DNA of 56,960 nt from Candidatus Polarisedimenticola svalbardensis (lineage in GTDB: Bacteria; Acidobacteriota; Polarisedimenticolia; Polarisedimenticolales; Polarisedimenticolaceae). Of this stretch, positions 1 to 56,960 are shown in pieces (the first letter of the stretch is position 1; each line of letters opens with the position of its first letter). The notes under the pieces were generated by a model, which searched no databases, was not told the origin of the DNA, and saw nothing but the letters and a program-made list of their open reading frames with translations. A program made the position numbers and the translations under genes. The stretch is taken from positions 1 to 56,960 of the forward strand of contig JACXWD010000019.1 in the NCBI GenBank assembly GCA_014764515.1, written 5' to 3'.

Positions 1-716
1 TTTTCGAATTCGGATCCAACGTACGCCTGACCCTTGGTCCGCAGCAGGATCTCGCCTCCTTCGGTCCGGACCGAACCGCCGGGGAGATCCAGGGAGGATT
101 TCCGCACGGCGGCGGCGACCTGGTCGAAGGTCAGGCCGTACCTCCGGAGGTCGTTCTCCGAAACCTCGATGGCGATCTCGTACGGTCTCGAGGACGCCAG
201 TTCCACAACAGTGATCTCGGGAAGTGCGGCCAGTTCGTCCCGGACCTGCTCGGCCAGAACCTTGAGGGTGAACTCATCCGCCTCGCCCCAGACCGCCACG
301 TCCAGGACCTGGCGCCGGTTGGTTACCTCGGCGATGATCGGTTTCTCGGTCAGTTCCGGGAACGTTTCGATGGCGTCCACCCGGGCCTTGACGTCGTCCA
401 GCACCTGCCGTGTGTCGGATCCCAGCTCCAGTTGCACCGTGACTGCGCCAAACCCTTCCGAAGCGGTGGAGGTAATTTTCTTGATGCCGTCCAGCCCCTG
501 GATCGCTTCTTCGATTTTGATGGAGACCCCTTCCTCCACCTCCTCCGGAGCGGCTCCCAGGTACGGGACGCGGATGGTGATCAGGTCCAGGCTGAATTCG
601 GGGAACACTTCCTGCTTCATGCCGATCAGGGCGAACCCGCCGGCGAAGACGATCAGGGCCATGAGCAGGTTGGCGGCCACCGTGTTCTTTGCGAACCATG
701 CAATGGCGCCGTTCAT
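1..716 (-). CDS. RND efflux permease, N-terminal part (cut by window edge)
   Basis: Inner-membrane proton-driven pump subunit of a tripartite RND efflux system. The 238 visible residues start MNGAIAWFAKNTVAANLLMA, the first transmembrane helix, then GFALIGMKQEVFPEF and a periplasmic porter region with the family's PYLGAAPEEVEEGV and TSTASEGFGAVTVQLE stretches. The reading continues in frame off the left edge, so the missing C-terminal part is a window effect and not a truncation. Its ATG overlaps the stop of the adaptor gene (ATGA), indicating translational coupling in the order regulator, outer-membrane factor, adaptor, permease. Family membership is clear. The substrate (drugs, solvents or metals) cannot be read from this part, although the sequence looks more like the HAE family than the metal exporters. 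Confidence 0.9.
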   Translation of the reverse strand, partial: MNGAIAWFAKNTVAANLLMALIVFAGGFALIGMKQEVFPEFSLDLITIRVPYLGAAPEEVEEGVSIKIEEAIQGLDGIKKITSTASEGFGAVTVQLELGSDTRQVLDDVKARVDAIETFPELTEKPIIAEVTNRRQVLDVAVWGEADEFTLKVLAEQVRDELAALPEITVVELASSRPYEIAIEVSENDLRRYGLTFDQVAAAVRKSSLDLPGGSVRTEGGEILLRTKGQAYVGSEFE

Positions 717-1936
717 GCTCCGGCCTCCCCGCCCGTGTGGATGCGGACCTCCATCCCTTCGGTGACCGCCTGCAACGGTGAGATGCAGATCTTCTCTCCG
801 GCGGCCAGGCCTGCGGTGGCTATGACGTCATCCCGGGTTGTCCGGAGGATCGACAGGGTCCGGAACCGGATCCGGTTGTTCTCATCGACCACTAAAACCT
901 GGTCTGCTCCGCGCAGCGCTTCCCGGGGGATCCGGAATACGTCCTCCACCTCCCTGCCGTGGATCTCCGCCTCCACGAACATGCCGGCGGCCAACGGAGG
1001 CCGGTCCGGGTTTGTGCCGCGACCGTAAGGGTCGGCCACCCGGGCGATGGCGTACACCAGCCGGCTGCGTGGGTCGATCTCTCCTTCGGTCCGTACCAGG
1101 GAGCCTTCCCAGGTATGCCGCTCTCCGGCGAAGTCGGCGCTTAGGGTTACGGTCGCTCCCCGGGTCGCACCCGGTCCGCCGCGGTAGGCCACCGGCAGAT
1201 CGATGAACGCCAGGTCGTCGTCGGGAAGGGGTAGCCGGATCTCGGCGAAGTCCACCGCGTAGATGCTCGCCAGAGGCGCGCCGCGGCTGACGAACTGACC
1301 GACGTCCACCGTCTTGGCCCGTACCCGGCCGGCGTACGGGGCGCGGATTTCGGTTCGGTCCAGATCCCGTCCGGCCTTGTGAAGGGCCGACCGGCTGGCG
1401 GCCAGCGTGGCCCGGGCATCCTGCATCTGGGGCTCCCGCAGTGTCAGGGGCGTCGGTTCTTCATCCCGGCCAAGCTCTTCCCATTCCCGGCGGGCGACTT
1501 CCGCTTCCGCCTCTTCCCGGGCCAGGGCCAGTTCGGCCCGTGCCACATCGGCCTCGGCCCGAACAACCGCCTGGCTGTAATCGTATGGATCGATGGTCAG
1601 CAGTACATCCCCTTTTCCGAAGAAGCCGCCTGCGTTGAACGCCGGGGAGACGGACACGATCCGGCCGGAAACCTCCGGCACCAGCTGGCTCTCGGTGCGT
1701 GGGTTGACGGTTCCCTGGCTCCGCACCTTGAAGTGGTGGGTTACCGGTGCAACGTCCATGACCCGGACCATCGGTGCAGGGGTGGTGGCCACCTGCTTCT
1801 CCACTTCAGGTTTCAGCCGGATCATCAGGACCATGACCACGATACCGGCGAAGATGATAACGAGCGGCAGGACCCACTTCTTCAGCTGGAAGGAGAGTCC
1901 GGTAGGAGGTGTAGGCTCGTGTTCGGTCCCTGTCAT
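713..1936 (-). CDS. RND efflux periplasmic adaptor (membrane fusion protein)
   Basis: 407-residue periplasmic adaptor linking the permease to the outer-membrane channel. After a short cytoplasmic tail, one hydrophobic anchor (about residues 20-42, VLPLVIIFAGIVVMVLMI) is followed by a lipoyl-like half (VRSQGTVNPRTESQLVPEV), a helical hairpin rich in Ala/Glu/Arg (about 120-190), the second lipoyl half (IRAPYAGRVRAKTVDVGQFV) and beta-barrel and membrane-proximal domains. The length is normal for HlyD/AcrA-type adaptors. It overlaps the upstream outer-membrane factor gene and the downstream permease gene by 4 nt each, so the three are one transcription unit. It is anchored by a transmembrane helix and lacks a lipoprotein cysteine. 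Confidence 0.9.
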   Translation of the reverse strand: MTGTEHEPTPPTGLSFQLKKWVLPLVIIFAGIVVMVLMIRLKPEVEKQVATTPAPMVRVMDVAPVTHHFKVRSQGTVNPRTESQLVPEVSGRIVSVSPAFNAGGFFGKGDVLLTIDPYDYSQAVVRAEADVARAELALAREEAEAEVARREWEELGRDEEPTPLTLREPQMQDARATLAASRSALHKAGRDLDRTEIRAPYAGRVRAKTVDVGQFVSRGAPLASIYAVDFAEIRLPLPDDDLAFIDLPVAYRGGPGATRGATVTLSADFAGERHTWEGSLVRTEGEIDPRSRLVYAIARVADPYGRGTNPDRPPLAAGMFVEAEIHGREVEDVFRIPREALRGADQVLVVDENNRIRFRTLSILRTTRDDVIATAGLAAGEKICISPLQAVTEGMEVRIHTGGEAGA

Positions 1937-3342
1937 GGCTCGATCTCCTGCCGGTACCCGCCGCCCAGGGCGAGGACCAGGTCGATACGGTTGTTCAGAA
2001 GTTGTTGACGGGCGGTGATCAGGTCACTCTCGGACTGGACCGACTGCCTCTGGGATTCCAGGACCGTGATGAACGGCGTCAGGCCGGAACGGTAACGATC
2101 TTCCGCCAGAAGCCTGGCGGCGGTGGACTGGCGGGAAGCCTCCGCCAGGGCGGCCTGGCGGGCGGCAAGGTGCTGCTCCGAGGCGAGAGCGGTTTCCACC
2201 TCCAGGTAAGCGCCTAGTACCGCCCCTGCATACCGGGCCAGGATTTCATCGGACGCCGATCTTGCCTGATCCACGCCGGCCCGCAGGCGCCCGCCCTGGA
2301 ACAGCGGTTGGGTCAGACCGGCCGCCAGGGACCAGACGCTGAAGTCGCCGTCCAGCAGGTCCTTGAATTCCTGGCTGGAACTCCCGCCACTTCCGGTGAG
2401 GACCAGTCGTGGGTACAGAGAACGCCGCGCTGAATCGAAACGGTAGCCGGCGGCGTTCAACCGGAACTCCGCCGCCACCAGGTCCGGGCGGCGTGAGACC
2501 AGATCCGCCGGCAGCCCGCCGGGGATCGTCTGCGGCGGTTCGGGGAGAGAGGCGCCGTCTTCGGTTTCGCCGCCGGGGTAACGTCCCATGAGCACTTCAA
2601 GCTGCCGGGCAGACAGTTCCAGCCCGATCCTGCGGTTGGCCAGGAACGCCTCGGCGTTGGCCAGGTTGGTTTTCTGAAGACGCAGATCCAGGGAGGGCGC
2701 CAAACCGTTCTCGTAACGGTGGCGAACGATCGATTCCGACTCCCGGAAACTGGCCACGGTCTGTTTCGCGAGGTCCACCTGCTGAACCGCCTCGGCCAGG
2801 GCGAGCCAGGCCTTGGCGGTCTGACCGGCGATAGACAGCCGGGCGCCGGCCAGATCGGCTTCCGCCGCCTTCAGCTCACTCACCGCCGCCCGGGCGCCGG
2901 CCTTCATCCGACCCCACAGGTCAACCTCCCAGGAGATATCCAGAGAAACGCCCAGGTTGGTCGATGTGCTGGACAGGATGTCACCGTCGGCTCCGGGGAT
3001 CGGGAAACCGATGAAATTCTGTTTTCGCCGGGAGCCGCTGAGGCCTGCAGACACCGATGGTTTCAGGTTGGCGCCGGCGATTCGCGCCGCCGCTGCGGCC
3101 TGCTCCACACGGGCAGCTGCCGCCACCAGGTCACGGTTGTGTTCGAGGGCGGCCTCTATCGCCTGGTTCATCCCGGGACTCTCGAAGGCGGTCCACCATT
3201 CCGGTCCGGCCTCAGGTCCCGGAGACGGCAGGTTGTATCGATCCGGCGCCGTCACCAGCAGACCGTCCCGGGTCAGTGGCGGCGAAACGGTGCAGCCGGT
3301 GGTGATGATGATGAGGGCCAGTGCACTGATGATCGCCTTCAT
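1933..3342 (-). CDS. Outer-membrane efflux factor, NodT/TolC-family lipoprotein
   Basis: 469-residue outer-membrane channel of the efflux pump. The chosen ATG gives a lipoprotein signal (hydrophobic stretch then ITTGC, with the lipidated Cys near residue 17). An open frame continues upstream, but this ATG overlaps the TetR stop (ATGA). The mature protein has the two OEP repeats typical of the family, with long amphipathic Ala/Leu/Glu helices, and includes ISWEVDLWGRMKAG, a hallmark of NodT-type factors, and the second-repeat segment AAGLTQPLFQGGRLRAG. It is predicted to form a trimeric barrel and periplasmic tunnel docking onto the adaptor encoded next. Confidence 0.9.
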   Translation of the reverse strand: MKAIISALALIIITTGCTVSPPLTRDGLLVTAPDRYNLPSPGPEAGPEWWTAFESPGMNQAIEAALEHNRDLVAAAARVEQAAAAARIAGANLKPSVSAGLSGSRRKQNFIGFPIPGADGDILSSTSTNLGVSLDISWEVDLWGRMKAGARAAVSELKAAEADLAGARLSIAGQTAKAWLALAEAVQQVDLAKQTVASFRESESIVRHRYENGLAPSLDLRLQKTNLANAEAFLANRRIGLELSARQLEVLMGRYPGGETEDGASLPEPPQTIPGGLPADLVSRRPDLVAAEFRLNAAGYRFDSARRSLYPRLVLTGSGGSSSQEFKDLLDGDFSVWSLAAGLTQPLFQGGRLRAGVDQARSASDEILARYAGAVLGAYLEVETALASEQHLAARQAALAEASRQSTAARLLAEDRYRSGLTPFITVLESQRQSVQSESDLITARQQLLNNRIDLVLALGGGYRQEIEP

Positions 3343-4001
3343 GATCCGGACCCTCCCGGGATCGATGCGGGGAGGGGAGCGGTGAGACCGGCGGTGGCGA
3401 ACACGACGATCCGTTCCACCATGGCGTCGGTATCGGATGCGTCGCACAGGCCGCAGGTCAACTCCTCCAGCTTCAGCGATGTGACCAGGGTGTGGGCCAT
3501 GGCTCCTATAACGAAGTGCAACCGCCAGTGGCGCTCGGCCGCGGGAATACCAGGCAGGGCGCTGGAGAAAGCTGCCGTAAACCGCTCGAACACTTCCTTG
3601 AACAGATCGGAAAAAAGTTCATCGGGCACACCCGCAGGGTCCCCGTGGAGTTTCCCGAGGATCCGGATGGCGTGCTCGCCGTGAACGCCGAACCGCTCCT
3701 TCATCCTCAGGGCAGGCTCCAGCATCGCCCGGACGATCGACTCCACATCGGGGGCGCCGCCTGCCTCCAGGGCATCCAGCATTTCAAGGCGTTGCTGGTT
3801 CATCGGGTCGATCCGCCGGTGGAGCACCGCCATCAGCAGGCCTTCCTTGCTCTGGAAGTGGTAGTTGATGGCGGCCAGGTTCACCCCCGCTTCCGAAGTG
3901 ATGTTCCGGAAGGAGGTGACGCTGTACCCGTCGGTGGCAAACAGCTTTTCAGCCGTATCCATGATTTTTTGCTTGGTATCCGACGGTTGTGGAGCGCTCA
4001 T
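3339..4001 (-). CDS. TetR-family transcriptional regulator of the efflux operon
   Basis: 220-residue regulator. The N-terminal helix-turn-helix domain is clear: KQKIMDTAEKLFATDGYS, then TSFRNITSEAGVNLAAINYHF and the QSKEGLLMAVL segment after the recognition helix. The C-terminal ligand-binding domain resembles the CerR-like group (HGDPAGVPDELFSDLFKEVF). ATG at 4001 is preferred over an in-frame GTG at 4007 because GAGGTG lies about 6 nt upstream of the ATG. It is the first gene of the efflux operon and overlaps the next gene by 4 nt, so it most likely represses its own promoter and the pump until a pump substrate binds. Confidence 0.9.
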   Translation of the reverse strand: MSAPQPSDTKQKIMDTAEKLFATDGYSVTSFRNITSEAGVNLAAINYHFQSKEGLLMAVLHRRIDPMNQQRLEMLDALEAGGAPDVESIVRAMLEPALRMKERFGVHGEHAIRILGKLHGDPAGVPDELFSDLFKEVFERFTAAFSSALPGIPAAERHWRLHFVIGAMAHTLVTSLKLEELTCGLCDASDTDAMVERIVVFATAGLTAPLPASIPGGSGS

Positions 4002-4007
4002 AAACAC

Positions 4008-4069
4008 CTCGTACGAGTGTATGTTTTAAACGAACGTATGAATTATAGAGATCTTCGAGGATTGGTCAA
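4008..4069 (-). promoter_or_regulatory. Promoter and putative TetR operator of the efflux operon
   Basis: Reading the minus strand, TTGACC (4069-4064) and TATAAT (4047-4042) are separated by 16 nt, a near-consensus sigma-70 promoter. Just downstream lie two 11-bp direct repeats, CATACGTTCGT and CATACACTCGT, 9 of 11 identical and 17 nt apart start to start. The second runs into a perfect 10-bp palindrome CTCGTACGAG (4008-4017) that abuts the ribosome-binding site. The arrangement fits autorepression by the TetR protein encoded immediately downstream. The promoter is seen directly; operator function is inferred. Confidence 0.6.
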
Positions 4070-4125
4070 CCCGAACGGCCGGGCTTGAATATTGCGTTGA
4101 ATTAACGGGCTATTTCGGTCTCGAC

Positions 4126-5853
4126 CTACTCCCGGCTAAAGAGCAGTTCTCCTCCCACGATGGTGTGGGTCACCCGGGCGGAACGGATCTCATCTTCCGG
4201 GATCGTCAGGATGTCCCGATCCAGGACGGTGATGTCGGCCAGCTTTCCGGTGACGATGGAGCCTTTGATCGCTTCCTCATGGGCGGCCCAGGCGGCGCTC
4301 AGGGTCATCGCCCGGAGCGCCTCGTCCCTTGTCAGCGATTGACCGGGATGGAAGCGGCTGCCGTCTCTCATCTCCCTTGTCACCAGGGCGTGGAAACCGG
4401 CGATCGGGTCCACCGGTTCCACCGGGGTGTCGGTGCCGTTCACCAGCACGGCGCCGGAATCCAGCAGGGCGCGCCACGGGTAGGCTCCGCTCTCGGCACG
4501 ATGGTCGCCGATCCGCTTCGGAACCCAGGGTCCATCGGATGTGCAGTGCACACCCTGCACCGAGGCGATGACACCGAGCTGTCCGAACCGGGGGATGTCG
4601 TCCGGGTGCAGATGCTGGGCATGTTCGATGCGCCAGCGCCGATCGCCGGCGGGTTGGGAGCCGGCAAGCACTTCCTCGTACAGGTCCAGCATCACCCGGT
4701 TGCCCCTGTCGCCGATGGCGTGGGTGCAGAGCTGGTAATCATGGTCCCGGGCCAGCTCCGCCGATTTACGAAGTGACTCCAGGCTCTCAACCATCTGACC
4801 GGTGGTGTCCGGCTGATCATCGTACGTCTCCAGCATCAGGGCGCCCCGGGACCCAAGGGCTCCGTCCACATACCGCTTGATGGCCCGAACGGTCAGGTGG
4901 TGGTCGCCGTAACCGATGGTCCGGACCTGGTCCAGACTTGTGCCGATGATGTCGTCCTTTTCGCCGAGCATGATCCACAACCGCACCGGCAGCCTGCCCT
5001 GGTCCGCCAGATCCCTGAACATGCCGACCTCGGCCAGGGTGGAGCCGGCGTCCTGGAAGCTTGTAATGCCGTGGGCCAGGCACTCTTCCATGGCCAGCCG
5101 GACGATCTCTTCCCTTTCGGCTTTTATCGCTTCCGGGGTCCGACCTGAAACAGCTGCATTCCAGGCTGCGTACACCGGGTCCATGGCGTTTTCCAGCAAA
5201 ATGCCTGTGGCGGCACCGTCCGGTCGCCGGACGATCTCGCCGCCCTCGGGGTTCCGGGTGGCCGGGCCGATCCCGCCGGCTGCCAGGGCGGCGGAGTTGG
5301 CTATGGAGCCGTGGCCGCTGGCGTGACGCAGGTGAACAGGGTGATCCGGGATCGCCCGGGAAAGTTCGTCATGCACCGGGTAGCCCTGGACAGCCGGGTC
5401 CGGAGGACGGTCCCATTTCTCCTGGTGCCAGCCCCGCCCGGTGATCCAGCTTCCTGGCGGCAAAGTCGCGGCCCGCTCCGTCGCCAGTTCCACGACCTGC
5501 TCCCATGTCGTTGCTGAAGACAGGTCCAGCTCGATCTTGAGCCGCCCCAGCCCCATGAAATGACCATGGCCTTCGATGAAGCCCGGCACGGCCAGACCGT
5601 CCATCAGGTCCACAACCCGGGTGCCTTTGGCGATCCAGTCCCGGATCTTTTCCTCGCTGCCTGTTGCGACGATCCGGCCGTCCAGGACGGCCACCGCCTC
5701 CACTTCAGGCGCCTTCGGATCGAGGGTGACGATCCGGCCTCCAAGGAGGACGAGGTCCGCTTCGCCTGCAGAGGTTCCGCATGCGATCACAGTCGCCAGG
5801 AGCAGCGTCAGGCAGAGAACCGATGTTGCGGTAGAGGTCAGCGAGCGGGTCAT
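4126..5853 (-). CDS. Lipoprotein amidohydrolase, YtcJ/exoenzyme-like
   Basis: 575-residue metal-dependent amidohydrolase. ATG 5853 is chosen because GGAG stands just upstream. It yields a lipoprotein signal with lipobox VIAC (Cys near residue 25), so the enzyme is probably exported and lipid-anchored. The next segment, ADLVLLGGRIVTLDP, is the usual N-terminal sheet of the amidohydrolase_3 group. GFIEGHGHFMGLG gives the first metal-binding His-x-His, and further metal or catalytic candidates lie in LCTHAIGDRGNR, RIEHAQHLHPDDI and NGTDTPVEPVDP. It ends with the family's KLADITVLDRDI. The frame stays open far upstream on the same strand, but that part is antisense to the methyltransferase gene. 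The substrate is unknown. Confidence 0.85.
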   Translation of the reverse strand: MTRSLTSTATSVLCLTLLLATVIACGTSAGEADLVLLGGRIVTLDPKAPEVEAVAVLDGRIVATGSEEKIRDWIAKGTRVVDLMDGLAVPGFIEGHGHFMGLGRLKIELDLSSATTWEQVVELATERAATLPPGSWITGRGWHQEKWDRPPDPAVQGYPVHDELSRAIPDHPVHLRHASGHGSIANSAALAAGGIGPATRNPEGGEIVRRPDGAATGILLENAMDPVYAAWNAAVSGRTPEAIKAEREEIVRLAMEECLAHGITSFQDAGSTLAEVGMFRDLADQGRLPVRLWIMLGEKDDIIGTSLDQVRTIGYGDHHLTVRAIKRYVDGALGSRGALMLETYDDQPDTTGQMVESLESLRKSAELARDHDYQLCTHAIGDRGNRVMLDLYEEVLAGSQPAGDRRWRIEHAQHLHPDDIPRFGQLGVIASVQGVHCTSDGPWVPKRIGDHRAESGAYPWRALLDSGAVLVNGTDTPVEPVDPIAGFHALVTREMRDGSRFHPGQSLTRDEALRAMTLSAAWAAHEEAIKGSIVTGKLADITVLDRDILTIPEDEIRSARVTHTIVGGELLFSRE

Positions 5854-5922
5854 TTCATACTCCTGCGTTGAATTCATCGGGAATCCTGACATTATGGCAG
5901 AACAGGGTGCGCGAGGTGCAAT

Positions 5923-6723
5923 GTGGTCTGGCGAGGATGGGACAACGCGGAGATCTACCACCGGTTCGTTAGCGAACACCGGATCTACCGTCGTTTGAAC
6001 CAGCGCATGGTGGAGCTGGCCGACCTGGTCGGTGTGCGCCACGTTCTGGATCTGGGATGCGGCACCGGCGCCACCGCGCTGGCGTGTCTGAGGGTCCTGG
6101 ATATGGATGCGGACCTCACCGGCGTGGACGCATCCGAAGAGATGGTAGAGGTGGCCCGGGCCAACATCCTGGACCCTCGGGCCCGGTTTCACGTCGCCCC
6201 GGCTTCGGCGGTCCACTCTGTGGTGCAGGGACGGTTTGACCGGGCGCTGTGCAATGCGGCGTTCTGGCAGTTTCCGGCAGCAGGCCCGGTGTTCGAATCC
6301 CTGGGCCGTGTGCTGGAGCCTGGAGCACGGTTCGTGTTCAACGTGCCGGCCGAACGTGTGGAAGGGGAGCGGCATGCGATCCATCCGTTCCAGATCGCAC
6401 TGGCCCGGTCCCTGGAGTCCCGTACCGGGCGCAGGTTCGAAGCGACAAGCCTCACCGCTCTCAGCCGGTCCCGGATCGAGGAACGTGCTGCCGATCATGG
6501 CTTCACTCTGGAAGATGATGTGCGGTTCACCTACACCGGCGTCCAGCGGGAATTGATGGACCTGATGACCATCCCCGCCATGATCGGTCCCCTGGCCGAC
6601 GGCCTCAGCGACCAGGATCGGGATCAGGCGGTCCAGGAGGCGAGGGACCGCTCCGACCCGGATGAAGAGGTCCAGGTGCCGTGGGTCTTCTTCCTCTTCA
6701 AGTTTCGGGGACAGGCACGTTAA
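5923..6723 (+). CDS. Class I SAM-dependent methyltransferase
   Basis: 266-residue cytosolic methyltransferase of the Methyltransf_11/25 type. Motif I is HVLDLGCGTGATAL (about residues 44-57), followed by LTGVDASEEMVEVARAN with the acidic residue that contacts the SAM ribose, and FDRALCNAAFWQF for motif IV. It starts with GTG at 5923, supported by GAGG 6 nt upstream; no in-frame ATG serves better. The last residues and the TAA stop are provided by the left inverted repeat of the element at 6704-7011, so the original C-terminus may have been altered. It is divergent from the amidohydrolase gene and the methyl acceptor is unknown. Confidence 0.85.
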   Translation: MVWRGWDNAEIYHRFVSEHRIYRRLNQRMVELADLVGVRHVLDLGCGTGATALACLRVLDMDADLTGVDASEEMVEVARANILDPRARFHVAPASAVHSVVQGRFDRALCNAAFWQFPAAGPVFESLGRVLEPGARFVFNVPAERVEGERHAIHPFQIALARSLESRTGRRFEATSLTALSRSRIEERAADHGFTLEDDVRFTYTGVQRELMDLMTIPAMIGPLADGLSDQDRDQAVQEARDRSDPDEEVQVPWVFFLFKFRGQAR

Positions 6724-7011
6724 CCGGGTTTTGGGGACACCCTAAAGTCGGTACGACCTGTGCCTTGGTGACCGAATCCAGCCTCAAAGCCCCATCCATC
6801 ATCCTCTTATTAGTAGCCGTCCGGAAGCGACGATTTGAAAACAGACCCGCCCTGGCGGGACTGTTTTTTAAATCGCCACTTCAGGACGGCCGTACAAGGG
6901 CGCTGCAATCGAAGTGGAGAGGGCTGCTTCATGCGAGCAGGGTTAATAGGCTGACGTCGTTCCGTGGTGGAAGAGTGTCCCCGAAACCCGGGTTACGTGC
7001 CTGTCCCCGAA
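6704..7011. mobile_element. MITE-like element with 37-bp inverted ends between convergent genes
   Basis: Left end 6704-6740 and right end 6975-7011 are inverted copies matching at 34 of 37 positions; both share the 17-nt start TTCGGGGACAGGCACGT. The 234 bp between them carry no convincing gene and hold a 75-nt hairpin (6816-6890). The ends overlap the 3' ends of the convergent methyltransferase and hydrolase genes and supply both stop codons and the last few residues. Palindromic GGGGACAGG repeats of this kind are, to my knowledge, often found near Y1 (IS200-like/RAYT) transposase genes, but no transposase is in the window. It therefore looks like a non-autonomous or relic element. Confidence 0.6.
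6816..6890. terminator. 75-nt hairpin with T-run, likely bidirectional terminator
   Basis: A long stem lies between the convergent genes. The core arms, 6842-6851 (CAGACCCGCC) and 6854-6863 (GGCGGGACTG), have one mismatch, and six T follow at 6864-6869, the standard form of an intrinsic terminator. The pairing continues outward through CGATTT/AAATCG and GCCGTCC/GGACGGC with a few mismatches, giving arms of about 36 nt. A-rich sequence precedes the core on the other side (GAAAA), so termination is possible from both directions. The hairpin is much longer than a terminator needs to be, which suggests it is part of the surrounding mobile element. Confidence 0.7.
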
Positions 7012-7847
7012 GACCGAAAAAACGCCAGGATCGCGTCGGCGGTTGGTCCGGCGTCTTGCGCCCAGGGGAAGTGACCGCAGCTCGGCAGATGATGCAATCG
7101 AGCCCCGCCGGTGCACCGGGCGATTTCCCTGGCCTGTTCCGGAGTGGTGGTGCGATCCATCTCGCCTACGAGAACCAGGACCGGGCAGCCTGGCGCGAAC
7201 GGATCGGGACGGTTCATGAAGACCCGCCGGAGCGTCCGCAGGAGCCGGATGTATCGGGAGGGCGGGACGACCAGGGTGTCCAGCGCCGCCTGCCGAAAAC
7301 GGTCCGACATCGGCCCCGGCACTTCGATCTGAAGATAGCGCAGCCACTCTTCCCGGGCCCGGCCAAGCTCGGTGTCGGAAGAGGATGGTTCGCTCCGGGC
7401 CGCCCGGGACGGAGGAGACAGTAGTACAAGGGCCTCAGGGGAAACGGCGCCCAATCGGACCAGATCCCTGGCCAGCCAGGCGCCCAGGGAATGGCCGCAA
7501 AGCAGATCGGGGCCGATCCCGTCCCTGGCCAGCCCTGCCAGCCAGGAAGACATCCGGCGTCGCAGGGACTCAACGCCGGGGAGTGCTTCGCCTTGCTTCA
7601 TGGAGCCGCCGTGGCCCGGCAGGTCCGGGAGCCAGACCTGGTAATGTTTCGCCAGCCGGTCCGCCAGGGGAAGCAGGATCTGGTGGTCCAGACCGGGCCC
7701 GCCGTGGAACATCATCAACCGGCGATCGCCCCGGCCGAAACGCCGGACCGACAGCGACACCCCGCCGGCGCTAATGACGGCAGGGTCCGGCCGGTTCAGA
7801 TGCAGTTGGTTAGGCATGTCCGGAGGAACAGTGTAACGGCTCCGCAC
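6993..7847 (-). CDS. Alpha/beta hydrolase
   Basis: 284-residue alpha/beta-fold hydrolase. Visible features are the oxyanion segment MMFHGGPGLDHQ, VWLPDLPGHGGS, the nucleophile elbow LLCGHSLGAWLA (catalytic Ser), the acid in VLVGEMDRTTTP and the catalytic His in LPSCGHFPW. GTG 7847 gives the longest reading and ATG 7817 (MPNQLHLN) is an equally plausible start; neither has a strong ribosome-binding site. The C-terminal SSGTGT and stop come from the right inverted repeat of the neighbouring element. It lies 15 nt after the FAD monooxygenase gene on the same strand, so the two probably form a small catabolic or tailoring operon. The substrate is not identifiable. Confidence 0.85.
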   Translation of the reverse strand: MRSRYTVPPDMPNQLHLNRPDPAVISAGGVSLSVRRFGRGDRRLMMFHGGPGLDHQILLPLADRLAKHYQVWLPDLPGHGGSMKQGEALPGVESLRRRMSSWLAGLARDGIGPDLLCGHSLGAWLARDLVRLGAVSPEALVLLSPPSRAARSEPSSSDTELGRAREEWLRYLQIEVPGPMSDRFRQAALDTLVVPPSRYIRLLRTLRRVFMNRPDPFAPGCPVLVLVGEMDRTTTPEQAREIARCTGGARLHHLPSCGHFPWAQDAGPTADAILAFFRSSGTGT

Positions 7848-7862
7848 TGTTCCGGGAAGCGT

Positions 7863-9083
7863 TCAGGAGCTGGAAGCGGCCCGGGGTTTGTACTGCATAC
7901 CGATCTGGGACAGCAGCCTGCCCAGGTCTTCCCCGGACCCCGGAATACACGGGATGATCCGTCCCGGATCCTTCTGCACCCAGGAAGGGGCCTGGGCGTC
8001 GGCAGTCGGTCCGCCTTCCACGCCCAGGAGTTCATGCCATTCGGTGCGGCAGGAGCTTTCGTAACCGGCCAGCCCGCCCTCGCCGCCGCCCTGCAGGGAC
8101 GAAGCCAGGTTCCGGGCGATCAGTCCGGCTTCCCGCAGGCCGACATTCATGCTCTGAATCCCCACCGGGCCGGTGGCGTGGACGGCGTCGCCGGCCAGCC
8201 AGACCCGGCCTTCACCACAGTTCACCGCCAGGCGGCGGTCGAACCGGATCAGGGTAGACCAGTAAATCGATTCCGGGGCAGGGGAGAACCAGGGCGCCCG
8301 CTCCTTGAGAAGTTTGCGGAACTGGTCGATGCCCGGTGTCTCCGTCTCGGACATGTCCACTTCGAAACTCCAGCGTCCCCGGCCGCCCTCGATCGGCCAG
8401 AACACACTCGTGTGACCCTTCCCCAGCACGATCCGCATTTCAGCCGGCATCTCTCCGGCATAGGGAAACTCGAATACGAAGAAGGTCTGGGCGTGGCCGT
8501 AGTCGGCGTACCGGATGCCCAGGGACTGGCGGGTCATGGACCGGTACCCGTCGGCCGCCACCACATAGTCGACGTTGACGGTGCTCTTGCGCCGAATCGC
8601 CCACTCGGAACGTGCGATCGGGTATCCAAGGGACACTTTCTCCAGTTCGGCGATTTCGACTTGAACGCCCTGACTGTCTTGATGGAACGCCAGCGCCTGA
8701 TGGTTCCACTCCACCTGGACCTTGTGATGGCGCAACTTCTCTTCGAGGGCGGTCTCCAGAGTGCTCTGGGGGAGAACCAGGAGGTAGGGGTGGGCGGAAT
8801 GGAGAGCGGCGTAGTCGATCTCTCCAAGTCGATCGCCGGCCTCGTAGAATGCGACCTTCTCCAGTTTGCGGCCCATTTTCGTCAAATCATGGGCCAGGCC
8901 GAACTCTTCCAGGGTGCGCAGGGACTCCGGATGCAGGGCGAGGGCAAAACTGTGGAGTGTAGGGCGCCACTCCTTCTCGAGAATCCGGACCTTGACGCCT
9001 CGCTCCGCAAGGCACAAGGCGGTCATCAAACCGACCGGACCGGCGCCTACAACCAGAACCTGATGATCGCGATCAGTACTCAT
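7863..9083 (-). CDS. FAD-dependent aromatic-type monooxygenase
   Basis: 406-residue group A flavoprotein monooxygenase (PHBH/UbiH fold). The N-terminal dinucleotide motif is VLVVGAGPVGLMTALCLAERG followed by the acidic end of strand two (ILEKE). The DG motif region is VDYVVAADGYRSMTRQSLGI, and the second FAD motif is RVWLAGDAVHATGPVG with the following QSMNVGLREAGLIARNLA. GGGAGG lies 8 nt before the ATG. Enzymes of this class use NAD(P)H and O2 to hydroxylate a phenolic, quinone-like or polyketide substrate. The alpha/beta hydrolase just downstream would fit a two-step conversion. The specific substrate cannot be inferred. Confidence 0.85.
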   Translation of the reverse strand: MSTDRDHQVLVVGAGPVGLMTALCLAERGVKVRILEKEWRPTLHSFALALHPESLRTLEEFGLAHDLTKMGRKLEKVAFYEAGDRLGEIDYAALHSAHPYLLVLPQSTLETALEEKLRHHKVQVEWNHQALAFHQDSQGVQVEIAELEKVSLGYPIARSEWAIRRKSTVNVDYVVAADGYRSMTRQSLGIRYADYGHAQTFFVFEFPYAGEMPAEMRIVLGKGHTSVFWPIEGGRGRWSFEVDMSETETPGIDQFRKLLKERAPWFSPAPESIYWSTLIRFDRRLAVNCGEGRVWLAGDAVHATGPVGIQSMNVGLREAGLIARNLASSLQGGGEGGLAGYESSCRTEWHELLGVEGGPTADAQAPSWVQKDPGRIIPCIPGSGEDLGRLLSQIGMQYKPRAASSS

Positions 9084-9179
9084 TGCTCAGCCTCCCGTTT
9101 ACCGAGATTAACCCAGTTCACTGGCCGGTGGCTCGAAAATAGGCGACTTCCGCGGTCCAGTTTGATTGGTGGGGAACGG

Positions 9180-10202
9180 TCAAAGCCAGTTGCAGGATTC
9201 CCGCACCAGGGTCAGCACCCCTTCGGCCCAGCGGTCATTGTCATTGGCGCAGGGAGTCAGGCTGAGGCGGCCTCCACCTGCTTTCGACCATGTCTCGGCG
9301 CCACGTATCCCCAGTTCTTCCAGAGTCTCCAGGCAGTCCGCAACAAAGGCCGGACTCAGGATGATCGCATCCCGCCCACCGCCGGCATGTTGTTTCAGCA
9401 TGTCATCGGTGTATGGCCGTATCCAGGGCACCCGGCCGAGTCGGGACTGGAAACAGGTCACGACCCGGTCAGGCGGCAGATCCAGCATGCGTGTCAGAGC
9501 GCGGGCGGTGGCGTAGCACTGTGCCCGGTAGCAGTTGGCGTTTATAGGTCGGAGCGCCTCACAGCAATCGTCGGTTGCGAGGCAGGTCTTCCCGGTTCGA
9601 TCCGAGGCCCGGACCTGGTGCTCCGGCAGGCCGTGGAACGACAGGAAGATCTTGTCGGCCCGGGCTCTGTCCAGGGTTTTACGAGCCAGGGAAGCGGTCG
9701 GCTCCAGCCAGGCGGGGTGGTCGTAGAACGGGGGCACAACGGTGATTGCCGGCACGTCACGCATGTTCAGGGCCACCCGGTATGCCTCCGCAAGGCAGGA
9801 CCCTGTGGTGGCTGCACTGTACTGGGGATACATGGGGAAAAGTATCAGCCTGTCCACGCCGGCCCCGACCAGTTTCTCCACGCCGGCCTGGATGGAGGGT
9901 GTGCCGTACCGCATGCCGATCTCTACCGGGGTTTCGTCGGCGAGCCGGTTCCGGACCTTGTCCCGGAGGGCCCGGGCATGAACCAGGATCGGGGAGCCCT
10001 GGTCGGTCCAGATGCTGCGATAGGCCTTTGCCGATTGTTTCGGTCGCCGGGGAAGGATGAACAGGTTCAGGATCAGCTTCCGTCGCCATGCGGGTCCGTC
10101 CAGAACCCGGGGGTCGGAAAGGAACTCCTTGAGGTAGGCTCGAACATCGGCCTGTGCCGGGCTGTCCGGAGTGCCCAGGTTCATGAGCAGAAGCCCGGTC
10201 AT
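9180..10202 (-). CDS. hemH: Ferrochelatase
   Basis: 340-residue ferrochelatase that inserts Fe(II) into protoporphyrin IX to make heme b, the last step of the protoporphyrin-dependent pathway. It starts MTGLLLMNLGTPDSP, typical of the family, and has FLSDPRVLDGP, GMRYGTPSI, ILFPMYPQYSAATTGS and FLSFHGLPEHQV, the last carrying the conserved metal-binding His. No N-terminal targeting signal is present. Its ATG overlaps the stop of the upstream SCO gene (ATGA). Being coupled to a copper chaperone and divergent from the ACIII/oxidase block points to a role in heme supply for the cytochromes. The length is normal. Confidence 0.93.
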   Translation of the reverse strand: MTGLLLMNLGTPDSPAQADVRAYLKEFLSDPRVLDGPAWRRKLILNLFILPRRPKQSAKAYRSIWTDQGSPILVHARALRDKVRNRLADETPVEIGMRYGTPSIQAGVEKLVGAGVDRLILFPMYPQYSAATTGSCLAEAYRVALNMRDVPAITVVPPFYDHPAWLEPTASLARKTLDRARADKIFLSFHGLPEHQVRASDRTGKTCLATDDCCEALRPINANCYRAQCYATARALTRMLDLPPDRVVTCFQSRLGRVPWIRPYTDDMLKQHAGGGRDAIILSPAFVADCLETLEELGIRGAETWSKAGGGRLSLTPCANDNDRWAEGVLTLVRESCNWL

Positions 10203-10843
10203 GGTTGGGGGTGCCCGGCCAGGTATATGGCGTGCTGTAAAACGATATCCCGCTCATGACCTTCCGATGCGTAGTGCCCGCGCATGCCTGCGGACCGGTC
10301 CACAAGGGCAAACTTAGCCGAGTGGGCGATATCGAACAGCCCCGCGGTCGGCTCGCTGAGTTCACCCATCCCAACCATGAATCCGTCTTCCAGCAAGTTC
10401 CGGATCGCGTCACGATCACCGGTGAGCAAGGTCCATCGGGCCGGATCGACGCCGTGGAGTTGGGCGAACGCCCTCAGTTTTAGAGGGGTGTCGTATTCCG
10501 GGTCTACCGAAATGCTGACAAGCTTCACCGTATCGGTATCGATCCCTTCCTCCGCCAGGCTGTCCTGTAAGGATCGCATGGACCGTGTCAGCGTCGGGCA
10601 GATGGTTTTGCAGCGTGTAAAGAAAAAGCTGGCGATGTAGATCCTGCCTTCGAGGTCGGCGCTTCCGAACGGCGCTCCGTCCTGATCGGTCAACTCCCAT
10701 GCCGGCAGCTCGACCAGCAGGGGTGGCACAGGCGACTTCTCCGGCCACAACAGCCTGGCGCCTGTCAGCAGGATGACGCCGATGACGAAATACAGGACGT
10801 ACGGGTTCCGGAACCAGGGCCGTGGTTGTCGCTCGCTGTTCAT
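10199..10843 (-). CDS. SCO1/SenC-family copper chaperone
   Basis: 214-residue membrane-anchored thioredoxin-fold protein that delivers copper to, or reduces, the CuA site of cytochrome oxidase. One N-terminal membrane segment (about residues 14-33, VLYFVIGVILLTGARLLW) leaves the domain in the periplasm. The copper-binding Cys pair is TRCKTICPTL (CxxxC), and the conserved distal His is in FDIAHSAKFALVD. The two middle residues (K, T) differ from the more common CPxxC form. The ATG has AAGAGG upstream and the stop overlaps hemH. A second SCO gene lies at 19097, so the window carries two, possibly one per oxidase. Confidence 0.88.
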   Translation of the reverse strand: MNSERQPRPWFRNPYVLYFVIGVILLTGARLLWPEKSPVPPLLVELPAWELTDQDGAPFGSADLEGRIYIASFFFTRCKTICPTLTRSMRSLQDSLAEEGIDTDTVKLVSISVDPEYDTPLKLRAFAQLHGVDPARWTLLTGDRDAIRNLLEDGFMVGMGELSEPTAGLFDIAHSAKFALVDRSAGMRGHYASEGHERDIVLQHAIYLAGHPQP

Positions 10844-11213
10844 GGTGCGCCTCTTCCAGATTCATGCCGAACCGCAGAGGATGATTCTAGACCGGTTCGA
10901 AGTTGGGCACCTGCTGAAACTCTTCAAAGTAGACAGGCAAGGGACGGTTCAAATTTTGGGGATCAGCCTGCTTATGGATATCATATTTTGCCCCGTGGAA
11001 GCGATATTATAATTATTAAAACAAGCAAGTGCCAACAGCCCAGGAAAACATCGATTGCTACTGTCAAATTTCCGGCAGGTTGCTAAACTTCCATTTCCGA
11101 TCAGGGCGGTGCGCTCCGTTCTTTATTTACATGGTTCGTCTGGACGGCGGTTATTTGCAGGGTAAGGCCCTTAAAAAGGTGGTTTTAATCCCCTCCCACC
11201 CGTGAAAGCGAAG
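10844..11213. other. Divergent intergenic region upstream of the respiratory block
   Basis: A 370-bp gap separates the leftward SCO-hemH pair from the rightward ACIII operon. It is noticeably AT-richer than its surroundings. A TATAAT hexamer occurs at 11008-11013 on the plus strand, but no convincing -35 stands 16-18 nt upstream, so a regulated or alternative-sigma promoter is possible. No open frame here looks like a gene, and I see no hairpin with a T-run. It most likely holds the promoters of both divergent units. Confidence 0.5.
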
Positions 11214-11888
11214 ATGAGTACCGACAATAAATCAACCGAAACCCCGTTCGTATTTCCGAAGTGGGTGGACGATTTGCGACCCTTGGTCGGCATCGTCCTC
11301 GGTCTGGCTCCGGTCTACATCATTGTATTGGTGTGGTTCGGCTTGTCGCCCAAGACCCAGAACATCGGCTATTCCCCAGAACAACCGGTCCCGTTCAGCC
11401 ACGCGGTCCATGCCGGTGAACTGGGACTGGACTGCCGCTACTGTCACAACACCGTGGAAATTTCGGCCCACGCCGCCGTGCCTCCTACGGCGACCTGCAT
11501 GGGCTGCCATACGGCGATCAAGGCAACCAGCGAGAAGCTGGAGCCGGTCCGGGCCAGCAGTGAAAGCGGTATGCCGGTTCGGTGGATCCGGGTCCATGAC
11601 CTGCCGGACTACGTGTACTTCGACCACAGTGCCCATCTCACCGCCGGCGTCAGCTGCGTGGAGTGCCACGGACGGGTCGACCGGATGGAACGGGTGCACC
11701 AGGTTTCCGAGTTGAGCATGGGCTGGTGCCTGGACTGTCATCGCAATCCGGCGCCCCGGTTGCGACCGGCGGAACTGGTCACCCGGCTGGATTGGGCCAC
11801 CGAGGAAGACCGTGAAGCCCTGGGAGCCAGGCTGATGGAAGAAAACAACATCAACCCAAGAACGGATTGCAGCACATGTCATCGATAA
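11214..11888 (+). CDS. actA: Alternative complex III subunit ActA, pentaheme cytochrome c
   Basis: 224-residue c-type multiheme cytochrome with five CxxCH sites: CRYCH, CMGCH, CVECH, CLDCH and CSTCH, the number known for ActA. One N-terminal membrane segment (VGIVLGLAPVYIIVLVWFGL) anchors it, with the heme domain in the periplasm. In ACIII, ActA helps carry electrons from quinol oxidation out to the downstream cytochrome or oxidase. ATG 11214 is chosen because an AG-rich stretch precedes it; an in-frame GTG at 11202 has only C-rich sequence upstream. It is the first gene of the ACIII operon and its end overlaps actB by 13 nt. Confidence 0.92.
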   Translation: MSTDNKSTETPFVFPKWVDDLRPLVGIVLGLAPVYIIVLVWFGLSPKTQNIGYSPEQPVPFSHAVHAGELGLDCRYCHNTVEISAHAAVPPTATCMGCHTAIKATSEKLEPVRASSESGMPVRWIRVHDLPDYVYFDHSAHLTAGVSCVECHGRVDRMERVHQVSELSMGWCLDCHRNPAPRLRPAELVTRLDWATEEDREALGARLMEENNINPRTDCSTCHR

Positions 11889-14800
11889 CGGAAAAGAAGA
11901 CAGGCAAAACCTACTGGCGCAGCCTGGATGATCTGGCGGATACCGCCCGGTTCCAGGAGATCGTGCGAAACGAATTCCCCGGATTCGAGGAGGAACTCGC
12001 CACACCCAGGAGTCGTCGGGGTTTCCTGAAGCTCATGGGCGGATCCATGGCCCTGGCCGGTCTGACGGCCTGTCGCTGGCCGGTGGAAGAGATCGTTCCG
12101 TTCGCGGATCGTCCGGACGGAACCACGCCCGGTATACCGAACCATTACGCCACGGCCATGGAGGTCGGTGGCGTCTCCACCGGCCTGCTGGTGACCAGTT
12201 ACGACGGACGGCCGATCAAGGTCGAAGGCAACAGCCTCCACCCGTACAGCGGCGGCGCCACGTCGGCCATGGCCCAGGGCGCCATGCTGGAACTGTATGA
12301 CCCGGACCGCAGCCGGAAGGTGATGCGGCGGGAAGGGGAGGGCAGTTGGGAAGCGCTGGATCGTTTCGTTGCCGAAACCGCAGCCGGTCTGGGCACCGGA
12401 GACCGGTTCGCCGTTCTGTCCGAGGCCGTCGGATCGCCGACGCTGAAACGGATCCGTGAACGGTTGGCGAAGCGGTACCCGGGAATGCGCTGGGTCGAAT
12501 ACGAAGCGCTGGACCGCGGGAACCAGAAGGCCGGCTCCGAGCTGGCATTCCAGGCAAGGTATAGGCCGGTCCAGGACCTTTCCGCCGCCCAGGTCATCGT
12601 TTCATTTGAGGATGATCTGCTCCAGGACCACCCGGCCGCCGTCAAGAATATTTCCGGTTTTGCAGCCGGCCGCAATCCGGAGCGCGGCCATGTGAGTCGG
12701 TTGTACGTGGCGGAAAGCGCCATGACCCTCACCGGCAGCCGGGCCGACCATCGCATGGCGGTCCGATCCGGCGATGTGGCTGCCATTGCATTCGCCGTGG
12801 CCGCAGAGCTGTTCCTTAACAAGGGTCTGGCCCTGCCGTCCGGGTTCGAGTCCCTTCGACAGCTGCTGGAAACCGCCTCCGGCCACCCGGCCCACACCGG
12901 GACGGTGAAGAGCATCGCTGACGATCTGGCGGCCAACCGGGGCAGCAGCCTGCTGACTGCCGGCCGTCGGCAGCCGGCCCAGGTCCATGCCCTGGTCCAC
13001 CTGCTCAACCAGGCGCTGGGCAACGCCGGCCGTACCGTGAGTTACCTCCGGGAAGACGATTCCGCCGATCGCCTGGAAGACCTTCAGGGCCTGGTTTCGG
13101 CGATGATAGACGGCCAGGTGGAAACTCTGGTGATCCTGGGCGGCAACCCCGCATACAACGCGCCGGCCGACCTAAACTTTACCGCCGCGCTGGCCGGTGT
13201 GCCTGCCAGTATTCGCCTCGGTCTTTATGAAGATGAAACATCCGCAGCCAGCACCTGGCACGTTCCCCAGGCCCATTTCCTCGAGTCCTGGAGTGACGGC
13301 CGGGCGTGGGACGGCACGGTCAGCGTGGTTCAGCCCCTGATCGCACCGCTATGGTCCGGGCGCAGCGCCATCGAGGTCATGGCCGCCTTCGAGGGCGGCG
13401 CTGCCGCCTCCGGCTATGACCTGGTAAAAGCCGGCTATGACGAAGGATCGTGGAGGCAAACCCTCCACGCCGGACTGCTGGAAGGGAGCGCCCTGCCGCA
13501 AGAGACGCCGGTGGTGGGCCATGGCTGGGTGGACGACGAACTCGCAGGGCTTGCGGCCGTTGCACCGGCCTCCATCGCTCTCGAATACGTCTTTGCCGCC
13601 GACGTCAAACTCCATGACGGCCGGTTCGCCGCCAACGGCTGGCTCCAGGAGCTGCCGGACCCGCTGACGAAGTTGACCTGGGACAACGCAGCGGTGATGT
13701 CGCCGGTGCTGGCGGCCAGGGTAGGCGTGAGCGATGGCGACATGGTGCAGGTCATGGTCGGCGGAACCTCGATGGAGCTGCCGGTCTACCAGATGCCGGG
13801 GCAGGCTGCCGATTCGGTGACGCTGGCGCTGGGGTACGGTCGGGAATTCGGCCATCCGGTAGCCGATGGCATCGGTTTCAACACGTACGCCCTGCGCCGG
13901 TCCGACGCCATGCATACAGCACTAGGAACGATCGCCGCCGCCGCCGGCAAATACACCCTGTCCTCCACCCAGGACTTCCACGCCATGGACGATCGCGGGG
14001 CCCAGGAAGTGGAAGATCGGGCCGAGAAGTTCATCCGTGAGGTTGAGGCGAACGACTGGTTCCATGATCCGGCTCACGCCATGCACGGCGGCCACAAGCT
14101 GCCTGACGCCGACCTTTGGGAGCCGCCGAAGTACGACGGCGATCACGCCTGGGCCATGAGCATCGACCTGAACAGCTGCGTCGGTTGTGCCGCGTGCACT
14201 ATCGCCTGCCAGGCCGAGAACAATATCCCGGTGGTCGGCAAGGATCAGATCGCCCGTGGCCGCGACATGCACTGGATCCGCGTGGATCGCTATTTCTCAG
14301 GCGCACCGGAGAACCCGGAAGTTCGATTCCAGCCTGTGGCATGCCAGCACTGCGAAAACGCTCCCTGTGAGCAGGTCTGCCCGGTGGCCGCCACCACCCA
14401 TGACGATGAGGGGCTGAACGTCATGGTCTACAACCGCTGCATCGGCACGCGGTACTGCTCCAACAACTGCCCGTTCAAGGTTCGCAGGTTCAACTTCTTC
14501 AACTTCCACAGGAAGGAGTCCGGTGTTCCGGAACAGAACTATGAGATAGCGAACATGGTGCACAACCCGGAAGTCACGGTTCGTGCCCGGGGCGTCATGG
14601 AAAAGTGCACCTTCTGCCTGCAGCGCATCAGCCAGGCCAAAATCACGGCGAAGAACGAGGGCCGGAAACTTCAGGATGGAGACGTCGTGCCGGCCTGCCA
14701 GCAGGTGTGTCCGGCCTCGGCCATCCGGTTCGGCGACCTTACCGACGAAAACAGCCATGTCGTCCGGCAGCGAACGGACCACAGGGCCTACACCATGCTG

Positions 14801-14893
14801 GACGATCTCAAGGTCAAGCCCCGGGTCAATTACATGGCGCGGTTGCGGAATACGGGTCACGGGGACGACCCGGTATCGGGGGAGCATTCGTAA
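11876..14893 (+). CDS. actB: Alternative complex III subunit ActB, Fe-S/molybdopterin-like fusion
   Basis: 1005-residue periplasmic ACIII subunit. The twin-arginine signal [11 protein letters not shown] (about residues 45-55) leads to a hydrophobic stretch ending in LTAC, consistent with Tat export and lipidation. The first three quarters resemble a molybdopterin oxidoreductase, which in ActB lacks the cofactor. The C-terminal part (from about residue 768) is a four-cluster ferredoxin-like domain with [37 protein letters not shown] and CTFCLQRI followed by CQQVCP. The clusters pass electrons from the quinol site of ActC/ActF to the hemes. It is the usual fused B1-B2 form. The start overlaps the actA stop. 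Confidence 0.92.
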
Positions 14894-14896
14894 GCG

Positions 14897-16921
14897 ATGA
14901 GCGTCTCAAACGTTGAAGACAGAATGGGCCTCGACAACACACTCGAGGAACCCGGACGCAGGGCTCCCCTGATCGTCGGGGGAAACGATTTTACGAGCAT
15001 CACCGAAAAGGTATGCGGCATTGTGGAACGGCCCAAGCCGCCCAAGGGCTGGTACGTCGCCCTCGGTGTCTCCGCCATGCTCATGGGGATGCTGTTCGGC
15101 CTGATCGGCTACCTCGTCCTGGTGGGGACCGGCGTATGGGGACTGCAGATCCCGGTAGGCTGGGGTTTCGCCATCGTCAACTTCGTGTTCTGGGTCGGTA
15201 TCGGACACGCCGGCACACTGATTTCGGCGATCCTGTTCCTGTTCCGGCAGAAGTGGCGAACCAGCATCAACCGTTTCGCCGAGGCGATGACGATTTTTGC
15301 CGTTATCTGCGCAGGTGTGTTCCCGGGTATCCACGTCGGCCGGGTCTGGTTCGCCTACTGGATGTTCCCGCTGCCTAACCAGATGGACATGTGGCCGAAC
15401 TTCCGCAGCCCTCTGCTGTGGGACGTGTTCGCCGTTTCGACCTATTTCACCGTCTCCCTGTTGTTCTGGTACCTGGGTATGATCCCGGATCTGGCCAGCC
15501 TCAGGGACAGGGCGGGCACCCGTGTTCGCCAGATCGTCTACGGCGTTCTGGCCCTGGGCTGGCGAGGCGCCAACCGCCACTGGCAACATTATGAAAAGGC
15601 CTACCTGCTGCTGGCGGCCCTGGCCACGCCGCTGGTGCTGTCGGTGCACTCGGTAGTGTCCATGGACTTCGCCGTTTCTCAGCTTCCAGGTTGGCATACG
15701 ACGATCTTCCCGCCGTACTTCGTCGCAGGCGCCATCTTCAGCGGCTTCGCCATGGTGGTCATGCTGGCGGTGCCGGCCCGGGAATGGTTCGGCCTCAAGG
15801 ACGTCATCACGCTGCGCCACCTCGAGAACATGAACAAGGTCATCCTGGCCACCGGGTCCATGGTCGGCTATGCCTACGGCATGGAGTTCTTCATCGCGTG
15901 GTACAGCGGCAACTCGTTTGAAGGGTTCGCCTTCCTGAACCGGGCAATGGGGCCGTACGCGTGGGCCTACTGGATCATGGTCAGCTGCAACGTGATCACG
16001 CCCCAGCTGTTCTGGGTCCGTAAAATCCGGACCTCGCCCTGGATCATGTTCTTCGTCGTCATTTTCGTGAACATCGGCATGTGGTTTGAACGTTTCGTCA
16101 TTACCGTGACGTCCCTGTCCCGGGACTTCCTGCCGTCCAGCTGGGGTTATTACAGCGCCACCTGGGTGGACTACGGCATGCTGATCGGCAGTTTCGGCCT
16201 GTTCTTCACGCTATTCCTGCTGTTCCTCAGGTTCGGTCCCATGGTCGCCATGGCCGAGGTCAAGACCGTGCTGCCTGAAGCCGATCCACACCACGGCCAG
16301 GATGAAGATCACGACCACAGGGAGCTGGCCGACGAGATCGGCGCCCCCGAGGATCCGGTGGTGGTTGCCGGCCTGAAGGGCGCGATGCCGGCAGGAGACA
16401 AATACGGCATCCTGGTACGGTTCAAGTCGCCTGCCGAGTTGATGAAGGCGGCTCGCAAGGTGCGGGACGCCGGGTTCACACGCTGGGACGTTCATTCGCC
16501 CTTCCCGGTCCACGGTATGGACCGGGCCATGGGCCTGCGCTCCACCAAGTTGCCCTGGCTGGTACTCGCCGGCGGGATCACCGGCTGCGCCAGCGCGATC
16601 CTGCTGCAGTGGTGGACCAACGCGGTGGATTACCCGTTCCTGATCAGCGGAAAGCCGTTGTTCAGCCTGCCTGCCAATATCCCGGTGGCGTTTGAGCTGA
16701 CCATCCTGTTGGCGGCCCTGGCCACGGTGGGAGGCGTGTTCATGCTGATGAAGCTCCCGCGGTTCCACCATCCACTGTTCCACAGCCGCCGATTCCGGAA
16801 GGTGACCGACGATCGCTTCTTCCTCTGTATCAAGGCTCGCGACCCGAAGTTCGACAACGAGGGGACCGGCGCCTTCGTCAGCACGCTGGGCGGCGACGCC
16901 GCCGAGTGGGTGGAGGGTTAG
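14897..16921 (+). CDS. actCD: ActC-ActD fusion: NrfD-type quinol-oxidising subunit plus DUF3341
   Basis: 674-residue fused ACIII subunit. Residues about 50-455 are an NrfD/PsrC-type multi-helix membrane protein, beginning with [18 protein letters not shown] and including [16 protein letters not shown] and [20 protein letters not shown], corresponding to ActC, where quinol is bound. A His/Asp/Glu-rich linker (about 455-495, with [15 protein letters not shown]) then joins a DUF3341 domain equal to Act[41 protein letters not shown] and two helices. In described complexes ActC and ActD are usually separate genes. No frameshift or internal stop is present. It lies 3 nt after actB and abuts actE. 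Confidence 0.9.
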
Positions 16922-17572
16922 ATGGTACGCAAGTGGACCATCTGGATTTTGATCTCACTGGGTGTGCTCTCCCTGCTGCCGTTTGCCCTGATCGCCAGGG
17001 CCCGGACGGCCCGGACTGCAGAGCCCAGGATTCATGTCTTTCCGGACATGGACAACCAGGGCAGGTACAAGTCCCAGCAGGTCAACCGGCTGTTCGCGGA
17101 TACCCGGGCTATGCGCCCGCCGGTGGAAGGGACAGTGGCCCGGGGCCAGCTCCAGGAGGACGACCATCTCTACCGTGGCGTCCGGAGCGGCGAGTGGGCC
17201 GCCGGCTTCCCCATGAAGATTGATCGGGAAGTCATGGAACGTGGAAGGGAGAGATACGACATCCACTGTTCCCCCTGCCACGGCCTGGCAGGTTACGGGG
17301 ACGGGATCGTCGCCCGGCGAGCCGACGCCCTCCAGGAGGGGACCTGGGTGCAGCCCTCTTCCCTCCATACCGATCTGGTGAGATCCCGGCCGTCAGGCCA
17401 CATCTTCAACACCATCACCAACGGCATCCGCAATATGCCGCCGTACGGCTTCCGCGTCAGCGTGGAGGACCGCTGGGCCGTGACGGCCTATGTCACCGCT
17501 CTGCAGCTCAGCCAGAACGCCGCCATCGAGGATGTCCCCGAACAGCAGCGGGCGAACGTCCAGGAACAGTGA
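16922..17572 (+). CDS. actE: Alternative complex III subunit ActE, monoheme cytochrome c
   Basis: 216-residue membrane-anchored cytochrome c. The N-terminal helix (ILISLGVLSLLPFALIARA) acts as signal anchor; the single heme site is CSPCHGLAGYGDG (about residue 117), and NMPPYGFRV supplies the likely axial Met. The segment RMHVFPDMD-like EPRIHVFPDMDNQGRYK before the heme domain is typical of ActE. It is expected to be an exit point for electrons from ACIII to a soluble cytochrome or directly to the caa3 oxidase encoded downstream. The ATG begins directly after the actCD stop codon. Confidence 0.9.
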   Translation: MVRKWTIWILISLGVLSLLPFALIARARTARTAEPRIHVFPDMDNQGRYKSQQVNRLFADTRAMRPPVEGTVARGQLQEDDHLYRGVRSGEWAAGFPMKIDREVMERGRERYDIHCSPCHGLAGYGDGIVARRADALQEGTWVQPSSLHTDLVRSRPSGHIFNTITNGIRNMPPYGFRVSVEDRWAVTAYVTALQLSQNAAIEDVPEQQRANVQEQ

Positions 17573-17576
17573 GCGC

Positions 17577-18779
17577 ATGAAAGATTCAATACCTACCGAT
17601 GTAATCCAGCTGGGGGCCGCCGGCAGCGCCATGAGAATGGCCGCCCTTGTGGTCGGTGTGATCTCCCTCCTGGGCGGCTGGTTCCTGACCGGCGGGGGCG
17701 AATCCGGCCATGACACGTTCTTCCGTTCCTACCTTGTGAACTTCACTTTCTTCCTGAGCATCGGCCTGGGCGCCCTGTTCTTCGTGATGGTCGGCCAGTT
17801 GATGCGAGCCGGATGGAATATCACCGTTCGCCGCGTGGCGGAAGGGTTGGCGTCAGGGTTGTGGATGATGATGCTCCTGGCGGTGCCGGTCTATCTGGGC
17901 CGCCACAGCCTGTTCGAGTGGACCCACGCCGATGTCGTGGCCGCCGATCCGATGCTGCAGCACAAGGCGGCCTGGCTGAACGACAACTTCTTCCTGATCC
18001 GGCTGGTGGCGTATTTCGCCTTGTGGCTTCTGATGACCTGGTACTTCACCAGCAGGTCGACCCGGCAGGATGTTTCCGGCGATCCACAGTTGACCCTCAA
18101 TATGGGCAAATGGGCCGGTCCGGGCGTGATGCTGTTCGCCGTAACCCTGAGCTTCGCCTCCTTCGATCTGCTCATGTCCCTGGCCCCGCACTGGTACAGC
18201 ACCATTTTCGGTGTGTACTACTTCGCCGGCGCCGTGGTCGGCTCCTGTGCCATGCTCACGCTGGTCGTCCTGATTTTCCAGAAGATGGGCAAGTTCGGCA
18301 ACCTGGTCAACGCCGAACACTACCAGGACCTCGGCAAGCTGATTTTCGCCTTTACGGTGTTCTGGGCCTACATCGGCTTCTCCCAGTATTTTTTGATCTG
18401 GTACGCCAACATGCCGGAAGAGACCATCTGGTACCTCAAGCGCCAGACCGGCCAATGGACCACCGTGACCCTGGTCCTGCTTTTCGGGCACTTCATGGTG
18501 CCGTTCCTGGGCCTGATGTCCCGGCACATCAAGCGTAACTCGGTGCTGTTGATGCTGTGGGCGTCCTGGATGCTGCTGATGCACTGGCTGGATATGTACT
18601 GGATCGTCATGCCCGAATTTTCCGCCGGTGTCGTGCCGTTCGGCCTGGCCGACGTGCTGACATTCCTGGGGGTCGGCGGCATTTACCTTTCCGGATCGCT
18701 GCACTTCTGCTGCCGGCATCCGTTGATACCCCTTGAGGATCCCAGGCTCCACGAGGCGATCGGGTTCGAAAATGCGTAA
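17577..18779 (+). CDS. actF: Alternative complex III subunit ActF, NrfD-like membrane protein
   Basis: 400-residue integral membrane subunit, the second quinone-domain protein of ACIII and a shorter relative of ActC. ATG 17577 lies 4 nt after the actE stop; the reading frame is open further upstream, but only inside actE. About ten hydrophobic segments are visible, starting with MAALVVGVISLLGGWFLTGG and including FTFFLSIGLGALFFVMVGQL and TVFWAYIGFSQYFLIWYAN, a well-conserved ActF region. The charged face includes HNxxLFEW-like GRHSLFEWTHADVV. The gene overlaps the next small gene by 8 nt. Confidence 0.9.
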   Translation: MKDSIPTDVIQLGAAGSAMRMAALVVGVISLLGGWFLTGGGESGHDTFFRSYLVNFTFFLSIGLGALFFVMVGQLMRAGWNITVRRVAEGLASGLWMMMLLAVPVYLGRHSLFEWTHADVVAADPMLQHKAAWLNDNFFLIRLVAYFALWLLMTWYFTSRSTRQDVSGDPQLTLNMGKWAGPGVMLFAVTLSFASFDLLMSLAPHWYSTIFGVYYFAGAVVGSCAMLTLVVLIFQKMGKFGNLVNAEHYQDLGKLIFAFTVFWAYIGFSQYFLIWYANMPEETIWYLKRQTGQWTTVTLVLLFGHFMVPFLGLMSRHIKRNSVLLMLWASWMLLMHWLDMYWIVMPEFSAGVVPFGLADVLTFLGVGGIYLSGSLHFCCRHPLIPLEDPRLHEAIGFENA

Positions 18780-19089
18780 AGAAGAAGACATCATCAAGGA
18801 CGGCACCGAGCAGGACGATCCCGATGCTCCGATGACCGCCATCGTTGCGATCCTTCTGGCGGTGGTGACTGTGGCCAGTGTTCTGGCGCTGCAGGGCTAT
18901 TTTGGAAAGGTTCAGGACGCCGAGCTCCGCAACAAGGTTGTGGATGTTCAACCGGCGGACCTGCGAAAGGCCCGGGAGGAGGGCAAAGCCCTTCTCGAAG
19001 GCTATCGCTGGGTCGATAAGGAGCAGGGCGTCGTGGCTATCCCTATCGAGCGGGCCATGGAACTGTCCATGGACCGGATGGTGAAGTGA
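18772..19089 (+). CDS. Small single-TM protein of the ACIII cluster
   Basis: 105-residue protein with an acidic, charged N-terminus, one membrane helix (about residues 21-42, MTAIVAILLAVVTVASVLAL) and a periplasmic tail ending in YRWVDKEQGVVAIPIERAME, which resembles a conserved ending I associate with unnamed proteins between ACIII and SCO/oxidase genes. Its start lies inside the end of actF and the SCO gene follows 7 nt later, so it is co-translated with the complex. It may be an ACIII subunit equivalent to the small ActG/ActH or an assembly factor. No catalytic or metal site is visible. Function is inferred from context only. Confidence 0.75.
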   Translation: MRKEEDIIKDGTEQDDPDAPMTAIVAILLAVVTVASVLALQGYFGKVQDAELRNKVVDVQPADLRKAREEGKALLEGYRWVDKEQGVVAIPIERAMELSMDRMVK

Positions 19090-19096
19090 ACCTGCG

Positions 19097-19990
19097 ATGA
19101 ACGCGTTGCCCCAGAGACCGGTGGTCGTAGCCGCAGCACTGCTGCTGGCGGTGGCGTTGTCCGTCTCGGCGGCGCCGGCGTTCAATACCGGTATCAAGCC
19201 GCCGCCTGTGGGCGGTGGTTCCGGCCAGGCGGAGGAGCAGGTCGGCGACCTGGATGCCGTCGGTATCGATGAGCACCTGGACGCCCAGCTGCCGATGGAC
19301 CTGATGTTCCGGGACGAAACCGGCGCTGCGGTTCGTTTCGGCGACCTGTTCACCGCAGACCGGCCGGTGATCCTGACCCTGGGCTATTACCGTTGCCCGA
19401 TGCTCTGCAGCCTGGTTCTCAACGGCCTGGCGGACAGCCTCAAGGAACTGGACCTGAACCCCGGTGAGCATTTCGACATGGTCACCGTCAGTATCGATCC
19501 CGGCGACAGCCACGTCCTGGCAGGAAAGAAGAAGCAGAGTTACCTGCGGTATTACGACAGGGAGGGCGCCGAAAATTCCTGGGCGTTCCTGACCGGTGAT
19601 GAAGAACCGATCCGGGAACTGGCCGAGGCCGTCGGTTTCCGATACGAGTACCTTCCGGATCAGGATCAGTACGCCCACGCCGCCGTGATTTTCGTTCTGA
19701 CCCCTGAAGGGCGTGTTTCCCGGTACCTGTACGGTGTGCAGTATGAACCGACCACCATGCGCCTGGGCCTGGTGGAAGCATCCGAAGGGAAGATCGGAAC
19801 GATCACCGACCGTTTTCTGCTGTTCTGCTATCACTATGACGCCGCTGCAGGAACCTACGGTCCCGCTGCGGTCAAGATCATGCGGCTGGGCGGTTTCGTG
19901 ACGCTCGTCGCTCTCGCATTCGTTGTTGGATTCTTCTGGTTAAGAGAGTTACGCCGCAAACGTACGGCAGTGAAGGAAGCTGCAACATGA
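19097..19990 (+). CDS. SCO1/SenC-family copper chaperone with C-terminal membrane helix
   Basis: 297-residue thioredoxin-fold SCO protein. A cleavable signal peptide (VVVAAALLLAVALSVSAAPA) is followed by the SCO domain: ILTLGYYRCPMLCSLVLNGL carries the CxxxC copper ligands and DQYAHAAVIFVL the distal His. Unlike the SCO at 10199, this one has a C-terminal membrane helix (GGFVTLVALAFVVGFFWL), a form common in ACIII/caa3 clusters. It directly precedes and overlaps the subunit II gene, which contains the CuA site, so loading copper into CuA of the caa3 oxidase is the likely role. Confidence 0.92.
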   Translation: MNALPQRPVVVAAALLLAVALSVSAAPAFNTGIKPPPVGGGSGQAEEQVGDLDAVGIDEHLDAQLPMDLMFRDETGAAVRFGDLFTADRPVILTLGYYRCPMLCSLVLNGLADSLKELDLNPGEHFDMVTVSIDPGDSHVLAGKKKQSYLRYYDREGAENSWAFLTGDEEPIRELAEAVGFRYEYLPDQDQYAHAAVIFVLTPEGRVSRYLYGVQYEPTTMRLGLVEASEGKIGTITDRFLLFCYHYDAAAGTYGPAAVKIMRLGGFVTLVALAFVVGFFWLRELRRKRTAVKEAAT

Positions 19991-20949
19991 TCGGATTTTT
20001 GAGCACGGCAGGAGCCGGTGAGCCGTCTTTCTGGCTGCCTTCCCAGTCGTCCACCATCGCCCAGAGAGTCGATTCCATTTGGGAGTTCATCCTCTGGCTG
20101 AGCGTATTCTTCTTTGCCCTGGTGGTGGTGCTGGGGGCCCGGTTTGCGTTGAAGTACCGTGCGGCCCGTGGGCAAGGCACCCAGGCGACCACGGACCACA
20201 ACACAATCCTGGAGGTGGTCTGGACCGTAATCCCCACCATCCTTGTGGTCATCCTGTTCTGGGTCGGCTTCCGGACCTATATCGACATGTCCACCCCTCC
20301 GGAAAACGCCTACGAGATCCAGGTCACCGGCCAGAAATGGCAGTGGCTGTTCACCTATCCCAACGGGTATGTGGACGAAAACCTGCACGCGCCGGTGGAC
20401 ACCGACGTGGTCCTGGTGATGACTTCGGAAGACGTTATCCACAGCATGTTCATCCCGGCCTTCCGGACCAAGCAGGACGTGGTCCCCGGGCGCTATTCCA
20501 AGCTGTGGTTCAACGCTACCGAAACCGGGGAGTTCGACATCTACTGCGCAGAGTATTGCGGCACCAGTCATTCGGACATGCTGGCCAAGGCGGTCATCCA
20601 TCCCCAGGACGAGTTTGAGCCGTGGCTGGCAGAGGCCAGCAACCTTCATGGACGTTTTCCGCCGGTGGAAATCGGTGAGATGTATTACAAGCGCTTCGGC
20701 TGCAAGCAGTGCCATTCCCTGGATAGCGCACCGGGTATCGGCCCCACGTTCCAGGGCTTGTTCGGCACCATGGAGCGGTTGACCGACGGCAGCTCCGTCC
20801 TCGTGGACGAAAATTACATCCGTGAGTCGATCCTGAATCCCCAGGCCAAGGTCACCGAGGGCTACGCCCCGGTGATGCCGACCTTCCAGGGTCGTTTCAA
20901 TGACCAGGACATCACCGCCATCATCGAGTTCATCAAGAGCGTCGAGTAG
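19987..20949 (+). CDS. coxB: Cytochrome c oxidase subunit II, caa3 type with fused cytochrome c
   Basis: 320-residue subunit II. Two N-terminal membrane helices ([20 protein letters not shown] and [20 protein letters not shown]) are followed by the cupredoxin domain with the aromatic segment [13 protein letters not shown] and the CuA ligands VIHSMF and [12 protein letters not shown] (from about residue 187). A class I cytochrome c domain is fused at the C-terminus: heme site CKQCHSLD (about residue 239) and axial Met in PVMPTFQG. This fusion defines a caa3 oxidase, which accepts electrons directly from ACIII or a soluble cytochrome. The start overlaps the SCO stop by 4 nt. Confidence 0.95.
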
Positions 20950-20969
20950 GCGCAGGACAGAGGAGCGCC

Positions 20970-22634
<1,665 letters not shown>

Positions 22635-22638
22635 CGGC

Positions 22639-23481
22639 ATGACCGATTCCCACGGCAGCGAGGGGCACCCGGCCCACCTGCAACATCATTTCGACAACGA
22701 CCGGCAGCAGTTTTCGGCCAGCAAGCTGGGTATGTGGCTGTTTCTGGCCACGGAGATCCTGTTGTTCGCCGGCCTGTTCGTGGCCTACGCGGTCTACCGC
22801 AGCAACCACCCGGAGATCTTCATCTACGCCAGCCAGTTCCTGGACACGACCCTGGGCGGGATCAACACCATGGTGCTGCTGCTGAGCAGTTTCACCATGG
22901 CGTGGGGCGTGCGTGCGGCCCAGCTGGGACAGAAGAAATTGCTGGTATCGCTGCTGGCCATCACCCTGCTGGGCGGATTCGGTTTCCTCGGTATCAAGTA
23001 CGTGGAGTACGAGGCCAAGTGGAAGCATGGCCTGCTGTGGGGCGTAAACTTCAATCCGGCCTCCCATGATGATCATGGGGAGGACGCTGGCCATGCTGCG
23101 GTGGAAGCCGAAGAGGTCGCGCCGGCGCCGGTGGTGACCGAGGCTGTGACGCCTGAGGGGCTCAAGTTCGAGCCAACCGTGGTCCCGCCCTCGGCAACCG
23201 GACCGGCCGGTACGGTGGAGCCGGATGACGGGGTGGATCATGATACCGGTGTCCAGCCGGAAAACGTTCAGATCTTCTTCGGGATCTACTTTCTCATGAC
23301 CGGTCTCCACGGTATCCATGTCCTGGTCGGCATGAGCCTGATCTTCTGGATCCTGTTGAAATCGATGGGCGGCGCGTACGGTCCCAAGTACTTCACACCG
23401 GTGGACCTTGTCGGGCTGTACTGGCACCTGGTGGACCTGATCTGGATCTTCCTGTTCCCGCTCCTGTACCTGATTCATTGA
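22639..23481 (+). CDS. coxC: Cytochrome c oxidase subunit III
   Basis: 280-residue membrane subunit III that stabilises the oxidase core. It starts at ATG 22639, 4 nt after coxA; the frame is open further upstream, but that part lies inside coxA. The helices [36 protein letters not shown] and [19 protein letters not shown] are typical of the family, ending with [20 protein letters not shown]. Between the third and fourth helices lies an unusual insertion of about 70 residues (from about 140) rich in Asp, Glu, Pro and Val, ending just before [10 protein letters not shown]. It has no recognisable domain and probably faces the aqueous side. Confidence 0.93.
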
Positions 23482-23497
23482 CCGGAGGCTGAATACC

Positions 23498-23842
23498 ATG
23501 GCAACAGAACACAACCATCACGATCAGGTCGGCCATGTGGTCCCGCTGCCGATCCTGGGCGGGGTGATCGCCGCCCTGATGGTCCTGACCTGGGCCACGG
23601 TATTCGTGACGAATTTCGATCTCGGTTCCCTGAACATCTTCATCGCCCTGGGGATCGCCGTGGTCAAAGGCGCCCTGGTGGTGCTGTTCTTCATGCACCT
23701 GCGCTGGGACGCCCCGATCAACGGCATCGTCCTTATTTCTGCGTTGTTGCTGGTGTTCCTGTTCGTCGGGTTCGCCTTGATGGACTCAGCCGCCTACGCC
23801 CCGGACCAGATTCCCGGATATGCACCTCTGATCAACCCGTAA
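23498..23842 (+). CDS. coxD: Cytochrome c oxidase subunit IV-like small membrane protein
   Basis: 114-residue protein of the prokaryotic COX IV (CtaF-like) family. It has a His-rich N-terminus (TEHNHHDQVGHVVPL) and three hydrophobic helices: LGGVIAALMVLTWATVFVT, LNIFIALGIAVVKGALVVLF with the characteristic FFMHLRWD, and VLISALLLVFLFVGFALMD. A GGAGG site precedes the ATG. It is the usual fourth subunit placed after subunit III in caa3 and quinol oxidase operons and probably helps assembly or stability. The length and helix pattern are standard. Confidence 0.9.
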   Translation: MATEHNHHDQVGHVVPLPILGGVIAALMVLTWATVFVTNFDLGSLNIFIALGIAVVKGALVVLFFMHLRWDAPINGIVLISALLLVFLFVGFALMDSAAYAPDQIPGYAPLINP

Positions 23843-23861
23843 GCCGCCCTGGAGGCCGTTC

Positions 23862-24470
23862 GTGCCCAACCTGCTGGCCCGGTATTTCCGCTTGAAGGAA
23901 GGTCAGGAGTCGTTGCCCCCAGGCACCCGCGAGATGGGCCTGGTGTTCATGCTGGCGTCCCTGGGGATGCTGTTCGCTTCCATGCTGGTCGGCTACTTCA
24001 CCGTACGCTGGATGGCCGGTGAGTGGCCTCCCCCCGGCACCCCGAAACTGCCTGCCGGCCTGTGGGCCGGCACCGCCGTGCTGATTCTGGGCAGCCTTTC
24101 CATACATCGTGCCCTGGCCGGCATCAGGGCCGGCAGTAGCGCCCGCCTGGCCGTCTGGCTGCGATGGACCTTGATCCTGGGCCTGCTGTTTCTCGGTATC
24201 CAGGGTCTCAACTGGGCCGCATTGATCAAGGCCCACGGCGGCCCCACCGACGGCATGTACGGTTTCCTGTTTTTCGTTCTGACCATGTTGCACGGGGTGC
24301 ACGTGGTTGCCGGCCTGTTGCCTCTGGGGGTAGCACTGTCCCGGGTCCGTACCGGACGGTACACCGCCGGCTCCCATCACGGGATCCGCTCGCTGGCTAT
24401 TTACTGGCACTTCCTGGGGCTGACCTGGCTGGTGTTGTTCGCCGTGCTCTACCTTGCGGACAGACCCTGA
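23862..24470 (+). CDS. Second subunit III-like heme-copper oxidase protein
   Basis: 202-residue membrane protein of the COX3 family, distinct from coxC. It starts with GTG at 23862, supported by GGAGG 6 nt upstream. Five hydrophobic segments are present, with the family's FVLTMLHGVHVVAGLLPLG and the last helix IYWHFLGLTWLVLFAVLYL. Proteins like this often accompany subunit III in caa3 clusters of this arrangement, and the role is probably structural or in assembly. Its 3' end overlaps the convergent DUF3179 gene by 22 bp. Confidence 0.88.
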   Translation: MPNLLARYFRLKEGQESLPPGTREMGLVFMLASLGMLFASMLVGYFTVRWMAGEWPPPGTPKLPAGLWAGTAVLILGSLSIHRALAGIRAGSSARLAVWLRWTLILGLLFLGIQGLNWAALIKAHGGPTDGMYGFLFFVLTMLHGVHVVAGLLPLGVALSRVRTGRYTAGSHHGIRSLAIYWHFLGLTWLVLFAVLYLADRP

Positions 24471-25477
24471 TGTTCGGCGTGACAGGCAAACCAGAAGGTG
24501 TAGAAAAGGTCGCCGGCAACGGCGTCGCCTTCCGGGACCCAGACCTCCATCCCGTCGGCCACAGGGTTCAGTTCCACACCTGCCAGTTCACCCGGCAACC
24601 CAGGCTCCGTGCCGGCTTTCATTGGAATACACAGCAGGCCTTCGGCCGTGCGATACGCCAGGGTTCGTGTCATGGCGGCAGGACCGTTTTCCGGAACCGG
24701 TGGAGATGCGGGGAATCGCAGCATGCCCCGCTGGTAGTACGAGGCGTACGGTTCCATGCCGTAATGTTTCCGGAAATCGAGGAGCCCGTCGATGACGGTT
24801 GTTTCCGGGTGCCGCGCCACCCAGTTCGACCAGGTCACCAGGGAGCAGGGCAGCGATTCCAGTACGGTCCCGGCTGCCGGCCCGGCCACCGCCCGGCCGG
24901 TCAGGGGAAGCCACAGGCTTTCGTCCTCACCTCCCTCGCGGCGGTCGTACATGACCAGGGTCGAGTTGTACAGCAGTCCGGAGATGCCGAAAGACCCCTC
25001 ACCGTCAGGACGAAGGAACGCCGCGGCTGTGAACGACAGCGGGTTGAAAGTTACGGCCAGCGGTACGCCGCCCAGGGTATCGTTCACGATTTCGTGCCAG
25101 TTGAGTACCCGGAGCGGGTACGCCCGGCTCTCCCCGTTCAGCGTCAAACCCAGAACCCAGTCGGTGGGGACGAGATACTTGCCCCGCTGTGCTTCGTTGC
25201 GCTGCAGCACTCCTTCCGGGGTCAGGGTCGGAGGATCGGTCAGCGGCCGGATGGCGTCCTTGACCATGTTGCCGGTTACCAGGCGGCTCCGATCCACTTC
25301 AAGGTTCGACAGATCGAAACCATAGGTTTCGATGTTCTTCTTGTCCCCCACCAGGGGACCGCGGTCGGATCTGAGAGCCGGGATCAGTATCCGGGCGCCC
25401 AGGGCGGCACTGACCAGCACGGCGAGCAGGATCACCCACCCGCCGGTCTTGAATTGAAGCATGCGATTCGCGGGCAT
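24449..25477 (-). CDS. DUF3179 domain membrane-anchored protein
   Basis: 342-residue protein with one N-terminal membrane helix (GGWVILLAVLVSAALGARIL) and a periplasmic DUF3179 domain. ATG 25477 is chosen because GGAGGG stands 5 nt upstream. The family signatures WHEIVNDTLGGVPLAVTFNP and WLPLTGRAVAGPAAGTVLES are clear. In the family the segment after VAVTF is commonly CPLC; here it is NPLS, so the Cys pair is missing. It is the only minus-strand gene inside the oxidase block, convergent with the subunit III-like gene and divergent (47 bp) from heme A synthase. The function of the family is unknown; its position suggests a link to oxidase biogenesis. Confidence 0.85.
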   Translation of the reverse strand: MPANRMLQFKTGGWVILLAVLVSAALGARILIPALRSDRGPLVGDKKNIETYGFDLSNLEVDRSRLVTGNMVKDAIRPLTDPPTLTPEGVLQRNEAQRGKYLVPTDWVLGLTLNGESRAYPLRVLNWHEIVNDTLGGVPLAVTFNPLSFTAAAFLRPDGEGSFGISGLLYNSTLVMYDRREGGEDESLWLPLTGRAVAGPAAGTVLESLPCSLVTWSNWVARHPETTVIDGLLDFRKHYGMEPYASYYQRGMLRFPASPPVPENGPAAMTRTLAYRTAEGLLCIPMKAGTEPGLPGELAGVELNPVADGMEVWVPEGDAVAGDLFYTFWFACHAEHQGLSAR

Positions 25478-25524
25478 CGGTTCCCTCCGAAGAGGAACCA
25501 TAGTACCGCGATTGGAGGCGCACC

Positions 25525-26847
25525 ATGAAGGCAAGGACTTTGGAAGCGCTCACCCTCGGGTTCGGGACCACTGTGGCGATGTGGGCGGTAGGGTACCTGG
25601 GAAGGTTGCCGGCGGTAATGCTTCCCAGCCAGATCGTCCTGCTGCTGTTCCTGGCATGCGGTTTCGTCTGCGGAGCGGTTGCCGGGATGCGGGTCGCCGA
25701 TCCGGTTCGAACCGGCGCCCTGGGCGGCGCCATCAACGGTTTATTGAACCTGCTGATCCTCGGGAGTGTTCTCTCCCAGGCCGACAAGGCGGTTTCACTG
25801 CCTGCAGCGGCGCTCTGGATCCCCGGCTCGATCCTGGGTTCGGCGTTACTCGTGGCGGCAGGCGCCTTCATCGGCAACCAGTTCCGTGATCACAGGCAGC
25901 CGGCGGTGGAGGTCGGGCCGTCCCGGTTCGTGTGGGTCGCCGCCGCAGCGACCTTCCTGCTGCTGGCGGTAGGTGGCCTGGTGACCAGCAAACAGGCCGG
26001 CCTCGCCGTTGTGGACTGGCCGAATTCCTACGGCTATAACATGTTCCTGTATCCGCTGTCCAGGATGACCGGCGGAATTTACTACGAACACGCACACCGG
26101 TTGTTCGGCTCCCTGGTCGGCCTGACTACCATGGTCATGGCGGTGTTGCTGCAGCGCTGTGATACCAGAGGCTGGGTCCGGAAGGCGGGCTGGGTCGCCG
26201 TGGCCATGGTGGTGGCCCAGGGGATCCTCGGCGGCCTGCGGGTCACCGGATCGTTCACCCTGAGCAGTTCCCAGGCAGATATGGCCCCGTCCCTCCTGCT
26301 GGCGCTGGTTCACGGGGTATTCGGGCAGCTGTTTTTCGCCTCCCTGGTCGGCCTTGGTGTGTTGACGTCCCGCCGCTGGCTGCAGCCGGCCGGTTGTATC
26401 TCCGGGGATCTCAAGCCGGCCACCGCATTGCTGCTGGGCCGGACCCTGGTAGGCCTGATGGTGGTCCAACTGGTGCTGGGAGCGCTGCAGCGGCATATGG
26501 AAGTGCTGTTGTGGGTCCATATCACCATGGCTGCGGTCATCGCACCTCTGGCGGTCGGCTACGGGCTGCGGACATGGATGCTGAACCCGTCCCATCCTGT
26601 GCGGCGGAAGCTGGGGCTCTGGCTGATGGCGGTGACCGCAACCCAGATGTTTCTTGGTATCAGCGCCTTCGCCGGCACGATCCTGCTGAAAGGGGAGGAC
26701 ACGTCTTCCGTGTTTGCCCTCATGGCGGCTACGTCCCACCAGTGGTGTGGCGCACTGTTGTTCGGATTTGCTGCGGCAACCTTGTTGTGGAACGGCAGGC
26801 ACGATAAAACGGACTCGAATAGTCCGGAATCAACCTCCCGTGCATGA
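25525..26847 (+). CDS. ctaA: Heme A synthase (COX15/CtaA) with N-terminal membrane extension
   Basis: 440-residue membrane enzyme that oxidises heme O to heme A for the caa3 oxidase. The synthase part (about residues 130-430) has eight helices with the conserved heme-ligand histidines in YYEHAHRLFGSLVGL, LLALVHGVFGQLFF, LLWVHITMAAV and AATSHQWCGALLFG, and the substrate-side segment GGLVTSKQAGLAVVDWPNSY. The first about 125 residues add roughly four extra helices (GFGTTVAMWAVGYLGRLP to ALLVAAGAFIGNQF) not found in standard CtaA. GGAGG precedes the ATG. The heme O synthase CtaB that feeds it was not found in the window. Confidence 0.9.
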   Translation: MKARTLEALTLGFGTTVAMWAVGYLGRLPAVMLPSQIVLLLFLACGFVCGAVAGMRVADPVRTGALGGAINGLLNLLILGSVLSQADKAVSLPAAALWIPGSILGSALLVAAGAFIGNQFRDHRQPAVEVGPSRFVWVAAAATFLLLAVGGLVTSKQAGLAVVDWPNSYGYNMFLYPLSRMTGGIYYEHAHRLFGSLVGLTTMVMAVLLQRCDTRGWVRKAGWVAVAMVVAQGILGGLRVTGSFTLSSSQADMAPSLLLALVHGVFGQLFFASLVGLGVLTSRRWLQPAGCISGDLKPATALLLGRTLVGLMVVQLVLGALQRHMEVLLWVHITMAAVIAPLAVGYGLRTWMLNPSHPVRRKLGLWLMAVTATQMFLGISAFAGTILLKGEDTSSVFALMAATSHQWCGALLFGFAAATLLWNGRHDKTDSNSPESTSRA

Positions 26848-26892
26848 GGCTGGATTTGCGGGAAATGTTTATGATGGACCGGTCGGTTTGAG

Positions 26893-26939
26893 TGATTCGT
26901 TTGATTCAAACGAATCAGCCGTTCAGGCCGGTGTAGAAT
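26893..26939 (+). promoter_or_regulatory. 25-bp perfect palindrome and -10 box upstream of the cbb3 operon
   Basis: The palindrome at 26893-26917 has a 12-bp left arm TGATTCGTTTGA, one central T at 26905, and a right arm that is its exact reverse complement. A TAGAAT -10-like box lies at 26934-26939, while the spot for a -35 (about 26911-26916, CGAATC) is poor. The centre is about 41 nt upstream of the start point expected from that -10, which is where class II activators such as CRP/FNR-family proteins bind. It does not match the classical FNR box (TTGAT, four bases, ATCAA). ATG of ccoNO is at 26956 with GGGGAG just upstream. Confidence 0.65.
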
Positions 26940-26955
26940 TTTGGACGGGGAGCTT

Positions 26956-29205
26956 ATGAGCGCTCAATTGGAGAAGTTTACCTACGACGACGACATCGTC
27001 AGGAAGTTCTGTCTGGCGACGGTGATCTTCGGCGTCGTGGCGTTCCTGGTCGGGATCATCATCGCCATCCAGCTGGCCTGGCCCGAGCTGAACATGGGCA
27101 TCTCCTGGCTGACCTTCGGGCGACTCAGGCCGTTACACACCAACGCCGCCATCTTCGCCTTCGCAGGCAACGCAATCTTCGCCGGGATGTACTACTCCTC
27201 CCAGCGATTGCTGAAAGCCCGCATGTTCAGCCGCGCCTTGAGCCTGGCCCACTTCTGGGGCTGGCAGCTGATCATCGTCGCGGCTGCGGTCTCCCTCCCC
27301 CTGGGAATTACCAGCGGGAAGGAATACGCCGAGCTGGAATGGCCGATCGACATCGCCATCGCCCTGGTCTGGGTGGTATTCGCGGTGAACTTCTTCTGCA
27401 CGATATGGAAACGCCGGGAGCGGCACCTCTACGTCGCCATCTGGTTCTACATCGCCACCATCATCACCGTGGCGATCCTGCACATCTTCAACAGTCTCGC
27501 CATACCGGCGTCGTTATTCAAGAGTTACTCGATTTACGCCGGGGTTCAGGACGCGTTCATGCAGTGGTGGTACGGACACAACGCCGTGGCGTTCTTCCTG
27601 ACCACGCCGTTCCTGGGCCTGATGTACTACTTCATGCCGAAAGCGGCCAACCGGCCGGTATTCTCCTACCGCCTGTCGATCCTGCATTTCTGGTCCCTGG
27701 TGTTCATCTACATCTGGGCCGGTCCCCACCACCTGCATTACACCGCCCTGCCGGCCTGGGCCTCAACCCTGGGGATGTGGTTCTCCCTGATGCTGTGGAT
27801 GCCGTCCTGGGGCGGCATGATCAACGGACTGCTGACCCTGCGAGGGGCGTGGCACAAGGTTTCGGAAGAGCCGGTGCTGAAGTTTTTCGTCGTCGCCGTC
27901 ACCTTCTACGGCATGTGCACTTTCGAGGGCCCGCTGCTTTCGGTGAAGAGCGTCAACGCCCTTTCCCATTACACCGACTGGACCATCGCACATGTCCACG
28001 GCGGCACCCTGGGATGGAACGGGTTCCTCACTTTCGGCATGCTGTACTGGCTGTTTCCGCTGCTGTTCCAGACCCGGTTGTGGAGCAAGAAGCTGGCCGA
28101 GTTCCATTTCTGGATCGGCACCGTCGGAATCCTGCTCTATATCGTTTCGATGTGGGCGGCCGGAATTACCCAGGGCCTGATGTGGATGGCGTTCGACCAG
28201 ACCGGGCGGCTGCTGTACCCCGACTTCGTGGAGACCACCCTGCGGCTGATGCCGATGTACTGGGTCCGTGTGCTGGGCGGAATCCTGTTCCTGGCCGGCG
28301 CCCTTGCGCTGGTAGTGAACATGTTCATGACCTGGAAGAACCGGCCGAAAAAATATGAAGAGCCGGTCTACGAAGCTCCGGCACTGGACCGGTCCTACCA
28401 GGAACCCAAGGACGAATCTTCGCCGCTCAAGGACAACCCGGCCCATTTCCCCAAGCTGGCCTACAAGGTCGATCGCTTCAAGCGGGCGGCGTGGCACAGG
28501 CGCTGGGAAGGGCTGCCCCTGCTGTTCTCGGTCTGGGTGGCGATCGCGGTGATCGTCGCATCACTGTTCGAGATCATCCCGACGTTCCTGATCAAATCCA
28601 ACGTGCCGACCATCGAGTCGGTGAAGCCGTACACGCCACTGGAACTGTACGGCAGGGATATCTACATCGCCGAGGGCTGTTACAACTGCCACTCCCAGAT
28701 GATCCGGCCGTTCCGGGCGGAAACCGACCGCTACGGTGATTACTCCAAGCCGGGCGAGTTCGTCTACGATCATCCCTTCCAGTGGGGTTCCCGGAGGATC
28801 GGTCCGGATCTGCAGCGGGTTGGCGGCAAGTACCCGGACCTGTGGCATGTCCGGCATATGCGGGAGCCCCGGGAAGTCACTCCCGGATCGGTGATGCCGG
28901 TCTACCCATGGTTGCTGGAGAAGGACACCGCCTACGGCAAGATCCAGAAGCGGGTCGATGTCATGGCGATGCTCGGGGTGCCCTACGGCGAGGCACTGAA
29001 CCGGGCCGAGATCATGGCCCGGGACCAGGCGGCGGAGATCGCGGCCCGGATCGTAGAGCAGGGCGGCCCGGCGGATCTTGCGGACAAGGAGATCGTCGCC
29101 CTGATCGCCTACCTCCAGCGTCTGGGCACCGATCTGAACCGTCCGGTGGAGCCGGAAGGGGACGCGGCGGCGGAACCTGTTGCCTCCATGACGGAAGAGC
29201 ACTGA
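26956..29205 (+). CDS. ccoNO: cbb3-type oxidase, fused CcoN-CcoO
   Basis: 749-residue fusion of the cbb3 catalytic subunit and its monoheme cytochrome c subunit. The CcoN part (about 1-470) has twelve helices with heme and copper His residues in RPLHTNAAIFAF, WWYGHNAVAFFLT, WAGPHHLHYTALP and IAHVHGGTLGWNGF. A charged linker (about 460-520) leads to the CcoO helix (LLFSVWVAIAVIVASLFEI) and the heme site GCYNCHSQMIRPF (CxxCH at 575-579), with WGSRRIGPDLQRVGGKYPD and the axial Met region GSVMPVYPW. CcoN and CcoO are separate in most proteobacteria; the fused form occurs in some other phyla. It starts the cbb3 operon. Confidence 0.94.
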   Translation: MSAQLEKFTYDDDIVRKFCLATVIFGVVAFLVGIIIAIQLAWPELNMGISWLTFGRLRPLHTNAAIFAFAGNAIFAGMYYSSQRLLKARMFSRALSLAHFWGWQLIIVAAAVSLPLGITSGKEYAELEWPIDIAIALVWVVFAVNFFCTIWKRRERHLYVAIWFYIATIITVAILHIFNSLAIPASLFKSYSIYAGVQDAFMQWWYGHNAVAFFLTTPFLGLMYYFMPKAANRPVFSYRLSILHFWSLVFIYIWAGPHHLHYTALPAWASTLGMWFSLMLWMPSWGGMINGLLTLRGAWHKVSEEPVLKFFVVAVTFYGMCTFEGPLLSVKSVNALSHYTDWTIAHVHGGTLGWNGFLTFGMLYWLFPLLFQTRLWSKKLAEFHFWIGTVGILLYIVSMWAAGITQGLMWMAFDQTGRLLYPDFVETTLRLMPMYWVRVLGGILFLAGALALVVNMFMTWKNRPKKYEEPVYEAPALDRSYQEPKDESSPLKDNPAHFPKLAYKVDRFKRAAWHRRWEGLPLLFSVWVAIAVIVASLFEIIPTFLIKSNVPTIESVKPYTPLELYGRDIYIAEGCYNCHSQMIRPFRAETDRYGDYSKPGEFVYDHPFQWGSRRIGPDLQRVGGKYPDLWHVRHMREPREVTPGSVMPVYPWLLEKDTAYGKIQKRVDVMAMLGVPYGEALNRAEIMARDQAAEIAARIVEQGGPADLADKEIVALIAYLQRLGTDLNRPVEPEGDAAAEPVASMTEEH

Positions 29206-29206
29206 G

Positions 29207-29431
29207 ATGTTGAGGGATGTCATCGGTGATGCCGGGCTGGCGTTCTACCCCCAGATCGCCCTGATCCTGTTCCTCCTGGTTTTCGTCAGCATCTGCATTT
29301 ACGTGTTCATGAAAAAGCGCAGCGATTGGGACGCGGCCCGGTACATGCCGCTGCAGGATACGGACCAGGATTGCGGAGACCGGAACGTAGCGGAAACCAT
29401 CGACGGTGGAAAGGACGAGGCCGATGGCTGA
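29207..29431 (+). CDS. ccoQ: CcoQ-like small subunit of the cbb3 oxidase
   Basis: 74-residue single-helix protein placed between ccoNO and ccoP, the usual position of CcoQ. It has one membrane segment (FYPQIALILFLLVFVSICIY), followed by KKRSDWDAARYMPLQD, matching the pattern of FixQ-type proteins in which a basic and aromatic stretch follows the helix and ends near a short conserved LPL/MPL motif. CcoQ stabilises the assembled complex. The gene starts just after the ccoNO stop and its end overlaps ccoP by 8 nt. The identification rests on size, topology and position, because the family is poorly conserved. Confidence 0.8.
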   Translation: MLRDVIGDAGLAFYPQIALILFLLVFVSICIYVFMKKRSDWDAARYMPLQDTDQDCGDRNVAETIDGGKDEADG

Positions 29432-30080
29432 AAATGGCGACAACAAGGACCGTCTGCTGAATCACCTTTACGACGGCATTCAGGAATTCGACAACCCGCT
29501 CCCGACCTGGTGGGTGGCGATATTCTGGATCTCCATCATCCTTACGCCGTTCTACATCATCTATTACCACGGCGGTGATGGTCGCTCCGCTATAGACAAG
29601 TACAACGCCTCAGTGCTGGCCCATTTCGACAAGCAGGCCGAGGAACTGCTGGCTATGGGGCCGATCACCGAGGGCACCCTGGCCGGTTTCCAGACCGATG
29701 AGGCCAAGATGGCCGGAGCCGCCCAGCTGTTCGTATCCAAGTGTTCCTCCTGCCACGGCATGCGCGGCGAAGGCAACATCGGGCCGAACCTGACCGATGA
29801 ATACTGGATTCACGGCGGCCGGCTGACCGACATCTACCGCACTATCACCGATGGTGTGCCTTCCAAGGGGATGCTGGCCTGGGGAAAACAGATGGGACTG
29901 GGTGACATCCTGTCCCTGTCGGCGTACGTAGGAACCATCCGGGGCGCCGACCCGTCAAGCGCCAAGAAGCCCCAGGGAGAGCCGTTCAACTACGATCTCG
30001 ATGCGATCCTGGCCGAAGAAGCGGCCGCCGCACCACAGGAGCCGGCAGAAACTGAAGACCCGGCCGCAGGAGCCAGCTGA
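29424..30080 (+). CDS. ccoP: cbb3 oxidase subunit CcoP, single-heme form
   Basis: 218-residue membrane-anchored cytochrome c of the cbb3 oxidase. It begins with the CcoP signature region HLYDGIQEFDNPLPTWWVAI, then one membrane helix (FWISIILTPFYIIYY), an N-terminal linker domain and a class I heme domain: CSSCHGMRGEGNIGPNLTDE, with the axial Met probably in GVPSKGMLAWG. Classical CcoP carries two CxxCH motifs; only one is present here. The C-terminus is an acidic, Ala/Pro-rich tail. ATG 29424 overlaps the end of ccoQ. It passes electrons to the CcoO heme. Confidence 0.9.
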   Translation: MAENGDNKDRLLNHLYDGIQEFDNPLPTWWVAIFWISIILTPFYIIYYHGGDGRSAIDKYNASVLAHFDKQAEELLAMGPITEGTLAGFQTDEAKMAGAAQLFVSKCSSCHGMRGEGNIGPNLTDEYWIHGGRLTDIYRTITDGVPSKGMLAWGKQMGLGDILSLSAYVGTIRGADPSSAKKPQGEPFNYDLDAILAEEAAAAPQEPAETEDPAAGAS

Positions 30081-30118
30081 AGCAATCCTCTGTGGGGGGG
30101 GACGCGGAAGAAGGACCG

Positions 30119-31543
30119 ATGACCGAATCGAACGCTCCTGAGGCCACCGAACGGGTCCTCTCCACCATGAACCGGGACGGATCCCGGCGCTGGTTGAGGC
30201 CGAAGCTTTTCGTCGGTTCGTTTTACCGCAGGCGTGTCGTCCTGGCCTGGATCCTGATCGGACTGTTCACCGCCATCCCGTACATGCGCTTCCGCGGGAA
30301 ACCTCTGATCCTGTTGGACATTCCCGCCAGGGAGTTCACCCTGTTCGGGACCACGTTCCTGCCCACCGATTCCCTGTTGCTCATGTTGCTTCTCCTCGGC
30401 CTGGCGGTTGGGATTTTCCTGCTGACCGCCCTGTTCGGGCGGGTGTGGTGCGGCTGGGCCTGCCCTCAGATGGTTTACCTGGAATTTTTGTACCGTCCGG
30501 TGGAACGTCTCACCGGGGGCAGGAGCAAGTGGAGCAAGCGGCTCGGCATGAACCGGATCGGCGACGGCGGCCGCAAGACGATCCGATTCGTCCTGTACAT
30601 ATTGTTCTCTTTTTACCTGGCCCACACGTTCCTGGCCTATTTCGTCGGCGTGGAAGAGCTTTCCCGCTGGGTGCGGCAGTCCCCGTTCCAGCATCCGATG
30701 GCGTTCCTGGTCATGGTTTCCACCGCCCTCCTGATGCTGGCCGATTTCGGTTATTTCCGCGAGCAGGTATGCATCGTCGCCTGCCCCTATGGCCGGTTCC
30801 AGTCGGTCCTCCTGGACAGACGATCCACCATCGTCGGTTACGATTTCAATCGCGGTGAAAACCGCACCAGCCCCAAGAAGCTGAAGACGATGGCGCCGGA
30901 CCAGGCGGAGAAGGCCGGCGACTGCATTGATTGCGCTGCCTGTGTCATCACCTGTCCCACCGGTATCGATATTCGAGACGGGCTGCAGATGGAATGTATC
31001 GGCTGCACACAGTGCATCGACGCCTGCGACTCCATCATGGACCGGGTCGGCAAGCCTCGGGGCCTGATCCGGTACACCTCCCAGGACGAACTGGACAATG
31101 CGGACAAGAAGATCCTGCGCCCCCGTATCATCATCTACCCGGCGATCATGCTGCTGGTATTCGGCCTCCTGATAGGAGCCCTGCTGGGGAAGGACGCGGC
31201 CGATGTGACGATCCTCCGAGGGATCGGAGCCCCGTTCGCCCAGCTCCCCGACGGCAGGATCTCCAACCAGATCCGGGTCAAGATCGTGAACCGTACCGAT
31301 GGCGACCGGGAATACCGCATCGCCGTGGCAGGCGGCGACGGTCTGGAACTGGTCGCTCCCCAAAACCCCCTTCCTGTTCCTGCAGGCACAACCCGGGATA
31401 CCACCATGTTCGTCATGTGCGACCCTGGGGTGTTCGACGACGGCAGCCTGGACGTGGTGGTTCACCTGGATGACGGCGCCGACTTTTCCCATGACCACCC
31501 CTACCGGCTTCTGGGGCCGATCGGCAACGGAGGAGGAAGATGA
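30119..31543 (+). CDS. ccoG: cbb3 oxidase accessory ferredoxin CcoG (FixG)
   Basis: 474-residue polyferredoxin membrane protein. Family studies link CcoG to Cu(II) reduction during copper delivery to the cbb3 oxidase. ATG 30119 is chosen because GAAGAAGG precedes it; an upstream in-frame GTG (30092) is less likely. Visible are several membrane helices, the cysteines of GRVWCGWACPQMVYLEF, the two 4Fe-4S motifs CIDCAACVITCPTGIDIRDG and CIGCTQCIDACDSIMD, and a C-terminal Ig-like domain (about 360-474) with conserved IRVKIVNRTDGDREYRI. It overlaps ccoH by 4 nt. Confidence 0.94.
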   Translation: MTESNAPEATERVLSTMNRDGSRRWLRPKLFVGSFYRRRVVLAWILIGLFTAIPYMRFRGKPLILLDIPAREFTLFGTTFLPTDSLLLMLLLLGLAVGIFLLTALFGRVWCGWACPQMVYLEFLYRPVERLTGGRSKWSKRLGMNRIGDGGRKTIRFVLYILFSFYLAHTFLAYFVGVEELSRWVRQSPFQHPMAFLVMVSTALLMLADFGYFREQVCIVACPYGRFQSVLLDRRSTIVGYDFNRGENRTSPKKLKTMAPDQAEKAGDCIDCAACVITCPTGIDIRDGLQMECIGCTQCIDACDSIMDRVGKPRGLIRYTSQDELDNADKKILRPRIIIYPAIMLLVFGLLIGALLGKDAADVTILRGIGAPFAQLPDGRISNQIRVKIVNRTDGDREYRIAVAGGDGLELVAPQNPLPVPAGTTRDTTMFVMCDPGVFDDGSLDVVVHLDDGADFSHDHPYRLLGPIGNGGGR

Positions 31544-32019
31544 AGATCCCGGGATGGTTCTGGATCGCCTTCGCCACCGTGATCCTGGTGGGAGGCCTTC
31601 TGGCAGGAGCGATCATGCTGTTCGTCTCCTGGAACCACCCTTCCCTGACGGCGGACGAAGATTATTACCAGCGAGCGGTTGGCTACGATGAGGTCAAGGC
31701 CCAGGAAGCCAGGAACCTGGCCATGGGCTGGACACTGGAACTGGAAACCCGCCGGATGGTGAACGCCGGTGTCCGGGAAACACGGGTCGGCCTGCAGGTG
31801 GCCGATGTTGCCGGCGGACCGCTGGAAGGCGCCGACGTCACGGTGGAGGCGTTCCATCTGGCCAGATCCGGCGACCGTTTTCATGCGGTTCTGCCCGCGG
31901 TGTCGCCGGGTGAGTATGCGGCGTTCATGCCGCTGCGGCGGGTCGGGATCTGGGAGTTCCGGTTCGTTATCCGCCGTGACGATGAAATGTTTACAGCCGT
32001 TCTGGAGCGTGAATTCTGA
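31540..32019 (+). CDS. ccoH: CcoH (FixH) cbb3 assembly protein
   Basis: 159-residue protein with one N-terminal membrane helix (WFWIAFATVILVGGLLAGAI) and a periplasmic beta-rich domain. It has the FixH pattern ADEDYYQRAVGYDEVKAQEA, in which the DYY/Y motif and following helix are conserved, then a sheet domain ending in GIWEFRFVIRRDDEMFT. CcoH is needed for stable assembly of the cbb3 complex. It overlaps ccoG upstream by 4 nt and the next gene by one nt. Length is normal. Confidence 0.9.
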   Translation: MKIPGWFWIAFATVILVGGLLAGAIMLFVSWNHPSLTADEDYYQRAVGYDEVKAQEARNLAMGWTLELETRRMVNAGVRETRVGLQVADVAGGPLEGADVTVEAFHLARSGDRFHAVLPAVSPGEYAAFMPLRRVGIWEFRFVIRRDDEMFTAVLEREF

Positions 32020-32750
32020 TGGCTGCCCTGGTCGCTACCGTATTCGTCGCCAGCCTGCTGGGCAGTCTGCACTGCGCCGGGATGTGCGGTGGCTTCGTGT
32101 CGTTTTACGCCGCCGCCGACCCCAGCACCGGCCTCCGCCGGTCGCTGAGCCATGTGGCCTACAACGGCGGGCGGCTGGTGACGTATGTGATTCTGGGCGC
32201 CGTTTTCGGCGCTCTGGGCCAGGCTGTTGACCTGGCGGGATCCATGGCCGGGATCGGCCGGATCGCCTTCGTCGGCGCGGCGGTGCTGATGATCCTGTGG
32301 GGGGTCTGGGCCCTTCTTCTGGCCCTGAACCTCAAGGTGCCGAAACTGCCCGTTCCCGCCTTTGTACTCCGCGGCAGTGAACGGATGTTCCAGGGGTTGC
32401 GGGACAAACCGCCACTGGTCCGTGCCGGGCTGCTGGGGCTGTCGTCCACATTCCTGCCCTGCGGATGGCTTTATGCTTACGCCGTCATGGCGGCGGGGAC
32501 CGGCTCGCCGTTCAAGGGCATGGTTGTGATGGCGGTATTCTGGGCCGGGACCGTACCGATCCTGGTCGGCATCGGAACCGGAGTGCAACTGCTGGCCGGC
32601 GGGTTTCGCAAGCGATTGCCGGTGGTGACCGCCATCGCGTTGATCCTGGTCGGCGTGGTCGTTCTGGCCGGCGGGGTGGGCCGGCTCGGATCCGGCGGTT
32701 CGGCGGAACATTGCCACCCGGTGGAAGCAGCCGCACCGGCGCCGGATTGA
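32019..32750 (+). CDS. Sulfite exporter TauE/SafE-family membrane protein of the cco operon
   Basis: 243-residue integral membrane protein with about six helices. It has the markers of the group found inside cbb3 operons: GSLHCAGMCGGFVSFYA near the start and STFLPCGWLYAYAVMAAGTG in the middle, each with conserved Cys residues in membrane segments. Its placement between ccoH and ccoI, one nt from the former, suggests a role in metal transfer or in redox supply to the periplasm during oxidase maturation. That role is inferred from context and from similarity to DsbD-like transporters; no specific substrate can be read. Confidence 0.85.
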   Translation: MAALVATVFVASLLGSLHCAGMCGGFVSFYAAADPSTGLRRSLSHVAYNGGRLVTYVILGAVFGALGQAVDLAGSMAGIGRIAFVGAAVLMILWGVWALLLALNLKVPKLPVPAFVLRGSERMFQGLRDKPPLVRAGLLGLSSTFLPCGWLYAYAVMAAGTGSPFKGMVVMAVFWAGTVPILVGIGTGVQLLAGGFRKRLPVVTAIALILVGVVVLAGGVGRLGSGGSAEHCHPVEAAAPAPD

Positions 32751-32752
32751 CC

Positions 32753-35166
<2,414 letters not shown>

Positions 35167-35170
<4 letters not shown>

Positions 35171-35340
35171 ACGTCGTCTACATCCTGTTGCCGGTTGCCC
35201 TGCTGATCGCCGTCGGTTACCTGATCCTGTTCATCATCTCGGTCCGGAAAGGGCAGTACGACGACACCACCACCCCGGCTGTCCGTATGCTGTTCGATGA
35301 TGACGAGAAAAAGAAGCAGGACGACAGCGAGCAGGAATGA
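35167..35340 (+). CDS. ccoS: cbb3 oxidase assembly protein CcoS
   Basis: 57-residue protein starting at ATG 35167, which overlaps the ccoI stop (ATGA). It has one membrane helix (VVYILLPVALLIAVGYLILF) followed by VRKGQYDDTTTPAVRMLFDD, a close match to the CcoS family pattern of a Gly-Gln-Tyr/Phe-Asp-Asp segment and a LFDDD end, and a charged tail. CcoS is required for proper heme and copper insertion into cbb3 oxidases. It closes the operon, as is usual. The 257 bp downstream hold no gene and only a small 6-bp hairpin (CGGGAT/ATCCCG) without a T-run. Confidence 0.92.
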
Positions 35341-35597
35341 GCCGGGACCCTTCACCACAAGAGCAAGAATTCTCGTAAAGTCCAGTTGAACCAGCGTCAG
35401 GGATCCGAACAGCGCCTGAAGCCGGTTCCGAAGTCGGAGTGGGAGACGTTGTGCGCGATTCCATCCTCGGCTGCCGGGATTTCAGATCCCGACAAGGTCA
35501 ACGCGATGACGAACGCTACCCAAGAATATCTGGTCATCCGAGATGTTCGGTGAGCAATCAGCGCACCGGGGAGCGTCTATTCCCCGGAGGACCTGCC

Positions 35598-37430
35598 ATG
35601 AACTGTATGCGCCCAGCGCTGATCGTTTTGACTGCTCTCACCTTGCTGGCTCCGATCGCCCATGCCGTTCTGCCGGTTGAAGGGCGTTCTCCGGACCGGT
35701 TGACGGTCCGCTTCGATGAAGAAGCCCGGGTCCGCCTGCGTGGCGGGCGGCTGGTTTCTCTTGAAGGACAGGATCTGCGGCAGGTGGACCATCTTCTGAC
35801 CAGGTTCGGTTCGGACGGGATCCGTGCGCTGTTCTACTCCTCCGAGGAGGCGATCGATGCCAGGCGGGCCGGGCTCGTCGCGAAGATTGGCCGGCCCCTG
35901 CCGGATCTCAATTCCTGGTTCGAGATCGATGTGCCGGCGGCGGAGTCGGAAGCTCTCCTGAACGGGTTGAAGCAGGCCGGATCGGTTGCGACGGCCTATC
36001 GGTCGCCGTTGCCGGTCAGGCCTCCGGTGGATATCGATCCGCCGACGCCGGACGGGGACCCGGATCAACTCTACCTGGATCCGGCGCCGACAGGGATCGA
36101 TGCACGGGCTGCATGGACCCGTCCCGGTGGTCGGGGTGACGGTATCCTGCTTGTGGACATCGAGTACGACTGGCGGGACACCCACGAGGACCTGGAGTCG
36201 GTACTGGGGACCCAGATGTGTTTCACACCCGACTCGCCGGGTGAGATCGAGCACGGCACGGCGGTGATCGGCATGATCGCCGGCGGGGACAACGCCTACG
36301 GTATCACCGGCATTGCGAATCAGGTCGACATCGGACTGGTGACTCATTATCCCAACGGCATGAACTACAGCGTCGCCCGGGCGATTGAGTGCGCCGCCGG
36401 CCTTATGAGCGCCGGAGACGTCCTGCTGATCGAAGCCCAGACTGTGGGGCCGAACAGCCTGTTCGTGCCGGTGGAGTGGGATGCTGCCGAGTACGACGCC
36501 ATCACCCTGGCGACGGCGGCTGGCATCATTGTCGTGGAGGCCGCCGGGAACGGGGGAGATGATCTGGACGATCCGGTCTTCGCAGGAGCGTTCGATCGTG
36601 GGGTCCGGGACTCGGGCGCGATGATTGTCGGTGCCGGAGCCGACCTGTGGTACACGGAACAGTCGGATCGTTCCCGTCTCGACTTTTCCACGTACGGTTC
36701 CCGGGTAGACCTTCAGGGTTGGGGTGACGACGTGGTCACCACCGGTTACGGTGATGCCTTCGATGGTGGTGGTGATCCTGATCAGTACTACACCGACCTG
36801 TTCAACGGAACCAGTTCGGCCGCTCCCATGATCGCCGGTGCCGCCGCGATCCTGGAAGGGGTCCAGGCCGCCTGTGGTGGTTCGCCCCTGACCCCGGCGG
36901 AACTGCGGGACATCCTCGTCAGCACCGGGTCGCCCCAGGTCGCCGGACCGTATCCCGGCAACATTGGACCCAGGCCTGACCTTGCGGCAGCCCTAGCCCT
37001 AGTGGACGTGGACAACGATGCCGACGGGTTCGCCGAGTGCGCCGGGGACTGCGATGACGGGGCATCTTCGACCTATCCGGGAGCGGTGGAAGTCAATGAC
37101 GGCCTGGACAACCAGTGTCCCGGAGAATCCGGTTTCGGCAGTGCGGACGAGACGACAGGGGATTCGGGATTCCACAATCCGGCGGACAAGGCGGAGTACT
37201 CCTGGCCTGCCCAGCCCGGAGCTACCGGGTACCAGGTGGAGCGCTCGACCTCCCCGGAGTTTTCCGCCGGTTGTACGCGATGGGATACGGCCGGGAGTTC
37301 GATTCGTGATGATCTGAATCCGGCACTCGGCGTAACCTGGTACTACCTGAATCGTCCCCTGACACCAAACTCCGGAAGCTGGGGTCTGAATTCCTCCGGA
37401 ACTGAGAGACTCGGGACCTGCCTGCAGTAG
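35598..37430 (+). CDS. Secreted S8 (subtilisin-like) serine protease with MopE-type motif
   Basis: 610-residue exported protease. ATG 35598 has GGAGG 8 nt upstream and gives a signal peptide ending LLAPIAHA. A propeptide-like region (about 25-150) precedes the catalytic domain: Asp in ILLVDIEYDWRDTHEDL, His in EIEHGTAVIGMIAGGDN, oxyanion Asn region in VVEAAGNGGDD and the Ser in NGTSSAAPMIAGAAAIL. After it comes DVDNDADGFAECAGDCDDG and YPGAVEVNDGLDNQCPG, a MopE-like acidic metal-binding repeat often seen in secreted proteins of delta-like and related bacteria, and a short fibronectin-like end. It is probably extracellular and used for nutrient digestion. Upstream context is the end of the cco operon. 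Confidence 0.9.
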   Translation: MNCMRPALIVLTALTLLAPIAHAVLPVEGRSPDRLTVRFDEEARVRLRGGRLVSLEGQDLRQVDHLLTRFGSDGIRALFYSSEEAIDARRAGLVAKIGRPLPDLNSWFEIDVPAAESEALLNGLKQAGSVATAYRSPLPVRPPVDIDPPTPDGDPDQLYLDPAPTGIDARAAWTRPGGRGDGILLVDIEYDWRDTHEDLESVLGTQMCFTPDSPGEIEHGTAVIGMIAGGDNAYGITGIANQVDIGLVTHYPNGMNYSVARAIECAAGLMSAGDVLLIEAQTVGPNSLFVPVEWDAAEYDAITLATAAGIIVVEAAGNGGDDLDDPVFAGAFDRGVRDSGAMIVGAGADLWYTEQSDRSRLDFSTYGSRVDLQGWGDDVVTTGYGDAFDGGGDPDQYYTDLFNGTSSAAPMIAGAAAILEGVQAACGGSPLTPAELRDILVSTGSPQVAGPYPGNIGPRPDLAAALALVDVDNDADGFAECAGDCDDGASSTYPGAVEVNDGLDNQCPGESGFGSADETTGDSGFHNPADKAEYSWPAQPGATGYQVERSTSPEFSAGCTRWDTAGSSIRDDLNPALGVTWYYLNRPLTPNSGSWGLNSSGTERLGTCLQ

Positions 37431-37511
37431 ATCTTCCGGGATCGGTATTCGGTCGTGTTAGGCTCTTTCCCGATGTGACGGCGGTGTCCTGCTGCCGTTA
37501 AGGGAGGGACT

Positions 37512-38069
37512 ATGGTGACCTTGTTTGAACTGTGGCTTCCGATCCTGGTATCGGCGGTTTTCGTTTTTATCGCCAGCTCCATCATCCATATGGCGTTGCC
37601 GATCCATAAGAACGACTACGACAAATTGCCTGACGAGGACAGACTGCTGTCCGCAATGCGGGACGCCAAGGTTGGCCGGGGGGATTATTTTTTCCCGTTC
37701 GCCTGCCACAAGGATCTGAACTCGGAGGAGACGAAAAAGAAATTCAGTCTTGGCCCTGTCGGCTTCATAACCGTGCGCCCCAATGGACCTCCGGCCATGG
37801 GCAAGGCGCTGGTGCAGTGGTTCCTGCTCACCATCTTCATGGGGGTCCTGGTCGGTTATGTCACCGGCGTCACCTGCGGGCCTGGGACCGATTACCTCCG
37901 GATTTTCCGGATCAGCGGCGCCGTGGCGTTCATCGGGTATGTGGCCAGTGTCCCTTCCGAATCGATCTGGAAAGGGACCAAGTGGAGCAGCACATTCAAG
38001 ATGATGTTCGACGGGGCGATCTACGCCCTGGTCACTGCAGGCGTATTCGGCTGGCTTTGGCCGAGCTAG
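37512..38069 (+). CDS. Conserved membrane protein of unknown function
   Basis: 185-residue protein with GGGAGGG 4 nt before the ATG. It has about four hydrophobic segments: LFELWLPILVSAVFVFIASS at the start, WFLLTIFMGVLVGYVTGVT, ISGAVAFIGYVASVPSESIW and IYALVTAGVFGWLW. The first helix is followed by IHMALPIHKNDYDKLPDEDR, a striking Pro/His/Asp pattern that I recognise as recurring in small bacterial membrane proteins of unknown function. No enzymatic motif is visible. The stop codon shares the CTAG at 38066-38069 with the convergent enolase-superfamily gene. Confidence 0.75.
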   Translation: MVTLFELWLPILVSAVFVFIASSIIHMALPIHKNDYDKLPDEDRLLSAMRDAKVGRGDYFFPFACHKDLNSEETKKKFSLGPVGFITVRPNGPPAMGKALVQWFLLTIFMGVLVGYVTGVTCGPGTDYLRIFRISGAVAFIGYVASVPSESIWKGTKWSSTFKMMFDGAIYALVTAGVFGWLWPS

Positions 38070-39112
38070 GACGACCAGCGGAAGCCGAACCGGTCCGGTG
38101 ACGGTTTCAGTGGGCTGGCAGGGAGTTCGGCCGGCAGGTCCCTGCTGTTGTAGATCGATGGAGCGACGTCGTTCGCCTCGTCGGCATGGAACAGGCTGGC
38201 CAGGTACTGGATCTGACCCCGTCCCGGGCCGAGTTCGAACTGCCCGCCACCGTACATCCGGATGCCGCGGGATTCGCAATACCGGTAGACAGCCAGCAGT
38301 TCGGAGAGTGGTCCGAATCTGGACGGCTTGATATTGATGCAGCGGGGCTGGAACGGCAGGGCGTCGATGTCACTCTCCGAATGGAGGATCGCATCCCAGG
38401 TGATCCGGGCTCCGTAGGGGCCCAGGGCGGCTGCCGGTTCTGTTTCCCAGGCCGGGTCTTCAATCCAGGCATCCGGGAGCCCTGCGGCTACCAGGCGGTA
38501 GCGACCCGGATCTGCTGCAGGGCCCTTGAATGAACCGCGGTACTGTCCCTTCAGGTCCACCACCGCTACGGCATCCAGAGCAGCCAGTTCTCTTATGGTC
38601 TCTGCGGTCCAGGAATCGGACAGGTCGATCTTGAACTGCATGCCCGGGCATATTTTAAGGATCGTTCGGATCCTGGCCGTAGAGGGTGGTTCTCCCAGGC
38701 CTAGTGAAACGGCGAATCGGACCGGGTGACGGGATCTCCCCAGCGCCTTCGCCAGGGTGGTCCGGTTTTGTCTCAGGGCCAGGTCCAGTGCGGCGGACTC
38801 GAACGCCCAGCGCCTGTAGTTCCGGCTGGCCGGGCTGTCCGGAGGAGCCGGGAACAGGTCCAGGCCCTCAAGGAGATTCGAGAAACGGTCCAGGGTCGTG
38901 CTGCCCTGCAATGGGAGAACCGGTCCCTGGGCCTGGAATGCAACCTGCTCATCTCCTTCATAGGTGACGTCTTCGCCCAGACCGGCTTCGCCCTCTCCGA
39001 AAATACGGATTACCGTGGTGCGCCGGGTCCAGCCTCCAGGAGTATCCAGTTGGAGCGGTTCCAGAGAGTAGCCTTCGATTTCCAGTTTCAGGTCGGCAAG
39101 GCGGTCGTACAT
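38066..39112 (-). CDS. Enolase-superfamily protein (mandelate racemase/OSBS-like)
   Basis: 348-residue enzyme of the enolase superfamily. ATG 39112 lies 4 nt after the ATP-grasp stop, so the two genes form one unit. The capping domain spans about residues 1-130. The barrel has a Lys in GMQFKIDLSD, metal-ligand candidates Asp in AVVDLKGQYRG, Glu in DAWIEDPAWE and Asp in RITWDAILHS, and a second Lys in CINIKPSRFGPLSE, so both sides of the active site seem intact. The end, MYGGGQFELGPGRGQIQYLA, is typical. Such enzymes abstract a proton alpha to a carboxylate (epimerase, dehydratase or synthase). The exact reaction is unknown. Confidence 0.8.
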   Translation of the reverse strand: MYDRLADLKLEIEGYSLEPLQLDTPGGWTRRTTVIRIFGEGEAGLGEDVTYEGDEQVAFQAQGPVLPLQGSTTLDRFSNLLEGLDLFPAPPDSPASRNYRRWAFESAALDLALRQNRTTLAKALGRSRHPVRFAVSLGLGEPPSTARIRTILKICPGMQFKIDLSDSWTAETIRELAALDAVAVVDLKGQYRGSFKGPAADPGRYRLVAAGLPDAWIEDPAWETEPAAALGPYGARITWDAILHSESDIDALPFQPRCINIKPSRFGPLSELLAVYRYCESRGIRMYGGGQFELGPGRGQIQYLASLFHADEANDVAPSIYNSRDLPAELPASPLKPSPDRFGFRWSS

Positions 39113-39116
39113 CGAT

Positions 39117-39977
39117 TCAGCGGGTCCCGGCCCGGTCCAGGCGGTTCCGGATGCCGGCGACCAACCGACCGAGGGCGGCAGGGCACTGGGGGAAGAACAG
39201 GGACGGCTCAATCAGTTCGACCTCCATCACCACAGGTTCGCCCTCCGGTCCCGGCGCCATGTCGATCCTGGCATAGAGCGGTTCGGCGTCGATGGCGCCT
39301 ACCGCCCGGCCGGCAAGGGCGAGTTCAGCGTCGGATATCTCCATGGCGTCGGAGACCGATTCGTCCTCTCCCGAAAACCTCGGTGTCTTGCGGACCGCAT
39401 GGGTCACATCCCCGTCGATCCAGACCAGCGCCCGTTCCCCGTGCCCTTCCACCGAAGGCAGGTACAGCTGAACCAGGGCATCTCCATCCGCTGCCAGTTC
39501 CCGCAGATGCTGCTCGCCCAGGTCGGTCTGGCCGGGTCCGATTTTTAGGGTTCTGTACGACGCGGCGGATATCGCCGGTTTCACCACCACCTGATTCCAG
39601 CCCCGCTGGTCCAGGATCGCGTGGAGAGGCCGGTTGGAGCCCTGCTCAACCAGTTCGGTAGGGGCCACCGGAATCCCTGCCTCCTCCAGCTTCAGCAGGT
39701 AGCGTTTATGGACGTTCCACTGCACCACCTCAAGGGGGTTCCAGAGGTCGGACAGCCGGGCGGCTTTCGCTGTCCACTCCATGAATTCCCTCGGAAACTG
39801 GGGGTAATTCCAGGTCGACCGCAGCAAGGTCAACCTTGCCCGGGACCAGTCCACATCCGGGTCGTCCCAGGCCAGGAATCCGGCCTCCAGCCCGGCGGCG
39901 GCCAGGGCCTCCACCAGGGGTTCGGCATCGAAATCAGGTTCGGGAAGGGTCTTGCAGGTAGCCAGTGCAACATCCAT
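39117..39977 (-). CDS. RimK/glutathione synthetase-like ATP-grasp protein
   Basis: 286-residue ATP-grasp ligase. It begins MDVALATCKTLPEPDFDAEP; a start 12 codons upstream (40013) is also possible because AGGA lies next to it. Core motifs are VVVKPAISAASYRTLKIG (ATP-binding Lys), LVQLYLPSVEGHGERALVWI, THAVRKTPRF and the metal-binding end EPLYARIDMA plus VMEVELIEPSLFF. This is the pattern of DcsG-like proteins and other unassigned ATP-grasp enzymes that couple ATP to amide or peptide-like bond formation. It is translated with the enolase-superfamily gene 4 nt downstream, so the pair may act on one metabolite. Substrates are unknown. Confidence 0.82.
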   Translation of the reverse strand: MDVALATCKTLPEPDFDAEPLVEALAAAGLEAGFLAWDDPDVDWSRARLTLLRSTWNYPQFPREFMEWTAKAARLSDLWNPLEVVQWNVHKRYLLKLEEAGIPVAPTELVEQGSNRPLHAILDQRGWNQVVVKPAISAASYRTLKIGPGQTDLGEQHLRELAADGDALVQLYLPSVEGHGERALVWIDGDVTHAVRKTPRFSGEDESVSDAMEISDAELALAGRAVGAIDAEPLYARIDMAPGPEGEPVVMEVELIEPSLFFPQCPAALGRLVAGIRNRLDRAGTR

Positions 39978-40067
39978 GGGGCCTAGGGTAACTGAAAAAT
40001 CAATTCTGGACATTTCCTGCGCTTTCGACGTATTTATTATCGAGTCCTGTGGGGGGGAGTAGGTTTT

Positions 40068-41297
40068 TTGAAGCAGAAATTCCAGCCTGATCCGAACCTG
40101 GACCGCCTCATCAAACGGTTGAACGAGGCGGCCAGGGAGACCGGCGACGAGCCGGAGATGGAGATCCCTGCACCGACCGTCCGGGAGCGGCAGGAAGTGC
40201 CGGTTACCGGATGGGAGCTCCCTGCCGTCGGGTTTGACGAGCGGGATGAGATCGGGCGGTTGCTGAAAGCAGCCCGGGACCGGGACGCCTCGGACCTTCT
40301 GATCGTTGCCGGAAGCCCTGCCATGATCCGGATCAACGGCGCCCTGTCACCGACAGGCGACCCGCTCACCGAGGAGGAGACCCGGACCCTGTGCGGCGAT
40401 ATCCTCCCACGGGAACGACGCCAGATCCTGTCCGACACCGGATCGGTGGACTTCGCGTTCACCCGACCGGGCCTGGGCAGGTTCCGTTGCAACCTCCACC
40501 GCCAGCGGGGGAGCTGGGCGGCGGCGATCCGGTTGCTTCCCAAGTCTCCACCAGGTTTTGAGGAGTTGAATCTTCCGCCGGTCCTGGACCGGATCGTGGC
40601 ACTCAACCACGGGCTGGTGCTGGTCACCGGTCCTACCGGTTCTGGGAAGTCCACCACCCTGGCCTCCATGCTCAGCCAGATCCTGGAGCAGAGACGGCTC
40701 CACGCCATCACCATCGAAGACCCGGTGGAGTACGAGCACAGCTCGTCCCTGTCACTGGTGGAACATGTAGAGGTCGGGCGAGACGCCGCGACCTTCCCCA
40801 AGGCGCTCCGGGCTGCTCTGAGGCAGGACCCGGATGTCCTTCTGGTCGGCGAGATGCGGGACCCGGAATCGATCGCCATGGCGATCACCGCCGCCGAAAC
40901 CGGACACCTGGTGCTGTCCACCCTGCACACCGGCGATGTGGCCCAGTCGATCAACCGGATCGTAGACAGCTTTCCGCCGGAACAGATTGAAACCGTGAGA
41001 ACCCAGTTGTCCATTTCACTGGCGGCAGTGCTTTCCCAGCACCTCATCCCCCGGATCGACGGGGAAGGCAGGGTGCCGGCGGTGGAGATCATGTTCGCCA
41101 CCGACGCGGTCCGGAACATGATCCGGTCCGGCAAGATCGAGCAGCTTCGCAGCCAGGTCGGGATGGAGAAGAGAAACGGCAGCATCCCCCTGGATCACAG
41201 TCTTGCTTCCCTTGTCCAGCGCAAGCTGATCAGTGAAAATGATGCCCGGCTGCGCGCCAGGAACCCGCTGGAGCTGGACGCGCTACTTATTCCGTAG
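40068..41297 (+). CDS. PilT/PilU-type twitching motility ATPase
   Basis: 409-residue retraction-type secretion ATPase. It starts at TTG 40068, preceded by a G-rich stretch with GGGGGAG and AGG; no ATG or GTG is better placed. A 55-residue Pro/Glu-rich extension precedes the PAS-like domain (LLKAARDRDASDLLIVAGSP). The ATPase domain has Walker A GPTGSGKST (from about residue 188), the Asp box TIEDPVEYEH, Walker B DVLLVGEMRDPE and the His box GHLVLSTLHTGDVAQS. The AIRLLP-like AAIRLLPKSPP segment is close to PilT. No other pilus genes lie nearby, so it is an orphan copy. It overlaps the convergent sulfatase-like gene by 15 bp. Confidence 0.9.
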   Translation: MKQKFQPDPNLDRLIKRLNEAARETGDEPEMEIPAPTVRERQEVPVTGWELPAVGFDERDEIGRLLKAARDRDASDLLIVAGSPAMIRINGALSPTGDPLTEEETRTLCGDILPRERRQILSDTGSVDFAFTRPGLGRFRCNLHRQRGSWAAAIRLLPKSPPGFEELNLPPVLDRIVALNHGLVLVTGPTGSGKSTTLASMLSQILEQRRLHAITIEDPVEYEHSSSLSLVEHVEVGRDAATFPKALRAALRQDPDVLLVGEMRDPESIAMAITAAETGHLVLSTLHTGDVAQSINRIVDSFPPEQIETVRTQLSISLAAVLSQHLIPRIDGEGRVPAVEIMFATDAVRNMIRSGKIEQLRSQVGMEKRNGSIPLDHSLASLVQRKLISENDARLRARNPLELDALLIP

Positions 41298-43181
41298 CAT
41301 CTCCAGGGCCCGGCGAGGCCCTTCGGCGTACGGGTTCAGTTCCAGCGCTCTTCGGAAGCCGGCCATGGCCCCTTCCACATCCCCGGTCTTGAGAAGCAGA
41401 ACGCCCAGTTCGGCCTCTACGTCCGGATCCTGCACACCGTTATCCCGGGCCCTGCGGAGCAGTTTTGCCGCGCCGGCGTTATCTCCGGATCGCATGAGAA
41501 AAGCTGCGTAGTTCAGGTAGGCGTCGGCGAACCGGGGCTGCAGCTTCAGGGCCTGTTCGTAAGCTTCCACAGCTTTCGTCTTTTGCCCTCCCATCGCCCG
41601 GGCGTTGGCCAGGTTGAACCAGACCAGGCTGTCTTCCGGCGCAAGGTCCCGGGCCATGAGGCAGGCATTGGCCGCCTGCTCCGGACGCTGCATCGCCAGG
41701 TTGCAACCGGCCAGGGTCAGGAGGGCCGGTACGTTGTCCGGATTCCTGGCCAGCAGGCGACGCAATGCGTCGATTCCCGGTTCCGGTTTTCCCGAATTGC
41801 ACATCCTCCGACCGGACTCGAGATCCTGGACCCAGCGGATGCCGTCCTTCGGGTCGATAAGCGGCCGTTCCGGATCCCGGTCGCCGGTGCCCGACCCTCC
41901 CAGGTAGCCCAGGGATTCCAGGGCCGCCCTTCGTTCCGGATCGATGTCGGCCGGGTCTGGTTCGCCGCCCTGGTCCTGGCCCAGTCTTGCAGCCAGTGTC
42001 GATCGGAGTTTGCGGGCGGTGCGGGTCACCTTCCCCGTCGGTTTGCCGCCGTCGGTCGGGTGGAGCAGATCGGCTGTTTCCAGAGGGGCAGCATCCAGGT
42101 CGTACAACTCCGGCCTGGGAAGATCGATGTACTTGGCGCCGTCTTTTACCAGCGCCCTGGGCGGTTCCCAGCCATAGGCGTAGCGGCCGTACATCGATTC
42201 CAGTTCGTACGCCGCCTTCCAGGACACCGGACTTGCCGGGCTGCCGCGGAACAGGGAGGTAGTGGAACGGCCGTCGGTGCCCGGCAGGGGAGGGAGGTCC
42301 AGCAGTTCCAGGAGCGTCGGCGCCAGGTCCACAAGGCCGACCCTCTCTGCCACCTTGCGGCCGGCAGGCACGCCGTGCCCGGCCAGTATCAACGGTACGT
42401 GCTGGGTGCTCTGGTAGATGAACACCCCGTGGCTGTCTTCACCGTGTTCTCCCAGGGACTCGCCATGATCCCCGGCCACCGCTACGACCAGCGTGCCGGC
42501 TTTCGCTTCCACCGCCTTCAGGAGCCGGCCAATCTCGTGGTCCATGAAGGCGATTTCACCGTCGTAGGGGCTGTCTTTGAAACGGCTGCGATACGGTTGC
42601 GGCGGAACATACGGCAGGTGAGGGTCGAACAGGTGCACCCACAGGAAGAAGGGCGGCTGGAGGGCGGGCAGGTCTTCCAGCACCGCATCCACCACCTGGC
42701 TGGCGGCCCGCTCCTTGTAATCGAAAGCGGTCCGTTCACCGATCCGGACCGTATCGTCGTAGATGCTGAAACCGCGAGCCAGGCCGGCGCTGCGGTCCAG
42801 TACCACCGATCCGACCCATGCCCCGGTGGACCAGCCGGCCCTGGACAAGCGGTCGGCCAGGAGCGGTACCCCAGGGTCCACGGTGAAGTTCAGGTTGTCC
42901 CGCGCCCCGTGGCGCCGGGGGACCAGCCCGCTGAATATGCTGGCGTGGCTGGGCAGTGTCAGGGGCGCCGGGCTTATGGCGTTCTCGAACAGGACGCCCC
43001 GGGTGGCGAGGCGGTCCAGGTTCGGGGTGGCCGCCGCCTCGGCTCCATAACAGCCGAGATGGTCGGCCCGGGTTGTGTCCATGGTGATGATGAGCACCGA
43101 TGGAACAGGTTCCGGTTCCTGACACACTGCGACGATCGCCAGGGTGGCGCCCAGGACCGCCGCAGTGATGATTCGGATCAT
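41283..43181 (-). CDS. Sulfatase-like (alkaline phosphatase superfamily) protein with TPRs
   Basis: 632-residue exported protein. A short hydrophobic N-terminus (IITAAVLGATLAIVAVC) could be a lipoprotein signal. The catalytic domain has the metal site ITMDTTRADHLGCYG, the nucleophile region SPAPLTLPSHASIFSGL, FLWVHLFDPHLPYVPP, and VAGDHGESLGEHGE. The Cys or Ser that becomes formylglycine in true sulfatases is replaced by Thr (TLPSH), as in phosphoglycerol or ethanolamine-phosphate transferases, so sulfate ester cleavage is doubtful. The C-terminal 170 residues are TPR-type repeats (LVWFNLANARAMGGQKTKAV, FADAYLNYAAFLMRSGDNAG). It lies 9 nt after the large metalloprotease gene and may be co-transcribed with it. 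Confidence 0.85.
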   Translation of the reverse strand: MIRIITAAVLGATLAIVAVCQEPEPVPSVLIITMDTTRADHLGCYGAEAAATPNLDRLATRGVLFENAISPAPLTLPSHASIFSGLVPRRHGARDNLNFTVDPGVPLLADRLSRAGWSTGAWVGSVVLDRSAGLARGFSIYDDTVRIGERTAFDYKERAASQVVDAVLEDLPALQPPFFLWVHLFDPHLPYVPPQPYRSRFKDSPYDGEIAFMDHEIGRLLKAVEAKAGTLVVAVAGDHGESLGEHGEDSHGVFIYQSTQHVPLILAGHGVPAGRKVAERVGLVDLAPTLLELLDLPPLPGTDGRSTTSLFRGSPASPVSWKAAYELESMYGRYAYGWEPPRALVKDGAKYIDLPRPELYDLDAAPLETADLLHPTDGGKPTGKVTRTARKLRSTLAARLGQDQGGEPDPADIDPERRAALESLGYLGGSGTGDRDPERPLIDPKDGIRWVQDLESGRRMCNSGKPEPGIDALRRLLARNPDNVPALLTLAGCNLAMQRPEQAANACLMARDLAPEDSLVWFNLANARAMGGQKTKAVEAYEQALKLQPRFADAYLNYAAFLMRSGDNAGAAKLLRRARDNGVQDPDVEAELGVLLLKTGDVEGAMAGFRRALELNPYAEGPRRALEMLRNK

Positions 43182-43190
43182 ACCCGCCGT

Positions 43191-46100
43191 TCAGTCGCCT
43201 TCCTGGCCGCAGGCGTTCACGCCCCGGACCTGGTAGTAGTAGTTGCCGGCGCCGACGCCGCTACCGATATCCTCGTACAGGATACCCCCGGCATCGCCCA
43301 GAAGCCCGAAGGTTGCCGGATCGGCGCTGAGGGAGCGGTAAACCCGATAGCCGGTCGCCGCCGGAACCGCGTCCCAGTCCAGTCGGACGTGAGCGTCACC
43401 CACCAGGTCAAGCCGCAGGGAGTCGATGGCTGCCGGAACCGCCTGGGTGGTGGTCTCGGAAACCTGGACGGTGCGGTCGTTGCCGTCGATAGCGCCGGAA
43501 TTGTTCGGCCCGCTTCCGCAGGTTTCATCGCTCTCTGCCCGGACCAGGTAATACAGCACCGTATCGTTCGGAGCGGTAAGGTCGTTGTACGACAGGGTCG
43601 TGAGTCCCGACGCGATCAGGTTCCCGGCGGAAGGGATGAACCCGGGGGCGGTGTCCCGGTACAGCGCGTAGCTGCCCACTCCTCCCGAGCCCCAGGCCAC
43701 GGCCTGCTCCCAGGATACGGTCACACCGCTGGAGCCGCAGGCGTCGTTGTCCACCGCCGAGACGGCGCCGGCGAAGGACGGCGGCGTGGCGCAGGATCCG
43801 CACTCGCCGAAGTCCGGCAGGGAGCCGTCCTTGAAGATGATGTCGTCCACGTTCCAGCCGGAGTACGCATCCTGCCCGTTGGAAGCCTGCTGGAACTCCA
43901 GTTGTACCGTGGCGGCCCCGTCGAGGAAGTTGGAGAGATCGACGGTCTCGGCCTGGAACGAGGACTCACTGGTAACCTCGCCCTGGCTGCGGAAGGCCGG
44001 CCGGCCGACCCCGTCCGCCGTGAACCAGAGCGCCGCTTCGTCGCCGAAGCCGTTGTTCAACCTGCGCTGGTATATCAGAACGGTGTTGGTCCAGGTCGTG
44101 CCGTCATAGACAGGCGAGTGGGCCGACTCGTTGACCAGTGATTCGTAGTCGTAGGGATTTGTGCCCAGGCCGGTAAGGTCGTGGCCAAGCACCTTGTCGT
44201 TGTTGTACGCCACAATCGGGTCCGAATTGCCGCTGGATCCTCCACCACCCTGGGGGATGTCGATTTCCCATTCTCCTTCCAGGGTCCATCCGGCGGTGCC
44301 GTTCTCAAAATCTTCGAGAACGTACAGTCCCGGTATGTCCCAGGTGCTGAACAGGAACGGCTGGCCGTTGTTGTCGGCTACTGTGGTATTGCCGTAGCTG
44401 TCGGTGCTTGAGACACGGAACCAGATCGGTTCGCAAAGGTGGAACCGGCTGATCGGCAGGTCGTGTGTGATCCGTAGAGGGGCTCTGGTGGCGACCTCAC
44501 CCAGGGCCGGGGTCGTGCCCCATTCGATGAGCCGGTCGGCAAGCTCGTCGGTTTCCCAGCTGAAAGTCGCCCGGCTGTTGGTCAGCGAGTTCACGTTCAG
44601 TTTGGTGATGGCGGGGCCGGCACAGTCCAGCACCGCCGTGTCGAACGAGGTGGCCGGATTGCCGGAGCCGTCATCCGAGTCCAGGTAGGTGGCGGTCATC
44701 AGGTCACCGTCTGCTGCCTGGAGGGTCCCATCGGTGGCGGGCGTCCCGGTGGCGGTGCTGATGGTTCCGGAAAACACCGCTGTGTTCGGACCGGTTTCGG
44801 TCAGGGTCAGAACCTCGCCGCCGGGCTCGGTGCTGCCGGTGACGCTCACCACCACCGATTCGCTGCTGCCGGTGTCCTGGTTCAGGTCCAGGTCGGTAAC
44901 CCGGATTACGGCGGTGTCGCTGCAGGAGTAGACCGGTTCCAGGATGATGACCTGTCCGGCGTGGCAGGGCTGAAGTCCCTGACCCAGATCGCCCAAGGTT
45001 TCAAAGTTGTACCAGGCGCCGCCGTTGTCGTCTACCGCCACGTTGCCGGCGGTATCGGTGGACCGGACCTCGTAGTAGTACAGGGTGCATTCGGCGAGTC
45101 CGGTGAGCAGAACCTGGTGATCGGTGGTGCCGGCGGTGCCGCTGTTCATGTTCCCCGGGGGGGTGCCTTCGTCCCAGGCCAGTTCGCTGTCGGAAATCTC
45201 GTTGGTGGTCCAGGTTACCGTGGCGGAGGAACCGGTTATGTTCTGTTCGCCCACGTTGCTGATAACCGGGAAGACGCAATCAGCCTGGGCGCTGCTCTGC
45301 ACCGGGATGTTGCTGCCGCCGTTGCCGTCGTCTTCGTCGGTGTATTCGGCGGTGATCGTTCCGGCGTCGGCAACGCTCAACTGGCCGTCTGCAGCCGCCG
45401 GGCCGGAGGTCGTGAACAGGGATCCGATGAATTTCCCTGAACCGGCCAAGGTCTCTACCAGGAGGACGGTTTCGGGAGTTGGCTCGGAGTCGGACCAGAT
45501 GGCGATACTCATGGTTCCGGCGCTGTGGTTGGCATCGGTTACCTGCAGAACGATCTCGTTGCTGCAGCCGTATTTCGGCTGATCGAATTTGACCCGACCG
45601 GCCAGAGGCTGGGCTGAAGCTTCCACGCAGGCCGACAGGGTGCCGGTGCAGGCGGAATTCGCCCCGACCGGCTCGACCCGGTAGAACGCCGGGAAGTCGT
45701 TGGCCAGTTCATCGTCCAGATAGGTTGTCGCCGTGACCTCGGCCAGAGGAACCTGGGAACGGTCACATCCGTGCTCGTTGCGGTAGATACGGTAGGAAGA
45801 CGCACCGGCCACCGGATCCCAGGTCAGCTCGACGGTGTTGGTCAATGATCGGGTAGTCACCACCGGCGCCGCAAGTGAGGGGCAGGAACCGGAATTCTGG
45901 TTCTCGGCGTCAACCGCCGATCCGCAGGCGATGTCGTGGCGGTCGAAGGCGGCGAATATCGCCGCAGCGTGGGGTGTGCCGTTGCTCAGATCGCCGTCGT
46001 CGTCATCCTGAACCCGTAACTGGTGGTACCAGGAGGTCGTGCCGCAACTGTCGGAATCAGGCAGGGTGCAGTTGAACGCGTTGCCGCCGGATCCGGGCCG

Positions 46101-47891
46101 GGACTCATAGAACAGCCGCTCCGCCAGCTGCCAGGCGGTGTCGGCGTCCAGCCCCATGGCCGGCAGGTCCCGGGTGGCCAGGTCGAACATCGATTCGCCG
46201 GGAACGTAGGCGGCGCAGTGCACTTCACTGCCGCAGGGGCCGCCGCCGCCGGGGCAATAGGTGGTGTTGAATCCGGATGGTGTGGCCGGCGTGTGATCCT
46301 GCCTGGCGTCCCAGTCCATGTCCCGGATTCCGGTGCAGTTCAGGCAGGTGTCGCCGTAGCCGGAGCACTGCTGAGCCGGCCGGAAACCCCGACCGACACA
46401 GGATTCCCGGTTTTCGAACACCGCCACAACGTCGGCGTAACCCTCGGATGGATTGTCGTAGCCGCCGCCGTCATTCTGGTCCATGCCGTGGCCCCACTCG
46501 TGGACCACCACGCCCTGCAACTGGCCGGTGTTACCGCAGCCGTTACCGGCCCGGTACATGTTGAGGCGTCCGCTCCACGTGGCGTTGCAGGTGGAATTGA
46601 CGTTGGTCCGGATCTCCAGTCGGCTCCGGATCCAGGTGTTGGACGGCATCCAGAACTGGGCCTTCTGGATTACACGGCCGATGTTGTAGAACGAGGACCT
46701 GGCGGCGTCGGTATTGCCGGCGGACTGGCCCGGCGCCACGTTGCAGTTGATACCGTCGGAGACCCCCAGGTCCAGTTCGCCATCGCAGGTCACCGATGCG
46801 GAAACCGGTCCGCACTGGTCGTTGATCCAGATGTACGGCCCGTCCAGGTTGGTCTGGATCGTATCGCCCAGAGTGGCACACTCGTAGAGTCCGAACTCTC
46901 CGGTAGTCAGGTCGGCTCCGCCGTTGATGCTGTAATCGGTGAACGGCATCGGGTAGTCGGGGACGAGGCAACCATCGTTGGCGCAGTCGCCGTCGTCGCT
47001 GACCGGGCTGACATAACCCTTGATCCGTTCGTATCTTGTATCGTTATAAAACGAGAAGATGGCGCCTGAGTGAGCGTCCACTTCGCCGACCCAGATCGGA
47101 TCGGTTGCCGGATCCTGGAAAGCGAACCGCCACACCAGCCGGTGGCCGTATCCCTGGCCGGCGGGACCGGACCACCGGTTCGCCCCGGACAGGTCCGGGT
47201 TCACCGGGATCAGCAGCAACGCGCCGGCATCCAGGTCCAGGTAGGGTGAATCGGGGCCGATGCCGACATAGGCGTTCAGACGGGTCCGGGCCTCTTCACG
47301 GGAAAGGGAGGGAACGGGGGAGGTCCGAACTTCGGACCACCGGGTGGCGCCGAAGGCGACCATATTGCCCTGGGAGAGGTGAAAATCGAACCGGGCGCCT
47401 TCCACTGGCACGCCACCGATCTCCTGCCGGAAACTCAGTTGCCATACCCGATCGCCCCGGCGGACCGTGGCCGCAAGGTTCGGCGCCATCTGACCGCTCC
47501 AGTCTCCAAGCAGAAAAGAGTGGTTCTGCATGAAATCACGGGCCGTCTGTTGCAGGCTCTCGATGGACGGTTCCGGCCCCGCCATCCAGGCGATCCCCCT
47601 GCCGGAGACCAGGGCAGGCAGTCCTGAGCGCATGTCCAGGTGGACCTTCCATCCACCGTTGCGGTCGGCGATGAACTGCTGCCAGCCCTGCCGCAGGGCA
47701 TCCTCCGGCGCCAGTTCATCCGGCTTGACGGTGATCACGCCGATCACCCCGCCCTCGCGCTGCTTCTCGAATGCCGAGAGGTCGGCGTCTTCCGGCGGCC
47801 CATCGGTGAACGCCAAGGCGATCTGGCCAAGGGCCAGAACGGCCAGGACGCAGACAAAGCTGCGGATAAAGGACGGATGATTCATCTTCAC
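43191..47891 (-). CDS. Large secreted zinc metalloprotease with Fn3/Ig-like repeats
   Basis: 1566-residue exported protein. It starts with GTG at 47891, with GGAGA 7 nt upstream; an ATG two codons later is the alternative. The signal peptide is FVCVLAVLALGQIALA. A propeptide-like region (about 35-290, with FTP/PepSY-like beta repeats) precedes a zincin domain: VVVHEWGHGMDQNDGGG (HExxH at 464-468) and the likely third ligand Glu in NPSEGYADVVAVF. Cys pairs are numerous (CPGGGGPCGSEVHCA). The rest is a chain of Fn3-like and Ig-like repeats (SYRIYRNEHGCD, GYRVYRSLSADP) with a jelly-roll region near VLEDFENGTAGWTLEGEWEI. It is probably an extracellular or surface protease. Confidence 0.85.
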   Translation of the reverse strand: MKMNHPSFIRSFVCVLAVLALGQIALAFTDGPPEDADLSAFEKQREGGVIGVITVKPDELAPEDALRQGWQQFIADRNGGWKVHLDMRSGLPALVSGRGIAWMAGPEPSIESLQQTARDFMQNHSFLLGDWSGQMAPNLAATVRRGDRVWQLSFRQEIGGVPVEGARFDFHLSQGNMVAFGATRWSEVRTSPVPSLSREEARTRLNAYVGIGPDSPYLDLDAGALLLIPVNPDLSGANRWSGPAGQGYGHRLVWRFAFQDPATDPIWVGEVDAHSGAIFSFYNDTRYERIKGYVSPVSDDGDCANDGCLVPDYPMPFTDYSINGGADLTTGEFGLYECATLGDTIQTNLDGPYIWINDQCGPVSASVTCDGELDLGVSDGINCNVAPGQSAGNTDAARSSFYNIGRVIQKAQFWMPSNTWIRSRLEIRTNVNSTCNATWSGRLNMYRAGNGCGNTGQLQGVVVHEWGHGMDQNDGGGYDNPSEGYADVVAVFENRESCVGRGFRPAQQCSGYGDTCLNCTGIRDMDWDARQDHTPATPSGFNTTYCPGGGGPCGSEVHCAAYVPGESMFDLATRDLPAMGLDADTAWQLAERLFYESRPGSGGNAFNCTLPDSDSCGTTSWYHQLRVQDDDDGDLSNGTPHAAAIFAAFDRHDIACGSAVDAENQNSGSCPSLAAPVVTTRSLTNTVELTWDPVAGASSYRIYRNEHGCDRSQVPLAEVTATTYLDDELANDFPAFYRVEPVGANSACTGTLSACVEASAQPLAGRVKFDQPKYGCSNEIVLQVTDANHSAGTMSIAIWSDSEPTPETVLLVETLAGSGKFIGSLFTTSGPAAADGQLSVADAGTITAEYTDEDDGNGGSNIPVQSSAQADCVFPVISNVGEQNITGSSATVTWTTNEISDSELAWDEGTPPGNMNSGTAGTTDHQVLLTGLAECTLYYYEVRSTDTAGNVAVDDNGGAWYNFETLGDLGQGLQPCHAGQVIILEPVYSCSDTAVIRVTDLDLNQDTGSSESVVVSVTGSTEPGGEVLTLTETGPNTAVFSGTISTATGTPATDGTLQAADGDLMTATYLDSDDGSGNPATSFDTAVLDCAGPAITKLNVNSLTNSRATFSWETDELADRLIEWGTTPALGEVATRAPLRITHDLPISRFHLCEPIWFRVSSTDSYGNTTVADNNGQPFLFSTWDIPGLYVLEDFENGTAGWTLEGEWEIDIPQGGGGSSGNSDPIVAYNNDKVLGHDLTGLGTNPYDYESLVNESAHSPVYDGTTWTNTVLIYQRRLNNGFGDEAALWFTADGVGRPAFRSQGEVTSESSFQAETVDLSNFLDGAATVQLEFQQASNGQDAYSGWNVDDIIFKDGSLPDFGECGSCATPPSFAGAVSAVDNDACGSSGVTVSWEQAVAWGSGGVGSYALYRDTAPGFIPSAGNLIASGLTTLSYNDLTAPNDTVLYYLVRAESDETCGSGPNNSGAIDGNDRTVQVSETTTQAVPAAIDSLRLDLVGDAHVRLDWDAVPAATGYRVYRSLSADPATFGLLGDAGGILYEDIGSGVGAGNYYYQVRGVNACGQEGD

Positions 47892-48067
47892 AGGTATTCT
47901 CCACTCGAGGGCACACGGATTCCAGGCAGGAGCAGGCAGCTCCAGAACCTTTCTTATACGCCCAGTTCGGGCTTCGCGCTTTCGCTTTATTTTCTCTTAA
48001 AGGGGGTACGAATCCTCCCTGATTCCGGCGTTACCGGGTCGACATGCGTGCTAGCATTCCGGTCGTC

Positions 48068-49399
48068 ATGCGGATCTTCATCGTCGGGGCCGGCCAAGTC
48101 GGCTACCACATCGCCTCCTCGCTGGTTACCGAGGGTCACGACCTGGTGATCATCGAGAAGAACCGGGACAACGCCAAGGCGATGGAGAAGATTCTGGACG
48201 TCCTTGCCGTCACCGGGGACGGTTGCGACCCGACCCTGTTGAAGCGAAGGGGCGTCGGCACCGCCGACCTGTTCTTCGCCGTGTCCAACAACGATGCCGC
48301 CAACCTGTTGGCGGCGCTCACTGCCAAGCGGCTGGGTGCGAAGCGTTGCGTGGTACGGCTGGGGGATCCGAAGTACGGCAAGAATCCTCTGCTAATGGAG
48401 GAACCGGAGATCATGCCGCTGTTCCCCGAGCGACTCGTGGCCGAGGAGATCCGGAGCTTGACCAAGGTGCCCGGAGTGGCCCGGGTCCGGTATTTCGCTG
48501 ACGACAAACTGGTCCTGCTGCAGGCCAGGCCATCCAGCCGTGCCGACATCTACAACCGGCCGCTCAGGGAACTGCGAGGACCGGAAGGCTGGGTTCTGAC
48601 CGGGATCAGCCGTTCGACCGGGATCGTGATCCCCAGCGGCGATACGGTGCTCAGGCCCGGCGAACCGCTCTACGCCGTGGGCCGCACCGAGTCGATTCCA
48701 GAGTTTCTCGAATCAATCGGCGTCAGCCACCAGCCGACCCGCAAGGTGGTGATTGCCGGGGCAGGCCATGTCGGATCGTGGCTGGCCGGGATGCTGGTGG
48801 AGGACGGTATCGAGGTCTCCGTCGTGCAGCGAGGCGCCGACCGTGCTTTCGATCTCGCTTCCAGGGTGCCCGGAGCCCTGGTTCTGAAAGGGGACGCCAC
48901 CGATCCGGCGATCCTGAAGGAAGCAGGCGTCCAGCAGGCCGATTATTTCGTGGCGGCCACCGCTGAGGACGAAACCAACATCATGTGCTCCCTCCTGGCC
49001 CGGGAACTGGGGGCCCGGACCATGATCACGCTGTACCACAACCCGGTGTTCCTCAATGTCCTCCGAGCCGCCAGGATCGATCTGCCGGTCTCGCCACGGA
49101 TGATGATCGCCGGCACCATCCTGCGTATGGTTCATCCCCAGGAGATCATGACCCTGGACATGGTGGAGGGCGGTGATGCCGAGGTGGTGGAGTTCGAAAT
49201 CCCCGAAGGCGCCCAGGTTCTGAAACGCCACATGAGAGACCTGAATTTCCCCAAGCATGCCATCGTCGGGGCGGTGATCCGGGGGGAAGAGATGTTCGTT
49301 CCCGAGGGCAACTTCAAATTCCAGAAAGGGGATGACGCACTGGTGTTCACCAAGTCGGACAGCCTCCCGGCCGTCGAGAAGATGTTCCGCGGCAAATGA
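48068..49399 (+). CDS. trkA: Trk potassium uptake regulator TrkA
   Basis: 443-residue cytoplasmic NAD-binding regulator of potassium uptake. ATG 48068 is the natural start (MRIFIVGAGQVGYHIASSL). Two RCK repeats are present: the first Rossmann domain with GAGQVGYHIASSL and LDVLAVTGDGCDPTLLKRRG, the second with VVIAGAGHVGSWLAGMLVED and GALVLKGDATDPAILKEAG. Each is followed by a TrkA-C domain, the last ending FQKGDDALVFTKSD. Ligand binding here gates the TrkH channel encoded next. Length is normal for full TrkA. It overlaps trkH by 4 nt (ATGA). Confidence 0.94.
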   Translation: MRIFIVGAGQVGYHIASSLVTEGHDLVIIEKNRDNAKAMEKILDVLAVTGDGCDPTLLKRRGVGTADLFFAVSNNDAANLLAALTAKRLGAKRCVVRLGDPKYGKNPLLMEEPEIMPLFPERLVAEEIRSLTKVPGVARVRYFADDKLVLLQARPSSRADIYNRPLRELRGPEGWVLTGISRSTGIVIPSGDTVLRPGEPLYAVGRTESIPEFLESIGVSHQPTRKVVIAGAGHVGSWLAGMLVEDGIEVSVVQRGADRAFDLASRVPGALVLKGDATDPAILKEAGVQQADYFVAATAEDETNIMCSLLARELGARTMITLYHNPVFLNVLRAARIDLPVSPRMMIAGTILRMVHPQEIMTLDMVEGGDAEVVEFEIPEGAQVLKRHMRDLNFPKHAIVGAVIRGEEMFVPEGNFKFQKGDDALVFTKSDSLPAVEKMFRGK

Positions 49400-50847
49400 A
49401 CCTCCGGGTCGTTTTCCTCATGCTGGGCCGGTTGCTGATGGCCCTGGCCGGTGCTCTCCTCATACCTTGTGCCGTCGGCTGGTACAGCGGGGAGGGTGAC
49501 GGTCCGGCGTTCCTTGCGGCAGCGATGATCGCCGGGATCGGTGGCGTGGCTCTCAACCTGGTTTTCCGCAGCGGGAGCGAGTTCACCTTCGGACGCCGGG
49601 AAGCGTTTGTCCTGGTAACTGCCGCCTGGGTCACGGCGTCCATTGTCGGAGCCCTGCCCTATATCTTTTTCAAGGGTCCCGGTTTCGCCGTGGATGCGTT
49701 GTTTGAATCGGCATCCGGTTTCACAACCACCGGTGCATCGATCCTGACGTCCATCGAGGGAGAGGCCCAGGGCATCCTTCTGTGGCGCTCCCTGACCCAC
49801 TGGCTGGGTGGGATGGGGATCATCGTACTGGGGATCGCCATCCTGCCGAAGCTGGCCATCGGTGGTATGGAACTGCTGGGAGCCGAGGCTCCAGGTCCGA
49901 TCACGGAAAAGCTGACTCCGAGGATCGCCTCCACCGCCAAGGCGCTGTGGGGTATCTATCTGGTTATTACCGCAACGGAGACGGTGGCGCTGCGGCTGCT
50001 GGGAATGGGCTGGCTTGAAGCGCTGAATCATGCTTTCGCCACCATGGCCACCGGCGGGTTCTCCACCCGGAACGCCAGTGTCGGCGGATTCGCCAGTCCC
50101 GCCATCGAAATGGTGATCGTGTTCTTCATGCTCATGGCCGGCGCCAACTTCGCCCTGCATTTTCATTTGATCCGCGGCAAGCCTTTGCCGCTGCTCAAAG
50201 ATCCCGAGTTCAGGATGTTCCTGGGGATCATCGGTGTGGCGACAGCGCTGATCACCTTGAGTCTGATGATTTCCTCTACCTACGACAGCCTGTGGCAGTC
50301 ACTGCGATACTCCGTGTTCCAGGCTACCTCCATTGTGACAACCACCGGATTCGCCACCGTGGATTACGAGGTCTGGCCGGCGTTTTCCAAGGCGATGCTG
50401 TTCCTGCTGATGTTTGTAGGCGGGTGCGCCGGATCCACCGGCGGGTCGGTGAAAGTGGTCCGGATCATGATCGTCCTCAAGAAGATGGTTGTAGACCTGA
50501 AGCGGATGATCCGTCCCCACGCGGTGTTGCCGGTCAGGATCGGCACCAGGGGCATTCCGGAGGACGTGGTCACGTCGGTAACCACATTTTTCCTCCTGTT
50601 CCTGACCTTGTTCGCCCTGGGAGGGTTGGCCATGACCGCCCTGGGATCGGTGGACATGGTCAGCGCGTTTTCTGCATCCGCCGCCTGTATCGGCAATATC
50701 GGCCCCGGGTTCGGCATGGTCGGCCCTGCACAGAACTATGCCTTTTTCCCGATCCCGGCCAAGTTGATCCTGGTAGGCCTCATGATCGTCGGCCGGTTGG
50801 AGCTGTACACCGCCATGGTGCTGTTGTTCCTGTGGCGGAAGAAATAG
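49396..50847 (+). CDS. trkH: Trk potassium channel subunit TrkH
   Basis: 483-residue membrane protein forming the K+ pore. Four selectivity-filter loops of the KtrB/TrkH type can be seen: ESASGFTTTGASIL, NHAFATMATGGFSTRNAS, QATSIVTTTGFATVDY and ACIGNIGPGFGMVG, each centred on a conserved Gly, with flanking helices such as THWLGGMGIIVLGIAILPKL. The late MFVGGCAGSTGGSVKVVRI is also typical. It acts with TrkA, to which it is translationally coupled. It ends 7 nt before the convergent PilZ gene. Confidence 0.94.
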   Translation: MNLRVVFLMLGRLLMALAGALLIPCAVGWYSGEGDGPAFLAAAMIAGIGGVALNLVFRSGSEFTFGRREAFVLVTAAWVTASIVGALPYIFFKGPGFAVDALFESASGFTTTGASILTSIEGEAQGILLWRSLTHWLGGMGIIVLGIAILPKLAIGGMELLGAEAPGPITEKLTPRIASTAKALWGIYLVITATETVALRLLGMGWLEALNHAFATMATGGFSTRNASVGGFASPAIEMVIVFFMLMAGANFALHFHLIRGKPLPLLKDPEFRMFLGIIGVATALITLSLMISSTYDSLWQSLRYSVFQATSIVTTTGFATVDYEVWPAFSKAMLFLLMFVGGCAGSTGGSVKVVRIMIVLKKMVVDLKRMIRPHAVLPVRIGTRGIPEDVVTSVTTFFLLFLTLFALGGLAMTALGSVDMVSAFSASAACIGNIGPGFGMVGPAQNYAFFPIPAKLILVGLMIVGRLELYTAMVLLFLWRKK

Positions 50848-50854
50848 AGCCGGC

Positions 50855-51526
50855 TCAGGTCAGCTTTTTTACCGAATCCAGATACATGGCAGGGGGACGC
50901 ACCAGCCTGACGCCCATGCCTGCGAGCCTGCCGGTATCCCGGGAGACCCGCACCCAGGCCACGGTGCCTCGCAGCGGTATGCGGGTTCCGTCGGCGTCCA
51001 GTTCCAGGCGCACCACCGAACCGGCCGGGAGGGGGTTCTCGGTCTGGACGAACAGGCCACGTTCCGAGGCGTTGCCCAGGACCGCTTCCTGGTTCATGGT
51101 GTTGTGGCCGAACCGGATCTTCCAGCCGCAAAGCCTTCGCCCGATCTTTCCGTCCGGGTCCGCCCCGGACCCGAACCGGACCGGCAGAAATTCGGCGGCG
51201 CGGGTCAGGCCGGACTTCTGGATGTACGCCTCGATATGATCGATCGCTTCCTTCTCGGCGCTCTCCGGATCGTCGGCGTAGAACTTCATGACCGCAGTGC
51301 CCCGGGAGACGGTCCAGAAATCAGACGGGTAGGTGACGATGCGGGCGCGCCAGCGGTTGCCTGCCGGGGCCACGACTACGCCGACGGTCTCGTGCCCGCG
51401 GCGCATGTTCACGGTGGTCCGCCAACTGTGGCGTTCCGGCCCGGTAGGCGAAATATCCTCCGGGCAGGCCTCCTGGGCCGGGTGCTTTGCACCGCAGACC
51501 TGGCACCATTCTTTTTGGGGCGGCAT
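50855..51526 (-). CDS. PilZ-like domain protein with N-terminal zinc ribbon
   Basis: 223-residue cytosolic protein. It starts with a Cys-rich segment (WCQVCGAKHPAQEAC) that could bind zinc. The C-terminal part resembles the PilZ fold: EAVLGNASERGLFVQTENPL, GSVVRLELDADGTRIPLRGT and WVRVSRDTGRLAGMGVRLV. The strict PilZ c-di-GMP motif (RxxxR and D/NxSxxG) is only partly met: NASERG supplies the second part, while an RRLCGWKIR-type stretch could supply the first. It might therefore be a degenerate receptor. No ribosome-binding site is obvious. It is convergent with trkH. A regulatory role in motility or envelope functions is possible but not shown. Confidence 0.7.
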   Translation of the reverse strand: MPPQKEWCQVCGAKHPAQEACPEDISPTGPERHSWRTTVNMRRGHETVGVVVAPAGNRWRARIVTYPSDFWTVSRGTAVMKFYADDPESAEKEAIDHIEAYIQKSGLTRAAEFLPVRFGSGADPDGKIGRRLCGWKIRFGHNTMNQEAVLGNASERGLFVQTENPLPAGSVVRLELDADGTRIPLRGTVAWVRVSRDTGRLAGMGVRLVRPPAMYLDSVKKLT

Positions 51527-51560
51527 AACGCTGGATTCTACCCGGGAAAACCGGACGGAA

Positions 51561-53018
51561 TCAACTGGCCTTGGCTACCGCCGCGGTTTTCCTCGCCTTG
51601 GCCAGCCCGTCCTGGATGTACTCCATGAGCGGGGTCTCCGGACAGGACTTCGCAAGGTAGCTGTACAGTTTCACTGCATCCGCGGCCCGACCGTCCTCTC
51701 CCGCAAGGGTCTCGGCCACATGCATGACCCCCTTGATGGCCCGCGCATGGTTGCGATCCGCCTGAATCACCAGGGCGTAGACGTTGGCGGCGTAGGCCAG
51801 TTCGCCTGAATTGGAGAACGATGTCGCGATTTTCAATTTCTGGTCGTCAGACAGGTCCAGCGCTTCCCGGAACTTCCACATCGTCTTGAGAATCTCCGCC
51901 GCCAGAGGCAGGGCTCCGCGATTGAAGCAAACCGGCAGGGCCGCCTTGGCCCAGGTGACCGCTTCTTCCTTTCGCTCCGCCTGGTGGCACATCAGCACCA
52001 GGGCGTGGAGTATCTGTGGGTGGGGAGCGTACTCCTCATGAACCTGTTCCAGGGAAGCAATGGCTGCATCCGGATCGGTTTCGAACTTCTTGCGAGCATT
52101 CTGCACTCTATCCGCCGAGTCGGGCAGCATCGGCGGGCCGCCGGTCGGTTCGCCGTCAAGAGGGGTGGCCATGGATGACAGCGGCACGGCAGCCGGGGAG
52201 GCAGGCGCCGGGGCATGATGGTCATGACGGGCGTCAGGCTGGGAGGACAGACCCGGGGTCTCGGATCTTCCGCCGGCGAATCCACGGTCGCCGAATGCGA
52301 AGAAGCCGCACAACCGTCCCAGGAGGCTGGCCATCCAGCCGAACAGGAACGCACCCGCCACGGCGCCCAGGAGAAGGGCCAGCTGCCAGGCCATGGCGAA
52401 CGCCCCCATCAGGATCGGGAAGGCGATGAGGCAGGCCATGCCCAGGGCGCCGGCGTAGGCGGCGTAAACCATGAACAGATCGCTGCTCCGTCCGGCGAAC
52501 AGCCTGCGCCAGTGGGCAACGGACAGGAAGTCGCCGAAGTCGGTAGCCGACACGGCTGCGATCAGAATGATCGGCGGCGACAGGGCTGAAAGCATCATGT
52601 AGGAGGCGAGGGCGAAGGCAACGCGACCGCCCATGGCCGGCCCCATCATCATCATCTGGGGATCGGACATGGTGTTCAGGCCGAGGAAGTACAACGGCAC
52701 CAGCCATGCGAAGGTCAGGAACAGGTAGCGGCCGGTCACCGCCCCGACCTGTGCCCAGGACCCTCCGGCCGACGAGAACAGCGTGCCGTCCCACTCACCG
52801 AACAGGCCGTTCACTGCGAACCGCGCCAGGGCGGCCGCCATGATGATCTGGCCGACGAATATGCCTACGTTAGGCGCCTTGGCGATGGCCAGCACCACGG
52901 TAGTTACAACCAGTATGAATCCCAGTGCGACACCGCTGAACAAGGTCTTCCAGGAAAAGGTCTCCCGGACGACCCGTCCGATGACGCCGCTGAATTCGGT
53001 GAGATGATCGTGTTCCAT
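51561..53018 (-). CDS. Membrane protein with C-terminal TPR-like region, unknown function
   Basis: 485-residue protein. ATG 53018 is chosen because GGGAG lies 6 nt upstream. The first about 230 residues hold several membrane helices resembling a Yip1-like integral domain: TLFSGVALGFILVVTTVVLA, GIFVGQIIMAAALARFAVNG, YLFLTFAWLVPLYFLGLN and GMACLIAFPILMGAFAMAW. A Ser/Pro/His-rich linker (about 245-305) then leads to helical repeats of TPR type (DPDAAIASLEQVHEEYAPHP, ALPLAAEILKTMWKFREALD, SGELAYAANVYALVIQADRN). A membrane-to-TPR architecture suggests a scaffold. No enzymatic motif is visible. Confidence 0.7.
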   Translation of the reverse strand: MEHDHLTEFSGVIGRVVRETFSWKTLFSGVALGFILVVTTVVLAIAKAPNVGIFVGQIIMAAALARFAVNGLFGEWDGTLFSSAGGSWAQVGAVTGRYLFLTFAWLVPLYFLGLNTMSDPQMMMMGPAMGGRVAFALASYMMLSALSPPIILIAAVSATDFGDFLSVAHWRRLFAGRSSDLFMVYAAYAGALGMACLIAFPILMGAFAMAWQLALLLGAVAGAFLFGWMASLLGRLCGFFAFGDRGFAGGRSETPGLSSQPDARHDHHAPAPASPAAVPLSSMATPLDGEPTGGPPMLPDSADRVQNARKKFETDPDAAIASLEQVHEEYAPHPQILHALVLMCHQAERKEEAVTWAKAALPVCFNRGALPLAAEILKTMWKFREALDLSDDQKLKIATSFSNSGELAYAANVYALVIQADRNHARAIKGVMHVAETLAGEDGRAADAVKLYSYLAKSCPETPLMEYIQDGLAKARKTAAVAKAS

Positions 53019-53179
53019 GCCTGACTCCCGTTTGGGCTTGCGAGAACTGCCTCGCGCCACAGGGGAAATCTTGTGCACAGAAAAAAGGATGTCCAGAAAA
53101 CCACGACCGGATCGTAATTACGATAACGTAATGGTGATATCCTGACCGGCCATACGGGTTGGCAGCAGCTGGAGGCGAC

Positions 53180-53641
53180 ATGTCGGTAAAAGACAAGATT
53201 CTGGACCAGATCAAAACCGCCATGAAGGCGAGGGACCAGCTCCGTCTGGACACGCTCCGGATGGTGAAAGCGAAGATCCAGGAAAAAGAGGTCGAGCTCC
53301 GGGGAAAGAAGGGGAGGGATCATGTTCTGGAAGAGGAGGACATCCAACAGGTCCTGACCACCTCCGCCAAACAGCGCCGGGATTCCATCGAAAGTTTCCG
53401 GGCCGGTGGCCGGGAGGAGCTGGCTGCGAAGGAAGAAAAGGAGCTGGCGATTATCCAGGAGTTCCTGCCCCAGCAGCTGTCCGACGAGGAGCTGCAGCGG
53501 CTTGTGAAGGAGGCGGTGGAAGAAACCGGCGCTAAGTCTCCCAAGGATATGGGCATGGTCATGAAGGCGGTGATGCCGAAGGTGAAAGGTCAGGCAGACG
53601 GCAAACGGATCAATGCAGTGGTACGGGTGCTGTTGTCGTGA
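53180..53641 (+). CDS. GatB/YqeY domain protein
   Basis: 153-residue cytosolic protein of the YqeY family, related to the tail domain of the GatB amidotransferase subunit that touches tRNA. ATG 53180 has GGAGG 4 nt upstream. Family features are MKARDQLRLDTLRMVKAKIQ, the charged helix ending KEEKELAIIQEFLPQQLSDE and the last helices TGAKSPKDMGMVMKAVMPKV with KGQADGKRIN. It is the full length for the family. Its function is not settled, but a tRNA-related role is likely. The stop codon overlaps the next gene (GTGA). Confidence 0.92.
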   Translation: MSVKDKILDQIKTAMKARDQLRLDTLRMVKAKIQEKEVELRGKKGRDHVLEEEDIQQVLTTSAKQRRDSIESFRAGGREELAAKEEKELAIIQEFLPQQLSDEELQRLVKEAVEETGAKSPKDMGMVMKAVMPKVKGQADGKRINAVVRVLLS

Positions 53642-54519
53642 AGCGGCGATTCAGGATCACGTTGATCCTGCTCCTGATACAAATACCTTGGCTGGTGGCG
53701 AGCGGTGCCGAACCGGCGCCCTTGTCGCCTGAATTCCAGGACTACTGGTTCTCCGGCCTGGCGGAACTGGACCGCTATGAACTGTCCCAGTCCAGGTACG
53801 GCGAACTGGTGGCGGGTGACGCGGTCCTGATCTTCGTCACCGAGGATTTCCTGCCGGACAAACAGGTCAAGGCCGATTCCTCTGATCGGGCGGCCACCGG
53901 GGCCGTTCCGGTGCTGAAGGTCAATTTCACCAAGAAGTTCAACACCGGAATCTACCCGTACTCGGTCATGACTTCGTCGTTCCTCCCTCTCCACCCCGGG
54001 AACCCGCCCAGGGTGTTGAAGGTCACCGCATCGGTGCAGGAATGGTGTGGCCACGTGTTCAGCCAGATGAACCTGCGGAAGAACCGTTACCAGGTCCGGT
54101 CGTTCAGCTACTTCGAGTCGGAAGGGGACCGCAAGGAATCGGTTGATGCGGCGATGGCCGAGGACGGCGTCTGGGGACTGATCCGCCTGGACCCGGCCCG
54201 CCTGCCCACCGGAAAATTCAAGATGATCCCCGGCGCCGAATACCGCCGCCTGAAGCACCGGCCGGCGGAGTCGGAGCCGGTGGAGGCGGAACTGCGGAAA
54301 CCTGAAGGGGAACTCTGGACCTACCGGCTGCACTACCCCGGCACCGGCCGGACCCTGGAGATCGATTTCCATGCCGTTTTCCCCCATATCATCGAGGGTT
54401 GGCGGGAGATCGACGGTCTGACCACCACCGCGGTCCGGACCCACACTCTCCGGAACGCCTACTGGGAGAACCACTCCCCGGAGGATCAGCTCCTGAGGCG
54501 GAAACTCGGCCTGCGGTGA
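53638..54519 (+). CDS. Exported protein of unknown function
   Basis: 293-residue protein with a GTG start at 53638 that overlaps the yqeY stop. It has a signal peptide (ITLILLLIQIPWLVASGAEP). The mature part contains YWFSGLAELDRYELSQSRYG, LIFVTEDFLPDKQVKAD, VNFTKKFNTGIYPYSVMTSS and SVQEWCGHVFSQMNLRK. This sequence type recurs in Bacteroidetes and related phyla and is sometimes loosely labelled as a septum or Maf-like protein, although it does not look like the Maf enzyme. The highly conserved aromatic and charged segments suggest a beta-rich periplasmic or outer-membrane-facing protein. No catalytic motif is recognised. Confidence 0.75.
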   Translation: MKRRFRITLILLLIQIPWLVASGAEPAPLSPEFQDYWFSGLAELDRYELSQSRYGELVAGDAVLIFVTEDFLPDKQVKADSSDRAATGAVPVLKVNFTKKFNTGIYPYSVMTSSFLPLHPGNPPRVLKVTASVQEWCGHVFSQMNLRKNRYQVRSFSYFESEGDRKESVDAAMAEDGVWGLIRLDPARLPTGKFKMIPGAEYRRLKHRPAESEPVEAELRKPEGELWTYRLHYPGTGRTLEIDFHAVFPHIIEGWREIDGLTTTAVRTHTLRNAYWENHSPEDQLLRRKLGLR

Positions 54520-54578
54520 CGGTCCCGGTTTGATACCATCCCTGATTCGGGCCGGTGCATCCGGCAGGGAGACCCAAC

Positions 54579-55655
54579 ATGAAGACATATACCATCGGCG
54601 ACCTCCCCGGAGACGGAATCGGCCCCGAGGTTCAGGCTGAAGGACTCAAGGTCCTGGACGCCGTATCGAAAATCCACGATTTCAAGTACGAACTGGTGCC
54701 GTATCCCCATAGCGGTGAGCATTACCTCAAGACCGGTGAGCTGATCACCGACGCCATCATCGACCAGTGGCGGGGCCTGGACGCCGTCCTTCTGGGCGCC
54801 ATCGGCCACCCGGAAGTGGAGACCGGCCTGGTTGAGCGCTCGGTGATCCTGGGGCTGCGGTTCGGCCTGGACCTGTACATCAACCTGCGTCCGATCAAGC
54901 TGTACTCCGAGCACCTCTGCCCCCTCAAGGGCAAAGGGCCCGAACATATCGACTTCACCGTGATCCGGGAGAACACCGAGGGTATCTACTCCCAGATCGG
55001 TGGCCATCTGAAAAAGAACACCCCGGACGAGGTCGCCATCGTCAACGGGATCTACACCTGGAAAGGTTGCGAGCGTGCCTCCCGCTACGCCTTCGAAGTC
55101 GCCGACCAGCGGGCCGCGCTGCGAGGCGACGGCAAGCCGCCGACGGTGACCCTGGTGGACAAGGCCAACGCCATCCGGCCCCACGACATCTGGACCCGTG
55201 CGTTCGCCGAAGTGGCGAAGGATTTCCCCGACACGAAAACCGATCATGCCTATGTGGACGCCTGCTGCATGTGGATGGTGAAGAACCCGGAGTGGTTCGA
55301 CGTCATCGTCACCACCAACCTGTTCGGCGACATCATCACCGACCTGGGCGCCATGATCCAGGGTGGCATGGGTATCGCCGCATCCGGCAACATCCACCCC
55401 GGCAAGACTTCCATGTTCGAACCGATCCACGGCTCGGCTCCGAAATATGCCGGCAAGAACGTGGCATGCCCCCTGGGATCGGTATCGGCAGTCTCCATGA
55501 TGCTGGACTTCCTGGGCGAGACGGAAGCAGCGGCCCGTGTAGAGAAAGCGGTTGGAGCACTCCTCACCAGCGGCAAAGTCCCCTCGGCCGACGCCCGCAG
55601 CGGCATCTCTACTTCCGACATGGGCGACATGGTGCTGGAGATGCTGGAGAAGTAG
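54579..55655 (+). CDS. leuB: LeuB-family isopropylmalate/isocitrate dehydrogenase
   Basis: 358-residue NAD(P)-dependent beta-decarboxylating dehydrogenase. GGGAG stands 7 nt before the ATG. It has the N-terminal [20 protein letters not shown], the substrate loop [34 protein letters not shown], the Lys and Asp sites in [13 protein letters not shown], and the metal site [20 protein letters not shown], followed by [14 protein letters not shown]. This resembles 3-isopropylmalate dehydrogenase (leucine synthesis, third step). The closely related tartrate, homoisocitrate or isocitrate enzymes are not excluded because the substrate loop is not fully diagnostic. No other leucine gene is in the window. 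It is the last gene before the cassette region. Confidence 0.85.
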
Positions 55656-55844
55656 CTTCTCCCGCCCCGCCGGTACCGCGTAACTTCTTAGCTCCCGGAG
55701 GATGCCCAGGTATCCATGTGTCCGGAGCTGCGCTGCCGTCGTGGACCATTTCGGTACACTTGGCACTTTTCCTCGCAGTATAATCAGGTGAGATATACAG
55801 AACTTGCGAAGCAGTTTAATCCTGCAAGCAATTCAGCTGCATAC
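55656..55844. other. Boundary region between leuB and the cassette array
   Basis: A 189-bp segment with falling GC content. It holds no convincing gene; an 83-codon frame that starts at 55716 and crosses the attC-like site has no recognisable sequence. A TATAAT occurs at 55779-55784 on the plus strand, without a good -35 at proper distance. No integrase gene or clear attI is seen. This is likely where the cassette array joins the chromosome. Confidence 0.4.
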
Positions 55845-55950
55845 GCCAAACTGTTGAGTGTTAGATGGTTCTACATAACCACAATTCGAATAGGCAAAAC
55901 CTGCAAGATCCCTATCCTGCATCACTTGCCCAATTCATCTCACGTTAGGC
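55845..55950 (+). other. Putative integron attC site, imperfect
   Basis: The right end is GTTAGGC (55944-55950), the standard inner core R'. The left end is GCCAAAC (55845-55851), one mismatch from its complement GCCTAAC. Inside, GTGTTAGATGGTT on the left and AATTCATCTCAC on the right can partly pair if two T are left unpaired. The length (106 bp) lies in the normal attC range. Because the left core is imperfect, this call is less certain than the one at 56238. Confidence 0.45.
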
Positions 55951-55982
55951 AATGCGCGACTCGCTAAAGAAGGGGAGTACTG

Positions 55983-56192
55983 ATGGATTCTGACCGGAAA
56001 ATGAGAGTTGCACGAATCATTGGATTTTTCTGTTTGGCGGCAGGGACGTTGAATCTCGCAGTTGTAGCCCTGCTATTTATTCAGGGTCAACGACTGCCGG
56101 CTTCGGCTGTTCTGGTAACCGGTCTCGTTGCGTTATCGGGCGGTATCTTCATGTTGGCCTTGGCCAAGCAGAAGCCACCTTCTGGGAGTTAG
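55983..56192 (+). CDS. Small two-helix membrane protein, integron cassette
   Basis: 69-residue protein with GGGGAG 6 nt before its ATG. Two hydrophobic stretches are visible: ARIIGFFCLAAGTLNLAVVA with LLFIQ, and ASAVLVTGLVALSGGIFMLA, joined by a short polar loop and flanked by charged ends (MDSDRKMR and KQKPPSG). It has no recognisable family or motif. It lies between two attC sites, so it is the single gene of a cassette, 32 nt after one core site and 45 nt before the next. Small membrane proteins of unknown role are common in such cassettes. Confidence 0.65.
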   Translation: MDSDRKMRVARIIGFFCLAAGTLNLAVVALLFIQGQRLPASAVLVTGLVALSGGIFMLALAKQKPPSGS

Positions 56193-56237
56193 GGCTGCAT
56201 GTGGGATAAGAGGCCAAGGAGCTGGGCTGGTTTGATT

Positions 56238-56334
56238 GCCTAACAAGAGCTTCCAGCCGACGAGGCCGCTCGTCACGCCCTTGGCGGGGCCAAGGGCGCG
56301 CCAATCGTCCTCGCAGCTGAAGCCAACGTTAGGC
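56238..56334 (+). other. Integron attC recombination site
   Basis: A 97-bp imperfect palindrome from GCCTAAC (R'', 56238-56244) to GTTAGGC (R', 56328-56334). The inner arms are AGCTTCCAGC near the left and GCTGAAGC near the right; they pair except for one unpaired C in the left arm, the extrahelical base that marks attC sites and sets orientation. CGACGAGG and CCTCG extend the stem, and the centre holds a further CGCCCTTGG/CCAAGGGCG hairpin. Recombination would occur at G/TTAGGC. It ends one cassette and begins the brnTA cassette. Confidence 0.85.
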
Positions 56335-56349
56335 GCACGTTAGAAGTAC

Positions 56350-56378
56350 TTGACTAATAACTACAATGTAGTTATATT
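56350..56378 (+). promoter_or_regulatory. brnTA promoter overlapped by a 19-bp palindromic operator
   Basis: TTGACT (56350-56355) and TATATT (56373-56378) are separated by 17 nt, a near-consensus sigma-70 promoter. A perfect 19-bp palindrome lies at 56357-56375: ATAACTACA, a central A, then TGTAGTTAT. It covers the spacer and half of the -10, the position expected for repression by the BrnA antitoxin. The predicted transcription start falls at or next to the brnT ATG (56385), so the brnT mRNA may be leaderless, and no ribosome-binding site is present. The promoter lies inside the cassette, so expression does not need an integron promoter. Confidence 0.75.
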
Positions 56379-56384
56379 GCTGTT

Positions 56385-56681
56385 ATGAGCGACCTGCAGT
56401 TCGTCTGGGACTCGCGGAAGGCCAAGAGCAACGCTAAGAAGCATGGCGTCACCTTCGAAGAGGCTGAGACCGTCTTTTTCGACGAGAGTGCTCTCTTGCT
56501 CGCTGACCCCGATCATTCGGAAGAGGAAGATCGGTTTATCCTTCTGGGTGCCAGCGCGCGTCTCCGCCTGTTGGTCGTATGTCACTGCTACCGCGAATCC
56601 GAATCGACGATTCGATTGTTCAGTGCGAGAAAAGCCGATCGTGAAGAGCGTCGGCAGTACAAGGAACGGTGTCGACCATGA
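56385..56681 (+). CDS. brnT: BrnT-family ribonuclease toxin
   Basis: 98-residue type II toxin of the BrnT family (RelE-like fold), an mRNA-cleaving ribonuclease that slows translation. It has the family start FVWDSRKAKSNAKKHGVTFE with EEAETVFFDE, then DPDHSEEEDRFILLGASAR and the C-terminal RLFSARKADREERRQYK, whose Arg/Lys/Glu/Arg residues belong to the active-site region of the family. Length is normal. The stop overlaps the antitoxin gene (ATGA), so both are co-translated. It is carried in an integron cassette, where toxin-antitoxin pairs help keep the array in place. Codon use and GC appear lower than in the chromosome to the left. Confidence 0.92.
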   Translation: MSDLQFVWDSRKAKSNAKKHGVTFEEAETVFFDESALLLADPDHSEEEDRFILLGASARLRLLVVCHCYRESESTIRLFSARKADREERRQYKERCRP

Positions 56682-56896
56682 AAAAGAGTTACGATTTCTC
56701 TCAGGCGAAACGAAACCCGTATGCGAAGCGGCTCAAGCAGCAAATCACGATTCGCTTGGACAAGCCGACTATTCAGTACTTCAAGGATTTGTCAGAAGAA
56801 TCGGGGATTCCGTATCAGACTTTGATCAATTTGTACCTTCGAGATTGTGCGGTATCAGAACGCAAGCTTTCGATGCGTTGGAAAACAAGCGCGTGA
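56678..56896 (+). CDS. brnA: BrnA-family antitoxin (ribbon-helix-helix)
   Basis: 72-residue antitoxin that binds BrnT and represses the operon. ATG 56678 is chosen over an upstream in-frame ATG because it overlaps the brnT stop. The N-terminus (MKKSYDFSQAKRNPYAKRLK) is the toxin-binding segment, followed by a ribbon-helix-helix DNA-binding domain: QITIRLDKPTIQYFKDLSEE, GIPYQTLINLYLRDC. The 19-bp palindrome upstream of brnT is its likely operator. It ends 8 nt before the partial attC-like site. Confidence 0.9.
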   Translation: MKKSYDFSQAKRNPYAKRLKQQITIRLDKPTIQYFKDLSEESGIPYQTLINLYLRDCAVSERKLSMRWKTSA

Positions 56897-56903
56897 AAGC
56901 GGC

Positions 56904-56960
56904 GCCTAACACTTATAAGGCCCTCCTGAGTCAAGGCGCAAAAGTTTCCGACTGACTCTG
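56904..56960 (+). other. Partial integron attC site running off the window
   Basis: GCCTAAC at 56904-56910 is an outer core site like the one at 56238. It follows the brnA stop (56896) by 7 nt, as expected for the 3' end of a cassette. The matching GTTAGGC-type core would lie 60-140 bp downstream and is outside the window, so pairing cannot be checked. It suggests that more cassettes follow. Confidence 0.6.

Follow-up and report, generated by a model that had tools for sequence, protein, structure and literature searches.

How a group of integron cassettes comes to stand directly behind leuB with no integrase gene beside it is the question raised by the right end of the window, the stretch of 56,960 nucleotides analysed here, which is the entire contig C76 of the genome under study (G000; a draft of 180 contigs, 3.69-Mb assembly). 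A preliminary description, made from the letters of the window, read this end as a cluster of attC sites lacking its integrase. The genome used for comparison, G001, belongs to a sister species of the same genus. Coordinates outside the window carry the labels L010 (contig C13), L012 (C139) and L164 (C45) in the genome itself, and L163 (G001:C46), L179 (G001:C253) and L171 (G008:C7) in its relatives. The features at the right end of the window are these:

54579 to 55655, plus strand: leuB, 3-isopropylmalate dehydrogenase, the left chromosomal neighbour of the array.
55742 to 55950, plus strand: attI-like segment A, with TATAAT at 55779-55784 and the terminal core GTTAGGC at 55944-55950.
55945 to 56328, plus strand: cassette 1, 384 bp, bounded on the left by the core cut of segment A and on the right by that of its own attC.
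55983 to 56192, plus strand: the open reading frame (ORF) of cassette 1, 69 aa, with two hydrophobic stretches and of no known family.
56238 to 56334, plus strand, with the recombinogenic fold on the minus strand: the attC of cassette 1, from covariance model R1 and its fold.
56329 to 56912, plus strand: cassette 2 as far as an insertion sequence, the end of the cassette being on contig C13 (L010 1575-1678).
56385 to 56681, plus strand: brnT toxin gene (PF04365, 96.5 bits).
56669 to 56896, plus strand: brnA antitoxin gene (PF14384, 34.4 bits, cut-off 26.1).
56904 to 56912, plus strand: start of the attC of cassette 2, nine bases GCCTAACAC; the remainder is at L010 1575-1684.
56913 to 56960, minus strand: one end of an IS110/IS1111-family insertion sequence, from a repeat pair and the contig overlap.

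The attC of cassette 1 is genuine, because an independently trained model matches exactly there. Model R1 was built from 11 attC sites in arrays on integrase contigs of four related genomes, with the window sequence excluded, and on the minus strand it matches 56238-56334 to the base (69.8 bits, E about 3e-18). The ends of the site, R'' GCCTAAC and R' GTTAGGC, are complementary at 7/7 positions, and the bottom strand forms a long imperfect hairpin (-38.7 kcal/mol, z -7.5, 0/300 shuffles as low) in which R''/R' and L''/L' pair within the one structure, a single base remains extrahelical, and the internal GTCACG...CGCGCC layout common to the attCs of relatives is conserved. The well-formed attC of the preliminary description, for which a covariance-model match had been named as the check, is borne out by this match and fold. 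A mixed alignment of clinical-integron attCs with the window site was poor in the middle and was set aside, the attCs of relatives being used for the model instead. Searching the genome for GCCTAACA...CGTTAGGC with a gap of 40-70 bases gave no match, the true spacing being longer, and Rfam and tRNA scans of the window returned none. Other strong R1 matches in the whole assembly lie only on C45 (533-629 and 1082-1180), where positions 1-1180 hold a second small attC cluster consisting of two full sites and, where the contig begins, the end of another attC; no integrase was found on the examined part of that contig.

The two cassettes carry what the description had assigned to them, a small membrane protein and brnTA. 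Cassette 1 lies between core cuts at 55944/55945 and 56328/56329, its leading core GTTAGGC and the R'' GCCTAAC of its attC being exact complements, and its product is predicted to be a small two-helix membrane protein. Over its last 281 bp, cassette 2 is 91% identical to G001:C24:77-357, a match that sits in a different attC array with other neighbours. Directly after this brnTA cassette, a second, truncated brnT (L010 1727-1867) is followed by a 50-aa ORF without family.

The apparent stop of the array at the end of the window is an insertion sequence together with the end of the contig. The third attC, which had been noted to begin at 56904, has an IS110/IS1111-family element inserted behind its ninth base and is completed beyond it on C13, whose first 55 bases are the last 55 of the window; in this way the array goes on to the right. 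The remainder of the attC scores 31.1 bits with R1 as it stands (L010 1570-1660), and the site with both flanks joined by script folds with z -4.9. The full element occupies L010 8-1574 (about 1567 bp), with its transposase gene on the minus strand (NF033542 201 bits, cut-off 140; PF01548 and PF02371, DEDD, IS110 group). It has perfect subterminal repeats of 13 bp (13/13; window copy at 56916-56928) and a 437-nt non-coding region after the transposase gene, as IS1111 elements do, which combine such a region with subterminal inverted repeats of 11-13 bp. As possible guides for the two strands of the target, AGTGTT and CTTGCAC stand close together within that region and match the target, but equally short matches also occur elsewhere in it. 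A related insertion sequence, with 72% DNA identity to L010 8-1574, lies at about 1134-2697 of G008:C7 (L171); the two occupy the same attC end in two genera of one order, and the junctions of both read TAACACT...TAAGGCCC and GGCCTT.ATGAGTATCA.

Beyond the insertion sequence, C13 carries the rest of the attC, the truncated brnT, a possible degenerate site, rsgA, at which the array stops, and acs (the label used here for an AMP-binding-enzyme gene). A single contig of G001 (L163) carries leuB, rsgA and acs with order and orientation unchanged. The leuB found at the end of C76 is therefore expected to neighbour the rsgA found at the start of C13, and this synteny supports joining the two contigs. 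The leuB gene is well assigned (Iso_dh PF00180, 300 bits; NF002898, 412.8 bits against a cut-off of 393), and its homology to G001 stops at window position 55679, 24 bp past the stop codon. In G001 the leuB-rsgA interval holds about 0.8 kb of other sequence without these cassettes. As that interval differs and the brnTA cassette end lies in another array, the site is not a conserved non-mobile region of close relatives, the outcome that had been named as speaking against an integron array. rsgA itself is ruled out as a cassette gene, having the same position in G001 without an array. A further attC was sought before rsgA (L010 about 2009-2171), where core-like ends are present but neither a notable model match nor an unusual fold was found; the stretch is possibly an attC remnant or degenerate site. 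At the leuB locus of G001, a weak attC-like match (L163 1349-1410, 15.4 bits) follows a small membrane-protein ORF and suggests that this locus, too, once held a cassette. LeuB is 77-79% identical to proteins of Gemmatimonadota MAGs and, with a few other genes, suggests a probable placement in that phylum; the placement is tentative, since among the nearest relatives no close LeuB was found outside G001.

In front of cassette 1, the preliminary description had placed a weaker attC at 55845-55950. Model R1 gives no match across this span (best partial 6.5 bits, E about 1, 22 bases), and the fold is much weaker (z -2.5, 4/300 shuffles as low). Only the core GTTAGGC is meaningful there, as the left border of cassette 1, and the missing model match excludes an attC. 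The segment is better read as attI-like, because positions 55742-55950 are homologous to the stretch of G001 between intI and the first cassette (G001:C58:753-959; 72%, E 5e-24, with an alignment score far above 200 shuffles). That stretch follows the intI stop for about 207 bp and ends at the core of the first cassette. In the genome under study segment A likewise stands immediately before cassette 1 and terminates in a GTTRRRY core, as an attI does; it is not adjacent to intI, whereas its homologue is. Position and homology together indicate that segment A is probably an attI-like site, and transcription may start from its TATAAT box. A full copy is also present at a contig end in G001 (G001:C253:160-370, L179), before an ORF with an NAD-binding-like start and with no intI or attC in sight nearby, and partial copies of its promoter part occur on G001:C124 and G000:C6. 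Segment A may thus be a dispersed promoter-bearing element.

That no integrase is in view is correct for this contig, a profile search finding IntI on neither C76 nor C13, but not for the genome. The genome-wide HMM search that the description had proposed reveals a full-length IntI on C139 (38430-39374; TIGR02249 454.8 bits against a curated cut-off of 265), which aligns colinearly over 4-318 of 320 residues with Vibrio cholerae IntI4 of known structure (PDB 2a3v). Just after it, another tyrosine recombinase starts and runs off the contig (C139:39685-40141; L012 19520-19999); at about 109 bits (109.6) it was rejected as IntI, and since it falls below the IntI cut-off of 265 it is taken as a different or incomplete tyrosine recombinase. 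In all the compared relatives with intI and attC on one contig (G001, G007, G008, G009 and G014), intI reads towards the cassettes and the array lies past its 3′ end, an orientation likewise reported from Treponema (PMC3607928). leuB therefore stands, as had been pointed out, where the integrase would be expected, on the side and strand that intI would occupy. The accompanying remark that this lineage is less studied for integrons is countered by IntI above the curated cut-off in 27 of the 60 relatives searched; in Gemmatimonadota, integrons are already on record (PMC8618304).

The two loci become intelligible together when set beside the sister species. Synteny between the two intI loci extends over about 12-14 kb and ends with the intI stop. 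What follows intI in the genome under study is segment X (C139:39485-39551), a single-copy sequence in both genomes that is 79% identical to the sequence after leuB in G001 (E 3e-9), while segment A follows leuB in the former and intI in the latter. By these homologies the neighbours of intI and leuB are exchanged between the two species. Segments A and X show no similarity to each other beyond shuffles, and neither is detectable beside intI outside the genus or in other families. In outgroups with organism names leuB has other surroundings, and the exchange could not be polarised from these loci.

Clusters of attC sites lacking an integron integrase are termed CALINs (IntegronFinder; PMC9024848, PMC8618304). 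In the present case no integrase gene lies beside the cluster, and two attCs are present, the one at 56238-56334 and the site split by the insertion sequence, the second part of which depends on the join of C76 and C13. A complete integron would have intI adjacent to attI and array; here leuB adjoins, and IntI is encoded on C139. The original assignment thus stands in that no integrase is adjacent, but requires amendment in that the genome encodes a full-length one. Among the three proposed origins of CALINs is a rearrangement that parts array and integrase (PMC8618304), and the array between leuB and rsgA is of CALIN type and, on balance, was probably parted from its integrase by such a rearrangement within the genus. 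The locus would then represent the left end of a chromosomal array, composed of attI-like segment A, cassette 1, cassette 2 with brnTA and more cassette material on C13. Most likely, a rearrangement within the genus joined the attI-plus-array segment to leuB and would have left intI at the old locus on C139, full length and beside another segment. A simple inversion would have carried rsgA away from the array, so that one event does not suffice; a second crossover is assumed, which speculatively may have run between attC sites. To be mobilised, a cassette would need its attC bottom strand to fold and IntI to cut at G^TTRRRY; the C139 integrase, if active, would possibly have to act on the leuB-rsgA array in trans. 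The attC of brnTA was later broken by the IS110/IS1111-family element.

Other readings share parts of this evidence. The weak attC-like match at leuB in G001 (15.4 bits) may point to a swap between two array sites instead of a one-way move. It is conceivable, though doubtful, that the system is a split integron, with attI, promoter and cassettes at leuB-rsgA, IntI acting in trans and the attI-plus-array segment swapped between loci within the genus. An ordinary CALIN is rather unlikely: the C139 IntI would have used a secondary site downstream of leuB for inserting cassettes, and segment A would be a dispersed promoter-bearing repeat that happens to end in a GTT core. Off-target insertion is itself a proposed origin of CALINs (PMC8618304), an IntI is present elsewhere in the genome, and the C253 copy of segment A in G001 lies far from any intI seen; however, it leaves unexplained why intI in the genome under study has lost segment A and is followed instead by the segment that stands after leuB in the sister species. 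Rearrangement fits better, since both partners of the exchange can be seen. It is improbable that the integron is complete and only appears divided because contigs were misjoined, or a foreign one included, in this draft metagenome assembly, whose contamination is estimated at 4.86%. The assembly does comprise 180 contigs, the window does end inside an attC and an insertion sequence, and CALIN counts are inflated by fragmented genomes (PMC9024848), yet one G001 contig holds the orthologues of both leuB (C76) and rsgA (C13), the attC type and the brnTA cassette suit the genus, and the junctions of leuB with A and of intI with X lie within contigs, have no evident common repeat and are mutually complementary. 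A chance or terminator-like hairpin between ordinary genes, without any array, deserves almost no credence: the window itself has only one intact attC, but this reading is already refuted by the independent model match (E about 3e-18), comparable elsewhere in the genome only on C45, by the GTCACG...CGCGCC layout common with the attCs of relatives and by a cassette common with another array.

Integrase-less attC clusters are about as numerous as complete integrons (PMC9024848), and while the CALIN-type arrangement is already known, its formation is seldom so visible. An origin by rearrangement is usually no more than postulated; here the comparison of two congeneric species shows integrase and array alike, with the neighbours that they have exchanged, and so opens the rearrangement route to CALINs to testing. 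From a lineage whose intI genes point at their cassettes, the locus further yields an integrase together with a candidate attI, and it adds a lineage of insertion sequences that sit at attC ends in two genera.

Several known systems resemble parts of this locus. The attC-targeting IS1111-type elements ISKpn4 and ISPst6 (PMC11187229) resemble the insertion sequence in their IS110/IS1111-type transposase, subterminal inverted repeats, long non-coding region downstream of the transposase gene and insertion at one attC end, but they belong to a distant lineage, and the comparison covers element type and attC end. In Vibrio cholerae IntI4 (PDB 2a3v) the resemblance includes the integron-specific insert, which the alignment of the C139 integrase spans, although the C139 gene does not stand beside the array described here. 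Sedentary chromosomal integrons with intI towards the cassettes, as in Treponema (PMC3607928), likewise have lineage-typical attC sites, but here leuB occupies the place of intI. The likeness to CALINs (PMC9024848, PMC8618304) lies in attC-bounded cassettes, a toxin-antitoxin pair with a small orphan protein and no adjacent integrase; unlike a typical CALIN, this array opens with an attI-like segment whose homologue in the sister species adjoins intI, and the same genome retains a full-length IntI at another locus.
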